Below, in pieces: positions 1-64,000 of a DNA stretch of 64,000 nucleotides (position 1 is its first letter; each line of letters starts with the position of its first letter). This stretch comes from Gordonia jinghuaiqii. GTDB taxonomy: Bacteria > Actinomycetota > Actinomycetes > Mycobacteriales > Mycobacteriaceae. Location: positions 2,914,001-2,978,000 of the forward strand of contig NZ_CP059491.1 in the NCBI RefSeq assembly GCF_014041935.1. Direction: 5' to 3'. Made by a program: the position numbers and the translations under genes. The notes beneath the pieces were generated by a model. It was not told the origin of the DNA. It ran no database searches and saw only the letters and a program-made list of their open reading frames with translations.

Positions 1-158
1 GGCTCGTCAACTTCGCGCTGCTCTACATCGTCAAGCCGTCCCTGGCTGCGGCCATGCCCGCCTACTGGGCGCCCATCCCCCCGGCCGTCGCGTCTGCGAT
101 CAAGGCCAGCCCGACCGGACAGGTGCCTTACCGCGCGTACGCGTCGCACTTCGAGTGA
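1..158 (+). CDS. C-terminal end of an unidentified protein (truncated by window edge)
   Basis: An open frame enters from the left edge in phase with base 3 and ends at the TGA at 156-158, giving 51 codons. The visible peptide begins with a hydrophobic stretch (LVNFALLYIVKP), is rich in Ala and Pro, and ends PYRAYASHFE. The codon usage is typical of the GC-rich neighbours, so I take it as a real gene end. I do not recognise the family. The next gene is on the opposite strand, so this is a convergent gene end. No clear terminator hairpin was seen in the 128 bases that follow. Confidence 0.6.
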   Translation, partial: LVNFALLYIVKPSLAAAMPAYWAPIPPAVASAIKASPTGQVPYRAYASHFE

Positions 159-286
159 GATCCCAGGATTCACCGCTTCCGTTCTGCGCTTCTACGCCGA
201 CTCCGGGGTGCTGGAACCATCCAGTGTGCATCCGAACACCGGATACCGGTCGTAGCGCTCCGACGGATCGCTGAAGCACCACACAC

Positions 287-1279
287 TCACGCGCCGCCGG
301 CCCGTGCGGACCGGGTTGCCAACGCGGAGAAAGCGTCTCGCAGGTCCGCCGGTCCGATCACCTCGATGTCGGCGTCGAAACGCAGAAGCGAGGCACACAG
401 TCCGGTCCATGACCACGATCCCAGACGAACTCGGCATCGGCCGGGTCCGAGCGGTTCGATCACACCGTCGTGGAGGAAGGACACCGCTTCCATGGCGTCG
501 ACGTGCAGGATCACCTCACCTTCGCACGGCCACCGGCCCGATCGACCGGTAGCGGCGGGTTCGGCACCCTTGAATCTCGCCGACAGGAATTCCCCGACAT
601 CGCCGCCGGGAACCTCGCGCGGCACGAAGCGGGGGCCGGTGGGCACCCGCGGCGTCATGCGATCGGCTCGATAGATCCGCCAGTCGCCCGAATTTGAGTC
701 CCAGCCCACCAGATACCAGCGGCCGTGACGTGCGACGAGGTGATGAGGCTGCGTACGCCGAGGCGTAGCGTCGACGGGATCTGTTCTGCCAGAGTGATAG
801 TCGAAGCGAAGTTCCTCGTGTCCGCGGATGGCGGCCCCGATGGGGAGCAGCACTTCGGTCCGCGCCTGATCGGCTCGTGCACCGACGGCAGACACCTCGA
901 CGGTGTCGATCCGGGCACGTAGCCGGCTCGGCAGCACCTGGCGGAGGGTCGACAGCGCGCGGGCGGACGGTTCCCCGATGCCCGCGCCGGTCGCACCTGC
1001 GGTCTGCAGCGCGATGGCGATCGCGACCACCTGCTCGTCGTCGAAGAGCATCGGGGGCACGACAGCTCCGGCGTCGAGTCGGTATCCGCCTTCGCGCCCT
1101 TTGGTGCCGTCGATGCGGTAGCCGAGGTCGCGGAGACGCTCCACGTCGCGACGCACAGTCCGTTCGCTGACGTGGAGACGTTCGGCGAGAACCGATCCCG
1201 GCCAGTCCCTCGTCGACTGCAGGAGTGACAGCAAAGACAGCAGTCGACGGGAGGTGTCTGTGGACGGGGTCACCGGCAT
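287..1279 (-). CDS. WYL-domain transcriptional regulator with N-terminal HTH
   Basis: A 330-residue DNA-binding regulator of the YafY/DeoR-like WYL class. Residues about 11-57 form the winged helix-turn-helix, with the recognition-helix pattern SERTVRRDVERLRDLGY. The WYL ligand-sensing domain covers roughly 135-210 and contains the signature W188-Y189-L190 in RWYLVGWD. Family members sense nucleic-acid ends, nucleotides or small ligands; the ligand here is unknown. The gene diverges from the VOC-family gene at 1382, with 102 bases between the two starts, an arrangement in which WYL regulators often control the neighbour and themselves. Start at the ATG at 1279. The assignment of family is firm; target and ligand are not. 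Confidence 0.9.
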   Translation of the reverse strand: MPVTPSTDTSRRLLSLLSLLQSTRDWPGSVLAERLHVSERTVRRDVERLRDLGYRIDGTKGREGGYRLDAGAVVPPMLFDDEQVVAIAIALQTAGATGAGIGEPSARALSTLRQVLPSRLRARIDTVEVSAVGARADQARTEVLLPIGAAIRGHEELRFDYHSGRTDPVDATPRRTQPHHLVARHGRWYLVGWDSNSGDWRIYRADRMTPRVPTGPRFVPREVPGGDVGEFLSARFKGAEPAATGRSGRWPCEGEVILHVDAMEAVSFLHDGVIEPLGPGRCRVRLGSWSWTGLCASLLRFDADIEVIGPADLRDAFSALATRSARAGGA

Positions 1280-1381
1280 GCTCTCATCATGCCGCGCACA
1301 GCGGACGAACCCTGTCCTATATCGCGGTCATAGTTGGCGCAGACCCCGAGAAGCGGGGATCACTCACGAGGAGAACGACAC

Positions 1382-1858
1382 ATGACGGTCACCGCCACCA
1401 CCCATCTCAACTTCGCCGGCAACGCCCGAGACGCACTGGAGTTCTACGCGTCGGTCTTCGACGGCGAACTCACCGTCGCCACCTACGGCGACTTCGGCAT
1501 GCCCCGCGAGCTGCCGGGCGCCGATCAGGTCGTCTTCGGACAGGTCACTGCCGCATCGGGATTCCAGATCATGGCCTACGACGCACCCGGCCAGTCCGGG
1601 CTCACACCCGCGCCCGCCGCCACGACGACGCGTCGTGAGAACGGGACCACCGTCACCGACTCACCGTTCTTCGTCTCCGTACGCGGCGCGCGCGTCGACG
1701 AGATCGCACCGCTGTGGGACAAGCTCTCCGACGGCGCACAGGTCATCGAGGAATTCGGGCCCGCACCGTGGGCACCGGCGTTCGGCATGCTGGCCGACCG
1801 GTTCGGTGTCACCTGGATCCTCGATGTAGCCGTGCAGTACGCCGACACCGGCGCGTGA
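1382..1858 (+). CDS. VOC superfamily (PhnB/glyoxalase-like) protein
   Basis: A 158-residue vicinal-oxygen-chelate protein of the PhnB/3-demethylubiquinone-methyltransferase-like type. The N-terminal half shows the usual pattern (HLNFAGNARDALEFYASVF) and the C-terminal half repeats the fold, with APAFGMLADRFGVTWIL near the end. Such proteins bind a divalent metal and small ligands, but many act in resistance or have no known reaction, so the substrate is unassigned. The start at 1382 is chosen over an in-frame ATG at 1334 because an AGGAG lies a few bases upstream. It is divergent from the WYL regulator, which is the obvious candidate controller. Confidence 0.85.
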   Translation: MTVTATTHLNFAGNARDALEFYASVFDGELTVATYGDFGMPRELPGADQVVFGQVTAASGFQIMAYDAPGQSGLTPAPAATTTRRENGTTVTDSPFFVSVRGARVDEIAPLWDKLSDGAQVIEEFGPAPWAPAFGMLADRFGVTWILDVAVQYADTGA

Positions 1859-1862
1859 GGGT

Positions 1863-2543
1863 TCAGGCTTCCTGACGCCGCCGCACGATCTCGGTGATCC
1901 AGAGGGGTGCGAACGGCGACGTGCATCCCGGGGACGTCGGGTAGTCCTCGAGAACTTTGAGACGCTCACCGATATCGACGGCGCGCGAACGATACTCGGG
2001 ATGCTCGATGCCGATGGTCGCCAGGCAGCTGTTCATCGCCCACTGCAGGCGGTCGGGGGCGTCGGCCATCCCGGATTCGATCGTGTCGAGAAGCCCGGCG
2101 AGATCGAGCCCGTCGGGCTTCGTGGCGACACGCTCCGACGTCAACGCCCACCCCGCAGTGGCGGCGAAGACAGCGGGGTCTGCCATCCACGCGACGCGCA
2201 GCTCCTCGGCGTGTGGGTTCTTCTTCACCACATAGCCGACGAGCCAATCGTGCACCTTGGGCCGGTCGGCTTCACGGATCATCTCGTCGAGCTGCCGGGC
2301 GTCGAATGCCTTCGGCCGGCAGATGAGCAGGTTCAGCAGCCGCGCCGCCGTGTCGCCGGTCTCCCACAGCGCAACCGCCAGATCCTGCTGGGTACGTAAC
2401 CGTTTGGCGATGCCCCGCAATGCGGTCAGGTTGACGCCGTGGTCGTCGCCGTGCCGCGCATTGACCGCACGGATCCTCGGGTCGTCGAGCTCGGCCAGTT
2501 CTGCGAGGACCTCGGCGACGGCCACCTCGAGGTCGATGGTCAC
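1863..2543 (-). CDS. DNA alkylation repair protein (AlkD-like HEAT-repeat family)
   Basis: A 226-residue all-helical protein resembling the AlkD-type DNA alkylation repair enzymes (PF08713). These are DNA glycosylases built from HEAT-like repeats that remove alkylated purines without base flipping. Supporting stretches are the central HDWLVGYVVKK, the GWALTSERV segment and the C-terminal YPTSPGCTSPFAPLWITEI, typical of the actinobacterial branch. The reading frame extends to 2831, but the GTG at 2543 fits better: the upstream part is Arg/Ser-rich shadow sequence overlapping the ABM gene. It lies 10 bases downstream of that ABM gene and is probably co-transcribed with it. Enzymatic activity is inferred from family only. 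Confidence 0.75.
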   Translation of the reverse strand: MTIDLEVAVAEVLAELAELDDPRIRAVNARHGDDHGVNLTALRGIAKRLRTQQDLAVALWETGDTAARLLNLLICRPKAFDARQLDEMIREADRPKVHDWLVGYVVKKNPHAEELRVAWMADPAVFAATAGWALTSERVATKPDGLDLAGLLDTIESGMADAPDRLQWAMNSCLATIGIEHPEYRSRAVDIGERLKVLEDYPTSPGCTSPFAPLWITEIVRRRQEA

Positions 2544-2553
2544 GTGACGTCCC

Positions 2554-2859
2554 TCAGATGAGATCGGGCTCGCCGGCGAGCACGCGGAGCGCTGCGACAT
2601 CGTATTCGGCGACCGACGCGGCGATGATCGCCTGTGCCTGGTCGTCCCCCACGCCGACACCCCGAAACGCCTCGACCGCCGCCTGGGACTCCCAGCGCTC
2701 GAAGACGTTGACCCGACCCGGATCGAGCGAGTCCGCCGAGACGGCGAAGTCCAGGCAGCCGGGCGCCCGCCGGGCCGCTTCGACGACGGGGAGACACCCG
2801 TCGAGATACACACGACGCCCAGCCGGCTCAACTTCGAGGCTTCCCGCGACGATCACCAT
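2554..2859 (-). CDS. Antibiotic biosynthesis monooxygenase (ABM) domain protein
   Basis: A 101-residue single-domain dimeric alpha/beta barrel protein. Typical ABM features are the MVIVAGSLEV start, the helix with GCLPVVEAARRAPGCLDF, and the strand-helix VFERWESQAAVEAFR, which places the conserved Glu-Arg-Trp. Family members include cofactor-independent quinol monooxygenases and heme-degrading enzymes; this one lacks an assignable substrate. A GAGGAG motif precedes the ATG at 2859, which decides the start over the longer frame to 2925. It is the first gene of a two-gene unit with the AlkD-like protein and is divergent from the phosphatase at 2966. Confidence 0.82.
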   Translation of the reverse strand: MVIVAGSLEVEPAGRRVYLDGCLPVVEAARRAPGCLDFAVSADSLDPGRVNVFERWESQAAVEAFRGVGVGDDQAQAIIAASVAEYDVAALRVLAGEPDLI

Positions 2860-2965
2860 GACACTCTCCTCGGACTCGACAGACACCTGCGATGAAGGCT
2901 GACTGCACCCGGCCGCGAAACTCACTGTGCCGTCACAATGCGCCGCCGCGCTCTAGTCTGGTCGG

Positions 2966-4621
2966 ATGTCATTGGTTCTGGGACCCATTCTGCGGCACGT
3001 CGACGAGACCTCCGCGCTGGTCTGGGTACAGACCGCCGCACCTGCCGAGGTCGAAGTGCTCGGCTGCCGCGCGCCGACCTTCGAGGTTCTGGGCCACAAC
3101 TACGCGTTGGTCGAGGTCACCGGCTTGTCACCGGACACGACCACCGAGTACCGGGTGCACGTCGACGGCGTCGAGGTATGGCCGGAACCCGACTCGGCGT
3201 TCCCGCCGAGCGTCATCAGGACACGCGGCCCGGCGACGGCGAACCGCCATCGATTCGTCTTCGGGTCGTGTCGCTACCCGAGGGCCGAGGATCCGAAGCT
3301 CGACGAGAAGTTGGGGCTCGACGCACTGGACTGCTACGCCGTGCGGATGCGCCACTCGCCCGTCGAGGAATGGCCCGACACGCTGATCCTGCTCGGCGAC
3401 CAGGTCTATGCCGACGAGCTGACCCCGCAGGTCAAGGAATTACTTGCCTCGAGCAGGGCCTCGGCAGCCGGACCGTCAGATGAGGTCGTCAGCTTCGACG
3501 AGTACGAGGGCCTCTACCGGCACACCTGGGGCGATCCGGAGATCAGGTGGATCCTCTCGACCGTGGCCACGGCCATGATCTTCGACGACCACGACATCCG
3601 CGACGACTGGAACACCTCCGACACGTGGCGACGTCAGATGCGCGACGAACCGTGGTGGCGTGACCGCATCCGCGCGGGCCTGGCGTCGTACTGGGTGTAC
3701 CAACATCTGGGAAACCTCTCCCCCACCGAACTCGCCGACTCCGAGGACTATCGTCGAGTGCTCGACATCGACGGTGACTGCTGGTCGCATCTGGTGGAAC
3801 TCGCCGATCGCGCCGACCACGAGACCGACAGCACCAAGGGCGTCCGGTTCAGCTTCCGGTGGGACCTGGGCGGCACCCGGCTGATCATGATCGACTCGCG
3901 CAACGGCCGCATCCTCGACAGCGGGACGCGAAAGATGTTGAGCGACGTCGAATTCGACTGGCTGCAACGGCAGGTCGACGACGACATCGAGTCGGTGGAC
4001 CACCTCGTCCTCGGCTCCTCGTTGCCCTGGCTGCTGCCACCGGTCATCAGCGATGTCGAGACGCTGAACGAGATCGGCGCCCGGCGTCCGGGGCGTCGGG
4101 GGCAGTTGTCCGAGAAGGTACGTCAAGGCGCCGACCTGGAGCACTGGCCCGCGTTCTTCGACTCGTTCGTCCGGCTCACCGGACTCGTCCGGGGCGTCGC
4201 CGATCGCACGCCGGGACCGGCGACGGTCAGCGTCCTGTCCGGCGACGTCCACCACAGCTACGCGGCGCGCGCCGACTTCCCCGAACGCCCCGCGGCCGCG
4301 GTGTACCAGCTGGTCTGTTCGCCGGTCCACAACGCGATACCGCCGTACATCAAGGTGGTGTTCAGTCTCGGGTGGTCCAAGCGACTCGCAGCGGTTGTCC
4401 GGCGCTGGGCCCGACGCCGCGGGTCGCCGACGCTGCCGGTGTCGTGGCACAACGCACTGGGGCCGCTGTTCGGCAACACCATCGCGACGCTGGCACTGGA
4501 CGGTCGGGACGCGCGGGTGACCTTCGAACAGCCCGATCTGGACGGAACACTCGGCGTTGCCGGTCTGCTCCCCCTGACCGGGGAATCCGCCGCGGAATCC
4601 GTAGCAAACGAGCGCGTATAG
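2966..4621 (+). CDS. PhoD-like metallophosphatase (alkaline phosphatase D family)
   Basis: A 551-residue metallophosphoesterase of the PhoD-like branch. It starts with a beta-sandwich domain (about residues 1-90, LGPILRHVDETSALVWVQT) and continues with a calcineurin-like catalytic domain. Metal-ligand motifs are visible as LLGDQVYAD, FDDHDIRDDWN and VLSGDVHHSY. There is no convincing N-terminal signal peptide or Tat motif, unlike classical secreted PhoD, so it is probably cytoplasmic. The physiological substrate is unknown; family members cleave phosphodiesters or phosphomonoesters. It is divergent from the ABM gene 106 bases upstream and has no obvious operon partner. Confidence 0.88.
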   Translation: MSLVLGPILRHVDETSALVWVQTAAPAEVEVLGCRAPTFEVLGHNYALVEVTGLSPDTTTEYRVHVDGVEVWPEPDSAFPPSVIRTRGPATANRHRFVFGSCRYPRAEDPKLDEKLGLDALDCYAVRMRHSPVEEWPDTLILLGDQVYADELTPQVKELLASSRASAAGPSDEVVSFDEYEGLYRHTWGDPEIRWILSTVATAMIFDDHDIRDDWNTSDTWRRQMRDEPWWRDRIRAGLASYWVYQHLGNLSPTELADSEDYRRVLDIDGDCWSHLVELADRADHETDSTKGVRFSFRWDLGGTRLIMIDSRNGRILDSGTRKMLSDVEFDWLQRQVDDDIESVDHLVLGSSLPWLLPPVISDVETLNEIGARRPGRRGQLSEKVRQGADLEHWPAFFDSFVRLTGLVRGVADRTPGPATVSVLSGDVHHSYAARADFPERPAAAVYQLVCSPVHNAIPPYIKVVFSLGWSKRLAAVVRRWARRRGSPTLPVSWHNALGPLFGNTIATLALDGRDARVTFEQPDLDGTLGVAGLLPLTGESAAESVANERV

Positions 4622-4646
4622 CGCGCACGTTCTCTACGAAATCCGG

Positions 4647-5084
4647 TCAATCCAAGCAGAATTCATTGCCCTCGGGGTCGCGCAACACGATGTGTCCCCC
4701 ACTCAGGGGCGGCGCGGGTTCATGCCGTTCGACGCGGGTGGCACCCAACGCCACCAACCGGGCCGCCTCGGCCTCGAGCGCGTCCATGCGTTGCTCACCG
4801 GTGAGGCCGGGCGCAGCGCGGACGTCGAGGTGGACCCGGTTCTTTGCGGACTTGCCTTCGGGCACGCGCTGAAAGAACAGTCGTGGCCCGCGACCGTCGG
4901 GATCGACGACCCCCGATGCGTCGTTGCGGTTCTCGGCAGGGACACCCAGGGCGTCGAGCGCGGCATCCCAACTGTCGAAGCCCGGCGGCGGGTCCTGCAG
5001 CCGGTAGCCGAGCACCTCGGCCCAGAACGCGGACAGCGCCGCGGGATCACCACAGTCGAACGTCACTTGGATCTCTGAGGACAT
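4647..5084 (-). CDS. VOC family protein (glyoxalase-like domain)
   Basis: A 145-residue member of the actinobacterial glyoxalase-like (Glyoxalase_6 type) VOC family. Markers are VTFDCGDPAALSAFWAEVLGY at the N-terminus, PRLFFQRVPEGKSAKNRVHLDV in the middle and the C-terminal HIVLRDPEGNEFCLD. The latter carries the Glu that usually completes the metal site. Function is unassigned, and many copies occur in actinobacterial genomes. I place the start at the ATG at 5084 (MSSEIQ) rather than 5102, since homologues begin directly before the first strand. It is convergent with the phosphatase gene. Confidence 0.85.
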   Translation of the reverse strand: MSSEIQVTFDCGDPAALSAFWAEVLGYRLQDPPPGFDSWDAALDALGVPAENRNDASGVVDPDGRGPRLFFQRVPEGKSAKNRVHLDVRAAPGLTGEQRMDALEAEAARLVALGATRVERHEPAPPLSGGHIVLRDPEGNEFCLD

Positions 5085-5176
5085 GCCACCACTGTCCCGC
5101 ACAATCAGGACAGATCGGGTCCTGATTCGACGATGCGCGCGATCGCGCCCGGATGACGGTCTGGCCGGGACGCCGA

Positions 5177-5608
5177 TCAGCGCAATCGTTCGCCGTAGAC
5201 CCGACGCACGGACAGGACCATCAGCACCCGCCGGTCGGACACCATGACCCGGCGGTACTCGTCCCAGTCCGGATGCTCCCCGGCGGCGTTGCGGTAGTAG
5301 TCGACGAGCGCGTCGACCTCGGGACCATGCGGGTCGGTACCGGGACCGATCAGGGCCACATCACCCTCGGCGGTCGCCCACGAATAGCCGTCAGGCCCGG
5401 TGACCTCGAGCGCCGCACGCGGATCCCGCCTGAGGTTCGCCGTCTTCGCCCGTCCCTCGGTCACCGAGACGTAGACGGTGTCGGCGTCGCGGTCGTAGAA
5501 CGGCGTGACCGGCGACAGCTGCGGCAATCCGGACGATCTGATCGTGGCGAGAACACCCAGACGCGCCTCGGTGAGAAGGTCGCGCGGATCATACGGCGGT
5601 GGGGTCAT
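5177..5608 (-). CDS. PPOX-class flavin/F420-dependent oxidoreductase
   Basis: A 143-residue split-barrel protein of the pyridoxamine-phosphate-oxidase-like superfamily. The order of elements is typical: a short helix, then LGVLATIRSSGLPQLSPVTP, YVSVTEGRAKTANLRRDPRAALEV, and a C-terminal DWDEYRRVMVSDRRVLM. The basic RAKTANLRRDP segment is where these proteins contact the cofactor phosphate. Actinobacterial relatives use F420 or FMN to reduce diverse substrates; the substrate here is unknown. The ATG at 5608 faces the DMT-family gene at 5678, 69 bases away on the other strand. Confidence 0.87.
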   Translation of the reverse strand: MTPPPYDPRDLLTEARLGVLATIRSSGLPQLSPVTPFYDRDADTVYVSVTEGRAKTANLRRDPRAALEVTGPDGYSWATAEGDVALIGPGTDPHGPEVDALVDYYRNAAGEHPDWDEYRRVMVSDRRVLMVLSVRRVYGERLR

Positions 5609-5677
5609 GACGTCGGCAACTGTGGGCAGTCCTCGAGTATTCCGGCGCGGCCACCCGGGCGCGGCTACCGTCGAACA

Positions 5678-6577
5678 GTGTTCGTCATCGGGATCATCGC
5701 AGCGTCACTCGCCGCGGTCGCCTATGGACTCTCGACTGTTCTGAGGGCGCTCGGTGCGCAACGGGTCGCAGCCGCCGCGGAGGAGGACGTGCCCGGCTCC
5801 GGAACGTCGCTACGGTCGATACTCGCAGCGTTCCGCGATCCCGCGTTCGTGGTCGGCACCGTGCTGGTGATCGTCGGCTTCACCGGCGGCGCGGTCGCGG
5901 CCCGGCTGCTCCCCCTGTTCCTCGCGCAGACCATCGTCGCGGGCAACCTGATCGTCACCGCCCTCCTCGGCACCGTCCTGCTGGGTACGGCCCTTCGCGG
6001 ACGAGACGTCGTCGCGATGGGGGTCGTGGTCGCCTCGCTGTGCATTCTCGGCGCATCGGCGTCTCACGAGGCCGCGACCAAGCACGACATGGCTTTTCAC
6101 TGGGCGCTGTTCGCCGGCACGACGACTGTTGCCGTCGTCGGCATCGCGGTGGTTCATCTGCTCGGCCGTCGGGGCGCGATCGTCGCGGGCGCCCTCGCCG
6201 GCGCCATGTACGGCGCGCTGGCCGTGGCGGTGCGAGTCCTCGACGGCGTGCACCCGCTCGATCCGGCCGTGATGCTCAGCGACCCGGCGGCCTGGACCAT
6301 CGCCATCGCCGGCGCCTCCGCCTTCTACATACAGACGATCGCGCTGGCAATGGGTCCGGTCAACGCGGTGACCGCGGTTCTGGTCGTCGGCGAGACCGGC
6401 ATCCCGTCGGTCATCGGCGTCCTGTTTCTCGGAGATCGCGCAGTCGACGGACTGCAGTGGCTCGCCTGCGTCGGCTTCGTCGGCGCGGTCGTCGGCGCGT
6501 TCGCGGTGGCGTGGCTGACGTCGATCGACGATACGAGCTCGCAACCACGCGGTGTCCTCACCGACCGCGGCCCCTGA
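5678..6577 (+). CDS. DMT-superfamily (EamA-like) integral membrane protein
   Basis: A 299-residue hydrophobic protein with about nine or ten predicted membrane segments arranged as two similar halves, as in drug/metabolite transporters. Visible segments include VIGIIAASLAAVAYGLSTVL, FVVGTVLVIVGFTGGAVAA and VDGLQWLACVGFVGAVVGAF. The region between halves has a short Ala/Glu-rich loop. Substrate unknown. I choose the GTG at 5678; the frame stays open back to 5153, but that part is a shadow of the PPOX gene on the other strand. The next gene, at 6627, is on the same strand. Confidence 0.78.
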   Translation: MFVIGIIAASLAAVAYGLSTVLRALGAQRVAAAAEEDVPGSGTSLRSILAAFRDPAFVVGTVLVIVGFTGGAVAARLLPLFLAQTIVAGNLIVTALLGTVLLGTALRGRDVVAMGVVVASLCILGASASHEAATKHDMAFHWALFAGTTTVAVVGIAVVHLLGRRGAIVAGALAGAMYGALAVAVRVLDGVHPLDPAVMLSDPAAWTIAIAGASAFYIQTIALAMGPVNAVTAVLVVGETGIPSVIGVLFLGDRAVDGLQWLACVGFVGAVVGAFAVAWLTSIDDTSSQPRGVLTDRGP

Positions 6578-6626
6578 CATTGCGACATTCTTCAGATCTC
6601 GTTCCTTTGCACGTACGATCGACACC

Positions 6627-7181
6627 ATGCATGCGCACGAGATCCTCACCACCGTCCCGTCGAACACCGCCGAGGGGCTCGACCTGTTCGACTCCTGCGC
6701 CGCCGTCGAACCCGAGTTCATGATCGGCACCTGGCGCGGGGCCGAACTCCCGACCGGCCATCCCCTCGACGGTTTCCTCGCAGCGAGCGGGTGGTGGGGC
6801 AAGCAGTTCGTCGACGCCGAGACCGTGCACCCGCTGCTCTTCCCGACCCGAGACGGGGCTGCCCTCTGGGCGATGAACCCGGCCATCGCCTTCGGCGGCC
6901 TCGGAGTCGCGGAGAAGACACCTCAGGTGAAGTCGATGTCGTTCGCCACTCCGATCGCCGCCACGCGGCTCCTCAGCCAGACCCGGCGCGCCCGAGCCCG
7001 TCTGCGGACGACGCGGTATCGCGGCACCGACACGGCCACCATGATCTACGACCAGCTCCCCATCAACGACGTCTTCCGCCGCGTCTCCGACGACGCCGTT
7101 GTCGGCGCGATGGACCTCAAGGGTTCACCGAGTCCGTACTTCTTCGTTCTCCGTCGCGACGACTCGCTGCGTCTGATGTAA
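6627..7181 (+). CDS. DUF4334 / GXWXG-domain protein
   Basis: A 184-residue protein with two recognisable parts. The N-terminal GXWXG motif is visible as GTWRG (about residues 33-37) inside FMIGTWRGAELPTGHPLDGFL. The C-terminal DUF4334 region ends YDQLPINDVFRRVSDDAVVGAMDLKG followed by YFFVLRRD. The fold is thought to be lipocalin-like, but no biochemical role is established to my knowledge. The ATG at 6627 is preferred over 6552, whose extension is not conserved-looking. It follows the DMT-type gene after 49 bases, so the two may share a transcript. Confidence 0.8.
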   Translation: MHAHEILTTVPSNTAEGLDLFDSCAAVEPEFMIGTWRGAELPTGHPLDGFLAASGWWGKQFVDAETVHPLLFPTRDGAALWAMNPAIAFGGLGVAEKTPQVKSMSFATPIAATRLLSQTRRARARLRTTRYRGTDTATMIYDQLPINDVFRRVSDDAVVGAMDLKGSPSPYFFVLRRDDSLRLM

Positions 7182-7212
7182 CACGGAATTCGCGTCCCTC
7201 TCAGCACGACCG

Positions 7213-7229
7213 AAGGGCAATACTCCCTT
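7213..7229. terminator. Weak hairpin between convergent genes
   Basis: A short inverted repeat (AAGGG, 7-base loop, CCCTT) lies between the DUF4334 gene and the coiled-coil gene, which converge. The stem is only five base pairs and no U-tract follows, so it is at best a weak bidirectional terminator. Nothing else is visible in the 177-base gap 7182-7358. Confidence 0.25.
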
Positions 7230-7358
7230 GGAAGACACTGAGGGGGAAGAGATTTCACGGAGTCGACCAGCGAATCGCCGAACACGCCACGGATCGCCGA
7301 CTCTCGCACTGCTGGTCGCCCCCCGCACCCCGGCACGCCGGCCTCGACTGTCGGGTCG

Positions 7359-8225
7359 TCAGAGCTCCGCGAGCGCCGCCCGGACCTCGTTGGCCGCGGC
7401 AACGGCCTCCCGAAGTGCGATCTTGGCCCCGGCACGTCCATGCTCCGCAGTGGTCAGACTGTGCCGCGCAAAGCGCAGTGCCTCCTCGCACCTGGTCAGC
7501 TCGTCTCGGAGCTCCTGTGCCTGCTCGGCAAGTTCGTCGACCGCGGACGACGCGGTCTCCACACCGGTCGACGCCTCGGTCAGTTCCTCGCGGGCCGATC
7601 TCTCCCGCTGCTCGGCATCGGCGAGCCGCGCCTGCAACTCGCGCCGCGCATCGTCGCGCTCGGTGTCCGCTGCACTCGGCTCCTGCTGCTCGCCGGGCTC
7701 CGGTGGCGGCGTCGAAGCCGGCGCAGGCTCCGGCACGACGAAGACCCCCGCGGGCCCGAAACCGCTGTATTCCGCCGATGAGGCCAGGTTGCCGCGTCGT
7801 AGCTGTTCCAGCGTGTCGGCGTCGGCGATCGCGGCCCGAAGCGTCTGCACGACCTCGCGCACCGCTCCGTCGGCCAGCGGGACCTGCAGGTCTGCGGCAG
7901 TCCGCTGCACCGCTCCGGCGGAGGCGCTGATCAGATCCTGTCGACGCCGTGACAGCTCACGCATCTTGTCCGCCGCCGAGCGGCGTTGTGCAGCCGTGAG
8001 GTCGGCGGCGAGATGGGCGATGTCCGCGCTGCCATCGGGGTCGGCGCGCACCCACTGGTTGATGGCCCACGCCGACTGTGTGGGACGGCGTAGCTTCGAG
8101 ATCTGCTGTGCCAGTTCACGATCTCCGTCAGCTTTCGCCGTCTTGGCCAGTTCGTTCCGTCGTTGGACGAACAGATCCGGGCTCAAGCCGTAGAGCTCGT
8201 CGACGATCTCGTCATAGGCCGACAT
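7359..8225 (-). CDS. Coiled-coil protein of unknown function
   Basis: A 288-residue, Ala/Glu/Arg-rich protein. Residues 1-60 contain a conserved-looking segment (DLFVQRRNELAKTAKADGD, then RPTQSAWAINQWVR), a pattern I recall from uncharacterised actinobacterial proteins. A Pro-rich linker (PAPASTPPPEPGEQQEP) separates it from a long heptad-type C-terminal helix covering about residues 190-288. There is no signal peptide. The ATG at 8225 is chosen because the in-frame extension to 8615 overlaps the furA gene and its promoter. It diverges from furA, sharing the 127-base region with the FurA operator, so iron or peroxide control is possible but unproven. Confidence 0.7.
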   Translation of the reverse strand: MSAYDEIVDELYGLSPDLFVQRRNELAKTAKADGDRELAQQISKLRRPTQSAWAINQWVRADPDGSADIAHLAADLTAAQRRSAADKMRELSRRRQDLISASAGAVQRTAADLQVPLADGAVREVVQTLRAAIADADTLEQLRRGNLASSAEYSGFGPAGVFVVPEPAPASTPPPEPGEQQEPSAADTERDDARRELQARLADAEQRERSAREELTEASTGVETASSAVDELAEQAQELRDELTRCEEALRFARHSLTTAEHGRAGAKIALREAVAAANEVRAALAEL

Positions 8226-8316
8226 CGCGTCACCCGCGGCCGGGCGGGCGTCGGTTCCACATGAGCAGATCTTACGACGCGACGATGCCCCGATTGTCAA
8301 CGACATCACCCTACTT

Positions 8317-8345
8317 TTGAATGATTCCAGAAAAGTGTGCATACT
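8317..8345 (+). promoter_or_regulatory. furA promoter with candidate FurA operator; apparently leaderless
   Basis: A -35 element TTGAAT (8317-8322) and a -10 element CATACT (8340-8345) are separated by exactly 17 bases. The spacer contains ATTCCAGAAAAG, which resembles the AT-rich operator I recall from mycobacterial furA promoters. The -10 ends seven bases before the furA ATG at 8353, so transcription would begin at or next to the start codon, giving a leaderless mRNA, as reported for mycobacterial furA. No Shine-Dalgarno is visible before the ATG, which fits. Confidence 0.72.
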
Positions 8346-8352
8346 GGACCAC

Positions 8353-8781
8353 ATGCTCACCGAAGACGACTGCGCGCGGCATCTCCGCGCGGCACAACTG
8401 CGGGTGACCCGTCCGCGGGTCGCGGTGATGCGCGCGGTGGATTCACACCCGCACGCAGACACCGACGCGGTACTCCGATCCACGCGTGAGGAACTCCCGG
8501 ACGTGTCACAACAGGCGGTGTACGACGTCCTGGGCGCGTTGACATCCGCCGGACTTGTGCGGCGAATCCAGCCTGCCGGGCATGTGTCTCGATATGAGTC
8601 ACGCGTCGGCGACAACCACCATCACGTGATCTGCCGTGCATGCGGATCCATCGGTGACGTCGACTGCGCGGTCGGCGAAGCCCCGTGTCTCACCGCCTCC
8701 AACGACCGGGGCTTCGTCATCGACGAGGCCGAGGTCGTCTACTGGGGCTACTGCCCCGACTGCATCCCCGACCCCACCTGA
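8353..8781 (+). CDS. furA: Fur-family regulator FurA
   Basis: A 142-residue ferric-uptake-regulator-family protein, the redox and iron sensor that in mycobacteria represses itself and katG. The N-terminal winged helix covers about residues 8-80 (RVTRPRVAVMRAV, VSQQAVYDVLGAL). The C-terminal dimerisation and metal domain has the His-rich NHHHVIC and two Cys pairs, C94/C97 (CRAC) and C134/C137 (CPDC), for structural zinc. It sits 113 bases upstream of katG on the same strand, the classic pair. The start at ATG 8353 is supported by promoter spacing; an in-frame upstream start at 8317 would lie inside the promoter. Confidence 0.93.
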   Translation: MLTEDDCARHLRAAQLRVTRPRVAVMRAVDSHPHADTDAVLRSTREELPDVSQQAVYDVLGALTSAGLVRRIQPAGHVSRYESRVGDNHHHVICRACGSIGDVDCAVGEAPCLTASNDRGFVIDEAEVVYWGYCPDCIPDPT

Positions 8782-8861
8782 TCCCGGCCGAACGGCCCCG
8801 ACACACACAACCGCACCCCCATCCCTTTCACCTCCCTTGCTGCGATCACACCCATTGGTGA

Positions 8862-11108
<2,247 letters not shown>

Positions 11109-11143
11109 TCTGACGACGCCCGCTGATCTGACGACGTCGCGAG

Positions 11144-11174
11144 GCGGAGGTATCCGGTTCCCGGGTACCTCCGC
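11144..11174 (+). terminator. Hairpin terminator downstream of katG
   Basis: An inverted repeat with 12-base arms (GCGGAGGTATCC and GGGTACCTCCGC, one G-U pair) around a seven-base loop lies 36 bases after the katG stop. It has no U-tract, which is common in actinobacteria. The preceding 14-base direct repeat CTGATCTGACGACG (11105 and 11123) spans the katG stop codon. Confidence 0.65.
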
Positions 11175-11328
11175 TTCGGTGTCTACCGACCCCGGCGTTC
11201 TCCTTGGCGCAGCCGTCTCGTCCCTCCGTGACGGAGTCGTCTCGTCGCCCGGCGCGCACGCGAATCCGGAACTATGCTGGCGCTTTCCCTCGGTTGGCGG
11301 GTGACCGCCGTGACGGAAGGTGACGACG

Positions 11329-12579
11329 ATGTCCGGCGAGCACAGGTCTCTGGGCCACATCCGACTGACCTCACACAGCGGCGGGGTCGACGCCCCGCCC
11401 CTCCACTGGGGCGCGGCCACCGCGGCCGAACGAGGACCGGTCATCGGCACCACGGGAACGCGCGGTCACCGCAACGTCATCGGCACCCACAGCGGGTCCT
11501 ACAGCGTGTATCGGGCGCTGGCCGTCGCCGCCGGCGCACTCGCCCGCGAACATCGCGCCGACCTCACCGACACCGCGCCCACCGATCACATCGGCCCGTA
11601 TCCGCAATGGTGTGATCCCAAGGTCATCGTCTCCCTCGATCCCTGGGGAGCGACCGTCGCCGAGAGCTTCCCCGACGAGATCGCCGCGGGCTACGACATC
11701 CGCCCGACGATCGCCATCACCAAAGCGCACGTGATCCTGCCCGAGATCGCCGAGGCGATCGACAAGGGCCGACTCGTCCCCGACGGCCGGGTGCTCCTGC
11801 CCAACGGCGCCGCCCTGGTGACCAAGGCCGCGCTCGAACCGGTGTGGCACCTGCCGGGCGTGGCGCAACGGTTCGGATGTTCCGAGGCCGAGTTGCGCCG
11901 GGTCCTGTTCGAGGAGACCGGCGGTATGTACCCCGAACTGGTCACCCGGTCCGATCTCGAGGTCTTCCTGCCACCCATCGGCGGGCAGACCGTCTACATC
12001 TTCGGCGACGCCCGCGACCTCTCGAACCCGTCGGTCGAGCTGACCGCCCGGGTCCACGACGAATGCAACGGCTCGGATGTGTTCGGCTCCGACATCTGCA
12101 CGTGCCGGCCCTATCTGACCCACGCGATCGAGGAGTGCATCCGCGGCACCCAGCGCGGCGGTGTCGGATTGGTCTCCTACTCGCGCAAGGAAGGGCGCGC
12201 ACTCGGTGAGGTCACCAAGTTCCTGGTCTACAACGCGCGCAAACGCCAGGTCGGCGGCGACACCGCAGATCAGTACTTCGCGCGCACGGAATGCGTTGCG
12301 GGCGTTCAGGACATGCGGTTCCAAGAACTCATGCCCGACGTGCTGCACTGGTTCGGAATCACCAAGATCCATCACCTGGTGTCGATGAGCAACATGAAGT
12401 ACGACGCCATCACCACCTCGGGCATCGAGGTCGGTGAACGGGTGAACATCCCCGACGAACTGGTCCCGGCCGACGCCCGGGTGGAGATCGACGCGAAGAT
12501 GGCGGCCGGCTATTTCACCCCGGGACCGGTGCCCGATGCCGACGAACTGCGACAGGTCAAGGGCCGGGGGCTGGAGTGA
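11329..12579 (+). CDS. URC1: URC1-type GTP cyclohydrolase II-like protein (uracil catabolism)
   Basis: A 416-residue protein with an N-terminal extension domain of about 220 residues (the GTP_CH_N type) followed by a GTP cyclohydrolase II-like domain. The zinc cysteines are kept as C246, C257 and C259 (HDEC and DICTC), and the catalytic loop reads SRKEGRALGEVTKF, near residues 285-298. True RibA for riboflavin lacks this extension and is usually fused to or clustered with other rib genes. Here the partners are DUF1688 and Upp, which matches the yeast URC pathway, where Urc1 acts on a UMP-derived uracil ring. The ATG at 11329 follows a GGAAGG by eight bases and is preferred to the GTG at 11320. 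It overlaps the next gene by four bases. Confidence 0.85.
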   Translation: MSGEHRSLGHIRLTSHSGGVDAPPLHWGAATAAERGPVIGTTGTRGHRNVIGTHSGSYSVYRALAVAAGALAREHRADLTDTAPTDHIGPYPQWCDPKVIVSLDPWGATVAESFPDEIAAGYDIRPTIAITKAHVILPEIAEAIDKGRLVPDGRVLLPNGAALVTKAALEPVWHLPGVAQRFGCSEAELRRVLFEETGGMYPELVTRSDLEVFLPPIGGQTVYIFGDARDLSNPSVELTARVHDECNGSDVFGSDICTCRPYLTHAIEECIRGTQRGGVGLVSYSRKEGRALGEVTKFLVYNARKRQVGGDTADQYFARTECVAGVQDMRFQELMPDVLHWFGITKIHHLVSMSNMKYDAITTSGIEVGERVNIPDELVPADARVEIDAKMAAGYFTPGPVPDADELRQVKGRGLE

Positions 12580-13826
12580 GTTCCCCCGCGCACGGCGCCG
12601 CGGCGGACCCGCTCGCCGACCGGGCAGCCGAGCTACTCCGAACCACCGGCGCGGTACGAACGCGGTCCCGCCAGCTGCTCGATCGCGCGCGGGCCGGCGG
12701 GTCGCCGTGGTTCACCGTGCAGGACGGCGCACTCGACGCGGCCGCCGAGATCGTCGCCGACACCTGCCGGTCTCGATACCCCGAGGGGAACATCCCTTTT
12801 CACAGTCGGTGGCGACATTTCGAGGCCGGCGGCATCGACCGTCTGGATTCCCTCGACGGCGCCCTGCCGGACAATTCCGCCGAGCGAAGTCGCGTGCTCA
12901 TCGACCTGGTGGTGGTCAGCGTGCTCCTCGACGCCGGAGCCGGACCGGACTGGCGCTACCACGAATCGTCGACCGGACTGGTGCTGACACGGTCCGAGGG
13001 ACTCGGCGTCGCGAGTTGGGACGCGTTCGGCGCAGGTCTGTTCTCCGGCGATCCGACCCGACCCCTGCGCGCCGACGCCGCCGGCCTGACCGCCCTCACC
13101 GTCGACGACCTGGGGTCGGCGTTCGGGGTGGATCGGGCGAACCCACTGACCGGCCTGGACGGGCGCGTCGACCTTCTCCGTCGTCTCGGTGACGCACTCG
13201 CCGCTCGGCCGGAGGTGTTCGGACCCGACGCCCGGCCCGGCGGTCTGTTCGACCACCTCACCCGGGACGGCGACCCACGGATCTCCGCGACCGACATCCT
13301 GGGCGCCGTCCTCGAGTTCCTGGGACCGATCTGGCCGTCGGACAACACGATCGGGCTTCATCCCCTCGGTGATTGCTGGCAGCACAGGGCGGTGGCAGGC
13401 CCGGGCCTCAGCGCGGGTTGGATGCCGTTCCACAAGCTGTCGCAGTGGTTGACCTACTCGCTGCTCGAACCGTTCGTGTGGGCGGGAATCGAGGTCACCG
13501 GGCTCGATGAGCTGACCGGCCTGCCCGAATACCGCAACGGCGGACTCCTCCTCGACACCGGCGTCCTCGAACTCCGGAAAAAGGCGTGGGCACAACGGGA
13601 GTGGAACGTCGGTGACGAGCTCGTCGTCGAATGGCGCGCACTGACCGTCGCACTGCTCGACGAACTCGCCGACCTGGTCCGCGAACGGCTGGGCGCGAGT
13701 TCGACGGAGATGCCGCTGGCGTGCGTCCTGGAAGGCGGGACGTGGGCCGCGGGCCGAGTACTAGCAGGAGAACTACGAGATGGTCTGCCGCCGTTGTCGA
13801 TTCACAGCACCGGCACCGTTTTCTGA
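12576..13826 (+). CDS. URC4: URC4/Urg3 family protein (DUF1688)
   Basis: A 416-residue protein of the DUF1688 family, known from yeast and fungi as Urc4/Urg3, required for growth on uracil as nitrogen source. Conserved-looking stretches are NIPFHSRWRHFEAGG, PDWRYHESSTG, HPLGDCWQH and GWMPFHKLSQWLTYSL. There is no membrane segment or signal. In yeast, loss of URC4 leads to ribosylurea accumulation, so the family is thought to act after ring opening; the precise reaction is not settled as far as I know. Its GTG start overlaps the stop of the URC1 gene (GTGA), indicating translational coupling, and upp follows after 15 bases. Confidence 0.87.
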   Translation: MSSPAHGAAADPLADRAAELLRTTGAVRTRSRQLLDRARAGGSPWFTVQDGALDAAAEIVADTCRSRYPEGNIPFHSRWRHFEAGGIDRLDSLDGALPDNSAERSRVLIDLVVVSVLLDAGAGPDWRYHESSTGLVLTRSEGLGVASWDAFGAGLFSGDPTRPLRADAAGLTALTVDDLGSAFGVDRANPLTGLDGRVDLLRRLGDALAARPEVFGPDARPGGLFDHLTRDGDPRISATDILGAVLEFLGPIWPSDNTIGLHPLGDCWQHRAVAGPGLSAGWMPFHKLSQWLTYSLLEPFVWAGIEVTGLDELTGLPEYRNGGLLLDTGVLELRKKAWAQREWNVGDELVVEWRALTVALLDELADLVRERLGASSTEMPLACVLEGGTWAAGRVLAGELRDGLPPLSIHSTGTVF

Positions 13827-13841
13827 TCCGAGAGGACCTTC

Positions 13842-14471
13842 ATGGGCACCGTCGCCGTCATCGATCATCCGCTGGTACAGCACAAGTTGACGCTCATGCG
13901 TCGCGAAGACACGTCCACCAGCGACTTCCGTCGGTTGTTGAACGAGATCTCCACCCTCATGGCCTACGACGTGTTGCGGGACATCCCGATGCACGAGGTC
14001 ACCATCGAGACCCCGCTCGAGACCACCACGGCCAGCGTGATCGACGGCAAGAAGCTGGTGTTCGCCGCGGTTCTGCGTGCGGGCGCCGGTATCGCCGACG
14101 GCATGCTGACCGTGGTGCCGGGCGCCCGTGTCGGGCACATCGGCCTCTACCGGGACCCCAAGACCATGGTGGTCGTGGAGTACTACTTCAAGATGCCCTC
14201 AGAGCTCGACGAGCGTGATGTGGTGATCGTCGATCCGCTTCTGGCAACCGGACATTCGGCCGTCGCGGCGATCGATCGGATCAAGGAGTACGGGCCGCGG
14301 TCGATCAAGTTCGTGTGCCTGCTCGCCTGCCCCGAGGGCATCGGGGTACTCCACCGTGCGCACCCCGACGTACCGATCTACACCGCAGGCATCGATCGGG
14401 AACTCGACGACAACGGTTTCATCCGGCCCGGCCTCGGCGATGCGGGCGACCGGATCTTCGGGACCGCGTGA
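13842..14471 (+). CDS. upp: Uracil phosphoribosyltransferase
   Basis: A 209-residue type I phosphoribosyltransferase that makes UMP from uracil and PRPP. The family length is right and the PRPP loop is [14 protein letters not shown] (about residues 127-140). The uracil-binding C-terminal region is [25 protein letters not shown]. The N-terminal flexible arm also matches ([18 protein letters not shown]). A GAGAGG motif precedes the ATG. Its position as third gene of the URC cassette fits the yeast pathway, where UPRT (Urc6/Fur1) supplies UMP for the URC enzymes. It may therefore be a catabolic paralogue rather than, or besides, the general salvage enzyme. Confidence 0.96.
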
Positions 14472-14504
14472 CCCCCGGTCCGCGACCTCGCAGGGCAATA
14501 TCGG

Positions 14505-15215
14505 TCAGGACACCTGCCAGGCCACGGCAGCGCCGATGGCGCCGGTCGCATTGAGCGCCCAGTGCAGTGCGATCGGGGCGAGCAGGCTCGTGGTGCGATG
14601 TCGCAGCCAGCCGAGCACGAAACCGGCGACGCCGGTCGCCAGGACGGCCCCGGCGATCCCGGCGATCTGGGCGAGGACGCCCGCCCCCAGGACGTCGCTC
14701 AAACCCTCGTTGCCCGCAGTGAGGCCGGTCGAGGACGAGATGTGCCACAGTCCGAACGCGACGGCACCGAAGATCAACGTCATCACCGGCCTGCACAGTC
14801 GGCCCAGAACCCCTTGCAGCACACCGCGGAAGATGACCTCCTCGGGCAGCACCGTCTGCAGCGGGATGATCACGAAGGCGGCCAGCAACGCCTCGGAGGT
14901 GTCGTCGTAGCGGTCGGACAGGAAGAACTCGCGCGTCGCCGGGATCGCGACGGCCGCCGACACGATCGCCGCGACCACGATCACCGACGCGACAGCGAAC
15001 GGGATACCGGCACGCAACTCCGAACGACTCAGACCCAGATCCCGCCACCCCAGTCCGCCGCCACGGGCGACGGCGAGAAGAACGACCGCCGCGACAGGAA
15101 TCAGCGCGATCTCCACCGGACCGCCCACCCGGTGGGCGACGACGTTCACCACGACCAGGATCGCGACCACCACCACGAGGAGCGCGGCGTCGTGGCGCCG
15201 GGACTGGGTGATCAC
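14505..15215 (-). CDS. CPBP-family intramembrane glutamic protease (CAAX protease-like)
   Basis: A 236-residue integral membrane protein of the Abi/CPBP family. The active-site motifs are present and in order: EEVIFRG (EExxxR), GLWHISS and a C-terminal HWALN. Six to eight hydrophobic segments are visible, starting with AALLVVVVAILVVVNVVAH. Family members include prenyl-protein-type proteases and bacteriocin self-immunity proteins; no partner peptide gene is nearby, so the substrate is unknown. The GTG at 15215 is chosen because upstream codons are Arg-rich shadow sequence. It converges with upp and diverges from the BASS transporter. Confidence 0.82.
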   Translation of the reverse strand: MITQSRRHDAALLVVVVAILVVVNVVAHRVGGPVEIALIPVAAVVLLAVARGGGLGWRDLGLSRSELRAGIPFAVASVIVVAAIVSAAVAIPATREFFLSDRYDDTSEALLAAFVIIPLQTVLPEEVIFRGVLQGVLGRLCRPVMTLIFGAVAFGLWHISSSTGLTAGNEGLSDVLGAGVLAQIAGIAGAVLATGVAGFVLGWLRHRTTSLLAPIALHWALNATGAIGAAVAWQVS

Positions 15216-15282
15216 GCGTCGAGTGTCCCGCACGCGACATCCCCGGTGTCGGCGTTCACCGGAGGTGACCGAGAATGGTGCG

Positions 15283-16251
15283 ATGTCCGCCCCCGCGACC
15301 ATGACCGCGCGCCTCGAGCGCCACCAGGTCGTGCTCTACCTGGCCGCCATCGCGGCGGGACTCGGCGCCGGTCTGACTTTCCCGACGACCGCCGAAGCAC
15401 TCGACGTCGCGGTCACCCCACTTCTGGTGGCGCTTCTGTACGTGACGTTCCTGCAGGTTCGGGCGTCGGACCTGCTTACGTCCCTGCGTGACCGGCGGTT
15501 CATGACGGCGGTGCTGATCATCAACTTCGTCGTCGCACCGGCCGTCGTCGCAGCTCTGTCACCGCTGCTGCCGGCCGACGACGCGATCCGCGTCGGGGCG
15601 ATGCTCGTCCTGCTGTCACCGTGTGTGGACTACGTGGTGGTGTTCACCGGGCTCGCCGGCGGCGACCATCGGCGACTGCTCGCGGCCACTCCCCTGTTGT
15701 TGCTGGCCCAGATGCTGCTGACCCCGGTATATCTGACGATTCTCCTCGGCGACCGCAGATCAGTCATCGATCCGGAACCGTTCCTGTGGGCATTCCTCGT
15801 GCTGATCGTGCTACCGCTGGCTTCGGCGTGGCTCACCCAGGCCTGGGCCGCGCGGTCGGACACCGGGCGTGCGGCCGGCACCGCCGCGGGTACGACGATG
15901 GTCCCGTTGATGATCGCCGTCCTGTTCGTCGCGGTGTGCTCGCAGGTGCCGCGCATCGATGGCCGGTTCGGCGAGATCGCCGGCTTCGTCCCGGTGTACG
16001 TCGCGTTCCTGGTCCTCATGGCGGTGATCGGACTCGTCCTGGCGCGCGGCTTTCGGCTTCGGCCCAAACCTGCTCGCGCCGTGGTCTTCTCCGGGGCCAC
16101 CCGTAATTCTCTGGTGGTCTTGCCGCTGGCGCTGGCCCTTCCGGTCGGGGCGGAGCTGGCGGCGGCGACGGTGATCACTCAGACGCTGGTGGAACTCGCC
16201 GGGATGGTTGTTCTGGTGTGGGCGTTCACTTGTGGGGCACGTCGGCGCTGA
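15283..16251 (+). CDS. BASS/ACR3-type transporter (arsenic resistance-like)
   Basis: A 322-residue membrane protein with about ten hydrophobic segments, resembling the bile acid:sodium symporter superfamily branch commonly annotated as arsenic resistance protein. The segment LSPCVDYVVVFTGLAGGD contains the Cys in the position typical of ACR3 carriers. RAVVFSGATRNSLVVLPLALALP matches the conserved crossover region near the C-terminus. No arsenate reductase or ArsR gene lies nearby, so arsenite export is uncertain. The start is uncertain: the ATG at 15283 is preferred, with 15301 as alternative. Its last 26 bases overlap the end of the convergent SDR gene. Confidence 0.78.
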   Translation: MSAPATMTARLERHQVVLYLAAIAAGLGAGLTFPTTAEALDVAVTPLLVALLYVTFLQVRASDLLTSLRDRRFMTAVLIINFVVAPAVVAALSPLLPADDAIRVGAMLVLLSPCVDYVVVFTGLAGGDHRRLLAATPLLLLAQMLLTPVYLTILLGDRRSVIDPEPFLWAFLVLIVLPLASAWLTQAWAARSDTGRAAGTAAGTTMVPLMIAVLFVAVCSQVPRIDGRFGEIAGFVPVYVAFLVLMAVIGLVLARGFRLRPKPARAVVFSGATRNSLVVLPLALALPVGAELAAATVITQTLVELAGMVVLVWAFTCGARRR

Positions 16252-16960
16252 GTCCCCCGTCCATCACGAACTCCGCGCCGGTCGCGTAGGACGACTCGTC
16301 ACTCGCGAGGAACACCACGAACGTCGACACCTCGCGGGACTCGGCCGCCCGACCCATCGGCACGGTGACCATGTCGTCCGGGATGCCCTCGGTCATCGGG
16401 GTGCGGACCAGGCCGGGGTGGATGGAGTTGACCCGGACGTTGTGCGGGGCGAGTTCGAGCGCGACCGACTTGGCCAGTCCGCGCACACCCCACTTGGTGG
16501 CCACGTACCCGTGCGCCCACGGGCTCCCCCGCAGCCCCTCCACCGAGGACACGTTGATGATCGATCCGCCGCCGGCCTCGATCATCAGATCGGCCACCGC
16601 CTGGATGCCCAGGAACGTCCCGGTGAGGTTGACGTCGAGGATCTTCTTCCACTTGTCGAGCCGGAACTTCTGGATGGTGGACCCGTTGACGATGCCCGCG
16701 TTGTTCACCAGGACGTTGACCTTGCCGAATTCGTCGACCGCCGTCGAGACCGCGGCCTGCCAGTCCTCGGGCGAGGTCACATCGAGGTGGACATACCGTG
16801 CCGCGTCTCCCAGTTCGGCGGCGAGCGCCTTGCCCTCGTCGTCGAGGATGTCGCCGATCACCACCTTCGCACCTTCGGCGACCAGGGCCCGGGCGTGCTC
16901 TGCACCCATACCCCGCGAACCGCCGGTGATCACTGCAACCTTGTCGTCTACGCGTCCCAT
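16226..16960 (-). CDS. Short-chain dehydrogenase/reductase, hydroxysteroid dehydrogenase-like
   Basis: A 244-residue classical SDR. The cofactor motif is GGSRGMGAEHARAL (TGxxxGxG type), followed by NNAG. The catalytic set N-S-Y-K is present: S in INVSSVEG and Y/K in YVATKWG. The chain ends with the usual GAEFVMDGG region. An acidic residue after strand 2 (IGD) suggests NAD(H) preference. Similarity in layout to 3-alpha/20-beta-hydroxysteroid dehydrogenases (Rv2002/FabG3 type) suggests a steroid or lipid substrate; this is inference. Start at the ATG at 16960. A perfect KstR-consensus site lies 33 bases upstream, shared with the divergent gene at 17111. Confidence 0.85.
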   Translation of the reverse strand: MGRVDDKVAVITGGSRGMGAEHARALVAEGAKVVIGDILDDEGKALAAELGDAARYVHLDVTSPEDWQAAVSTAVDEFGKVNVLVNNAGIVNGSTIQKFRLDKWKKILDVNLTGTFLGIQAVADLMIEAGGGSIINVSSVEGLRGSPWAHGYVATKWGVRGLAKSVALELAPHNVRVNSIHPGLVRTPMTEGIPDDMVTVPMGRAAESREVSTFVVFLASDESSYATGAEFVMDGGLSADVPHK

Positions 16961-16992
16961 GGCGAGCAACGCTACCGCGATCACCGCGAAAA

Positions 16993-17006
16993 TAGAACAG
17001 GTTCCA
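16993..17006. promoter_or_regulatory. Candidate KstR operator
   Basis: The 14-base sequence TAGAACAGGTTCCA matches every fixed position of the KstR consensus TNNAACNNGTTNNA known from mycobacterial and rhodococcal cholesterol genes. It lies in the 150-base region between the divergent SDR and dihydrodipicolinate-reductase-like genes, 33 bases from the SDR start, where a repressor would block that promoter. No other site in the window matched as well by eye. Confidence 0.62.
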
Positions 17007-17110
17007 ACACGAAATGGTCTACTGAACAGACATACGTCCGGACAGGTGTACACCACCACGGTCCCGCGACTTCCACGTGCACGACCTCGCAGCTCAAGGA
17101 GCCACACCAC

Positions 17111-18196
17111 ATGTCCATCCGCGTAGCCCTCGTCGGAACCGGCAACGTAGGCCGGCTGTCCCTCATCCAGCTGATCGAGGACCCGCGCTTCGAGCTCACC
17201 GCGGTATGCGTGTCGGCACCGGAGAAAGTGGGGGTCGACGCCGCGGTCCTGGCCGGACAGCAGACGCCGACGGGCGTCCTCGCCGTCGACGACCTCGACG
17301 CGCTGATCGCGACGAACCCCGACTGCGTGGTGTACTGCGCGATGGGCGACACCCGGCCCGTCGAGGCGTTCACCGACGTGGTGCGCATCCTCGCCGCCGG
17401 CATCGACGTCGTGGGCTCCTCGCCCAACACACTCCAGTATCCGTGGGGCGTGATGCCGGCGAAGACCATCACCAAGATCGAGGAGACCACCGCGGCCAGC
17501 GGTGCGAGCCTGTTCGTCACCGGCGTCGACCCCGGCTTCGCCAACGACCTCATCCCGTTCGTGTTCGCCGGTACCTGTCAGCGCATCGAGCAGGTCCGGT
17601 GCATGGAGATCGCCGATTACGCCACCTACGACGGCGCGACCGTGATGTTCGACGTCATGGGATTCGGGAAACCCCTCGACGAGACGCCGATGCTGTTCCT
17701 GCCCGGCGTGCTCGGCCTCGCCTGGGGAACGACCATCCAGCAGCTGGCCGCCGGACTCGGCGTCACTGTCGACGACATCGAGGAGATCCACGAAAGCGAG
17801 CCTGCGCCAGAGGCTTTCGAGGTCGCTGCCGGTAGCATCGCCCAGGGCACGCGCGCCGCGGTGCGCTTTCAGATCGTCGGCAAGGTCGAGGGCCGGCCGG
17901 CCATCGTGATCGAACACGTGACGCGCCTGCGGGGCGATCTGCGCCCGGACTGGGCGCAGCCCGCTCAGCCGGGCGGCTGCTACCGCGTGGAGATCACCGG
18001 CGAACCGTCGTACACCGTCGACATCTGTCCGACGAGCCTCAAGGGCGACCACAACCACGCCGCCATAGTCGCCGCCGCGGGGCGCATCGTGAACGCGATC
18101 CCGGCCGTCGTCGACGGGCCGGCGGGTATCCGGACGACGCTGGATCTCCCTCTGGTGACCGGACCGGGGATCACACCGAACACGTTCCGTGCGTGA
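17111..18196 (+). CDS. Dihydrodipicolinate-reductase-like NAD(P)-binding protein
   Basis: A 361-residue oxidoreductase with an N-terminal Rossmann fold (VALVGTGNVGRLSLIQLI, GxGxxG) similar to the dihydrodipicolinate reductase N-terminal family. The middle contains FVTGVDPGFANDLIPFVFAG and the C-terminal half a substrate-domain region (RLRGDLRPDWAQ, GDHNHAAIVAAAGRIVNAIPAV). Related actinobacterial proteins are annotated as NAD(P)H-dependent amine dehydrogenase family; I do not know the substrate. It is too long and too different to be DapB itself. AAGGAG sits nine bases before the ATG. Sharing a KstR-like site with the SDR suggests a role in steroid or lipid breakdown. Confidence 0.75.
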   Translation: MSIRVALVGTGNVGRLSLIQLIEDPRFELTAVCVSAPEKVGVDAAVLAGQQTPTGVLAVDDLDALIATNPDCVVYCAMGDTRPVEAFTDVVRILAAGIDVVGSSPNTLQYPWGVMPAKTITKIEETTAASGASLFVTGVDPGFANDLIPFVFAGTCQRIEQVRCMEIADYATYDGATVMFDVMGFGKPLDETPMLFLPGVLGLAWGTTIQQLAAGLGVTVDDIEEIHESEPAPEAFEVAAGSIAQGTRAAVRFQIVGKVEGRPAIVIEHVTRLRGDLRPDWAQPAQPGGCYRVEITGEPSYTVDICPTSLKGDHNHAAIVAAAGRIVNAIPAVVDGPAGIRTTLDLPLVTGPGITPNTFRA

Positions 18197-18282
18197 GTAT
18201 CTGTTCGGCGATGGCGGAGTGGGTGCAATCGCGGGCCGCCACGCCATCGTTCCGCGCAACTGAGAGCTGACAGGCGGTAACG

Positions 18283-18302
18283 TTTCTCGGGTTCTCGAGA
18301 AA
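18283..18302. promoter_or_regulatory. Palindrome upstream of membrane hydrolase gene
   Basis: A perfect inverted repeat TTTCTCG/CGAGAAA with a six-base centre lies 12 bases before the GTG at 18315, next to the AGAGGA ribosome-binding site. It could be an operator or an RNA hairpin affecting translation. A second, looser inverted repeat (CGATGGCG at 18209 and CGCCATCG at 18242) precedes it and may end the upstream transcript. Confidence 0.35.
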
Positions 18303-18314
18303 AGAGGAACGCCC

Positions 18315-20087
18315 GTGTCGACGTCGACCACACCATCCGATCAGGATCCGGGAACCGAGGTTCCCGAGTCCCGGCCACCTGAACCCGCCGGACCTGCCGG
18401 ACCTGCCGGACCTGCCGGACCCGAGGATGCCGCCGTCGGGTCGCACCCGCGCTGGTGGCGGCGCAGGCTCCATCGCTATTCCTGCGTCGGACTGACTGTC
18501 GCCCTGGTCTTCCTGTGGTTCTCGATGACGCCATCGCTGCTTCCGCGCGGCCCGCTGTTCCAGGGCGTCGTGAGCGGCGGGTCTGCCGCCGTCGGATATG
18601 CCCTCGGGGTGCTGGCCTCGTGGCTGATCCGTTACATGGTCTCCCGCGACGACCCCTGGCCGGCGCCTCCGCGCCGGGTCTGGGCGGCTCTGGGGCTTGC
18701 CACCATCGCCGGCACGGTGGTGATGCTCGTGTTGTTCCAGCGTTGGCAGGACCAGATCCGCTCCATGATGGGTGTCGGCCTGTTGTCGTGGACGGCCTAT
18801 CCTCAGATCCTGATCATCTCCGTCGTCGTCTTCCTGCTGCTCATGGCGATCGGCCGGGCCTGGGGCGACGGCGTGGCATGGCTCGTTCGGCAGTTGAATC
18901 GGGTTGCACCACCGCGCATCTCGGCATTTGGCGCCGCTGTTGTCGCGATCGTCGTGACGGTGCTGGTCCTCAACGGCGTCGTCGCGAACTACGGGATGAG
19001 CGCACTGAACTCGTCATTCGCAGCGGTGAACGACGAGACCACCGCCGACTCACGACCACCGGCGTCGACGCTTCGCTCCGGCGGTCCAGGATCGTTCGTG
19101 ACCTGGGATTCACTCGGCCGGCAGGGCCGGATCTTCGTGTCCGCCGGACCCACCGTCGACGAGCTGACCGCATTCAACGGAACCCCGGCCATGGAACCGA
19201 TCCGGTCCTACGTCGGCCTCGGATCGGGTAAGGACCTGCGCGCGAACGCGAATCTGGCCGCTGACGAACTCGTCCGAGTCGGTGGCCTCAAGCGCAAGGT
19301 CGTCGCGGTCGCGTCCACCACGGGCACCGGGTGGATCAACCAGGCCACGGTGGATTCCATCGAGTACATGTACAACGGCGACACGGCGACGGTCAGCATG
19401 CAGTACTCATATCTGCCCAGCTGGTTGTCATTCCTGGTGGACAAGGAACGCGCACGTCAGGCCGGGCAGGCACTGTTCGAAGCCGTGTCGAAGAGGGCAC
19501 GCAACCTGCCCGAGGCGGAACGTCCGAAGATCGTCGTCTTCGGCGAGAGCCTCGGCTCGTTCGCGGCGGAGTCGGCATTCGGCACGATCCCCGCACTGAG
19601 CGCCCGCACGGACGGAGCACTCTTCATCGGACCGACCTTCAACAACTCGCTGTGGGTCGACACGACGAGCTCGCGCGACGCCGGGACACCGGAGTGGTTG
19701 CCCACCTACGACGCCGGTCGTCAGGTCCGCTTCGCCGCCGACGCCTCCGACCTCGACGCACCCGAGACCGACTGGCAGCGCGGGCGCGCGGTGTACCTGC
19801 AGCACGCCTCCGACCCCATCTCGTGGTGGTCGCCCCGGCTGATACTGCGTGAACCCGACTGGCTGGCCGAGAAACCCGGTCGCGACGTCCTCGACGCTGT
19901 GCGCTGGATACCATTCGTGACCTTCCTGCAGGTGAGCGCAGACATGGCGGTGTCCACCGGTGTCCCGGACGGCCACGGGCATTTCTACCTCGCCGCGATA
20001 CCCGCCGCCTGGGCAAAGATCCTCCATCCACCAGGGTGGACCGACGCCAAGACCGAGAAGCTGATCCCCCTGTTGCAGCGGGACTGA
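18315..20087 (+). CDS. Membrane-embedded alpha/beta hydrolase (DUF2319-type)
   Basis: A 590-residue protein with two domains known from mycobacteria as the alpha/beta-hydrolase family N-terminal membrane region and a C-terminal hydrolase (PF15420/PF10081 type, Rv1069c-like). After a disordered Pro/Gly/Ala start, four or five membrane segments cover about residues 55-235 (VGLTVALVFLWFSMTPSLLP and others). The hydrolase part has the nucleophile elbow GESLG with S412, then TDGALFIGPTFNNSLW. The active site probably faces outside. Substrate unknown. A GTG start is used, supported by AGAGGA. The N-terminus contains a four-copy AGP repeat. Confidence 0.83.
   Translation: MSTSTTPSDQDPGTEVPESRPPEPAGPAGPAGPAGPEDAAVGSHPRWWRRRLHRYSCVGLTVALVFLWFSMTPSLLPRGPLFQGVVSGGSAAVGYALGVLASWLIRYMVSRDDPWPAPPRRVWAALGLATIAGTVVMLVLFQRWQDQIRSMMGVGLLSWTAYPQILIISVVVFLLLMAIGRAWGDGVAWLVRQLNRVAPPRISAFGAAVVAIVVTVLVLNGVVANYGMSALNSSFAAVNDETTADSRPPASTLRSGGPGSFVTWDSLGRQGRIFVSAGPTVDELTAFNGTPAMEPIRSYVGLGSGKDLRANANLAADELVRVGGLKRKVVAVASTTGTGWINQATVDSIEYMYNGDTATVSMQYSYLPSWLSFLVDKERARQAGQALFEAVSKRARNLPEAERPKIVVFGESLGSFAAESAFGTIPALSARTDGALFIGPTFNNSLWVDTTSSRDAGTPEWLPTYDAGRQVRFAADASDLDAPETDWQRGRAVYLQHASDPISWWSPRLILREPDWLAEKPGRDVLDAVRWIPFVTFLQVSADMAVSTGVPDGHGHFYLAAIPAAWAKILHPPGWTDAKTEKLIPLLQRD
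18387..18422 (+). repeat. 9-bp tandem repeat in coding sequence (four copies)
   Basis: The unit GCCGGACCT is repeated four times in register with the reading frame, the last with one change, and encodes an Ala-Gly-Pro repeat in the disordered N-terminus of the membrane hydrolase. Copy number could change without frameshift by slippage. Confidence 0.9.
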
Positions 20088-20153
20088 GTCCGGTACACGA
20101 GCCGAGCAAGATCGGTCGGGCGCGGGGCGGGGTCGCGGTTCCATACTCGATGA

Positions 20154-21098
20154 GTGACCCCGAACCCACCCGACCGAGACCGGCTTCGCGAGCTCCTCGA
20201 CGCCGTCCTGTCCGACGACCACACCACGCTGGACGAGATGGCGACCGGCGCCTATTCGTCGTCGTTCCACTTCACCCGCCAGGTCACCCGGGGTGCAGGC
20301 GAGTCACCGGTGGCCCTGCGGCGACGTGTGTTGCTGGAACGAGCCGCCTGGCTTCTCCAGCGCGGCGGGTCGGTCACCGAGGTCGCGTTCGATTCCGGCT
20401 ATGAGTCGGTCGACGGATTCGCGCGCGCATTCACCCGTGCCTTCGGGCGCAGCCCTGGTCGAGTTACCTCCGGTTCGGACCACGGACACTGGTTGCCCGC
20501 CCCCAACGGCATCCACTTCCACTCCCCCACAGTGCTCTACGTCGACAGCGGCAACCCGACGACCGAGGACGCCGGCGATGTGGTGATGCTCATGGTGCGA
20601 CACGACCTCGACGACATCGATGCACTGCTCGACGCCGCCAAGGGACTCGACGACCACGAGTGGACGCGCACCAGATTGCCCGGCCATCAGACGCTCGAAT
20701 GGAGCGGCCCGGAAGAAACCCTCGCGCAGGTGATGTCACATCTGGTGGCCGACAAACTGCCGTGGCTGGCCACCGTCGAAGGCGCCGACACACCGTCGGC
20801 CGCACCGACGGAGCTGGGCGCGCTCGTGGACCTGCAGCGCGACATCGCACCCCGATGGCTGGCGCTGATCCGCGACATCGAGCGTCGTGGTGCGTGGCAG
20901 GACCGGATCATCGACGCGTTGTGTGAGCCGCCGGAGTCCTTCCTGCTCTCCCAGATCGTCGCGCATGTTCTGACGTTCTCCGCGCATCGTCGCCAACTCG
21001 CACGCTGGATGCTGTCCGACGCCGGTGTCGCGATGGCGGCGCCGGCACTCGACCCCGACCCGATCATGTGGCACCGCAAGCATTCTGGAGGTTTCTGA
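20154..21098 (+). CDS. AraC-type HTH fused to a DinB-like domain
   Basis: A 314-residue fusion protein. Residues about 10-105 form an AraC-type double helix-turn-helix; the second motif is visible as GSVTEVAFDSGYESVDGFARAFTRAFGRSPGR. Residues about 150-300 form a DinB/YfiT-like four-helix domain (LDAAKGLDDHEWTRTRLPG, QVMSHLVADKLPWLAT, IVAHVLTFSAHRRQLA), which includes His residues spaced for metal binding. In known DinB-like proteins this domain is a metal-dependent transferase or sensor, so here it may be the effector part. GTG start. Its TGA overlaps the ATG of the following reductase, showing a tight two-gene unit. Confidence 0.8.
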   Translation: MTPNPPDRDRLRELLDAVLSDDHTTLDEMATGAYSSSFHFTRQVTRGAGESPVALRRRVLLERAAWLLQRGGSVTEVAFDSGYESVDGFARAFTRAFGRSPGRVTSGSDHGHWLPAPNGIHFHSPTVLYVDSGNPTTEDAGDVVMLMVRHDLDDIDALLDAAKGLDDHEWTRTRLPGHQTLEWSGPEETLAQVMSHLVADKLPWLATVEGADTPSAAPTELGALVDLQRDIAPRWLALIRDIERRGAWQDRIIDALCEPPESFLLSQIVAHVLTFSAHRRQLARWMLSDAGVAMAAPALDPDPIMWHRKHSGGF

Positions 21099-21679
21099 TG
21101 GCATTTCGCTACTACACCGCGACCACACTCGACGGCTACCTCGCCGACGACCACGACAGCCTCGACTGGCTGCTCACCCAACCCCTCGACGAGGGCGGCG
21201 CCATGAACTACGACGACTTCTTCAGCGGTGTGGGTGCCGCGGTGATGGGATGGACGACCTACCGGTGGCTACTCGATCACGAGATCACCGACGAGAAGCA
21301 CTGGCCGTACCAGATCCCCACGTTCCTGTTCACCCACCGAACCGTGACACCGATCGACCCGACGATCACCGTCGTCGACGGCGATCCGGCCGCCCATCGT
21401 CAACGACTCCTCGAGGCCGCCGACGGCCGCGACGTGTGGGTGGTGGGCGGCGGCGACCTCGCCGCCCAGTTCGCCGAGTCCGGCATGCTCGACGACATGA
21501 TCGTCTCGATCGCGCCCGTCACCCTGGGCTCCGGCCGCCCGCTCTTCCCGCGCCGGTATGACCTGGAACTACAGGAGTTCGGCCGCAACGGCGCATTCCT
21601 CTGCGCCCGGTACTCACTCGTCGGTACTCGTTCGCCGGAGCCCGCACACCGGGCGGCGAGCGCCGAGCCGGTCCGGTGA
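21098..21679 (+). CDS. RibD C-terminal/dihydrofolate reductase-family protein
   Basis: A 193-residue single-domain reductase of the RibD_C/DHFR superfamily. Markers are the start FRYYTATTLDGYLAD, VMGWTTYRWLL in the middle, and the nucleotide-binding DVWVVGGGDLAAQFAESGMLDD. In this branch the substrate is usually unknown, since many are stand-alone and not involved in folate or riboflavin synthesis. The ATG overlaps the stop of the AraC-DinB gene, with GGAGG upstream, so expression is coupled. It is probably the partner or target enzyme of that regulator. Confidence 0.85.
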   Translation: MAFRYYTATTLDGYLADDHDSLDWLLTQPLDEGGAMNYDDFFSGVGAAVMGWTTYRWLLDHEITDEKHWPYQIPTFLFTHRTVTPIDPTITVVDGDPAAHRQRLLEAADGRDVWVVGGGDLAAQFAESGMLDDMIVSIAPVTLGSGRPLFPRRYDLELQEFGRNGAFLCARYSLVGTRSPEPAHRAASAEPVR

Positions 21680-21688
21680 TCCGCGAAT

Positions 21689-22348
21689 TCAGCCCTCGCC
21701 CACCGATTTCCGTAACACGTCGGACACCTCGCCCCGTGCCCACTTCGGCAGGATGAAGATCCCCTCGGCTTCGGCGCTGACCTCACCAGCGGATGTGATC
21801 GTGCCCCTGACGAACGTCTTCACGCCCTCGACGCGATCCACCCGGGCTTCACCACGGATCTGTCCGAGCGGTGTCGCCCGCCGGTACCGAACGTTGAGAG
21901 TGCCGGTCATCCCGGGCACTCCTTGGAACTCGGCGGTCGAGCCGAGTAGCTGATCCAGGATCAGCGCGAGGACGCCGCCGTGCACCAGGCCGGCGGGGCC
22001 CTCGTAGGCCGGCCCGAGTTCGACCTCGGTCCAGGTGTGATCCGGTTCGTGATGGAGCACGACCGGCGGTGCGATGGGGTTTCGGCGGCCCAGCACCGCG
22101 TTGCCCCAGGATCGCTTGGAGCCGTCGGAGTTGAACCGGATGCCGTAGGCGCCGGGCAACTGATCCTTGCGGAGGATCTCGGTGGCGGCCTCGATGAGTC
22201 GCCTCGCCTCGGCGATGTCGGACGCACCGACCTCGGTGCGCACCGTCGCCTCGATCAGTTCGCGCACGCTCCCGGCGATCGACGAGGCGAGTTCGGACCG
22301 TTGCGCGAGCTCTTCGGGCGCGATGTCCTCCTGGATGTATCCACTCAT
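21689..22348 (-). CDS. PaaI-like hotdog thioesterase
   Basis: A 219-residue protein. The first 90 residues are helical (PEELAQRSELASSIAGSVRELIEA), and the remainder forms a hotdog fold with the thioesterase signature GLVHGGVLALILDQLLGST and [13 protein letters not shown]. This length and layout match the actinobacterial PaaI/YigI-like acyl-CoA thioesterases. The acyl substrate is unknown. It is divergent from the crotonase gene at 22436, with 87 bases between the starts, which suggests both act on CoA esters. Start at the ATG at 22348. Confidence 0.85.
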   Translation of the reverse strand: MSGYIQEDIAPEELAQRSELASSIAGSVRELIEATVRTEVGASDIAEARRLIEAATEILRKDQLPGAYGIRFNSDGSKRSWGNAVLGRRNPIAPPVVLHHEPDHTWTEVELGPAYEGPAGLVHGGVLALILDQLLGSTAEFQGVPGMTGTLNVRYRRATPLGQIRGEARVDRVEGVKTFVRGTITSAGEVSAEAEGIFILPKWARGEVSDVLRKSVGEG

Positions 22349-22435
22349 GGGTTCATCTAACAGGGTGTACGCCGACCGGGCCGCAGCTGCCGATCCGGAG
22401 ATCGGCCGTCCTGACCGCCGAGTAAGCTCGCACGC

Positions 22436-23278
22436 ATGACAGACCACGCCTGGAAGGAACGCGACTGGGCCGCGTTCGACGTCACCGTTGCCGATCACGT
22501 CGCCGAGGTGACACTCACCGGCCCGGGTAAGGGCAACGCGATGGGTCCCGACTTCTGGCGCGAACTCCCAGAGCTGTTCGGGCACATCGACGCCGACCCC
22601 GCCGTCCGCGCGGTGGTCCTGACAGGTTCGGGCAAGCACTTCTCCTTCGGCCTCGACCTCGTCGCCATGGGCGGCACACTGTCGGCCGTGGTGGCCGGTG
22701 ACGCCAAGGCTGCGCCCCGCACCGAGTTCCTCGACTCGCTGCGCAAGTTGCAGGCGGCCATCACCGCCGTCGCGGACTGCCGCAAGCCGACCGTCGCCGC
22801 GGTGTCGGGATGGTGCATCGGCGGTGCCGTCGACCTCATCTGCGCCGCCGACGTCCGCTACGCCAGCGCCGAGGCCAAGTTCAGCGTGCGGGAGGTGAAG
22901 GTCGGCATGGTCGCCGACGTCGGCACCCTGGCCCGCCTGCCGTTCATCATCGGCGACGGCCACGTCCGCGAACTCGCCTTGACCGGCAAGGACATCGACG
23001 CCGCGCGCGCCGAGAAGATCGGCCTCGTCAACGACGTCGCCGACGATCAGGCCGCCGTCCTCGAGATGGCACGGGAAACGGCCAGGGAGATCGCCGACAA
23101 CCCGCCGCTGGTGGTCCACGGCGTCAAGGCCGTCCTCGATCACTCGCGCAGCGCCGCCGTCCACGACAGCCTGCGTTACGTCGCCGCGTGGAACTCCGCC
23201 TTCCTGCCGAGTGAGGACCTCACCGAGGCCATCACGGCGGTGTTCGAGAAGAGAAGGCCCGAGTTCAAGGGGCGCTGA
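22436..23278 (+). CDS. Crotonase family, probable delta3,5-delta2,4-dienoyl-CoA isomerase
   Basis: A 280-residue crotonase-fold enzyme. The oxyanion-hole regions are HFSFGLDL and GWCIGGAVDLICAAD. The segment VREVKVGMVADVGTLARLP has E153 and D161, eight residues apart. This is the acid pair of mammalian dienoyl-CoA isomerase (ECH1), whose equivalent stretch is nearly the same. Typical enoyl-CoA hydratases differ at the Asp. The likely role is shifting double bonds in 3,5-dienoyl-CoA intermediates during breakdown of unsaturated fatty acids. It is divergent from a thioesterase. Start at the ATG at 22436. Family certain; isomerase activity likely but inferred. Confidence 0.86.
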   Translation: MTDHAWKERDWAAFDVTVADHVAEVTLTGPGKGNAMGPDFWRELPELFGHIDADPAVRAVVLTGSGKHFSFGLDLVAMGGTLSAVVAGDAKAAPRTEFLDSLRKLQAAITAVADCRKPTVAAVSGWCIGGAVDLICAADVRYASAEAKFSVREVKVGMVADVGTLARLPFIIGDGHVRELALTGKDIDAARAEKIGLVNDVADDQAAVLEMARETAREIADNPPLVVHGVKAVLDHSRSAAVHDSLRYVAAWNSAFLPSEDLTEAITAVFEKRRPEFKGR

Positions 23279-23317
23279 TCGGCGCGCCGGACGCGCTGAG
23301 GCTCACGCCGGTAGGCG

Positions 23318-24247
23318 TCAGAGTCGCGCGCGATACACCTGCGCCGACAACGGGTGCGCGTCGTCGAGGTCCGCGAGCAGACGAACCCCGTCGAACGGCT
23401 GACCGTACGGGGCGGCGACCTCGACGCCCGGCGCCCGGTCGGTGACCGCGCGGACGAACCGGTCCCGGAGCCGCTCGTTCGCCGTCATCACCGTGCCCGT
23501 CCAGCTGACACGTGCATGCTCACCGGGTCGGCGTCCGCTGCGTTCCAGCGCGGTGACCGCCGAGTCGGCGAGCTCGTCGGCGGCGGCGTCGATGATCGTC
23601 CGGGCGACGGTGTCGCCGCCGTCGGCGGCCGCCGCGACACGCCGAGCGAACCCGGCGACCCTCGACACCCGTTCAGGGTCGGCCTGGAGGACCATGTAGA
23701 GCTCGGGAAGCGGCCCGAAGCCGTCCTCGGCCAGTTCCTCCAGCGCGGTGCTCCCGCCGCGGCCGTCGAAGGCGCGCAACGCCGCGGAGATCCCCGCCCG
23801 GCCGATCCAGTACGCGCTACCGGCGTCGCCGAAGAGGTGCCCCCAGCCGTCGACTCTGACCACACCGGCATGTCCGACGCCGAGCGTCACGACACCGGTA
23901 CCGACCGCGATGACGGCACCGAACTCCCGCCGGTTGGCCGCGAGATAGGCGCTCACCGAGTCGTGTGCCAGCACAACCGATCTGACACCGAGACCGGCGA
24001 CACCAGACAGCAGGTCGGCGGGCCGGGAGGCCTGCGGCGTCAGACCGGAGACCCCAGCCGCGAGAACCCACTCCGAGCCCGTCGGCCCCACTCGGGCGAC
24101 GGCGTCGGCAATCTGCTCGACGACCGGCCGGTCCGTGCGGATCGGTGCCAGGGCATGGTCGGCGGCATCGTCTCGTGTCTCGATCCGCAGTCGCGTTCCC
24201 GTCTGGCCGCCGTCGATGAGAATCCGCCCGCCCAGTTCACCAGCCAC
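23318..24247 (-). CDS. BadF/BadG/BcrA/BcrD-type ATPase (N-acetylglucosamine kinase-like)
   Basis: A 309-residue protein of the ASKHA (hexokinase/Hsp70-like) fold. The phosphate-1 motif is IDGGQTGTRLRI near the N-terminus. The adenosine and phosphate-2 elements are visible as VIAVGTGVVTLGVG, and GWGHLFGDAGSAYWIGRAG is the stretch typical of the BadF/N-acetylglucosamine kinase family. No benzoyl-CoA reductase genes are nearby, so a sugar or amino-sugar kinase is more likely. The ATG at 24247 faces the Ddn-family gene at 24309. It converges with the crotonase gene. Confidence 0.83.
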   Translation of the reverse strand: MAGELGGRILIDGGQTGTRLRIETRDDAADHALAPIRTDRPVVEQIADAVARVGPTGSEWVLAAGVSGLTPQASRPADLLSGVAGLGVRSVVLAHDSVSAYLAANRREFGAVIAVGTGVVTLGVGHAGVVRVDGWGHLFGDAGSAYWIGRAGISAALRAFDGRGGSTALEELAEDGFGPLPELYMVLQADPERVSRVAGFARRVAAAADGGDTVARTIIDAAADELADSAVTALERSGRRPGEHARVSWTGTVMTANERLRDRFVRAVTDRAPGVEVAAPYGQPFDGVRLLADLDDAHPLSAQVYRARL

Positions 24248-24308
24248 GAACCCGCACGCTACTCGACAAGTTCGCCGCCGGGACGAGGTGTCGTGTCAGA
24301 CTGGGCGG

Positions 24309-24815
24309 ATGAAAGTGCGGCGCCGACTTGCGGTGAAAATCGGTTCGATCCCCTGGATGCCACGTTTTCTTCCTCAGATAGTCAAGGGCGACAACGCCAT
24401 CCAATCCGTGACGGGTCACCGGACCACCCTGCTCGACATCGCGGACCTGCCGAACATCACCATCAAGGTGCCCGGACGCAAGAGCGGGATCACGCGGACG
24501 ACGCAGCTGCTGGCGGTCCCCGACGGGGAGGACTGGCTGATCGCCGGTTCCTACTTCGGGGGTCCCAAGATGCCCGCATGGGTGTTCAACCTGCGCGCCG
24601 CCGGAACCATCGAGATCGTGGTGAGCGGTGAGAGTTGCGCCGCCGAGGCCACGGAGCTCTTCGATGAGGAGCGCGAGGCGGCCTGGCACAAGTTGCGTGC
24701 GATCTGGCCGAACTTCGATCTGTACGAACAGCGCACCGAACGCAAGATCCCGGTGTTCCGGCTGCATCCGCACCCCGCTGCCGAACCGAAGGACCAACCA
24801 GGCCCCGCCTCCTGA
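24309..24815 (+). CDS. Deazaflavin (F420)-dependent nitroreductase family protein (Ddn-like)
   Basis: A 168-residue split-barrel protein with the Ddn/Rv3547 family core: VPGRKSGITRTTQLLAVPDGEDWLIAGSYFGG followed by PAWVFNLRA. The basic GRKSG motif binds the F420 phosphate. The N-terminal amphipathic stretch (KVRRRLAVKIGSIPWMPRFLPQIV) resembles the membrane-binding helix of Ddn. In mycobacteria such enzymes reduce quinones and can activate nitroimidazoles; the native substrate here is unknown. Start at the ATG at 24309; upstream codons are shadow sequence. Confidence 0.88.
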   Translation: MKVRRRLAVKIGSIPWMPRFLPQIVKGDNAIQSVTGHRTTLLDIADLPNITIKVPGRKSGITRTTQLLAVPDGEDWLIAGSYFGGPKMPAWVFNLRAAGTIEIVVSGESCAAEATELFDEEREAAWHKLRAIWPNFDLYEQRTERKIPVFRLHPHPAAEPKDQPGPAS

Positions 24816-24848
24816 GCGATGTCGGCGCCGGCCCGGCGGTCGGGGTTC

Positions 24849-25838
24849 TCAGTCCGGGTCGGTCACGAAATCCGGTGCGTCGGCGGTGAGGTCGACACGC
24901 CCGACGAGGTACTGCTCGTCTGTCGTCTCCACACGCGGACCGTCCTCGTCGTAGCTCGGCGTGTACGCCACCCGCCACCGGACCGGACCCGCCACATCGA
25001 CGACGCCCAGGTCCGCCTCCGAGCCGACCGGACCGGACCCCGGCTGGGTGCGTCGCAGGAGGTAACGCAGACCGGACAGATCGCGCGGCGCCGTCCACTT
25101 CACGCTGCCGGGCACCGCCGACCGGAACAGGCGCTGGGTGCACCCCGCCCGATCCGACCCGGCGTCGGCCCGGGTGGCCCCCGCACAACGGGTGAGGTAC
25201 GCCGACACCGCGTCGGTCACGGCTGTGGTGCCGGTGTCGCTGAGTTCGGCGACGACCCGCACCGTCATCGGTCCCCGAGGTCCGTACGGATGGTTCTCAC
25301 CGAGCAACCGGCCGACGAAGTCGGTGTCGCGCGAACCCCAGCGCTGTGGCCCCGGGAAGAGGAATACCGTGTCGCCCGCCGAGACCTCACCGCCGAACAG
25401 TGTCGGCCGCGGCAGCGCGAGTGACTCGATGCGCACCTCGATCGCACCGTCGAGCACCGCCCAGCCGTTCGCGACCCGGGTGACCGCGATCTCGGGGTCG
25501 ACCGCATGAGCGCCCATGCGGTATCGCGCACGGACAGTGGTCTCGTCACCGGTCTCCCGTGCAGGTGACACCTCGACGCCGGTGATAGGGGCATCCGCAC
25601 GTTGCTGCCGGAGCACCCCGTCGGTGAGGAAACGGGGATTCGGGCGCCCGGCGACGGCCCCCAGCGCTGCGGCGGCGTCGGCGTCGGCGAGCGCGGTCAG
25701 GTAGGTGCGGACGGCCCCCTCCGGCGTGCGGGCGCGCTCGTCCTCGCGGGACAGTCCCACGAGGAGAGCGGCCAGCAACACCGCAACGAGGAACACCGCA
25801 CCGCCGCCGAGGGCGATCGTCCACCCCCGGCGGTTCAC
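24849..25838 (-). CDS. Membrane-anchored extracytoplasmic protein of unknown function
   Basis: A 329-residue protein with a single N-terminal membrane segment (ALGGGAVFLVAVLLAALLVGL, about residues 9-30), then an external part. Residues 35-130 look like an NTF2/DUF4878-like domain (PEGAVRTYLTALADADAAAALGAV and TTVRARYRMGAHAV). The remainder (FGGEVSAGDTVFLFPGPQRWGSRD) is unfamiliar to me. Two Cys (CAG, CTQ) could form an outside disulfide. The gene starts 13 bases after the htpG stop on the same strand and is probably read from the htpG transcript. Function unknown. Confidence 0.72.
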   Translation of the reverse strand: MNRRGWTIALGGGAVFLVAVLLAALLVGLSREDERARTPEGAVRTYLTALADADAAAALGAVAGRPNPRFLTDGVLRQQRADAPITGVEVSPARETGDETTVRARYRMGAHAVDPEIAVTRVANGWAVLDGAIEVRIESLALPRPTLFGGEVSAGDTVFLFPGPQRWGSRDTDFVGRLLGENHPYGPRGPMTVRVVAELSDTGTTAVTDAVSAYLTRCAGATRADAGSDRAGCTQRLFRSAVPGSVKWTAPRDLSGLRYLLRRTQPGSGPVGSEADLGVVDVAGPVRWRVAYTPSYDEDGPRVETTDEQYLVGRVDLTADAPDFVTDPD

Positions 25839-25851
25839 CGGTGGAACCCGA

Positions 25852-27909
25852 TCAGGAGTCCGATTCCGTGCTGTTCGATTCCGTGCTGGTCGATTCCGTG
25901 CTGTTCGATTCCGTGTTGTTCGATTCCGGGCCGAACGACTCTGTGAGACGGCTGGCGAGCAGCTTCGCGAACTCGGCGGGATCGTCGAGTTCGCCTCCCT
26001 CTGCGATCACGGCCATGCCGTAGACCAGCTTTGCGGTCGGCACCAGCTTCTCGTGGTCACCGGCGGCGAAGGCCTTGTTGAGCGCGACGACCAGCGGGTG
26101 GTCGGGGTTGAGCTCGAGGGCGCGCTTGGACTTCGGGAACTCCTGCCCCGACGCGCGGTACAGCTTCTCCAGCTGCGGCGACATCGAGAACGTGTCACCG
26201 ACGAGGCACGCCGGCGACTCGGTGAGCCGCGAGGACAGCCGGGTCTCGCTGACGTCGTCGGACAGCGTCGAGGTCAACCAGGACAGCAGGTCGGCGTAGG
26301 CCTTGTTCTGCTCCTCCTTCGACGACTCGTCGGAGTCCTCGTCGTCGGCGTCGAGGTCCACCGCACCCTTGGCGATGGACTGGAAGGTCTTGCCGTCGAA
26401 CTCGGCCCCCGCCGACACCCACATCTCGTCGACCGGGTCGCTCAGCACGAGCACCTCGATCCCCTTGGCGCGGAACGCCTCCATGTGCGGGGAGTTGACG
26501 ATCTGCTGCCTCGACTCACCGGTCATGTAGTAGATCGTGTCCTGGCCGCTCTTCATGCGGCCGATGTAATCGGCGAGGGTGGTCAGCTCGTCGTCGGAAT
26601 GCGTTGTCGCGAACGACGACGCCTTGAGGAGCGCATCGCGATTGTCCGGGTCGTTGACCAGACCCTCCTTGAAGACCCGTCCGAACGCATCCCAGAACGT
26701 GCGGTAGTCGTCGGGTCGGCTGCTGCGCATCTCGGTGACCGTCGAGATCACCTTCTTGGTGAGTCGACGACGGATCGCGCGGATCTGACGGTCCTGCTGC
26801 AAGATCTCGCGGGACACGTTCAGCGACAGATCCGCCGCGTCGACGACGCCCTTGACGAAGCGCAGGTACTCCGGCATCAGCTCGGCGCAGTCGTCCATGA
26901 TGAACACGCGCTTGACGTAGAGATGGATGCCGACGCTGCTGTCGCGCATGAACAGATCGAACGGCGGCTGCGTCGGGATGAACAGCAGCGCCTGATACTC
27001 GAAGGTGCCCTCGGCCTGCAGCGTGATGGTCTCCAGCGGTGCGTCCCAGGCATGGGAGACGTGCCGGTAGAACTCCTGATACTCCTCGTCGGTCACCTCG
27101 GACCGCGACTTGGCCCACAGGGCCTTCATCGAGTTGATGGTCTCGGCCTCGACGACGGTCTTGGTCTCGGGGACCTTGTCCTCGTCGTCCGATGAGTCCG
27201 TTGCGTCGTCGGCCGCGTCTGTCTCGACCGGCACGGTCTTCTCGACGTTCATCCGGATCGGCCAGGCGATGAAATCCGAGTAGCGCTTGACCAACTGACG
27301 CAGCTTGGTGGGATCGGCGTAGTCGTAGAGGTGATCCTCGGTGTCGACGGGTTTGAGCGAGAGCGTGACCGAAGTGCCCTGCGGGGCGTCGGGGACGTCG
27401 TCGATCGTGTAGGTGCCGTCGCCGGTCGACTCCCAGCGGGTGCCGGTGCTCTCGCCTGCCTTGCGGGTGACCAACGCGACCTTGTCGGCGACCATGAACG
27501 TCGAGTAGAAGCCGATGCCGAACTGTCCGATCAGTTCTTCGGCGGCCGCGTCGGAGACGCCGTTGGCGCGGGCCTCGGCCAGCGAGCGCCGCAGTTCCGC
27601 GGTGCCCGAGCGGGCCAACGTGCCGATGAGTCCGACGACCTCGTCGCGCGTCATGCCGATTCCGTTGTCGGCGACCACGAGTGTGCGGTTGTCGGCGTCG
27701 GGATCGAGCGTGATGTGCAGGTCGGAGGTGTCGACATCGAGATCCTTGTCGAGCAACGACTCCAGCCGTAGTTTGTCGAGCGCATCGGATGCGTTCGAGA
27801 TCAGCTCGCGCAGGAAGCTGTCCTTGTTGGAGTAGATCGAGTGGACCATGAGATCCAGCAGCTGCCTGGTCTCCGCCTGGAACTCGTGAACTTCGGGCTG
27901 AGCGCTCAT
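25852..27909 (-). CDS. htpG: Chaperone HtpG (bacterial Hsp90) with a repetitive acidic tail
   Basis: A 685-residue Hsp90-family ATP-dependent chaperone. The N-terminal GHKL ATPase shows ELISNASDALDK, DNGIGM and GQFGIGFYSTF. The middle domain contains LYVKRVFIMDD and NVSREILQQ, and the C-terminal dimerisation domain follows. An acidic, Ser/Asp-rich linker near residues 225-245 is common in the family. The unusual feature is the last 22 residues, a Thr-Glu-Ser-Asn-Ser repeat encoded by 15-base tandem repeats, absent from ordinary HtpG, which ends near ASRLTE. Start at the ATG at 27909. No CIRCE or HAIR operator was seen upstream. Confidence 0.96.
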   Translation of the reverse strand: MSAQPEVHEFQAETRQLLDLMVHSIYSNKDSFLRELISNASDALDKLRLESLLDKDLDVDTSDLHITLDPDADNRTLVVADNGIGMTRDEVVGLIGTLARSGTAELRRSLAEARANGVSDAAAEELIGQFGIGFYSTFMVADKVALVTRKAGESTGTRWESTGDGTYTIDDVPDAPQGTSVTLSLKPVDTEDHLYDYADPTKLRQLVKRYSDFIAWPIRMNVEKTVPVETDAADDATDSSDDEDKVPETKTVVEAETINSMKALWAKSRSEVTDEEYQEFYRHVSHAWDAPLETITLQAEGTFEYQALLFIPTQPPFDLFMRDSSVGIHLYVKRVFIMDDCAELMPEYLRFVKGVVDAADLSLNVSREILQQDRQIRAIRRRLTKKVISTVTEMRSSRPDDYRTFWDAFGRVFKEGLVNDPDNRDALLKASSFATTHSDDELTTLADYIGRMKSGQDTIYYMTGESRQQIVNSPHMEAFRAKGIEVLVLSDPVDEMWVSAGAEFDGKTFQSIAKGAVDLDADDEDSDESSKEEQNKAYADLLSWLTSTLSDDVSETRLSSRLTESPACLVGDTFSMSPQLEKLYRASGQEFPKSKRALELNPDHPLVVALNKAFAAGDHEKLVPTAKLVYGMAVIAEGGELDDPAEFAKLLASRLTESFGPESNNTESNSTESTSTESNSTESDS
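25861..25929 (-). repeat. 15-bp tandem repeat in the 3' end of htpG
   Basis: The unit CGATTCCGTGCTGTT (plus-strand reading) occurs at 25861, 25876, 25891 and 25906, with single-base differences, and a partial fifth copy starts at 25921. In the gene it encodes (TESNS)-type five-residue repeats at the HtpG C-terminus. A multiple-of-three unit means copy-number change alters tail length without frameshift. Confidence 0.92.
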
Positions 27910-28086
27910 CGCAGACCTCCATGTTCTGTTCTCGTGCACCGGCCTGCTCGGCCGACGCGACATCGTGGTGACGGACACCGACTTTACCGAGACGCGGTGT
28001 GGCTACCCTGGATCGGGGACCGACTACCCCGAACGGGACGTGAACCTCACGAGCGCCGGTACGGGGACGATCAGGAAGCCAGGTGG

Positions 28087-28842
28087 ATGGGTACACCTCG
28101 ATTGCTGTTGGTGCACGCGCACCCCGACGACGAGTCGCTGTGGACCGGCGGGCTCATCGCGCGCCACGTCGACGCCGGCGGCGAGGCCGATCTGGTGATG
28201 TGCACGTGGGCCGACGGCACCGCGCGGCATGGTGAACTGACCGACGCCGTGGAGATCCTCGGCATGCCACGCCCGCCGATCATGCTCGGCTACGCCGACG
28301 ACCGGCGCCCCGAGTCGGCACCGCAAGCTCCTCGCCTGTGTGCGGCGTCGTTCGACGAGCAGGTGCGTGCGCTCACGCAACACATCCGCACCCTGCAGCC
28401 CGACATCGTCATCACCTACGACGCCCTCGGGATCTACGGCCACCCCGATCATGTCCACGCGCACCGCCTGGCCTGCGCCGCGGCCGACGCGGCCGCCTCG
28501 ACCAAGCTCTATCACCGCGCGGGACCGGCGTGGCAGGTCCGCTCGCTGTATTTCGCGACGATCCCGGAGTGGGTGATGGACCTGCTGTCGACGAGCGTGT
28601 TCGCCGGGGTACCGCGGGAACTGCTTCCGGGCACCCCCGAATCCGAGATCGATGTGGTCGTCGACGTGTCCGACCTGACGGCCCGCAAGAAGGCCGCGGT
28701 CACCGCACATCGTTCCGAGATCGAACGCAGCTTCGCCATCTCCGGATTCATGTCGCTGCCCGAACAGACGCAGGAGAGGTTGCTCGGCGTCGAGTGCTAT
28801 CAGCGGCGCGACCTCGTACCCGGCGGGTGTGACCTGATCTAG
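28087..28842 (+). CDS. PIG-L family deacetylase (MshB/Mca-like)
   Basis: A 251-residue zinc-dependent N-acetyl-glucosaminyl deacetylase-fold protein. The metal site motifs are AHPDDE (about residues 11-16) and HPDHVHAH (about 120-127). Relatives include MshB and Mca of mycothiol metabolism; the sequence is shorter than typical MshB, so another amide substrate or mycothiol conjugate is possible. The ATG at 28087 is preferred, with an AGGAAG eight bases upstream. It converges with recD so closely that the two stop codons share the CTAG at 28839-28842. Confidence 0.82.
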   Translation: MGTPRLLLVHAHPDDESLWTGGLIARHVDAGGEADLVMCTWADGTARHGELTDAVEILGMPRPPIMLGYADDRRPESAPQAPRLCAASFDEQVRALTQHIRTLQPDIVITYDALGIYGHPDHVHAHRLACAAADAAASTKLYHRAGPAWQVRSLYFATIPEWVMDLLSTSVFAGVPRELLPGTPESEIDVVVDVSDLTARKKAAVTAHRSEIERSFAISGFMSLPEQTQERLLGVECYQRRDLVPGGCDLI

Positions 28843-30746
28843 GCGCGAGGCCCCAACGGGGTGACCGCGGAGCGCAATCCGCTGGCGCGCTGCACCCGAC
28901 GCCGCACCGCGGCGGCGAGCACGTCCGGGGTCCCGACGATCCGCACGCGCTGCCGCGCACGCGTGATCGCGGTGTAGAGCAGCTCACGTGTCAGGAGCTC
29001 CGAACCTGCGGTCGGCAGCACGACCGTCACCTGCTCGAACTGGCTGCCCTGACTGCGGTGGATGGTCATCGCGTGCACCGACACCGCGTCGGCCAGTTGG
29101 GTCGGGTGCAGCAGCCGCACGGCACCGCCGCGTCGGAACGCGACGCGCAGTGCATCCGGGCCGCCGGCTTCCCGCGCGTCGTGGTCGGCGATGACCACAC
29201 CGGTGTCGCCGTTGAAGGTCGAGGTCTGCCGGTCGTTCGCGGTGACCAGAATGGGCTGTCCCGCATACCAACCCATGTGTTCGGCGGTGGTGGTGCCCAG
29301 CCAGTCGGTGATCCGGGCCGACCAGCCGCGCACACCCCACGAGCCCTCGCGGTGGGCACACAGGACGCGGTGGGTGTCGAGTGCCTCCAGAGCTGATTCG
29401 GCATCACCGTTGCGCGCCGCGACACGCAGCTTCCTCCCCCACGCCGTGATGTCGTCGTACACGCCGTCGAGGTCGTCGGGCGCCACCAGTTCGACGTCGG
29501 TGACCTCCGGTGAGGTGACGAGTTCGAGCACCGCGTCGGCGTCGCCCGAATTGACGGCGGCAGCGACCTCGGAGATCCCGCCGCCGAACCGGAACTGCCT
29601 GCGCAGGGTGATGACCCCGTCGGCCAGCCGCGACGCGTCGTCGGCGTCGAGTTCCTCCCGCGCGGAGTCCTCCGACAGTCCGACCGCACCGAAGGCCTGG
29701 GACATACCGGCCGAGACACTCCCCGGATCATCCGGTGGCCGTACGTGATCGGTCCGCTCGACGAGGTCGGCCAGCACCGCGCCGGCCTCCACCGACGCGA
29801 GCTGGTGAGGGTCACCGACGAACACCACGCGCGCGTCGGGACGTACCGCGTCGAGCAGCCGACTCATCGCGGTCATCGACAACATCGACGTCTCGTCGAC
29901 GATGATGACGTCGTGCGGCAGGGTGCGGCCACGGCCGTACCGGGGGTTGGACCCCGGCCGCCAGCCGAGCAGGGAATGCAGGGTTACCGCATGGGCCGTC
30001 ACCGCCGACGGCGATGCCGATGGCGTCGACCCTGCTTGGACCGATTCCGCCTCGACCGATGCCTGGAGTTGCGCGGCGGCGCGGCCGGTGGGGGCGCACA
30101 GGCCCACTCGCAGGCCCGGGCCATGCAGCACGTCGAGGACCGCCAGGATGCGGGCGACGGTGTAGGTCTTGCCCGTTCCCGGGCCACCGGCGAGGACGGT
30201 GGTCCATCGGGTGGCGGCCACCGCAGCGGCCAGCTTCTGCCGGATGCCGTCGTCCGGTGACGAGTACACCGACGCTATCGCCGAGCGCAGCGCCTCGGTG
30301 TCGACGGTCGGCGATGTCTGCGCACGCCGGTCGAGGATGTCGCGGATCGTCTGCTCCTGCCGGAAGTACTTCTGCAGGTACACCAACGGGCCGTCGACGG
30401 ACTGCCGGACGACGAGAGGCCGCAACGGTCCGGCCTCGCTGCCGGCCACGAGCGGACTCTCCAGAAGCGCGTCGAGCACCACCCCGGGCGCAGGCACCGT
30501 CAGGTCGGGGGCCTCGTCCCCGGTCATCTCACCGACGCGATCCAGCGCCAGACAGGTCGAACCCAGACGAACGGCCCGAACCGCCAGCGCCGCACCGAGA
30601 CGCGCGTCGTCGGACACGGGTTCGGCGCACATCCGGATGATCCGCTCGGTGATGTGCACGTCGGCGGCGGCGAGAATCCCGGCCTCGTTCCACGCGGCGA
30701 GCACCCCGGTCGCCGATTCCACGCGTTGGACATCGGGTGTGGTCAT
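28839..30746 (-). CDS. recD: RecBCD exonuclease subunit RecD
   Basis: A 635-residue superfamily 1B helicase, the fast 5'-3' motor of RecBCD. Visible motifs are Walker A AGGPGTGKTYTVARI, Walker B VIIVDETSMLS, VFVGDPHQLASVE (motif III), and the C-terminal VHAMTIHRSQGSQFEQV and YTAITRARQRV (motifs V and VI). An N-terminal domain of about 150 residues contacts RecC in known complexes. The ATG overlaps the recB stop as ATGA, so translation is coupled. The end touches the convergent PIG-L gene. Length is close to actinobacterial RecD. Confidence 0.96.
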   Translation of the reverse strand: MTTPDVQRVESATGVLAAWNEAGILAAADVHITERIIRMCAEPVSDDARLGAALAVRAVRLGSTCLALDRVGEMTGDEAPDLTVPAPGVVLDALLESPLVAGSEAGPLRPLVVRQSVDGPLVYLQKYFRQEQTIRDILDRRAQTSPTVDTEALRSAIASVYSSPDDGIRQKLAAAVAATRWTTVLAGGPGTGKTYTVARILAVLDVLHGPGLRVGLCAPTGRAAAQLQASVEAESVQAGSTPSASPSAVTAHAVTLHSLLGWRPGSNPRYGRGRTLPHDVIIVDETSMLSMTAMSRLLDAVRPDARVVFVGDPHQLASVEAGAVLADLVERTDHVRPPDDPGSVSAGMSQAFGAVGLSEDSAREELDADDASRLADGVITLRRQFRFGGGISEVAAAVNSGDADAVLELVTSPEVTDVELVAPDDLDGVYDDITAWGRKLRVAARNGDAESALEALDTHRVLCAHREGSWGVRGWSARITDWLGTTTAEHMGWYAGQPILVTANDRQTSTFNGDTGVVIADHDAREAGGPDALRVAFRRGGAVRLLHPTQLADAVSVHAMTIHRSQGSQFEQVTVVLPTAGSELLTRELLYTAITRARQRVRIVGTPDVLAAAVRRRVQRASGLRSAVTPLGPRA

Positions 30747-33700
30747 CGTGCCTCCCCGGCAAGCGCGTCGGACAGGGCGATCACCAGCGACGCCGGCACC
30801 GCCCATTCGAAGACACCGCACCCTGGCGGGGTCGCCGGCCCGGCCATCCCGCGAACGAAGTGGTATTGCACCGGTCCCAGGTGGCGGCCGGGATCGTAGT
30901 CCGGGACCCGCCATCGCAGATACCGGTGCAGTGCAACCGAATACAGCAACGCCTGCAGCGGATAGTGTGCGGCGATCATCTCTCGGGCCATCGACGCGGT
31001 GTCGAAGTCCTCGACGACCAGATCGCCGGGACGGATGCGGTTGGTCTTGTAGTCGACGATCACGTAGCGCCCGTCGGGCGTTCGCAGGACCGAATCGATG
31101 CTGCCGGTGAGGAATCCGCGGAGCCGACGACCGGGCACCGCCCGCAGGTGGGGTGCGTAGTCGCGGAGCGGATCATCCTCCCCCAGATGCTCTTCCAGAA
31201 GGTCGGCGATTCGTCCGAGGGTCGCGCCGTCGGCCATCTCGGTTCCGCTCTCGCCCGAATCGATGGGTCCGAGCGGGAGTTCGAAGTCGAGCTCGGCCAG
31301 ACGGTCGCCCGGCTTGACACTCCACAGGTCACCGAAACCCAGTCCGGTGGTGAGCACACCGACCAGCGCGGCCACCAGCACCTCCCGGTCGATGTCGGCG
31401 GCCAGCGCACCGAGCGCGTGTGAACACAGTTCGCGCACATGGGATTCGATGTCGGCGGCGGAGGTGTCGACATACTCGAGAACCTCGTGCACGAGGGTGC
31501 CGAAGGCCGCACCGAAAGGCAGTCCGTTCATCAGCGACGGCATGCCGGAACGTTCGGTCGGGCCGGCCGGCTCATCGATCGGCTCCTCGGGCGCGTCCAC
31601 CGGTTCATCGGCCAGGACGTCGTCCGCGGGTTCACTACCGGTCCCGACGACGGACGCCGCCGGGTCGCCGGGGCCGTGCGCGACGTCGGCGACGATCGCC
31701 GAGTACGACGTCCGACGCCACTCCTGATCGATCTTCCGGCGGAAGCGGGCCACCCCGAGCGCCGCATGGGCGTTCTCGGAATCGAATGCGGGTACCACCA
31801 GACCGGGGTCGATACGTCCCGCCGGCTCGATCGAGATCGAGCCGTCGCGTTCGGTCAGCCTCCGCAGGACACCCACGCAGGTGATGTCGTCGCCGGGGAT
31901 CGCGACATCGGAGGCGACCGACCACACCGATTCGCCGGCGGGGCCGGGTGTGCGGGTCGCGCCGTCGCGACCGAAGATCAGCCGGTGCAGTGGTCCGGTG
32001 GTGGTGTTCATCGACGGCGCCCACCATGCGACGACCTGCGATTGGGCACGCGTGAGCGCGACGTAGAGCAGTCGGAGGTCCTCACCGGCGACCTCGTCGG
32101 CGTACCGCTTGCGTCGCGCCGCACGTCCGGGTGCCTGTCCCCCGCCGACGTCGAGGCGCCGCGTTCCCGACTCGTCGTGGTAGGTGATGTTGCCGCGGTC
32201 ACCGATCCACGTGCCGTCCCAGCCGTAGGGGACGTAGACGATCGGGAACTGCAGTCCTTTGCTGGCGTGCACCGTCATGATCTGGACGGCCCGCGTGTCA
32301 CGGTCGAGGCGTCGGCTCTGATCCTCGTACCGCTGCCGCGTGGACGTGTCGTTGATCCGCTCGGTCAGCCATTCGACCAGGGCGCTGAGCCCGTCCGAGG
32401 TCTCCACGACGTGCTTGTTGCACAGCGCCGACACCTGGATCAGATCGGTGAGCGTACGTTCGCCGTTGTCGGCGGCCAACACCCGTGCCGCCACCCCGTG
32501 CGCGTCGAGAAGCCGCTGTGCCATCGCGGCGAACCCGCCTTGCACGAACACCCTGGCCAGCGTGGACAATTCGGCACCGAGCTCGGCGAGCTCGGACTCC
32601 TCGGCGGTCGCCACCCGCTCGTCGGACCATCCGAACAACGCCGTCAGTGCGGCCAGGCGGACCCGGTCGGGACGCGAGGGTTGTTCGAGGGCGCGCAACA
32701 CCCACAGCCAGTGGTGCGCCGCGCTCGTCGAGAACACGTTGACACCGGAGCCGATGACCGAGTTGATCCCGCGTGCGGCCAGTTCACGTTGCAGCGGTTC
32801 GATGGTGTTGTTCTGCCGCACGAGGATTGCGATGTCGCCGGGGTCGACCACGCGTGATGCCCCGCGGTCCTCGATGCGCGCGGCCTGACTCAGGGTGTCG
32901 GCGATGTCGTCGGCGACGTCGGCCGCGATGCGGTTGCGGACCTCTTTGACCCCGGGCAGCCCGTAGGAATTCAGCGAGGTGAAGTCACCGCGCAGGAAGG
33001 CACGCAGGCGCAGCGGGGGCCGGCCGTCGAGACGACTGCCGGCGAAGGCTGCCGCCACCGGATGCACGACGATGTCGGGATGTCCCAGCGCCGCATCGCC
33101 GTACACGTGGCCGAGGGCGTCCACGAGTGCGCCGTCGGAGCGCCAGTTGACGTCGAGTGCCTGCAGGGTGTCGGCCGAGGAGACCGCGGCGAGGTAGCTG
33201 AGGACCTCCGCACCGCGGAACCCGTAGATCGACTGTTTGGGGTCGCCGACGAGGATGAGCCGACGATGCCCGTGGAAGCAGCGTCGCAGGATCTCCCACT
33301 GCAGCGGGTCGGTGTCCTGGAATTCGTCGACGAGGGCCACCGAGAAGGTGTTGCGAATGCGCTCGCAGGCACGTTCGCCGACGACGGGGTCGGTGACGAT
33401 CCGGTGCAGGATCGCCTGCAGGTCGTCGTATGTACGCACGCGTGCATCGCGTTTGCGGGTGTCGACGATCTTCCGGACGGCTGAGGCGAAGCTGACCCGA
33501 CGCGCCGCGACGGCGTCCGCGGCCGGCCCCTCGCCGAGTTCGGACTCTCCCGGAGCGAGCTCCACCGATGCCTGGCGCACCGCGTCACGGGCGATGTCAC
33601 GCGCCTCAGCGAAGCTGAATTCCGGTGCGTCGCTTGCCCAGAAGCCGCGAAGGTAGAGGTCGAGGGCGACCTCTTCGGTCAGGTCGTCGACCTCCTCGAC

Positions 33701-34171
33701 GATCGAGTAGACGAGTTCACGCTCGCCGAGGAAACCGAGTGCCTCGAGCATCCGGTTGCAGAAGGTGTGCGTGGTCGCGATCGTCGAGGCGTCGAAGTCG
33801 CTCAGGGCGCGAGCGAGATTCCGCCTGCGCGCGGTCACCTCGTCGGCCGATCCGCTCGCCAGCATCCGCAGCAACGCGTCCTCGGTGTGTCCGGCGTCCC
33901 CTGTCTCAGAGGATGCGGTCACCGCGGCCGAGGACGAACCGAGCGCGTCGAGCAGTTCGCGGACGCGTTCCCGCATGCGTTCGCGGAGTTCGGCCGTCGC
34001 GGCTCGGCTGAAGGTGACGAGCAGCATCTGCGAGATGGGCACGCCCTCGGCGATGTGCCGCGCGGCGAGCCCGACGATCGCGTAGGTCTTCCCGGTGCCC
34101 GCGCTCGCCTCGAGCACGGTCGTGTGCTCGGGCAGGTCGGCGGTGATGTCGAAGGTACCGGCCCGCCTCAT
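30743..34171 (-). CDS. recB: RecBCD exonuclease subunit RecB
   Basis: A 1142-residue UvrD-type helicase and nuclease, the 3'-5' motor and cutting subunit of RecBCD for double-strand-break processing. Walker A is EASAGTGKTYAIVGL near residue 25; helicase motifs LLVTFSRAATAELRERM, VDEFQDTDPLQWEIL and GDPKQSIYGFRGAEV follow. Near residue 1060 the RecB-family nuclease motif VIVDYKTN supplies the catalytic Asp and Lys. An acidic, Pro-rich linker precedes the nuclease domain. Start at the ATG at 34171, overlapping the recC stop (ATGA). The gene order recC-recB-recD is as in mycobacteria. Confidence 0.96.
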   Translation of the reverse strand: MRRAGTFDITADLPEHTTVLEASAGTGKTYAIVGLAARHIAEGVPISQMLLVTFSRAATAELRERMRERVRELLDALGSSSAAVTASSETGDAGHTEDALLRMLASGSADEVTARRRNLARALSDFDASTIATTHTFCNRMLEALGFLGERELVYSIVEEVDDLTEEVALDLYLRGFWASDAPEFSFAEARDIARDAVRQASVELAPGESELGEGPAADAVAARRVSFASAVRKIVDTRKRDARVRTYDDLQAILHRIVTDPVVGERACERIRNTFSVALVDEFQDTDPLQWEILRRCFHGHRRLILVGDPKQSIYGFRGAEVLSYLAAVSSADTLQALDVNWRSDGALVDALGHVYGDAALGHPDIVVHPVAAAFAGSRLDGRPPLRLRAFLRGDFTSLNSYGLPGVKEVRNRIAADVADDIADTLSQAARIEDRGASRVVDPGDIAILVRQNNTIEPLQRELAARGINSVIGSGVNVFSTSAAHHWLWVLRALEQPSRPDRVRLAALTALFGWSDERVATAEESELAELGAELSTLARVFVQGGFAAMAQRLLDAHGVAARVLAADNGERTLTDLIQVSALCNKHVVETSDGLSALVEWLTERINDTSTRQRYEDQSRRLDRDTRAVQIMTVHASKGLQFPIVYVPYGWDGTWIGDRGNITYHDESGTRRLDVGGGQAPGRAARRKRYADEVAGEDLRLLYVALTRAQSQVVAWWAPSMNTTTGPLHRLIFGRDGATRTPGPAGESVWSVASDVAIPGDDITCVGVLRRLTERDGSISIEPAGRIDPGLVVPAFDSENAHAALGVARFRRKIDQEWRRTSYSAIVADVAHGPGDPAASVVGTGSEPADDVLADEPVDAPEEPIDEPAGPTERSGMPSLMNGLPFGAAFGTLVHEVLEYVDTSAADIESHVRELCSHALGALAADIDREVLVAALVGVLTTGLGFGDLWSVKPGDRLAELDFELPLGPIDSGESGTEMADGATLGRIADLLEEHLGEDDPLRDYAPHLRAVPGRRLRGFLTGSIDSVLRTPDGRYVIVDYKTNRIRPGDLVVEDFDTASMAREMIAAHYPLQALLYSVALHRYLRWRVPDYDPGRHLGPVQYHFVRGMAGPATPPGCGVFEWAVPASLVIALSDALAGEAR

Positions 34172-37100
34172 GTGCCCTCCCGGTGCTCGTTGACCGGCGC
34201 CCACACCGCTCTGGCCAGGCCGCAGAAGAGCGGTTCGTTCTCTGCGAGCGACAATTCGACGCCCCCGAGCACGTGCTCGCCGGTCCGCGCCGGGTGCAGG
34301 AGCTCGTCGAACTCGACGTCGGCGAGGACATCGCCGCCGAATGCGAGCTTGACGTACCGGTTGGTGCTCGCCCCGAACTTGTCCTCGAAGTTCTTGCGCG
34401 CGCTCTCCAGCGCGAACCGGCCGCGCCGGCCCGGTCCGTCGTTCTCGACGAACGTGAAAGCCGGTTCCAGCGGAAGCGGCAGCGGGCGCCGCAGGCCCTC
34501 GTCGCGCAGCCGGACGAGATCGTGCAGCAGCGGTACCGGGTCCTCCGGGCGTCGGAACGTCAGCGTGTTGGTCCCGCCGCCGCGCGCGGCGCGACCGACG
34601 AGCACCGCGGTCTCCACCGAGCCCGCAGCGACGTTGCCCTGCGTCGCCGCGGCGGCGACCGCGAGGAGCGTGACCCAGCCGGTGAGTTGCTGTTTGGCCT
34701 TCAGCCGCGAGTACGTCGCCCGCACCACGGTCGCCGGGCCGCCGGGCGGTCCGAACACGTCGCCGACCGTCCCGTGAACCCGCCGGCCGTCGGGCAGGGT
34801 GACGACGATGTCCAGGGTGACGGCAGAACCCGCACGCAGCGGTTCGACGACGCCGTGCAACCGGGTGACCGCCCGCGAGATCGAGCGCAGTTCGCGGGTA
34901 CCGAATGCAAACGGCGGCAACGTTCCCCGCCGGAGTTCGGCGGCCTCGCAGTCGCCGATCGGCACCCCGGTCAGCATCCTGGCCAGGAATCGGTCACCGA
35001 TCCCCCATTTGTCGAGCGGATCGAGTTCGACGTCGAGCTGATCGTCGTGGGGAGTCTCGTCGTCGGGGATGCGTGCCCCGAGCCGCTGTCGGACGAAGGC
35101 GGTGATCGGGTCGACATGGAAGTCGATCAGGGTCGCGAGATCGATGTCGTCGGTGTCGGGGGTCCGTGCCGGTGCTGGCAGGATGTGTCGCGCCGCGGCG
35201 ACGACCGGGGTGGCTGGTTCGCGCATGGCCTTCGCCCCGGCGAGCAGGGACGCGTCGTGGCTGAACGGCCCGGCGATGCCTGCGACGCCTCCCGGCAGGA
35301 AGTTCCGGGCGTCGAAGCCGTGCAGCGAGTGCCGGTACACGGGAGCCGTGCCGGCGAGGTCGGTGAGGGTGTCGACGAGCTCGCTGACCACCACCGCAGG
35401 CGGAATTCGCCGCCCGGACACCGGATCCGCACCGCTGTAGAACACGAGCAGGCTGTCCTGCGCGGCGCAGATCGCGTCGAGGAAGCACTGCCGATCCTCG
35501 TCACGCGGATTGCGTTCTCCCACCAGCGGATCGACGCCGAGGACGTCGTCGCCGTCGATGCGCTGCACCCGCGGGAAGACCTCCGCGTCGATGCCGAGCA
35601 ACACGATGACCCGGTGTGGCACCGAGCGCATCGGCACCATCGTGCAGACGGTGAGTTCGCCGGTCCGGAAATTCGATCGCGTCGGCCGTGCCGCGACCAG
35701 CGCGGACAACAGGTCACGGACGTCGGCGAGCCGCAGGGTGTCCTCGGTGTCGTCGGCCCGGCCGCCGCCTGCCCGGTCTTCTCCGAACGCCTCGCCCAGC
35801 ATCCGGATCGCCGCGGCGCGTTGCCAGTCGTCGGCCGGCTCGGTGGCGGTCAGCGAGCCGATCGCATCGATGAGGACCTCGGCCCAGCGGTATGCCGGTG
35901 CGGGCGCGGTCAACTCGGCCAGCACGTGAGCGAGACGGTCGAGGAACTCGTCGAAACGTCCGACGAGGTCGATGCCGGTGCTCTCGACACCGGACAGCGG
36001 CAGTGCGGTACCGAGCCACTCGTCGTCGGCCTCCTCCGCGACCACCCCGAGGGCGATGCGGTCCAGCCCTGCGTCGAAAGTACCCTGCCGGAAACGTTCG
36101 AGACCGTACCGCGCCCGCTCGGCGGCACCGATTCCCCACCGAACGTTGCTGTGCGCCAACCATTCCCGGATCAGGTCCAGATCGTCGTCGGTCATCGCGA
36201 ACCGGGTTCGTACGGGCGGACTGCCGAGTAGATCGACCACCTCGCCGGCGGTGACGCGCCCGGCGGCGAGTTCGACGACCCCGACGATCACGTCGACGAT
36301 CGGATTGACATGACGCACACCACGATCGGCGAGGCGAACGCGCAGATCGAAGGCCGGATGCGGCAGTCCCGCCTGACCGAAGGCGCCGCGGATCAGCGGC
36401 GCGAACGTCTCGACGTCGGGACACATGATGAGCACGTCGCGCGGCTGCAGGGTGGGGTCCTCGGAGAACAGGTGCAGCAACCGATCCCGCAGCACCTCGA
36501 TCTGACGTTCGGGGCCATGACAGGCATGGACCTCGACCGATCTGTCGGCCGAGACGTCCACCGGAACCGCGGCGCCCGCACCCCGTGTGGTGTCGTCCCG
36601 GATTCCCGCCTGCACCGCCCCGAGGAGCGTGCGGGTGTCGATCGGCGCGCTCGGCGGATGATGGATGTCGCGGTCGACGAGCCTTCCGAGTCGGAGTTGC
36701 AGCTCCTGCAGATCGCGGGAGAGCCCCGCCACCAGAGGGTTTCGCGGTTCCGGCTGGACGCGCAGGCTGCGCCGCGGCGGCACGACCACCCCGGTCTCGT
36801 CGTCGACGAGCCTGTCCAGTTCGTGCCACAGACGCGGACTCGGATGCGGAACGAAGAGATGGACGTCGTGATGCGTGCTGGCCGCCGCGACGATCTGGCG
36901 GAAGGACTCGGTGATGCGCGTCGGCCCGAACACCGACAACCGCTCGGGAAGCCCGGCGGCGTCGGGTTCCGCGCGCAGCCGATCGCAGATGTCCCCGAGT
37001 ACCTCGGCCGGATGCGGCTGCCCGATCGCCTCCCGCACCGCGCGCCAGAAGCCGGGCTGCCAGGACAGATCGTCGCGCAGTGGGGCACCCGCCCCGTCGA

Positions 37101-37623
37101 GGTCGGCACCGGCGGCCCAGTCGGCGATCATCGACGGCCGGGACCGCCCGTACCGGTCGAAGAGTTCGGCCAGGTGACGCGCGGTGGCGTACCGGCGGCC
37201 GATCCGCGGCGACGACTCGTCACCCGCGCCGATGTGACGGGCGATCACGTCCAGCTCGGGGTCGCCGATCCGTTCGTCGAGGATCCGCAGCACCGGCCAC
37301 GTCAGTTCGGCGCCACGCCAGGGATCGTGCGCCGACAACGGGGAGCCGGTCTGCACCCTGGTCCCGCCGAGCACCGCGCTCGCGATGGCGTCGGCGAGTC
37401 GTGCCGGGCCGGTGAAGTCGATGTTGGCGGCGACACCGTCGGCGCGGCCGTCGTCACCTGCGCCCAGGCGGCACGCCAGATGCTGTGCCAGCCACCGCTC
37501 GACCCCCGCGGCGGGGACCGACACGATCTCGGTGCTCATCGGGTCGGCCAGTGGCGTCGAGATCACGTCGGCCAGCGCATCGGCCAAGGTGTCCGTGCGC
37601 TCGGCGCGGTGCAGGATCAGCAT
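34168..37623 (-). CDS. recC: RecBCD exonuclease subunit RecC
   Basis: A 1151-residue protein, the Chi-scanning and scaffold subunit with inactive helicase and nuclease folds. The N-terminus LHRAERTDTLADALADVI and VPAAGVERWLAQHL match mycobacterial RecC. DVLIMCPDVETFAPLI and VPHRVIVLLGIDAEVFPR are characteristic further on. No intact Walker A is present, as expected. The start codon lies in a 17-base tandem repeat, so an identical ATG context occurs 17 bases upstream in another frame. It follows the thioesterase gene by 38 bases on the same strand. Confidence 0.94.
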   Translation of the reverse strand: MLILHRAERTDTLADALADVISTPLADPMSTEIVSVPAAGVERWLAQHLACRLGAGDDGRADGVAANIDFTGPARLADAIASAVLGGTRVQTGSPLSAHDPWRGAELTWPVLRILDERIGDPELDVIARHIGAGDESSPRIGRRYATARHLAELFDRYGRSRPSMIADWAAGADLDGAGAPLRDDLSWQPGFWRAVREAIGQPHPAEVLGDICDRLRAEPDAAGLPERLSVFGPTRITESFRQIVAAASTHHDVHLFVPHPSPRLWHELDRLVDDETGVVVPPRRSLRVQPEPRNPLVAGLSRDLQELQLRLGRLVDRDIHHPPSAPIDTRTLLGAVQAGIRDDTTRGAGAAVPVDVSADRSVEVHACHGPERQIEVLRDRLLHLFSEDPTLQPRDVLIMCPDVETFAPLIRGAFGQAGLPHPAFDLRVRLADRGVRHVNPIVDVIVGVVELAAGRVTAGEVVDLLGSPPVRTRFAMTDDDLDLIREWLAHSNVRWGIGAAERARYGLERFRQGTFDAGLDRIALGVVAEEADDEWLGTALPLSGVESTGIDLVGRFDEFLDRLAHVLAELTAPAPAYRWAEVLIDAIGSLTATEPADDWQRAAAIRMLGEAFGEDRAGGGRADDTEDTLRLADVRDLLSALVAARPTRSNFRTGELTVCTMVPMRSVPHRVIVLLGIDAEVFPRVQRIDGDDVLGVDPLVGERNPRDEDRQCFLDAICAAQDSLLVFYSGADPVSGRRIPPAVVVSELVDTLTDLAGTAPVYRHSLHGFDARNFLPGGVAGIAGPFSHDASLLAGAKAMREPATPVVAAARHILPAPARTPDTDDIDLATLIDFHVDPITAFVRQRLGARIPDDETPHDDQLDVELDPLDKWGIGDRFLARMLTGVPIGDCEAAELRRGTLPPFAFGTRELRSISRAVTRLHGVVEPLRAGSAVTLDIVVTLPDGRRVHGTVGDVFGPPGGPATVVRATYSRLKAKQQLTGWVTLLAVAAAATQGNVAAGSVETAVLVGRAARGGGTNTLTFRRPEDPVPLLHDLVRLRDEGLRRPLPLPLEPAFTFVENDGPGRRGRFALESARKNFEDKFGASTNRYVKLAFGGDVLADVEFDELLHPARTGEHVLGGVELSLAENEPLFCGLARAVWAPVNEHREGT

Positions 37624-37657
37624 CGGGGCAGGATCAGCATCGGGGCAGAATCAGCGC
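37607..37657 (-). repeat. 17-bp tandem repeat over the recC start
   Basis: Three adjacent 17-base units start at 37607, 37624 and 37641 (plus-strand reading CGGGGCAGGATCAGCAT, the first with one and the third with three differences). In the gene direction, two units begin with ATGCTGATCCTG. The ATG at 37623 opens recC; the one at 37640 opens a seven-codon frame (MLILPRC) whose TGA overlaps the recC ATG by two bases. Confidence 0.88.
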
Positions 37658-37661
37658 CCGG

Positions 37662-38162
37662 TCAGCCCGCGACGTCGGCCCGCGGGGCGTGGAACCGCAC
37701 GGGCTCGCCGAGGTGGGCGGTCAGCATCTCCCGCTCGGCGTCGGGGATGGGAGTCGGCCGGCCGGCGTCCGGATCGATGACGACCATGGTCGTCTCCGCC
37801 GTTGCACACAGCGTTCCGGACTGGTCGAACAGCCGCAGCGCCATCACGAACGACGACCTGCCCACCCGGCCGATGCAGGTGCGCACATGAACGGGATCAA
37901 GCGAGTAGTACACCGGCGCCGAGAACTCGACGTCCTGCCGGACCACGAGGAACGAGAATCCGCGCGGGCGATCGGGCATCCACTGATGGAACGACCGGAC
38001 CCGGCTCTCCTCGAAGATCCGTGAGATCTGCACGTTGTTGATGTGATTGTTGATGTCCATGTCACCCCAGCGCAGGTGGACAGGCACGTCGAGAGAATAC
38101 CCGTGACCGTTCGCGTCGGGATCATCTGCGGAGCGGTCGTGAGCGGAGGAATCAAGGGCCAC
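37662..38162 (-). CDS. Acyl-CoA thioesterase, YbgC/FadM-type hotdog
   Basis: A 166-residue 4-hydroxybenzoyl-CoA-thioesterase-like protein. The active-site segment is HLRWGDMDINNHINNVQISRIFEESR (about residues 29-54), with the Asp of the WGDMD motif acting as catalytic residue in the family. The hotdog strands FLVVRQDVEFSAPVYYSLDPVHVRT and TTMVVIDPDAGRP follow. The acyl substrate is unknown. It is first in a unit with recC, recB and recD, though a functional link with recombination is unlikely. The initiator is the ATG at 38162. Confidence 0.88.
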   Translation of the reverse strand: MALDSSAHDRSADDPDANGHGYSLDVPVHLRWGDMDINNHINNVQISRIFEESRVRSFHQWMPDRPRGFSFLVVRQDVEFSAPVYYSLDPVHVRTCIGRVGRSSFVMALRLFDQSGTLCATAETTMVVIDPDAGRPTPIPDAEREMLTAHLGEPVRFHAPRADVAG

Positions 38163-38302
38163 GGTGAAACCTTAGTGGCGTGACACGCCTACCACGAACT
38201 GCGGTGGTCGCCGGCGTTCAGACCGTAGACTCTCGCCCGGGGTAGGTGAAGACACAGATCAGCGGTGTGCGGACGCGCGAGTCCGCGGTGAAGGGGTCCT
38301 TG

Positions 38303-38911
38303 GTGAACATCGACACGGCACGGGCACGTCTGCGCCCGGTGTCGGTCGTCGACATCGACGAGCTCGTCCACCTCGACAGCGATCCCGAGGTCATGCGCTA
38401 CGTGAGCGGCGGGACGGCGACACCGCGAGCTGCGATCGAGGACTGGATGCTCCCCCGCGCCGAGACCGAGCGCCGCAGGCACGGCACCGGCACATGGGTG
38501 CTGTGCGACCCCGCGACCAGCGCATTTCTCGGCTGGATCTCGTTGCGCACGCCCCGGCACAGCAGCCGCGCCGAACTCGAGTTGAGTTACCGGCTGCGTC
38601 GCACGGTGTGGGGTCGCGGACTCGCCACCGAGGCCGCGCTCGCCCTCGTCGGATTCGCATTCGATCACCTGCGCACCGAACGCGTCTTCGCCAGCACGGT
38701 GGTGAGCAATGAGTCGTCGCGGCGTGTCATGGAGAAACTCGGCATGACGCTCGCGGCGATCCACCTCTACGACGACGACACCGCGCAGCCGCAGGAGCTC
38801 CTCACCGAGGACCCCGACCGGGACCGGTGCGAGGTCGAGTACGAGATCCTCAGGGCCGACTGGCAAGCACGTTCACTCCGCTGGTCGTCGCCGGGCGGGC
38901 TCACCGCTTGA
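38303..38911 (+). CDS. GNAT-family acetyltransferase (RimJ/RimL-like)
   Basis: A 202-residue GCN5-related N-acetyltransferase. The N-terminus NIDTARARLRPVSVVDIDEL fits the standard beta1-alpha1 start of the RimJ/RimL group. The acetyl-CoA site is YRLRRTVWGRGLATEAALALV (R/Q-x-x-G-x-G/A type), followed by ASTVVSNESSRRVMEKLGM. The acceptor is unknown, either a protein N-terminus or a small amine. I choose the GTG at 38303, preceded by AAGGGG; the longer form from GTG 38246 cannot be excluded. Neighbours give no functional hint. Confidence 0.83.
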   Translation: MNIDTARARLRPVSVVDIDELVHLDSDPEVMRYVSGGTATPRAAIEDWMLPRAETERRRHGTGTWVLCDPATSAFLGWISLRTPRHSSRAELELSYRLRRTVWGRGLATEAALALVGFAFDHLRTERVFASTVVSNESSRRVMEKLGMTLAAIHLYDDDTAQPQELLTEDPDRDRCEVEYEILRADWQARSLRWSSPGGLTA

Positions 38912-39147
38912 CCCGTCCGTCCGTTTTGCCCTGGTCGGGTCCTCGCCGATCCGCTGTCCGCGGCCCGGTCGGTGGCGAGGCAAGACCCCTCTGGACGAGC
39001 CGGGCGGATCATCATTGACTACCGTTGTGGGCAAGTACGGTTTTGCTCCGGCTCCGGCGTCGCTTGGCTCGCCCACACAGCGATCGGCACCCCAGCCCGG
39101 TTGTCCGCAGAATCGTCGCCCAACTAGCGAGAAGGAGATGTCTGGAG

Positions 39148-40659
39148 ATGAGCAGCCCCGCCGTCCAGGCCCCCGCTGTAGCCGCCACCACCCGCCGGAA
39201 AGTGGTGATCATCGGTTCGGGCTTCGGTGGATTGTTCGCCGCCCAGCGACTGGCGAAGTCCGACGTCGACGTCACGTTGATCGCCAAGACCACCCATCAC
39301 CTCTTCCAGCCGATGCTCTACCAGGTCGCCACCGGGATCGTGGCCGAGGGTGAGATCGCCCCCGCCACCCGGATGGTGCTGCGCAAGCAGAAGAACACCG
39401 CGGTCCTGATGGGCGATGTGACCGACATCGACCTCGAGGCCAAGACCGTCACCTCGCGGCTGCTGGAACGGATCACGATCACGCCCTACGACGACCTGAT
39501 CGTCGCCGCCGGCGCCGACCAGTCCTACTTCGGCAACGATCATTTCGCCGAGTTCGCGCCGGGTATGAAGACCATCGACCACGCACTCGAACTCCGCGGC
39601 CGCATCCTCGGCGCGTTCGAGCAGGCCGAGCTGTCCCATGACCCGGCCGAGCGCGCCAAGCTGCTCACCTTCGTCGTGGTCGGTGCCGGGCCCACGGGTG
39701 TGGAGCTCGCCGGGCAGATCGCGGAGATGAGCGACAAGACCCTCAAGGGCGCCTTCCGCAACATCGATCCCACCGAGGCCCGGGTCATCCTGCTCGACGC
39801 CGCGCCCGCGGTGCTGCCTCCCTTCGGGCCCAAACTCGGCGCCAAGGCGGCCACCCGGCTCGAGCGGATGGGTGTGGAGGTCCAGCTCAACGCCATGGTC
39901 GTCGACGTCGACTACGACGGCCTCGTCGTCAAGGAGAAGGACGGCACCACCCGCCGCATCGAATCGCAGTGCAAGGTGTGGTCGGCCGGAGTCCAGGGCA
40001 GCCCGCTCGGTCGGCAGCTCGCCGATCAGTCCGGCGTCGAACTCGACCGGGCCGGACGCGTGAAGGTCCTACCCGACCTGACCATTCCCGGGCATCCCGA
40101 AGTTTTCGTGGTCGGCGACATGATGGCCGTCGACGGTGTTCCGGGCGTCGCGCAGGGTGCCATCCAGGGCGGTCGGTACGCGGCGGACGCGATCAAGGCC
40201 GAGCTCAAGGGCCAGACCCCGGACCAGCGGAAACCGTTCAGCTACTACGACAAGGGCTCGATGGCGACCATCTCGCGGTACTCCGCGGTGATGCAGGTCC
40301 CCATCCCCGGCACCAAGAAGATGTTCGAGACCGAGGGCTACTTCGCGTGGCTCGGCTGGCTCGCACTGCACCTGGTCTATCTCGTCGGGTTCCGCAACCG
40401 GCTGAACACGCTCATCAACTGGTTCTTCGCGTTCACGACTCGCGGACGTTCGCAGTTGGCCGTCACCGAGCAGCAGGTCTATGCCCGCACCGCGATCGGC
40501 CAGCTGTCGGCGATGGAGAAGGCCGGTTCCGAGTCCGAACCCGCGAAGCGAGACGCCGGCACCGGCGACTCGGGGTCCACGGCTTCGACGACCACCGGGT
40601 CGGTACCCACCGAGGGCAAGGACGCCGACGGCAAGGAATCCGCGGCCGAAGCCAGCTGA
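39148..40659 (+). CDS. ndh: Type II NADH dehydrogenase
   Basis: A 503-residue non-proton-pumping NADH:menaquinone oxidoreductase, membrane-associated at the inner face. The FAD site is VVIIGSGFGGLFAAQRL (about residues 19-35) and the NADH site VVVGAGPTGVELAGQI. The quinone-side VWSAGVQ and FVVGDMM segments are present. The C-terminal part has an amphipathic and hydrophobic anchor (FAWLGWLALHLVYLVGF), then a Ser/Thr/Glu-rich disordered tail of about 50 residues, longer than usual. A GAAGGAG precedes the ATG by ten bases. It converges with the urease operon, as in M. tuberculosis. Confidence 0.95.
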   Translation: MSSPAVQAPAVAATTRRKVVIIGSGFGGLFAAQRLAKSDVDVTLIAKTTHHLFQPMLYQVATGIVAEGEIAPATRMVLRKQKNTAVLMGDVTDIDLEAKTVTSRLLERITITPYDDLIVAAGADQSYFGNDHFAEFAPGMKTIDHALELRGRILGAFEQAELSHDPAERAKLLTFVVVGAGPTGVELAGQIAEMSDKTLKGAFRNIDPTEARVILLDAAPAVLPPFGPKLGAKAATRLERMGVEVQLNAMVVDVDYDGLVVKEKDGTTRRIESQCKVWSAGVQGSPLGRQLADQSGVELDRAGRVKVLPDLTIPGHPEVFVVGDMMAVDGVPGVAQGAIQGGRYAADAIKAELKGQTPDQRKPFSYYDKGSMATISRYSAVMQVPIPGTKKMFETEGYFAWLGWLALHLVYLVGFRNRLNTLINWFFAFTTRGRSQLAVTEQQVYARTAIGQLSAMEKAGSESEPAKRDAGTGDSGSTASTTTGSVPTEGKDADGKESAAEAS

Positions 40660-40707
40660 GCGACACCGCGGCGTCGGCGTCGAGGAGATCGCGGGACCCC
40701 CGGTCTC

Positions 40708-41430
40708 CTACCGGCCGTTCGGCGTCGCGAGTAGGTCGAGGCCGTCGGCCAGCCGGCGGGTGGTCGCGACCGAGGCGCCCAGCGAACTGGTCAGCGACGC
40801 ATCGCCGGCGAGTCGCAGTCGCGCGGCGAAGTCCGTCGGATGGACTTCCTCGGGTCGGCGGTCGGGGTAGCGGAACACGCTGCTCATGGCGCGATGTCCG
40901 CATGCTCCCGCAGGCGTGCGAGCGCCCAGTGCGACCCGATGTGCCAGCACCACGCGTTCGCCGACCTCGACCCGCAACCCACCGGTCCACTCCCCGGCTC
41001 TGTCCTTGACGGCCATATCGGTCATCGTCGACGAGCGGCCTATCTGGATGTGCTCGTGCAGGGCGAGTGTCGCGTCCGGATGAATCCGCGCAACGATGTC
41101 GGAGGTGTGCACCGCTCCGCCCGCCACCACCGTGGGCTGGGGGTCCAGTCGCAGTCGTCCACCGTCGCCGACTTCGACGTCCCACCGCGCAGCGGAATCG
41201 GGTCGCCCGCGTGCGGGCAGCGCGATCATCGCGGCCACACTGCCCACGGTGAGCTCAGCCCCGGGTTCGACGCGGATCCGGACTGCGATCTCGTCTCCGC
41301 CGAGCGGGGTGGCCGCGGTGCCGATCAACTGCACGACACCGGGCGCGGTCACCCGCACCGCCAGTCCACCGGTCGCGCTGTGCCGGACGCCGCGATCGAG
41401 GGTCGCGACGATCTCGACCTCGGTGCGCAC
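40708..41430 (-). CDS. ureD: Urease accessory protein UreD
   Basis: A 240-residue UreD/UreH scaffold protein that binds apo-urease and receives nickel from the UreF-UreG complex. Family features include PGVVQLIGTAATPLGGDEIAV, QPTVVAGGAVHTSD and LALHEHIQIGR. It is somewhat shorter than enteric UreD (about 270) but normal for actinobacteria. The GTG at 41430 lies two bases after the ureG stop. It is last in the operon ureA-B-C-F-G-D and converges with ndh. Confidence 0.93.
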   Translation of the reverse strand: MRTEVEIVATLDRGVRHSATGGLAVRVTAPGVVQLIGTAATPLGGDEIAVRIRVEPGAELTVGSVAAMIALPARGRPDSAARWDVEVGDGGRLRLDPQPTVVAGGAVHTSDIVARIHPDATLALHEHIQIGRSSTMTDMAVKDRAGEWTGGLRVEVGERVVLAHRVALGARTPAGACGHRAMSSVFRYPDRRPEEVHPTDFAARLRLAGDASLTSSLGASVATTRRLADGLDLLATPNGR

Positions 41431-41432
41431 GG

Positions 41433-42119
41433 TCAGCCGGTGACGGCCGGGGCCGCCAATTGTGCTCGTACCCAGGCCAATACGTCGGTCGCCGCCGGAT
41501 CATCGGTCAGCGAGATCATCGCGGTCGGACGGCCGTCGCGGACTCTCTCGGCGTCACGGCGCATCACATCGAGATCGGCGCTGACGCGCTCCGCGAGGTC
41601 GGTCTTGTTGATCACCAGCAGATCCGAGAAGGTGACACCCGGCCCGCCCTTGCGCGGCACCTTGTCGCCTCCTGCGACGTCGATGACGAAGATCTGCACG
41701 TCGATCAGACCGGTAGAGAAGGTGGCCGTGAGGTTGTCGCCACCGGACTCCACGAGAATCAGGTCGAGCGGCGGGTTGGCGTCGACCAGGTCGTCTATCG
41801 CGTCGAGATTCGCGGTGATGTCGTCGCGGATGGCGGTGTGCGGACAACCACCGGTCTGTACGGCGGTGATGCGCTCGTCGGGCAGAACGGCGTTGCGACG
41901 CAGGAAATCCGCATCCTCGGTGGTGTAGATGTCGTTGGTCAGCACCGCGACCGACAACTCGTTGCGCAGCTGACGACACAGCGCCGCGACGAGTGCGGTC
42001 TTGCCCGACCCGACCGGACCACCCACCCCGATACGAAGTGCCTCGCCGGGCTCGCGGCGGCGCCGAGGCCGGTTGTGATCGTGGGTGTGGGGCTGTCCGT
42101 CGATGAGATGCGGGGGCAT
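41433..42119 (-). CDS. ureG: Urease accessory GTPase UreG
   Basis: A 228-residue SIMIBI-class GTPase that drives nickel insertion into urease. The P-loop is [11 protein letters not shown] (residues 31-41). The invariant Cys-Pro-His motif reads [11 protein letters not shown], the dimeric nickel site, and the guanine motif is INKTDLA. The first 20 residues are His-rich ([13 protein letters not shown]), probably an extra nickel-binding tail compensating for the absent UreE. There is an 87-base gap from ureF with no evident promoter. Start at ATG 42119. Confidence 0.96.
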
Positions 42120-42206
42120 CGGGGAACTCCTGTCGGTTGCGACGTCGCGGGGTGGCGCGACAAGGTCTGTGTGGGTCCGGGTGAGGTCTGAGGTGTGAGG
42201 TCTGCG

Positions 42207-42872
42207 TCAGGACATGAACAGTGGCATGGGTTGCCGCTCATGGCGTTCGGCGAAGATGTCGAGGATCGGGTCGGACAGATCGGCCAATCCCACCGCGGCT
42301 TCGGCGGCGACACGTTCACATTCGGTGCCGAGTTCGGCGATCATGATCGCCACGTCGGCCGGGTCGAGGGCGAGCAGTCGCTGTCCGGCCGTCGCCGAGC
42401 CACTCATCGTCGTGTACACGAGGACGAGTGCGGTGTGGAATCCCGACAACGACGACGCCGCCCCGATCGCTCCGCTGATCACCGGCAGATGCGTCGTGGG
42501 CCGGTGTGCGGACCAGTCGAGGTCGGCCCACATCCGGCGGGCCAGCCGCAGCATCCCCCTGCCCTGTGCCAGCGACGCCTTGCGGGCGGCCGCAGAGGGG
42601 GTTCGGGCGTCCATCTCATCCTGTGCCGGACCGACATCGAGCACTCCGTCGGCGACGGCCGCGGCCACCGACGCCGCGACCAGCCCGCTGGTGGTGACCC
42701 GGCGATAGAGGTAGCCGGCGAGATCGCCGGCGCTGCGGATGAAGCCGTCGGCAATCGCCTGTTCGACTCCGCCGGAGTGCACGTGCCCACCGACCGGGAG
42801 GCGTGAGTCGGCCAGCGACAGCATCATCGCCAGCGGTGCGTGGTTTCCTGCGGTTGACTCGGCCGGTCGCAT
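42207..42872 (-). CDS. ureF: Urease accessory protein UreF
   Basis: A 221-residue all-helical UreF, the GTPase-regulating accessory factor that bridges UreD and UreG. The conserved start is LSLADSRLPVGGHVHSGGVEQAI; the family core also includes HLPVISGAIGAASSLSG. Its ATG at 42872 overlaps the ureC stop (TGATG), indicating coupled translation. Residues upstream of this ATG in the open frame belong to the other-frame reading of ureC and are excluded. Confidence 0.93.
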   Translation of the reverse strand: MRPAESTAGNHAPLAMMLSLADSRLPVGGHVHSGGVEQAIADGFIRSAGDLAGYLYRRVTTSGLVAASVAAAVADGVLDVGPAQDEMDARTPSAAARKASLAQGRGMLRLARRMWADLDWSAHRPTTHLPVISGAIGAASSLSGFHTALVLVYTTMSGSATAGQRLLALDPADVAIMIAELGTECERVAAEAAVGLADLSDPILDIFAERHERQPMPLFMS

Positions 42873-44590
42873 CAGAACAGGAAGTACCGCTGCGCCATCG
42901 GCAGCTCGGCCACCGGGTCGGACTCCCACACCTCGCCGTCGACCTTCACCGTGAAGGTGTCGGGGTCGACCTCGATGGTCGGGCAGGCATCGTTGTTCAC
43001 CATGTCCGCCTTCCCGACACCGCGGGTGTTCTTCACCGCGACCAACCTGCGGTCGACGCCGATGCGGCCGGCGAGGTCGTCGTCGGCGCCGGGGGCCACG
43101 AAGCTCACCGAGGTCGCGGCCGCGAGTTTGGGAGCCGACCCGAACATCGGACGCGGCAGAACGGGCTGCGGGGTCGGGATAGAGGCGTTCGCGTCGCCCA
43201 TGGCCGCCCAGGCGATCGCCCCGCCCTTGATCACGAGGTCCGGCCGGACACCGAAGAACACCGGATCCCAGAGCACCAGGTCGGCGAGCTTGCCCACCTC
43301 GATCGAACCGATCTCGTCGTCGAAGCCGTGCGCGACGGCCGGGCAGATCGTGTACTTGGCGACGTAGCGCCTGGCGCGGTTGTTGTCGGCGCGCCCGTCT
43401 CCGGGCAACGAGCCGCGTTTGCGTTTCATCACATGCGCGGTCTGCCAGGTCCGTAGCACGACCTCACCGATGCGGCCCATCGCCTGCGAGTCCGAGCCGA
43501 TCATCGAGATGGCGCCGAGATCGTGCAGCAGGTCCTCGGCGGCGATCGTCGACGGTCGGATCCGGCTCTCGGCGAACGCCAGATCCTCCGGCACGGTCGG
43601 GTTGAGATGGTGGCACACCATCAGCATGTCGAGGTGCTCGTCGAGTGTGTTGACGGTGTGCGGCCGCGTCGGATTGGTCGATGACGGAAGCACATTCGGG
43701 TAGGCCGCGACGGTGATGATGTCCGGTGCGTGGCCGCCGCCTGCGCCCTCGGTGTGATAGGCGTGGATGCCACGCCCCGCGATCGCACCGAGCGTCGACT
43801 CGACGAATCCTGCCTCGTTGAGGGTGTCCGAATGCAGTGCGACCTGGACACCGGTCTGGTCGGCGACGCGCAGACATGCGTCGATCGCGGCCGGGGTGCT
43901 CCCCCAGTCCTCGTGCAGCTTGAAACCCGATGCGCCGGCCCGGATCTGCTCGTGCATGGACTCGGCGCTGACGGTGTTGCCCTTGCCGAGCAGGGCGATG
44001 TTCATCGGCCAGTGATCGGTGGCGGCGAGTATCGATGCGAGGTGCCACGCACCGGGGGTCACGGTGGTGGCCTTGCTGCCCTCCGCCGGCCCGGTGCCGC
44101 CACCGATGAGCGTGGTGATCCCGTTGCCGAGCGCCTCGTCCATGATCTGCGGGCAGATGAAATGGACGTGACAGTCGATGGCGCCTGCGGTGACGATCTT
44201 GCCGTTGCCCGCGATGATCTCCGTCGACGGCCCGATCACCAGATCGGGGTGGACGCCGTCCATGGTGTCGGGATTGCCCGCCTTGCCCAACGCGACGATG
44301 CGGCCGTTTCGAATACCGAGGTCCGCCTTGATGATTCCCCAATGATCCAGGACCACCACGCCGGTGATGACGGTGTCGGGGGTACCGTCGGCGCGGGTGG
44401 CCCGACTCTGCCCCATCGACTCGCGGATCACCTTGCCGCCGCCGAAGACCGCCTCCTCACCGGCACGGCCCGGCCCACCGGCGAGGTCGTCGGTGACCTC
44501 GATGAGCAGATCGGTGTCGGCGAGCCGGATCAGGTCACCGGTTGTCGGACCGAACAACTGCGCATAACGATCGCGCCCCAGGATGGCCAT
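42872..44590 (-). CDS. ureC: Urease alpha (catalytic) subunit UreC
   Basis: A 572-residue nickel amidohydrolase that hydrolyses urea to ammonia and carbamate. All metal and catalytic residues are present with a constant offset of +7 from the Klebsiella enzyme: H141 and H143 (CHVHFICP), the lysine that is carbamylated K224 (GFKLHEDWG), H253, H279, the active-site flap base H327 (MVCHHLNP) and D367. The length is normal. It starts three bases after ureB and is translationally linked to ureF. Confidence 0.98.
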
Positions 44591-44593
44591 GAC

Positions 44594-44971
44594 TCACTCG
44601 CTCTCTGCGGTGTCGCGCGCCTGTACCGGACCACATCGGCCGGGCGGATCCAGCGAGATGCCGTACACCTCACGGGTGCCGCCGAGCGGGACCAGCGTCA
44701 CCGCCATCTCGATGCCCGGCTCGAAACGAACCGCGGTGCCGGCCGGGATGTCGAGGCGACGACCGTGCGCGGCGGCACGATCGAACTCGAGCGCGGGGTT
44801 CGACTGCGGGAAGTGGACATGACTGCCGACCTGCACGGGCCGGTCACCGGAATTGACCACGGCCAGCTCGACGGTGTCGGCGCCGGCGTTCAACTCGATG
44901 GTCCCCTCGGCGGGGATCACCTCACCGGGGACGAGCGACGATCGCGGGCCGGTGGACGGCATACCCGACAT
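44594..44971 (-). CDS. ureB: Urease beta subunit UreB
   Basis: A 125-residue structural subunit of the urease heterotrimer. The family core is visible in [40 protein letters not shown] and [19 protein letters not shown]; the last stretch is Cys-containing and variable. The ATG at 44971 has AGAGGA six bases upstream, which decides it over 44992 and 45007. A 96-base gap separates it from ureA, unlike the overlap seen in mycobacteria. Confidence 0.95.
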
Positions 44972-45067
44972 CTCGGTCCTCTCTGATGACATGCGGTGCG
45001 TCGGCACGGCGGGGATGGGTCGGGGGACGAGGAGGACGGTGGTGCAGTTCGCCGGAGTCGATCGGGC

Positions 45068-45370
45068 TCACGCGATCGGATCGTGCACGGTCACCAGTTT
45101 GGTGCCGTCGGGGAACGTCGCCTCGACCTGCACGTCGGGCAGCATCTCCGGGACGCCGTCCATGACGTCGTCGCGGCCGAGCACCTCACGCCCCGAGGTC
45201 ATCAACTCCGCGACGGACCTCCCGTCCCGCGCCCCCTCGAGGACGTGGTCGGTGATCAGCGCGATCGACTCCGGATGGTTGAGCTTGAGTCCGCGCGCCT
45301 GCCGCCGCCGGGCGAGTTCGGCCGCGTAGGAGATCAACAGCCGTTCTTGTTCATGGGGCGACAATCGCAC
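45068..45370 (-). CDS. ureA: Urease gamma subunit UreA
   Basis: A 100-residue gamma subunit; the usual length is 100. It reads [26 protein letters not shown], then [51 protein letters not shown] and the terminal TVHDPI, all standard. The start is a GTG at 45370, with GAGGAG eight bases upstream. The frame is open to 45592, but that Arg-rich extension has no counterpart in UreA proteins. First gene of the urease operon. Confidence 0.97.
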
Positions 45371-45627
45371 CGGTATCGCTCCTCGAGGATGTGGTCGGCC
45401 GGACGGTCGGTCGGATGGACGCCGCCGTTGAGTCGGTGTCATCCTGCCACGACATCTCAGCCGCGGCTCGGCAACCTCCCCGGCCCTACCATCCGCTCCC
45501 GCGCGGCGTGGCCGGTCGGTGAGACCGCCACCGCACGAAGAGAGTTCGACGAGCCGGCCGGCGGTGTTCGGAGCGTGCGAGTCCTGCCCCAAAGACCGTG
45601 GGCGTCAGCGACTTTCCGGCTCCGCGC

Positions 45628-46050
45628 TCACGTGGCGTCGATGTTCTGCAGCCGCACCTGGGTTTTGGCGAGCAACTTGCCGTCCTGTTCGACCATGTCG
45701 ACGGCCCACAGCTGCTGGCGACGTCCGCGGTGGATCGGCGTCGAGGTGGCGGTGACGGTGCCCGAGCCGACCGAACGCAGGAAGTCGGTGTTGTTGTTGA
45801 CGCCGACGGCGGTCCCACCGATGCCGGTGTCCTGCAACCACAGGAACGCACTCATGCTCGCGACACTCTCACCGATCGCGCAGTAGACGCCACCGTGGAC
45901 GATGCCGAAGGGCTGGTGATGCCTCTCGGTGATGGTCATCGTGGCCACGATCCGATCGGGCCCGGCTTCGACGACCTCGAGACCGAGGACCCCGTCGAGC
46001 CCCTTGCCGACTGAGCCCGCGAAGATCTCGTCCGTGTTGTTCGCTGTCAT
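45628..46050 (-). CDS. PaaI-family hotdog thioesterase (Rv1847-like)
   Basis: A 140-residue acyl-CoA thioesterase-like protein corresponding by position and sequence to M. tuberculosis Rv1847. The signature is GIVHGGVYCAIGESVASMSA, followed by VGVNNNTDFLRSVGSGTVTATSTPIHRGRRQQLW. In this family the Glu/Asp in the helix (GES) serves catalysis. The substrate is not known, although menaquinone-pathway DHNA-CoA thioesterases have this fold. The ATG at 46050 faces blaI across a 400-base region with a candidate iron box. It is followed after 257 bases by ureA on the same strand. Confidence 0.88.
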   Translation of the reverse strand: MTANNTDEIFAGSVGKGLDGVLGLEVVEAGPDRIVATMTITERHHQPFGIVHGGVYCAIGESVASMSAFLWLQDTGIGGTAVGVNNNTDFLRSVGSGTVTATSTPIHRGRRQQLWAVDMVEQDGKLLAKTQVRLQNIDAT

Positions 46051-46450
46051 GCGCTCAACAGTGACATATGGGGTCGACAGCGGCAGACGGGGTCGACAGC
46101 GGTATGGGGGATGACGGCAGGGTGTCGCCGCAATCGGCGGCGCCGGCCGGGAGCGGGAACTTTGAGGCCCGGTTCCGCCGTTGTGTGTCTCGAGGGGTCG
46201 AGAGACCGGAAGACCCCGCACCTCAGGTGAGATGCGGGGCCCTCCGCGGCGTGGACCGGGGGTCTCTGCAGCCCTCAGGACTCTCGCTCGGTCCGACGTG
46301 AGACTTAATGTAGGCTAGCCTTACCAACATGTCAAGCGCAGCGAGGAAAGACCACGTGGGAGCCGGGTTCGGTTGCTCCGAGGCCGCAATTCACAACTGG
46401 CCGGACCCAACCGGGGAGCCGACCGACAATCTGGGAGGCACAGCAGTAAA
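46051..46450. other. 400-base intergenic region between thioesterase and blaI
   Basis: No credible gene is seen. It contains a hairpin CCCCGCA/TGCGGGG at 46214-46239 with a 12-base loop, and the iron-box-like sequence described separately at 46305-46323. Between about 46331 and 46450, an ATG-led frame (46373) joins blaI in frame, but lacks a ribosome-binding site and family similarity. Both flanking genes are transcribed away from here, so both promoters should lie inside. Confidence 0.6.
46305..46323. promoter_or_regulatory. Candidate IdeR/DtxR iron box
   Basis: TTAATGTAGGCTAGCCTTA agrees at 14 of 19 positions with the IdeR/DtxR consensus TTAGGTTAGGCTAACCTAA, including the central TAGGCTA. 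It lies 128 bases before the blaI start and 255 bases before the thioesterase start. If functional, it would place the BlaI/M56 pair or the thioesterase and possibly urease genes under iron control. Confidence 0.55.
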
Positions 46451-46849
46451 ATGCGAAAGATGAATGGGCTGGGTGACCTCGAGCGAGCTGTGATGGACAC
46501 ACTGTGGGCGAGTTCCTCCCCGCAGACGGTCCGGCAGGTCCACGCCGAGCTGTCTCGCGATCGGTCGCTCGCCTACACGACGGTCATGACGGTGCTGCAA
46601 CGGCTCGCCAAGAAGAATCTCGTCACCCAGATCCGTGACGACCGCGCACACAAGTACGTGCCCACGCATCCGCGCGAGGACCTCGTCGCCAGCCTGATGG
46701 TGGACGCCCTCAGCGAGGCCGATGCTCCGGGATCGCGGCACGCGGCACTCGTGTCGTTCGTCGGACGTGTCGGGGCCGACGAGGCCGCCGCCCTCCGTTC
46801 AGCCCTCGATGAACTCGAAGCCGCGCGAGGAACGGCCGAGACCGGTTAG
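46451..46849 (+). CDS. blaI: BlaI-family transcriptional repressor
   Basis: A 132-residue winged-helix repressor orthologous to M. tuberculosis BlaI (Rv1846c), which controls the beta-lactamase and ATP synthase genes there. The DNA-binding domain is LGDLERAVMDTLWASSSPQTVRQVH with YTTVMTVLQRLAKKNLV, nearly identical to the mycobacterial protein. The C-terminal helices form the dimer interface and carry the protease-sensitive region. I choose the ATG at 46451, 12 bases after GGGAGG; an ATG at 46460 is an alternative. The M56 protease that would inactivate it follows after 45 bases. Confidence 0.93.
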   Translation: MRKMNGLGDLERAVMDTLWASSSPQTVRQVHAELSRDRSLAYTTVMTVLQRLAKKNLVTQIRDDRAHKYVPTHPREDLVASLMVDALSEADAPGSRHAALVSFVGRVGADEAAALRSALDELEAARGTAETG

Positions 46850-46894
46850 ATTCGCGGCGTACACCCACCAGCCCGGCTTTGAGGAAATCACCAG

Positions 46895-47848
46895 ATGACC
46901 GCCTTGCTCTTCGGCATCGTCAGCCTGGTGCTCGCCGGCCCCGCACCCGAGGCACTGTCACGGGCACGATGGCCCATCCGAGCGCCACGCGCGGCGATGA
47001 CGCTGTGGCAGGCCATCGCGCTGGCCGCCGTGTTGTCGGCGTTCAGCTGCGGCCTCGCGATCGCGGCGAACATCCTCACCATCGGCGCCGACGGCAAACC
47101 CACCACCCATCCGCTGCGTGAGATCGAACGCCTCGGACTCCCGCTGTGGCTCGTCTGCGTCGGCGTGTTCATCCTCACCCTGTTGGTCGGCGCCCGGCTG
47201 TTCTTCACCGTCATCCGCGTCGGCCTGCGCACCCGGGCTCGCCGCAAGGCCCACCGCCAGCTCATCGACATCCTCGATCGGTGCGACCGCACCGCCGACG
47301 CCGACGACCCGCTCTACGCACGAGACGTCCGCATGATCGACGTCGAACAACCACTCGCCTACTGCCTGCCCGGCCTGCGTCAGCGGGTCGTCGTGAGCGA
47401 GGGCGTGGTGCAGCGCCTCACCCGCGACGAACTCGTCGCGGTGATCGCACACGAACGCGCCCACCTGCGCGCCCGGCACGATCTCGTCCTCGAGGCCTTC
47501 ATCGCACTGCACGAGGCCTTCCCGCGGTTCGTCCGCTCCAGCTCGGCGCTCGGCGCCACCGAGTTGCTGGTCGAGGCGCTCGCCGACGACCAGGCCGTTC
47601 GCGCCACCGCCCCCACGACCCTGGGTCGTGCGCTCGTGGCGTGCGCGGACGCTGTCGCGCCGCGCGGCGCGATGGCCGTCGGCGGCCCCACCACGCTGAC
47701 CCGTGTGCACCGGCTGCGCGACGACCGCCCCACCCGCGGCATCGCCGTCGGCGCCTATTGCGCGGCCGCCGCCATCCTCGTGCTGCCGACTCTCGCGGTC
47801 GCCGTCCCGTGGCTGACCGAACTCAACCGCCTGATGTCGGCGTTCTAG
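46895..47848 (+). CDS. M56-family membrane metalloprotease (BlaR1-like, Rv1845c type)
   Basis: A 317-residue membrane protease of the BlaR1/MecR1 type, without the penicillin-binding sensor domain. There are four membrane segments, two early (LLFGIVSLVLAGP and AIALAAVLSAFSCGLAIA), one near residues 85-105, and one at the C-terminus. The zinc site is IAHERAHLRARHD (HExxH, about residues 189-193), with a downstream EALADDQAV supplying the third ligand. Its role is cleaving BlaI in response to cell-wall beta-lactam stress. Immediately downstream of blaI. Confidence 0.9.
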   Translation: MTALLFGIVSLVLAGPAPEALSRARWPIRAPRAAMTLWQAIALAAVLSAFSCGLAIAANILTIGADGKPTTHPLREIERLGLPLWLVCVGVFILTLLVGARLFFTVIRVGLRTRARRKAHRQLIDILDRCDRTADADDPLYARDVRMIDVEQPLAYCLPGLRQRVVVSEGVVQRLTRDELVAVIAHERAHLRARHDLVLEAFIALHEAFPRFVRSSSALGATELLVEALADDQAVRATAPTTLGRALVACADAVAPRGAMAVGGPTTLTRVHRLRDDRPTRGIAVGAYCAAAAILVLPTLAVAVPWLTELNRLMSAF

Positions 47849-47941
47849 GGCGACGCAGCCCACTCCCCGGGCCGCACACCGTTTTTGCTCACACTTCGAG
47901 GCCGATCACCGGGTCGGACACGAAGGCAATAGGCTGTCGGC

Positions 47942-50846
<2,905 letters not shown>

Positions 50847-50847
50847 C

Positions 50848-52314
50848 GTGGAGATCCTGCTGCTGGTCGCCGGCCTCGTCGGTTTCGTCGCACTGACGCT
50901 GGGCACCGCGCTGTTCGTCGCGGCCGAGTTCTCGTTGACCGCGCTCGAGCGGTCCACCATCACCGCCGACGTCTCCCACCGGGGCGACCGGCGCGCCCGC
51001 ATGGTGCAGCGCGCGCACTCCACCCTGTCGTTCCAGCTCTCGGGCGCCCAGCTCGGTATCACCATCACCACGCTGATCACCGGCTACATCGCCGAGCCGG
51101 TCCTGGCCCGCATCATCAAACCGCCGCTGGCCGCTGTGGGTGTCAGCGAATCGGTGGCCTCGGCGACCTCGCTGATCCTCGCGCTCGTGATCGCGACCTC
51201 GCTGTCGATGGTCCTGGGCGAGCTGATCCCCAAGAACCTCGCGATCGCGCGACCGCTGGCGGTGGCGCGTGCGACGGCCGGACCGATGACGGTGTTCTCC
51301 GCGGTGTTCCGCTGGGCGATCAACGGGCTCAACGGGTCCGCGAACTGGATCGTGCGCCGGTTCGGGATCGAACCCACCGACGAGCTCGCCTCGGCCCGCT
51401 CACCGCAGGAACTGGTGTCCCTGGTGCGCAACTCGGCCAGACGCGGCGCCCTCGACGAACAGACCGCGACGCTCGTGGACCGTTCGCTGCGATTCGGTGA
51501 ACTGACCGCGGAGGACCTGATGACCCCGCGCGTCACCATCGACTGTCTCGACCGCGCCGACACCGTGCGCGATCTGGTGATGGCGTCGTCGCGGACAGGC
51601 CACTCCCGGTTCCCGGTCGTCACCGACGGCGACCTCGACGACCTCGTCGGCGTCGTGCACATCAAACAGGCGTTCACCGTCGCGCCGGAGAAGCAGGCCA
51701 TCACCTCGGTCACGTCGATCGCGCGGCCGGTGCCCCGGGTACCGGCCAGCCTCGACGGTGATGCGCTGATGGAACGCATCCGCGCCGACGGCATGGAACT
51801 GTGTGTCGTGATCGACGAGTACGGCGGCACCGCGGGCATCGTCACCACCGAGGACCTCATCGAGGAGATCCTCGGCGACGTCACCGACGAACACGACGAC
51901 GAACGCGCCGATGTCGCCGTGGACGGCAACGGCTACCTGTGCGCCGGGCTGCTGCGCATCGACGAGTTGTACGACGCGATCGGATATCACGCTCCCGACG
52001 GTCCGTACGACACGCTCGGTGGACTCGTGATGTATTGCCTGGGTCGCATCCCGGTCGTCGACGACACGGTCGACCTGCCTCGGCGGTCTCCCGTCAGCGA
52101 CTCCGACGACGACACCCCGGAATCTCCGGACGATCTTCCCGAAATCACCTGGCGGGCGACGGTCGCGCAGATGGACGGTCGCCGCGTCGATGTGGTTTCG
52201 CTCCGCCCGGCACCCGACGGTGGACCACCCCCGCAGGTCGCGACATCGGACACCGGCGCGACCGAACCGGACGGGCCGCGCGCGTCCGGAGAGTCGGGAG
52301 CCGATCGTGGGTGA
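50848..52314 (+). CDS. CNNM/CBS-domain hemolysin-like protein with CorC domain (Rv1842c-like)
   Basis: A 488-residue membrane protein of the CorC/HlyC/CNNM group. The DUF21 transmembrane part covers about residues 1-190 (LLVAGLVGFVALTLGTALFVAAEFSLTALER and SATSLILALVIATSLSMVLGELIPKNLAI). Two CBS domains follow (VMASSRTGHSRFPVV and ELCVVIDEYGGTAGIVTTEDLIEEILG), then a CorC_HlyC-type C-terminal domain and a Pro/Asp-rich tail. Family members are linked to magnesium or cobalt efflux; haemolysin is a legacy name. GTG start one base after guaB1. Overlaps the next gene by eight bases. Confidence 0.9.
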   Translation: MEILLLVAGLVGFVALTLGTALFVAAEFSLTALERSTITADVSHRGDRRARMVQRAHSTLSFQLSGAQLGITITTLITGYIAEPVLARIIKPPLAAVGVSESVASATSLILALVIATSLSMVLGELIPKNLAIARPLAVARATAGPMTVFSAVFRWAINGLNGSANWIVRRFGIEPTDELASARSPQELVSLVRNSARRGALDEQTATLVDRSLRFGELTAEDLMTPRVTIDCLDRADTVRDLVMASSRTGHSRFPVVTDGDLDDLVGVVHIKQAFTVAPEKQAITSVTSIARPVPRVPASLDGDALMERIRADGMELCVVIDEYGGTAGIVTTEDLIEEILGDVTDEHDDERADVAVDGNGYLCAGLLRIDELYDAIGYHAPDGPYDTLGGLVMYCLGRIPVVDDTVDLPRRSPVSDSDDDTPESPDDLPEITWRATVAQMDGRRVDVVSLRPAPDGGPPPQVATSDTGATEPDGPRASGESGADRG

Positions 52315-53380
52315 TCTGTGGGCGGTCGTGCTGGCCGTCGTCCTCCTCGCCGGCAACGCGTTCTTCGTCGGCGCCGAGTTCTCCCTGATCTCCGCGCGCC
52401 GCGACCGGCTCGAGGCGTTGGCCCAGAGCGGGAAGAATCGCGCCCGCACCGTGATCCACGCCGGCGAGCACCTGTCGCTGATGCTGGCAGGCGCCCAGCT
52501 GGGCATCACGATCTGTTCGATCCTGCTCGGCCGGGTGGGCGAGCCCGCGGTCGCCCACCTCATCGAGGCGCCGCTGCATCTTCTGCACGTGCCCGACGCA
52601 CTGCTGCACCCGATCGCCTTCGCGATCGCGTTGTCGCTGGTCGTCGTCTTGCACATCCTGATCGGCGAGATGGTGCCCAAGAACATCGCGCTGGCCGGGC
52701 CGGAATCGGCGGCGATGCTGCTCGTTCCGGTGCACCTGGTGTTCATCCGCCTGGTCCGCCCCCTGATCGCCTTCTACAACTGGACGGCGAACATCTCGCT
52801 GCGCCTGATGCGCGTGGAACCCAAGGACGAGCTCGAGTCCACGGTGTCCCTGGGCGAACTCGCGGAGATGCTCGGCGAGTCCAAGCAGGAAGGTCTGATC
52901 GACGCCGAGGAGCACGAGCGCCTGACACGTGCGCTGCACTCGATCGGCCGCACGGTCACCGAGGTGATGATCCCGCTGGATCAGATGCGCAGTGTCGGCG
53001 TGCAGGTGTCCGGGTCCGGCGGCATCGGGCCGACTCTCGGCGCGGTGGAGAAGGCCGTCACCGAGACCGGTTTCTCGCGGTTCCCGGTGCGCGGACCCGA
53101 CGGCACGTTCACCGGTTATCTGCATCTCAAGGACGTGCTCGACGAGATCCTCGACGAGCACGTCGGATCGGACACGATCATCGGCATCGACAAGATCCGT
53201 CCGTTGCCGGTCATCGCGTCCACCACGCCGCTCGACGAGGCCACCGGCATCCTGCGCCGCAGCAGCTCGCACCTGGGCGCCGTCGTCGACGACAGCGGCC
53301 GCACCATCGGCATCGTCACGCTGGCGGACCTGGTGGAGGAGTTCGTCGGCAACGTCCGCGACGAGACGCACCGGGTGTGA
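52307..53380 (+). CDS. CNNM/CBS-domain hemolysin-like protein, short form (Rv1841c-like)
   Basis: A 357-residue paralogue of the preceding protein: DUF21 membrane domain (VLAVVLLAGNAFFVGAEFSLISARR, FAIALSLVVVLHILIGEMVPKNIAL) and two CBS domains (TGFSRFPVRG and LGAVVDDSGRTIGIVTLADLVEEFVGNV). It stops directly after the CBS pair, lacking the CorC_HlyC domain found in its partner. The tandem long and short pair matches Rv1842c-Rv1841c, and they may form a heteromer. The GTG start overlaps the upstream stop by eight bases, so translation is coupled. Confidence 0.9.
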   Translation: MGDLWAVVLAVVLLAGNAFFVGAEFSLISARRDRLEALAQSGKNRARTVIHAGEHLSLMLAGAQLGITICSILLGRVGEPAVAHLIEAPLHLLHVPDALLHPIAFAIALSLVVVLHILIGEMVPKNIALAGPESAAMLLVPVHLVFIRLVRPLIAFYNWTANISLRLMRVEPKDELESTVSLGELAEMLGESKQEGLIDAEEHERLTRALHSIGRTVTEVMIPLDQMRSVGVQVSGSGGIGPTLGAVEKAVTETGFSRFPVRGPDGTFTGYLHLKDVLDEILDEHVGSDTIIGIDKIRPLPVIASTTPLDEATGILRRSSSHLGAVVDDSGRTIGIVTLADLVEEFVGNVRDETHRV

Positions 53381-53385
53381 GGGGC

Positions 53386-54270
53386 ATGACCGTCGATCTC
53401 CGGACACCCGGTGCGGTGCTGTCCGGCCCGCAGTGGCGGGCGCGTAGCGAGTCCCATCGCCGCGAGGTCGACGACCTCATCGGCCCCTATCTCGCGGCCC
53501 GTCGTCGCGGCGCGAAACACCCGGTGATCGATTTCCTGTTCACCTACTACTCGTCGCGCCCCGCCCATGTGCTGCGCTGGCATCCCGGCTACGGGGTGCT
53601 GCTCGACGACGCCGAGGAGTTCCTGTCCCTGACCGGATACGAACGTCGCGACTCGGGGGTCACCGTCGGGCACAGCTGTCTCCGGCGCCGCGTCGACGCC
53701 CTGACCGCGGCCGTGGATCTTCTCGGGGCGACCGCTGCCCGGCCCGCGCGCCTGGGTTGTTTCGGCCTGCACGAATGGGCCATGGTCTACCGCGCGCAGG
53801 ACACCCGCCACGACGTCCCGCTGCGGCTGGGCCGATCGGGCACCGATGCGGTGGTCGAACAGATGCCGTTGCGCTGCACCCACTTCGATGCGTTCCGGTT
53901 CTTCACCGACCCCGCGCGCCCGCGAAACGAGACCGTCCTGGACCGGGCCACGCAGATCGAGCACGAGCAGCCGGGCTGCCTGCACGCCACGATGGACCTC
54001 TACCGCTACTGCTTCACCCTCGCCCCGCTCATCCCGAGCGACCTGACCCTCGAGTGTTTCGCGCTGGCATTGCGTGCCCGCGACCTCGACATGCGGGCGA
54101 GCCCGTATGACCTGCGCGACCTCGGCTACCACCCGGTGCCGATCGAGACCCCCGCCGGCCGGGCCGAGTATGTCCGGGAACAGGCACGGATCGCCGACGA
54201 CGGTGCGGTGCTGCGGGAGCGGCTGCGCGAGAACTGCACCGACCTGCTCCACGCCGCCCGCCACACGTGA
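53386..54270 (+). CDS. Conserved protein, annotated in relatives as 3-methyladenine DNA glycosylase
   Basis: A 294-residue protein. Recognisable stretches are HPVIDFLFTYYSSRPAHVLRWHPGYGV, LGCFGLHEWAMVYR, MPLRCTHFDAFRFFTDPARP and MDLYRYCFTLAPLIPSDLTLECFALA. I recall similar actinobacterial proteins being labelled 3-methyladenine DNA glycosylase, but I see no helix-hairpin-helix or AAG fold motif. The label is therefore weak. Several His, Cys and acidic residues in the conserved blocks could form a metal or catalytic site. The ATG at 53386 is five bases after the CBS gene stop, so it belongs to the same transcript. Confidence 0.72.
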   Translation: MTVDLRTPGAVLSGPQWRARSESHRREVDDLIGPYLAARRRGAKHPVIDFLFTYYSSRPAHVLRWHPGYGVLLDDAEEFLSLTGYERRDSGVTVGHSCLRRRVDALTAAVDLLGATAARPARLGCFGLHEWAMVYRAQDTRHDVPLRLGRSGTDAVVEQMPLRCTHFDAFRFFTDPARPRNETVLDRATQIEHEQPGCLHATMDLYRYCFTLAPLIPSDLTLECFALALRARDLDMRASPYDLRDLGYHPVPIETPAGRAEYVREQARIADDGAVLRERLRENCTDLLHAARHT

Positions 54271-54344
54271 CGCCCACGCGCGTACGGGCGCCCGTTACCG
54301 ACGAGTAGCATGGTTCCGTCGTCATTCGCTCGAGAGAGGCTGCC

Positions 54345-56537
54345 ATGTCGGACCGGATCACCGTCAACGGGTTGCAGGTCGCTACCGTCCTGCACGACTT
54401 CATCAACAACGAGGCGTTGCCCGGGACCGGTGTAGACGCACAAGCGTTCTGGTCCGGCGCCGCGTCGGTGATCGCCGACCTCGCCCCGCGCAACCGTGAA
54501 CTCCTCGCCGTCCGCGACGAGTTGCAGACCGAGATCGACGGCTGGCACCGCGATCACCGGGATGCCGACCTCACGCCCGGCACCGCCGACTTCGACGCCT
54601 ACAAGTCGTTCCTCACCGAGATCGGCTACCTCACCGAGGTGCCCGCCGACTTCCAGATCAGCACCGGCAACGTCGACCGGGAGATCGCCGAGACCGCCGG
54701 CCCGCAGCTCGTGGTGCCGGTCCTCAACGCCCGCTTCGCCCTCAACGCGTCGAACGCCCGCTGGGGTTCGCTCTACGATGCCCTCTACGGCACCGACGCG
54801 ATCCCCGAGACCGACGGCGCCGAGAAGGGCTCGTCGTACAACAAGGTCCGCGGTGACAAGGTCATCGCCTACGCCAAGGACTTCCTCGACAAGGCCGTGC
54901 CGCTCGAGCAGTGCAGCTACACCGACGTGCGGTCCTTCGCCGTCGTCGACAACGCGCTGCAGGTCACGCTCGACGGCGACAAGACCTCGGGCCTCGCCGA
55001 CCCGTCGGCCTTCGTGGGCTACCGCGGCGACGCCGCGTCACCGACGTCGATCCTGCTGCGCAACAACGGACTCCACCTCGACATCGAGATCGATCCGTCC
55101 TCGCCGATCGGTTCCACCGATCCCGCGGGCATCAAGGATGTCGTCGTCGAGTCCGCGATCACCACGATCATGGACTTCGAGGACTCGGTCGCCGCGGTCG
55201 ACGCCGAGGACAAGGTGACCGGCTACCGCAACTGGCTGGGCCTGAACAAGGGCGATCTCGCCGAAGAGGTCTCCAAGGGCGGCAAGACCTTCACCCGCGT
55301 GCTCAACGGCAACCGCGAGTACACCGCCCCCGACGGCACCACGTTCGACCTGCACGGTCGCTCGTTGCTCTTCGTCCGCAACGTCGGACACCTGATGACC
55401 AATGACGCGATCCTCGACGCCGACGGCAACGAGGTGCCCGAGGGCATCCTCGACGGCCTGGTCACGTCGCTGATCGGCATCCACGGCATGTCCGGTGACG
55501 GACTGCAGAACTCGCGGACCGGATCGGTCTACATCGTCAAGCCCAAGATGCACGGCCCCGACGAGGTTGCCTTCACCGTCGAACTGTTCGGTCGTGTCGA
55601 GAAGGTCCTCGGCCTGCCCGAGAACACCCTCAAGGTCGGCATCATGGACGAGGAACGCCGCACCACGGTGAACCTCAAGGCCTGCATCAAGGCAGCCGAG
55701 CAGCGCGTGGTGTTCATCAACACCGGCTTCCTCGACCGCACCGGCGACGAGATCCACACCTCGATGGAGGCGGGTCCGATGGTGCGCAAGGCCGAGATGA
55801 AGCAGCAGACCTGGATCGGCGCGTACGAGAACTTCAACGTCGACACCGGACTGCACGCGGGCCTGCAGCACAAGGCACAGATCGGCAAGGGCATGTGGGC
55901 CATGCCCGACCTGATGGCCGACATGCTGGAGCAGAAGATCGGTCACCCCAAGTCCGGGGCGACCACCGCATGGGTGCCCTCGCCGACTGCGGCGACACTG
56001 CACGCGCTGCACTACCACCTCGTCGACGTCTTCGAACGCCAGGATGAGATCGCCAAGCGCGATCCAGCCACGGTCGACGACATCCTGACCGTTCCCCTTG
56101 CCCCGAAGACCGACTGGTCCGACGAGGAGAAGCAGCAGGAGCTCGACAACAACTGCCAGTCGATCCTGGGTTATGTGGTCCGCTGGATCGACAGCGGGGT
56201 GGGCTGTTCCAAGGTGCCCGACATCCACGACGTGGCTCTGATGGAAGACCGTGCGACCCTGCGGATCTCGAGCCAGCTGCTGGCCAACTGGCTGCGTCAC
56301 GGCATCGTCTCCGAGGCCGACGTCGTCGCCTCACTGGAGCGAATGGCGCCGGTCGTCGACCGCCAGAACTCCGGCGATCCGACCTATCGCCCGCTGGCCC
56401 CCGACTTCGACTCCAACATCGCCTTCCAGGCGGCCAAGGAATTGATCCTCGAGGGCACGACGCAGCCGAGCGGCTACACCGAGCCGATCCTGCACCGGCG
56501 CCGTCGCGAGTACAAGGCTGCCAACCCGGCCGGCTGA
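54345..56537 (+). CDS. glcB: Malate synthase G
   Basis: A 730-residue monomeric malate synthase, condensing glyoxylate with acetyl-CoA in the glyoxylate shunt. The sequence contains [53 protein letters not shown] and [21 protein letters not shown]; the last carries the catalytic Asp known from the M. tuberculosis enzyme (Asp633). The length is normal. Upstream lies a 74-base gap after the glycosylase-like gene, and downstream a strong nested hairpin at 56549. Start at the ATG at 54345. Confidence 0.98.
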
Positions 56538-56548
56538 GTCGCCGGGCA

Positions 56549-56614
56549 GTACGACTGCACGAGTCGATACGACCGTGCCGATCCGCCGAGGATCGGCACG
56601 GCGTATCGTCGTAC
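56549..56614 (+). terminator. Large nested hairpin terminator after glcB
   Basis: A perfect ten-base stem GTGCCGATCC/GGATCGGCAC with a five-base loop (56575-56599) sits inside a second stem CGATACG/CGTATCG (56565-56608). An outer pair GTACGAC/GTCGTAC (56549-56614) adds a third layer. It begins 12 bases after the glcB stop. No U-tract. It should strongly stop or pause transcription before the gene at 56679. Confidence 0.8.
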
Positions 56615-56678
56615 CCTGCGGTGCACCGGACAGAGGTCGGACCAAGAATAGTCGCATCGGTCAGGGAGGGCATCGGCG

Positions 56679-57914
56679 TTGGCACATCATCGGAGTAGCG
56701 GCGGGGAGAGCATCCGCAGTCGCGGGGTCAGCCGAGGTGTCGTCTTCGCACTCCTGTCGATCCTGCTGATAGCAGCGATCGTGGTCACCTGGCAGCATCT
56801 CGGCGACCGTATCGACCGCCAGGCCGACGAGGCCGCCGCCCAGTGTGTGGAGGGACCGGCGTCGGTGCCGATCATCGCCGATCCCGACATCACTCCCGGA
56901 CTGGCCGCCATCGCCGAGAATTTCGCCGAATCCGACCCGGTGGTCCGCGACCACTGCGTGACCATTGAAGTCCGTCCGGGCGATGCCAAGATCACCCTCG
57001 ACGGCCTGTCCGGCGTCTGGGACGCCGAGTCGATGGGCGCATACCCGGCCGCATGGGTACCGCAGTCGTCGGTCTGGTCGGCCGATCTGTCGGCGGCCAA
57101 ACCCGATGCGGTGGAGGGCAACACCCGTTCGCTGGTCTCCACCCCGGTCGTTCTCGCCGTCTCACCCGAGCTGAACAGCGCGCTGCGCAACCGTCTCGAC
57201 TGGTCACAGATCCCGATGCTGCAACAACGCGATGCCTCGCTCACCGACTTCGGCTTGCCGGGATGGGGATCGTTGCGCATGGCCATGCCGATCGGCGCCC
57301 AATCCGATGCCAGCGCGCTGGCCGCACAAGCAGTGGCGACGCGTGTGACCCGCACGACGGGTCCACTCAGCACCGCCGACGCGGAGTCGCCGCGGGTCGC
57401 GTCGAGTGTGCGGGCCATGCTCGAGGGCGCACCGCTCTCCCCCGACGGCACCCCGCGGGGCGCGGCGAAGACGATCGCCGACGCGCCGGACCCCGCGAAG
57501 GCTCCCATCCACGCCGTCCCGATCACCGAGCAACAGCTCTTCCAGATGACCCGCGGCGATGCGCGTGCGCGTCTCGCCGAGGTCGTCCCGGATGGTCCCA
57601 CCCCGATCGCCGACTACCCGATCATCCGCCTGTCGGGCACCGAGGTCAGCGACGTGGCAGGCGACGCCGTCGCCGAGTTCATCCAGTACGCCTCGCAGCC
57701 CGAGCAGTTGCGCCTGCTGACCGAACTGGGATTCCGCGGTGACGCCGCGCTGCCGCAGGGGACGCCCACGGTGTCCTTCCCGCGCACACCCAACCCGATG
57801 CCCACTCCGGAGAACGGCGCGATCGTGGCGATCAACCGCCTGGTGTACGGCCCCGGCAGTGTGCCGGCGAGTTCGGCTGCCGCACCCGTCCCGTCGGGGA
57901 CGGCAGGCGGCTGA
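56679..57914 (+). CDS. Membrane-anchored substrate-binding-like protein (Rv1836c-related, no VWA domain)
   Basis: A 411-residue protein with one membrane segment at about residues 20-38 (GVVFALLSILLIAAIVVTW) and an external part resembling bacterial solute-binding or VWA-associated domains (SVPIIADPDITPGLAAIAENFAE, YPAAWVPQSSVW, VVLAVSPELNSAL). The position after glcB corresponds to Rv1836c, which as I recall continues into a VWA domain; here the protein ends in a Pro/Ser/Ala-rich tail and stops. The initiator is TTG, supported by AGGGAGG nine bases upstream. Function unknown. Confidence 0.75.
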   Translation: MAHHRSSGGESIRSRGVSRGVVFALLSILLIAAIVVTWQHLGDRIDRQADEAAAQCVEGPASVPIIADPDITPGLAAIAENFAESDPVVRDHCVTIEVRPGDAKITLDGLSGVWDAESMGAYPAAWVPQSSVWSADLSAAKPDAVEGNTRSLVSTPVVLAVSPELNSALRNRLDWSQIPMLQQRDASLTDFGLPGWGSLRMAMPIGAQSDASALAAQAVATRVTRTTGPLSTADAESPRVASSVRAMLEGAPLSPDGTPRGAAKTIADAPDPAKAPIHAVPITEQQLFQMTRGDARARLAEVVPDGPTPIADYPIIRLSGTEVSDVAGDAVAEFIQYASQPEQLRLLTELGFRGDAALPQGTPTVSFPRTPNPMPTPENGAIVAINRLVYGPGSVPASSAAAPVPSGTAGG

Positions 57915-57940
57915 CCAGCCTGCCGTCCCCGATCACGGTC

Positions 57941-60808
57941 TCAGTTGCTGTAGGCCTCGATCGGCGGGCAGCTGCACACCAGGTTGCGGTCGCCGAAGAC
58001 GCCGTCGATGCGACGCACCGCGGGCCACACTTTCGCGCGTCCGCCCGCGGAGGGCAGGCCCTGCGGGTAGACCGCGAGTTCCCGTGAGTACGGATGATCC
58101 CAGTCGACCACGAGCGATTCCGCTGTGTGCGGAGCTCCGCGCAACGGGTTGTCGTCGGCGGGCCACTCGCCGCGGCCCACCAGCTCGATCTCCTCGCGGA
58201 TGGCGATCATCGCGTCGCAGAACGCGTCGATCTCGTCGAGATTCTCGCTCTCCGTCGGCTCGACCATGAGTGTGCCGGCGACCGGGAAGCTCATCGTCGG
58301 TGCGTGAAAACCGTAGTCGGCCAACCGCTTTGCCACATCGTCGACGGTGACTCCGGTGGCCTTGGTGAGCGCGCGCAGGTCGAGGATGCACTCGTGTGCG
58401 ACGAAGCCGTCCTCGCCGGTGTAGAGCACCGGGTAGTACTCGCCGAGACGCTTGGCGACGTAGTTTGCGGCGGTGATGGCCGTCAGCGTCGCCCGGCGCA
58501 GACCGGCCGCCCCCATCATGGCGATGTAGGCGTAGGTGATCGGCAGGATTGTCGCCGAGCCGTAGGGCGCTGCGGCGATGGTGGCCGTCCCGGGCAGCTC
58601 GTCGGCGAGCGGATGGCCGGGCAGGAACGGTGCGAGATGCTCGCGCACCGCGACCGGGCCCACCCCCGGACCACCGCCGCCGTGGGGGATGCAGAAGGTC
58701 TTGTGCAGGTTCAGGTGGCTGACGTCCCCACCGAAGTGGCCCGGTCGCGCCACCCCCACCAGCGCGTTTAGGTTGGCGCCGTCGACGTAGACCTGACCGC
58801 CGGCGTCGTGGACCGCGCCGCAGATCTCGCGGACGTCGTGTTCGAACACGCCGTGGGTGGAGGGGTAGGTGATCATGATCGCGGCCACCCTGCCCTCGTT
58901 GGCGGCGATCTTCGCACGCAGGTCGTCGAGGTCGACGTCACCGTTGTCGCGACAGGTCACCACGACGACCCGCATGCCCGCCATGACCGCCGACGCCGCG
59001 TTGGTGCCGTGGGCGCTCGACGGGATGAGGCAGACGTCGCGGTCGAGGTCGCCGCGGCTGCGGTGGTAGCCGCGGATGGCCAGCAGTCCCGCGAACTCAC
59101 CCTGCGAACCCGCGTTGGGCTGGAGACTGACCCGGTCGTAGCCGGTGACCGCGACGAGCCACTCCTCCAGCGTGGAGATCAGTTCCCGGATGCCCCGGGT
59201 GTCATCGGCGGGAGCAAACGGGTGCAGCTGCGCGAACCCGGGCCAGGTGATCGGTTCCATCTCGGTGGTCGCGTTGAGCTTCATCGTGCACGAGCCGAGC
59301 GGGATCATGCTGCGGTCCAGCGCGATGTCCTTGTCCGACAACGTCCGCAGGTAGCGCAGCATCGCCGTCTCGGTGCGGTAGCGGTTGAACGCCGGATGGG
59401 TCAGGAACTCGCTGGTACGGTTCTCGATCGGCTGTGCGAACTCACCCGGCCGCACACCGGCGACATCGAACGCGCGCAACACGGCATCGATGTCGGCGTC
59501 GGTGGTGGTCTCGTCGCACGCGATGGACACGGTGTCGGCGTCGACGCGACGCAGGTAGACGCCGTTACGGCGGGCCCGGGTGACGACCGCGTCGGCCTGG
59601 CCGGGGATGCCGACCGTGACGGTGTCGAAGAAGCTCGCATGCGCGATGGCGAAACCATCTGCGGCGAGTGAGTTCGCCAGGCGCGTCGCGGCGTCGTGTG
59701 TGCGCCGTGCGATCGCGCGCAAGCCGTCGGCGCCGTGGTACGAGGCGTACATCGCTGCCATCACCGCGAGCAGGACCTGTGCGGTGCAGATGTTGCTCGT
59801 CGCCTTCTCGCGCCGGATGTGCTGCTCACGTGTCTGCAGCGCGAGTCGGTAGGCGAGATTGCCGTCGGCGTCCTTGGAGATGCCGACGAGCCGGCCCGGC
59901 AACTGCCGGGCGTGCTTGGTCCCGACCGCGAGGTATCCGGCGTGCGGTCCGCCGAAGCCCATCGGCACACCGAAACGCTGCGTCGTGCCGAAGCAGACGT
60001 CGGCGCCCTGCTCCCCCGGGGGGGTGATGAGTGTCAGCGCGAGCAGATCCCCGCCGACGGCGACGAGCGCACCGCGGTCGTGTGCGGTCTCGATGATCGG
60101 GGCGGCGTCGATGATGCGGCCCGAGGCACCCGGCACCTGCAGGATGACCCCGAAGAAGTCTCCCTCCGGCAACCCGTTGTCGGGTAGGTCCGGATGCAGC
60201 GCCGCCTCGACGACCTCGATGCCGAGGGGCTCGGCGCGGGTGTCGATGACGGCGCGGGTCTGCGGGAAGAGGTCGGCATCGACGACGACGCGCGGCGACT
60301 TCGACTTGCCCGCGCGGCGCATGAGTGTCATCGCCTCGGCCGCAGCAGTGGCCTCGTCGAGCATCGACGCACCGGCCACCTCCATGCCGGTCAGGTCGGC
60401 GACCATGGTCTGGAAGTTCAGCAGCGCCTCGAGACGGCCCTGGCTGATCTCCGGCTGATATGGCGTGTAGGCGGTGTACCAAGCCGGGTTCTCGAGCACG
60501 TTGCGCAGGATGACCCCCGGGGTGTGGGTTCCGTAGTAACCGAGTCCGATCATCGAGCGTGCGACGATGTTGCGGGCCGCGAGCTTGCCGAGCCGGTCGA
60601 GCACCTCGTGTTCGGCGAGCGGCTCGGGGAGCGCGCCGAGGACGTCGGAGTCGAGTTCGTCGGCGATCACCGCCGGGATGACGCGGTGGGCCAGATCTTC
60701 GAGCGAGGACACCCCGATCGCGGCGAGCATGCGCTGGGTCTCGTCGGCGTCTGGTCCGACGTGGCGGTCGACGAAGGCGTCCGGGGTGGTCGCATCATGG
60801 CTGGGCAC
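57941..60808 (-). CDS. gcvP: Glycine dehydrogenase (decarboxylating), P-protein of the glycine cleavage system
   Basis: A 955-residue PLP enzyme that decarboxylates glycine and loads the aminomethyl group on GcvH. Both halves are present: N-terminal [21 protein letters not shown] and C-terminal [18 protein letters not shown], with PLP lysine K703. The open frame extends to 60967, but that part lies in a glycine riboswitch. The GTG at 60808 gives [21 protein letters not shown], matching the known N-terminus; an ATG at 60874 is the alternative. GAGAGG lies 12 bases before the GTG. It converges with the gene at 56679. Confidence 0.95.
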
Positions 60809-60877
60809 GGTTGGGGTCAACCTCTCGCAGGCGCCGGTGGACACACCGGCAGGCTGGCCCTCCCCCTCTGTCATGTC

Positions 60878-60893
60878 CTCGGCCGCGGCCGAG
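60878..60893 (-). promoter_or_regulatory. Perfect palindrome in the riboswitch expression platform
   Basis: CTCGGCCGCGGCCGAG is a 16-base perfect palindrome directly after the second glycine aptamer and four bases before the ATG at 60874. As RNA it could fold alone or pair in competition with the aptamer's closing stem. A further stem CCGGTG/CACCGG lies closer to the GTG start at 60808. Confidence 0.55.
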
Positions 60894-61083
60894 TGACGCC
60901 TGAGAGATTCGGTGTCCCGCAACGCTGCGGAACGACCTTTCACCGTGGGCGGACGACGGATCGTCACTTTCCAGAGACGTCGTCACCACCACGGTCCTGG
61001 GTGCCTGAGAGTTTGACGGAGAGGTATTGCTCCTTCGGCGGCCACCAGCAACCCGACCAGTGGCGCTCTCCCGCAGCGTAGCG
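60894..61083 (-). promoter_or_regulatory. Tandem glycine riboswitch controlling gcvP
   Basis: Reading the minus strand, the first aptamer runs from about 61083 to 60996: GCGGGAGAGCGCC, then the core GCCGAAGGAGCAA and the closing ACTCTCAGGCACC. The second runs from about 60994 to 60894, with ACGTCTCTGGAAAG, core GGTGAAAGGTCG and closing ATCTCTCAGGCGTCAC. Both closings contain the CTCTCAGG signature of glycine aptamers. In this class glycine usually switches expression on, matching the gcvP product's role in using excess glycine. Confidence 0.93.
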
Positions 61084-61170
61084 ACGCGCGCCCGAGTCTA
61101 CGCGGAACCCCGACTCAGGACTAACCGGTGTACGCGGAGTGCAGAACCGACCGGCGCGCCGAGCGGGGAA

Positions 61171-61830
61171 CTAGCCGGTGCGACGGGTGCGGTTCTTGCG
61201 CCGCGCGGCGAGCTCGTCCTCCGGAGCGGTCTCGCTGACGCCGCCGTCGGCGCGCTCACCGGGGAAGTCGGCGATGGTGCCGGTCAGTTCACGCATGGCG
61301 CCGCTGACGGCGATGCCGAACACGCCCTGTCCGCCCTGGAGGAGGTCGACGACCTCTTCGGCAGACGTGCATTCGTAGACCGTGGTGCCATCGGAGAAGA
61401 GGGTGATCTTGGCGAGGTCCTCGACACCGCGCTTGCGCAGGTGGTCGACGGCGACACGGATGTTCTGCAAGGAGATACCGGTGTCGAGCAGCCTCTTGAC
61501 GATCTTGAGGACCAGGATGTCCTTGAAGGAGTACAGCCGCTGACTGCCGGAGCCTGCCGCACCGCGGATCGACGGGACGACGAGCGAGGTGCGCGCCCAG
61601 TAGTCGAGCTGACGGTAGGTGATCCCGGCGATCTGGCATGCGCTCGGTACGCGATAGCCGACCAGCTCGTCCGGGACGGTGTCGTCGGGGAACAGCCCTG
61701 GCGCGATGTCACCGAGACTGCCCTGGGTGGGGACGGCACCCGGCTGATCGACCGCAGGACGATCGACCACCGGACGATCAGGTGACGGGTCGCTCGACGT
61801 CACTTCGCTGTCGACCGGACGATCGCCCAC
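61171..61830 (-). CDS. resR: MerR-family regulator, Rv1830 (ResR/McdR)-like
   Basis: A 219-residue MerR-type regulator. An acidic, Pro-rich N-terminal tail of about 55 residues precedes the HTH (VPSACQIAGITYRQLDYWARTSLVVPS, then GSQRLYSFKDILVLKIVKRLLDTG). The dimer helix and a C-terminal domain follow (KITLFSDGTTVYECTSAEEVVDLLQGGQGVFGIAV). The Rv1830 orthologue in mycobacteria influences cell division and growth recovery after drug exposure. I pick the GTG at 61830, preceded by GAGGGAG; the frame to 61935 has no such signal. A candidate operator lies at 62014. Confidence 0.85.
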   Translation of the reverse strand: MGDRPVDSEVTSSDPSPDRPVVDRPAVDQPGAVPTQGSLGDIAPGLFPDDTVPDELVGYRVPSACQIAGITYRQLDYWARTSLVVPSIRGAAGSGSQRLYSFKDILVLKIVKRLLDTGISLQNIRVAVDHLRKRGVEDLAKITLFSDGTTVYECTSAEEVVDLLQGGQGVFGIAVSGAMRELTGTIADFPGERADGGVSETAPEDELAARRKNRTRRTG

Positions 61831-62013
61831 TTCTGACTCCCTCGCAAAGCTCGGATCGGACGCCGCACCGCGTGCCTGACGTCCTCGTCCACAGTACGCG
61901 GTCAAGGCCGTCTCGGTTCGCCCGATCAACTTCATCGGCCCATGTGTGGTGCGCGATGTCGAGGTTGACGCTATGCGGCTGCTGTCGGTCGATCAACGCG
62001 ACTCGCCATAGAG

Positions 62014-62030
62014 CTCAACCTCAAGTTGAG
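62014..62030. promoter_or_regulatory. Dyad upstream of the resR-like gene, candidate MerR operator
   Basis: CTCAACCTCAAGTTGAG has perfect six-base arms (CTCAAC/GTTGAG) and a nested 11-base palindrome CTCAAGTTGAG. It lies in the 304-base gap 61831-62134, about 185 bases before the resR-like start. AT-richness is locally higher here than in the surroundings. MerR regulators often bind such dyads in their own promoters. Confidence 0.5.
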
Positions 62031-62078
62031 ATTGAGACAAACGGTGACCTGCCGGAGTCCATTCCGTGATCAAAGCAA

Positions 62079-62126
62079 GCCGGCAGAGCCGAGGATCAAG
62101 CACGCCGGCAGAGCCGAGGATCAAGC
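62079..62126. repeat. Direct repeat of 23 bases, period 25
   Basis: Two identical 23-base copies (beginning GCCGGCAGAGCCGAGGATCA) occur at 62079-62101 and 62104-62126, ending eight bases before the stop codon of the bifunctional nuclease gene. A degenerate third copy may precede them (GATCAAAGCAAG at 62068). No coding function is evident. Confidence 0.9.
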
Positions 62127-62134
62127 CGGAAGGG

Positions 62135-62647
62135 TCAGGCGCCGCTGGCTTTGAAGTCGTCCGGGGACACGTTGTCGAGGAACTCCTTGAACTTCTCGAC
62201 CTCGTCCTCTTTGACCTCGTCGCCCGGAGCTTCGGGGGCCTCCTCGGAGGTCTCGTCGGGGATCAGCAGACCCGCCTCGGCGAGGACCTCTTCGTCGGCG
62301 ATGATCGGCACCTCCGCGCGCATGGCCACGGCGATCGAATCCGACGGACGAGCAGACACACGCAGGTCGCCGGAGAAGACCATCTCGGCGTAGAAGGTGC
62401 CCTCTTGCATGTCGACGATCCGCACCTCGAGCAATGTCTGCCCGAAGTCCTTGATCAGGTTGACGATCAGATCGTGCGTCAACGGACGTGGGGGCTCGAT
62501 GCCCTTCTGGCGCAACGCAATCGACGCGGCTTCACTCTGCCCGATCCAGATCGGCAGATAGCGCTCGCCGTCGACCTCGCGCAGCAGCAGCACCGGCTGA
62601 CTCTGCGGGGGCTCGACCCTGATGCCCACCACACGCATCTCGCTCAT
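62135..62647 (-). CDS. Bifunctional nuclease family protein (DUF151, Rv1829-like)
   Basis: A 170-residue protein of the DUF151/bifunctional nuclease family. The domain covers residues 1-130: RVVGIRVEPPQSQPVLLLREVDGERYLPIWIGQSEAASIALR, then RPLTHDLIVNLI and VSARPSDSIAVAMRAEVPI, the family hallmark. The last 40 residues are acidic and Lys-rich (EVKEDEVEKFKEFLDNVSPDDF). Plant relatives act as nucleases, but the bacterial role is unclear. A GGAGG precedes the ATG at 62647. Gene order with the two MerR genes and garA is conserved in mycobacteria. Confidence 0.93.
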   Translation of the reverse strand: MSEMRVVGIRVEPPQSQPVLLLREVDGERYLPIWIGQSEAASIALRQKGIEPPRPLTHDLIVNLIKDFGQTLLEVRIVDMQEGTFYAEMVFSGDLRVSARPSDSIAVAMRAEVPIIADEEVLAEAGLLIPDETSEEAPEAPGDEVKEDEVEKFKEFLDNVSPDDFKASGA

Positions 62648-62763
62648 CTCGCACCTCCCAGACGCCTCGTACGGCTGTCGATTCAATGACTCCGACGCTA
62701 CACCGCCTACCCGGGAGACGGCGGTCGACTCGCGGCGGTCACAAGCGATCGTTGCAGTTCAGT

Positions 62764-62818
62764 CCGGTGTGCCGCACCGGAATCGATCCCGCGTCCCTCC
62801 ATCCGGACGAGCCGGATG
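62764..62818 (-). terminator. Two hairpins downstream of the ftsR-like gene
   Basis: CATCCGG/CCGGATG with a five-base loop (62800-62818) lies five bases after the MerR stop codon. A second stem CCGGTG/CACCGG with a five-base loop follows at 62764-62780. Together they probably end the garA-MerR transcript. The 175-base gap to the nuclease start must also hold that gene's promoter. Confidence 0.55.
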
Positions 62819-62822
62819 CCGA

Positions 62823-63545
62823 TCAGTCCAGGGCGCCGCGCACAGCCGCCTTGACCAGCTGCGTGTGCAGGGTCACCGACAGCGCGGCGATCTCCCGGAC
62901 GAGTTCCTCGGCGCGATCACGCGCCCCGGTCCCCTTGCCCTTGGCGATCGGATTGGCGATCTGGGCGACCAGACCGGCCTCCCGTTCCGCCGATACCTTG
63001 AACGCGCGCAGATGCCGCGTCTCGAGGCCGTAGCTGGCGAGGGCGGCGGCCGCTTCGACGAGGCGCACGGCGTCCTCGTCGAAGTATCCGGCCGGCCCGG
63101 TCGTGAGCAGTCCGTTGCGCTGCAACTCACTCACGAAGGCCGAGTCGACGCCGGTCCGCTCGATCAGCGATTCGCGGGACACGCGCCCGGCGCGGGCCCC
63201 GAAGTCGGTGGCCGGCGCGACGGTCCCGCGAGCTGCGGACAACACCCGCGTCCCACCGGGACCGAAGCCGCCGTTCCCGTTGTCGATCGCATCGAGTTGT
63301 TCTTTGATCACCTTCAGCGGGAGATATCGATCCCGCTGGGCGGTCAGCACGAAGCGCAACCGTTCACAGTCGGCTTCGCTGAACCGCCGGTAGCCCGACG
63401 GCGCCCGCTCCGGGGTCACCAGACCCTCCGACTCCAAGAATCGGATCTTCGAGATCGTGATGTCCGGGAAGTCATCACGCAACTGGGCGAGGACCGTGCC
63501 GATGGACATCGATCCTCCGCCGCGCGGGGCCGTGGACGCCGTCAC
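62823..63545 (-). CDS. ftsR: MerR-family regulator, FtsR/Rv1828-like
   Basis: A 240-residue MerR-type protein. The winged helix covers about residues 13-80 (SIGTVLAQLRDDFPDITISKIRFLESEGLVTPERAPSGYRRFSEADCERLRFVLTAQRD has the arm, recognition helix and wing). The C-terminal domain carries GYFDEDAVRLVEAAAALASYGLETRHLRAFK. It matches Rv1828 and corynebacterial FtsR, an activator of ftsZ. A GTG at 63545 is taken as start because relatives share a short N-terminal extension before SIG; ATG 63509 is the alternative. It begins five bases after the garA stop. Confidence 0.88.
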   Translation of the reverse strand: MTASTAPRGGGSMSIGTVLAQLRDDFPDITISKIRFLESEGLVTPERAPSGYRRFSEADCERLRFVLTAQRDRYLPLKVIKEQLDAIDNGNGGFGPGGTRVLSAARGTVAPATDFGARAGRVSRESLIERTGVDSAFVSELQRNGLLTTGPAGYFDEDAVRLVEAAAALASYGLETRHLRAFKVSAEREAGLVAQIANPIAKGKGTGARDRAEELVREIAALSVTLHTQLVKAAVRGALD

Positions 63546-63550
63546 GACTG

Positions 63551-64000
63551 TCAGGCGTCTGCTTCGTCGCGGGGGCCGCTGAGGAAGACCAGACGGAACT
63601 TTCCGATCTGGACCTCGTCGCCATTGCTCAGCGATGCGGTGTCCACCGGCTCCCGGTTGACGTAGGTGCCGTTCAGGCTGCCCACGTCGACGACCTGAAA
63701 CTCGTTGTCGCCGAGGCGGAATTCGGCGTGGCGACGGCTGACCGTCACATCGTCGAGGAAGATGTCGCTGTCGGGATGCCGGCCCGCGGAGGTCGTCGGC
63801 TGGTCGAGGAGGAACCGCGATCCGGCGTTGGGTCCTCGCTTCACGACAAGCAGGGCGGTCCCGGGGGCGAGTCGCTCGACCCCCGTGTCGGCCGACTCAC
63901 TCGAGGTACCAGCTCCGGCATCGAGCTCATTGATGAACTCTTCCCGGAACACCGAGGTGGTCTCCACCGGCGCCTCGAAGTCCTTGTCGTTCTCGCTCAC
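63551..64000 (-). CDS. garA: FHA-domain regulator GarA/OdhI
   Basis: A 149-residue phosphorylation-switched regulator that inhibits 2-oxoglutarate dehydrogenase and steers glutamate metabolism. The kinase motif ETTSVFREEF has T14 and T15, the PknB and PknG target sites. The FHA domain (about residues 50-145) shows GRHPDSDIFLDDVTVSRRHAEF and GSLNGTYVNREPVD. It is near-identical to mycobacterial GarA over this domain. The GTG start sits exactly at the window edge (64000), so an upstream start cannot be excluded. It leads the unit with the ftsR-like gene. Confidence 0.95.
   Translation of the reverse strand: MSENDKDFEAPVETTSVFREEFINELDAGAGTSSESADTGVERLAPGTALLVVKRGPNAGSRFLLDQPTTSAGRHPDSDIFLDDVTVSRRHAEFRLGDNEFQVVDVGSLNGTYVNREPVDTASLSNGDEVQIGKFRLVFLSGPRDEADA

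Follow-up and report, generated by a model that had tools for sequence, protein, structure and literature searches.

The three coupled genes URC1, URC4 (DUF1688), and upp in the window, i.e., the whole analysed stretch of 64,000 nucleotides from Gordonia jinghuaiqii, are read as a URC operon in which URC4 acts as a urea-releasing glycosylase, irrespective of the phosphorylation state of its substrate (probability roughly 0.8). The operon very probably degrades uracil down to urea. This reading is based on the identity and coupling of the genes, their co-occurrence across genomes, conserved residues, the fold and aligned sites of URC4, and the presence of urease in this genome, with the roles of the URC proteins taken from yeast; the use of uracil as nitrogen source, the substrates and products, and the phosphorylation state in this bacterium are what we infer from it. 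The features concerned are:

11250..11286, plus strand: conserved promoter-like element consisting of CGGCGC, 17 nt, and then CTATGCTGGCGCTTT (11272-11286), with a -10-like TATGCT at 11273-11278
11329..12579, plus strand: URC1, with a PF12471 N-domain and a GTP cyclohydrolase II domain that has diverged; proposed hydrolase opening the UMP ring
12576..13826, plus strand: URC4 (DUF1688), proposed (phospho)ribosylurea N-glycosylase with Qng1 fold
13842..14471, plus strand: upp (URC6-type uracil phosphoribosyltransferase), the copy belonging to the cassette
42872..45007, minus strand: urease alpha (42872-44590) and urease beta (44594-45007), about 28 kb from the cassette

The three reading frames, the overlap, and the gap described in the original prediction were confirmed by the ORF coordinates. 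URC1 starts at ATG 11329, immediately preceded by a Shine-Dalgarno-like run (GGAAGG) and with a second in-frame start option at GTG 11320, and stops at TGA 12577-12579, which is overlapped by the URC4 start (GTG 12576) via a common GTGA; URC4 ends at 13826, and 15 bases after its stop upp begins with ATG 13842. The cassette lies between katG (8895-11108) upstream and a CAAX-type protease gene (14505-15302) on the opposite strand downstream, in a genome of one contig (5,184,113 bases). As claimed earlier, riboflavin genes were absent among the flanking genes scanned with Pfam and NCBIfam. Of 81 stretches, 13 had katG no more than 10 kb from the cassette (7/7 Gordonia, window included, and 6/74 others), and its proximity was taken as hitchhiking because it is missing near the cassette in most non-Gordonia stretches.

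The same three families make up the yeast URC pathway (URC1, URC4, and URC6 of Lachancea/Saccharomyces kluyveri; urg1, urg3, and urg2 of S. pombe), and in S. pombe the adjacent urg1, urg2, and urg3 are the strongest uracil-induced genes (excerpt of PMC2174524). Unlike yeast URC, the Gordonia genes are tightly packed into a bacterial operon in which reading frames overlap; urea is used in yeast by means of urea amidolyase, and the Gordonia genome encodes urease; the fungal cluster is said in a section of PMC3869809 to include a transporter and a zinc-finger regulator, both of which the Gordonia cassette lacks. The cassette itself is not new, since the same source stated in 2013, citing Andersen 2008, that URC1 and URC4 are conserved in bacteria, as is the way these genes are organised in the genome. 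The original view of the bacterial version as little studied was overstated, given this publication, the NCBI name for DUF1688, which already reads 'URC4/urg3 family protein', and two PDB entries for a URC1. The URC1 and URC6 steps are called not characterised in part of PMC7530994, and among the open-licence papers listed, none was found on bacterial URC1 or URC4 chemistry and none joining DUF1688/URC4 to Qng1. The present analysis adds evidence for a testable enzyme class for URC4 and for pyrimidine-feeding neighbours in other bacteria.

GTDB species genomes were scanned for URC4, and the best 80 of 116 relatives were kept, so that this set leans to near relatives; gene order at the loci was derived from tblastn and codon-scored ORFs. 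URC1 was directly upstream of URC4 in 80/80 loci and upp directly downstream in 79/80, the contig of the remaining locus (L080) stopping inside URC4; the same three-gene order in 79 of 80 relatives excludes a chance arrangement. With 23 proteobacterial loci (mostly Comamonadaceae-type Burkholderiales) and 57 actinobacterial ones, the cassette occurs in both soil actinobacteria and Burkholderiales; it is related to the yeast pathway. DUF1688 and PF12471 occurred in identical sets of genomes (6 of 396 genomes sampled from the phylum, 27 of 201 sampled from the family; the two samples overlap, and the genome under study is counted in each), which makes the cassette uncommon and patchy and the co-occurrence of the two families strict in the sampled genomes. 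In 2 of the 27 family genomes (G439 and G455, same genus), URC1 and URC4 were found in one ORF, confirmed with Pfam; these in-frame fusion genes (L104:1526-4051, 841 aa; L105:2167-4749, 860 aa) have upp 11 bases downstream, and a third genome of this genus has URC1 and URC4 separate. At another locus (L107, G258:C101:32466-33025), the URC1 N-domain was represented by two separate matches that lie in different frames, next to a URC4 frame that is open; this may be a sequencing error or a real break.

URC1 matched PF12471 GTP_CH_N (E 3.8e-79) and, above cut-off, PF00925 (E 5.7e-14). As the original prediction foresaw, automatic annotation gives this gene a riboflavin-type name: its NCBIfam name is 'GTP cyclohydrolase II' (PRK07198, 795 bits), and the depositors gave the same name to the PDB entries 7EEV and 7EJ3, which represent a cassette-encoded Rhodococcus URC1. 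Counted by eye in the alignment, it differs at 2 of 423 positions from the R. wratislaviensis URC1 (L037), whose gene sits in the same three-gene cassette as that of the window. Taken at their word, these names would make URC1 an extra GTP cyclohydrolase II of riboflavin, deazapurine, or antibiotic type, with salvage genes outside catabolism as neighbours, and the conservation of catalytic residues would agree with this: the Cys triad (C246, C257, and C259), Y284, E288-G289-R290, D328, R330, and K357 align with those of E. coli-type GTP cyclohydrolase II (RibA) and were kept in 81/81 URC1s (80 loci and window). In GTP cyclohydrolase II, the Cys triad binds zinc and the remaining positions are catalytic. 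We nevertheless consider an extra GTP cyclohydrolase II very improbable. A ribA outside the cassette, on which the original prediction depended, was found three times: PF00925 had four matches in the genome, i.e., three elsewhere at 216-249 bits, the nearest about 370 kb from the cassette, and URC1 at 55 bits; URC1 also failed the TIGR00505 cut-off (44.8 bits vs 205.85). Additionally, the TNNP and HEGR forms present in all three RibA-type proteins of the genome are SMSN and KEGR in URC1, which further differs from RibA by insertions and by the PF12471 N-domain, and this N-domain occurred only with DUF1688 in the sampled genomes (396 and 201, overlapping). URC1 hence retains the residues needed to open a ring by hydrolysis, while the motifs around them are altered. 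PRK07198 and 7EEV/7EJ3 look like cases in which an apparently UMP-acting enzyme has been named GTP cyclohydrolase II, and labels of this kind adjoining DUF1688 are probably wrong. A single-sequence AlphaFold model of URC1 was set aside (pLDDT 33).

URC4 matched PF07958 DUF1688 (E 2.1e-143), which is single-copy in the genome. Its nearest counterpart, at 99%, bears the name Gordonia sp. zg691. Its predicted model (pLDDT 92.8) matched the overall fold of Qng1, with 16-24% identity to Qng1/DUF2419 structures. Lys287 of URC4 aligned with Qng1 Lys199 and was Lys in 181/182 URC4s; Glu318 aligned with Qng1 Asp231, which we take to be the catalytic residue from a mutant PDB entry, and was Glu in 182/182, making URC4 a relative of Qng1 and not Qng1 proper. 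Four URC4s were compared with Pfam Q_salvage and none was above cut-off (window URC4, E 0.038, 14 bits vs 25; two divergent URC4s, 7.7e-5 and 0.0082; L081, no match), and a search of PDB sequences with a URC4 profile gave no match, so that the link to Qng1 rests on fold and profile-profile comparison. The latter was weaker in hhalign with a narrower 62-row alignment (E 2e-5, probability 77%; with other column settings, E 8.8e-4, probability 23%). The search for Qng1 gave 10 matches, of which the weakest (L118, below cut-off) was excluded; no Qng1 match was present in the window's own genome. URC4 now looks like a base-removing N-glycosylase of known type. In databases, URC1 currently bears the name of a riboflavin-type enzyme and DUF1688 that of a family of 'unknown function'. 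With URC4 assigned to the Qng1 glycosylase fold and its active-site residues named, a large family (at least 7,998 protein clusters with an E of 0.001 or lower) gains a concrete testable reaction.

In the proposed pathway, the uracil phosphoribosyltransferase would couple PRPP and uracil to UMP, and URC1 would open the ring of UMP through hydrolysis of two C-N bonds, giving ribosylurea, most likely as the 5'-phosphate, and malonate semialdehyde (in yeast, 3-hydroxypropionate). URC4, with Lys287 and Glu318 at the positions of Qng1 Lys199 and Asp231, would then cleave the glycosidic bond, yielding urea and ribose(-5-phosphate), and one of the two ureases of the genome would convert urea to ammonia. 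In its more specific form, which we favour with moderate confidence, URC4 would belong to the Qng1 (HhH-glycosylase) superfamily as a nucleotide N-glycosylase whose catalytic Asp is replaced by Glu, and would free urea from the ribosylurea-5'-phosphate that URC1 produces as a UMP-specific cyclohydrolase, in a PRPP-primed cycle of tagging, opening, and release with hand-over from URC1 to URC4, direct in the fusions. Within the URC reading, it is possible but doubtful that URC4 instead acts on free ribosylurea after dephosphorylation. The queuosine-5'-monophosphate N-glycosylase Qng1 (7U07, 7U91, and 7UGK), the closest fold, prefers a 5'-phosphate substrate and has structures with queuosine-5'-monophosphate, which carries queuine where the presumed URC4 substrate carries urea; the URC1-URC4 fusions fit direct hand-over, and there is no fourth gene between the three of the cassette. 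On the other hand, the yeast scheme as given in a section of PMC7530994 names the intermediate ribosylurea, without phosphate, and, according to an excerpt of PMC9406330, an Entamoeba DUF2419 converts queuosine itself.

Two urease alpha genes were found in the genome, one in the window and one elsewhere, and the urease of the window could use urea from the pathway. The cassette comprises no permease, regulator, or malonate-semialdehyde enzyme, which counts against the URC reading, and no urea gene; a GlnR-like box (searched with a simple pattern) was absent in 7/7 Gordonia upstream regions. Without nitrogen regulator, urea gene, permease, and such a box, the cassette could also serve chiefly to keep uracil or UMP from building up (balance or detoxification) and not to supply nitrogen. 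This function is improbable in view of the two ureases, the growth on uracil nitrogen supported by the yeast pathway (excerpt of PMC7530994), and the neighbours of the proteobacterial loci. Among the 23 proteobacterial loci, 19 had a cytosine deaminase homologue downstream, as against 0/57 others (tblastn, E 1e-20; stretches examined), its PDB match being cytosine deaminase chains (best E 2e-111). In 8 of the 23, a BMP-family binding protein was encoded downstream (Pfam; PDB relatives), beside three genes whose products look like one ABC ATPase and two permeases (tblastn; named by eye). Together, these neighbours independently support a pyrimidine-feeding role in bacteria. The identification of the cassette as URC in the original prediction was borne out by the same families and order, their co-occurrence, the single DUF1688, the other ribA and upp copies, and the cytosine deaminase in Burkholderiales-type loci.

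Upstream of URC1, CTATGCTGGCGCTTT with CGGCGC at promoter spacing reads, from sequence, like a conserved -10 region. When this 15-mer was searched with up to 3 mismatches from -230 to +30 of the URC1 start, it was found in 36/57 actinobacterial loci (window included; L012 excluded for too little upstream sequence), a count that leans towards Gordonia because the motif was chosen after aligning 7 Gordonia upstream regions. The same search gave 0/23 proteobacterial loci and 3/1600 stretches shuffled in two-base blocks. A generic sigma-70 scan and a terminator pattern scan had no match at the cassette, nor had Rfam over 10900-14700.

Concerning other uracil routes, the best RutA score in the genome was 297.2 bits vs a curated cut-off of 498.3, and NCS2-type permeases had five matches in the genome and none in the window. 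A dihydropyrimidinase-type gene above cut-off is present with an NCS1 permease elsewhere in the genome, so that a second uracil route (reductive or hydantoin) is possible. The region concerned (L127:3349-9990) encodes the dihydropyrimidinase-type amidohydrolase, a diaminopropionate ammonia-lyase-like protein, a 2OG-Fe(II) oxygenase, and the NCS1 permease, and is possibly a separate cluster for hydantoin or pyrimidine use. The upp of the cassette matched UPRTase (PF14681) at E 7.2e-72. A second upp, for which the original prediction had proposed to look, is present as a full copy at G000:C1:1936212; this copy (L128:5168-5821) has a gene for purine nucleoside phosphorylase no more than 0.8 kb away, which would suit a salvage copy.
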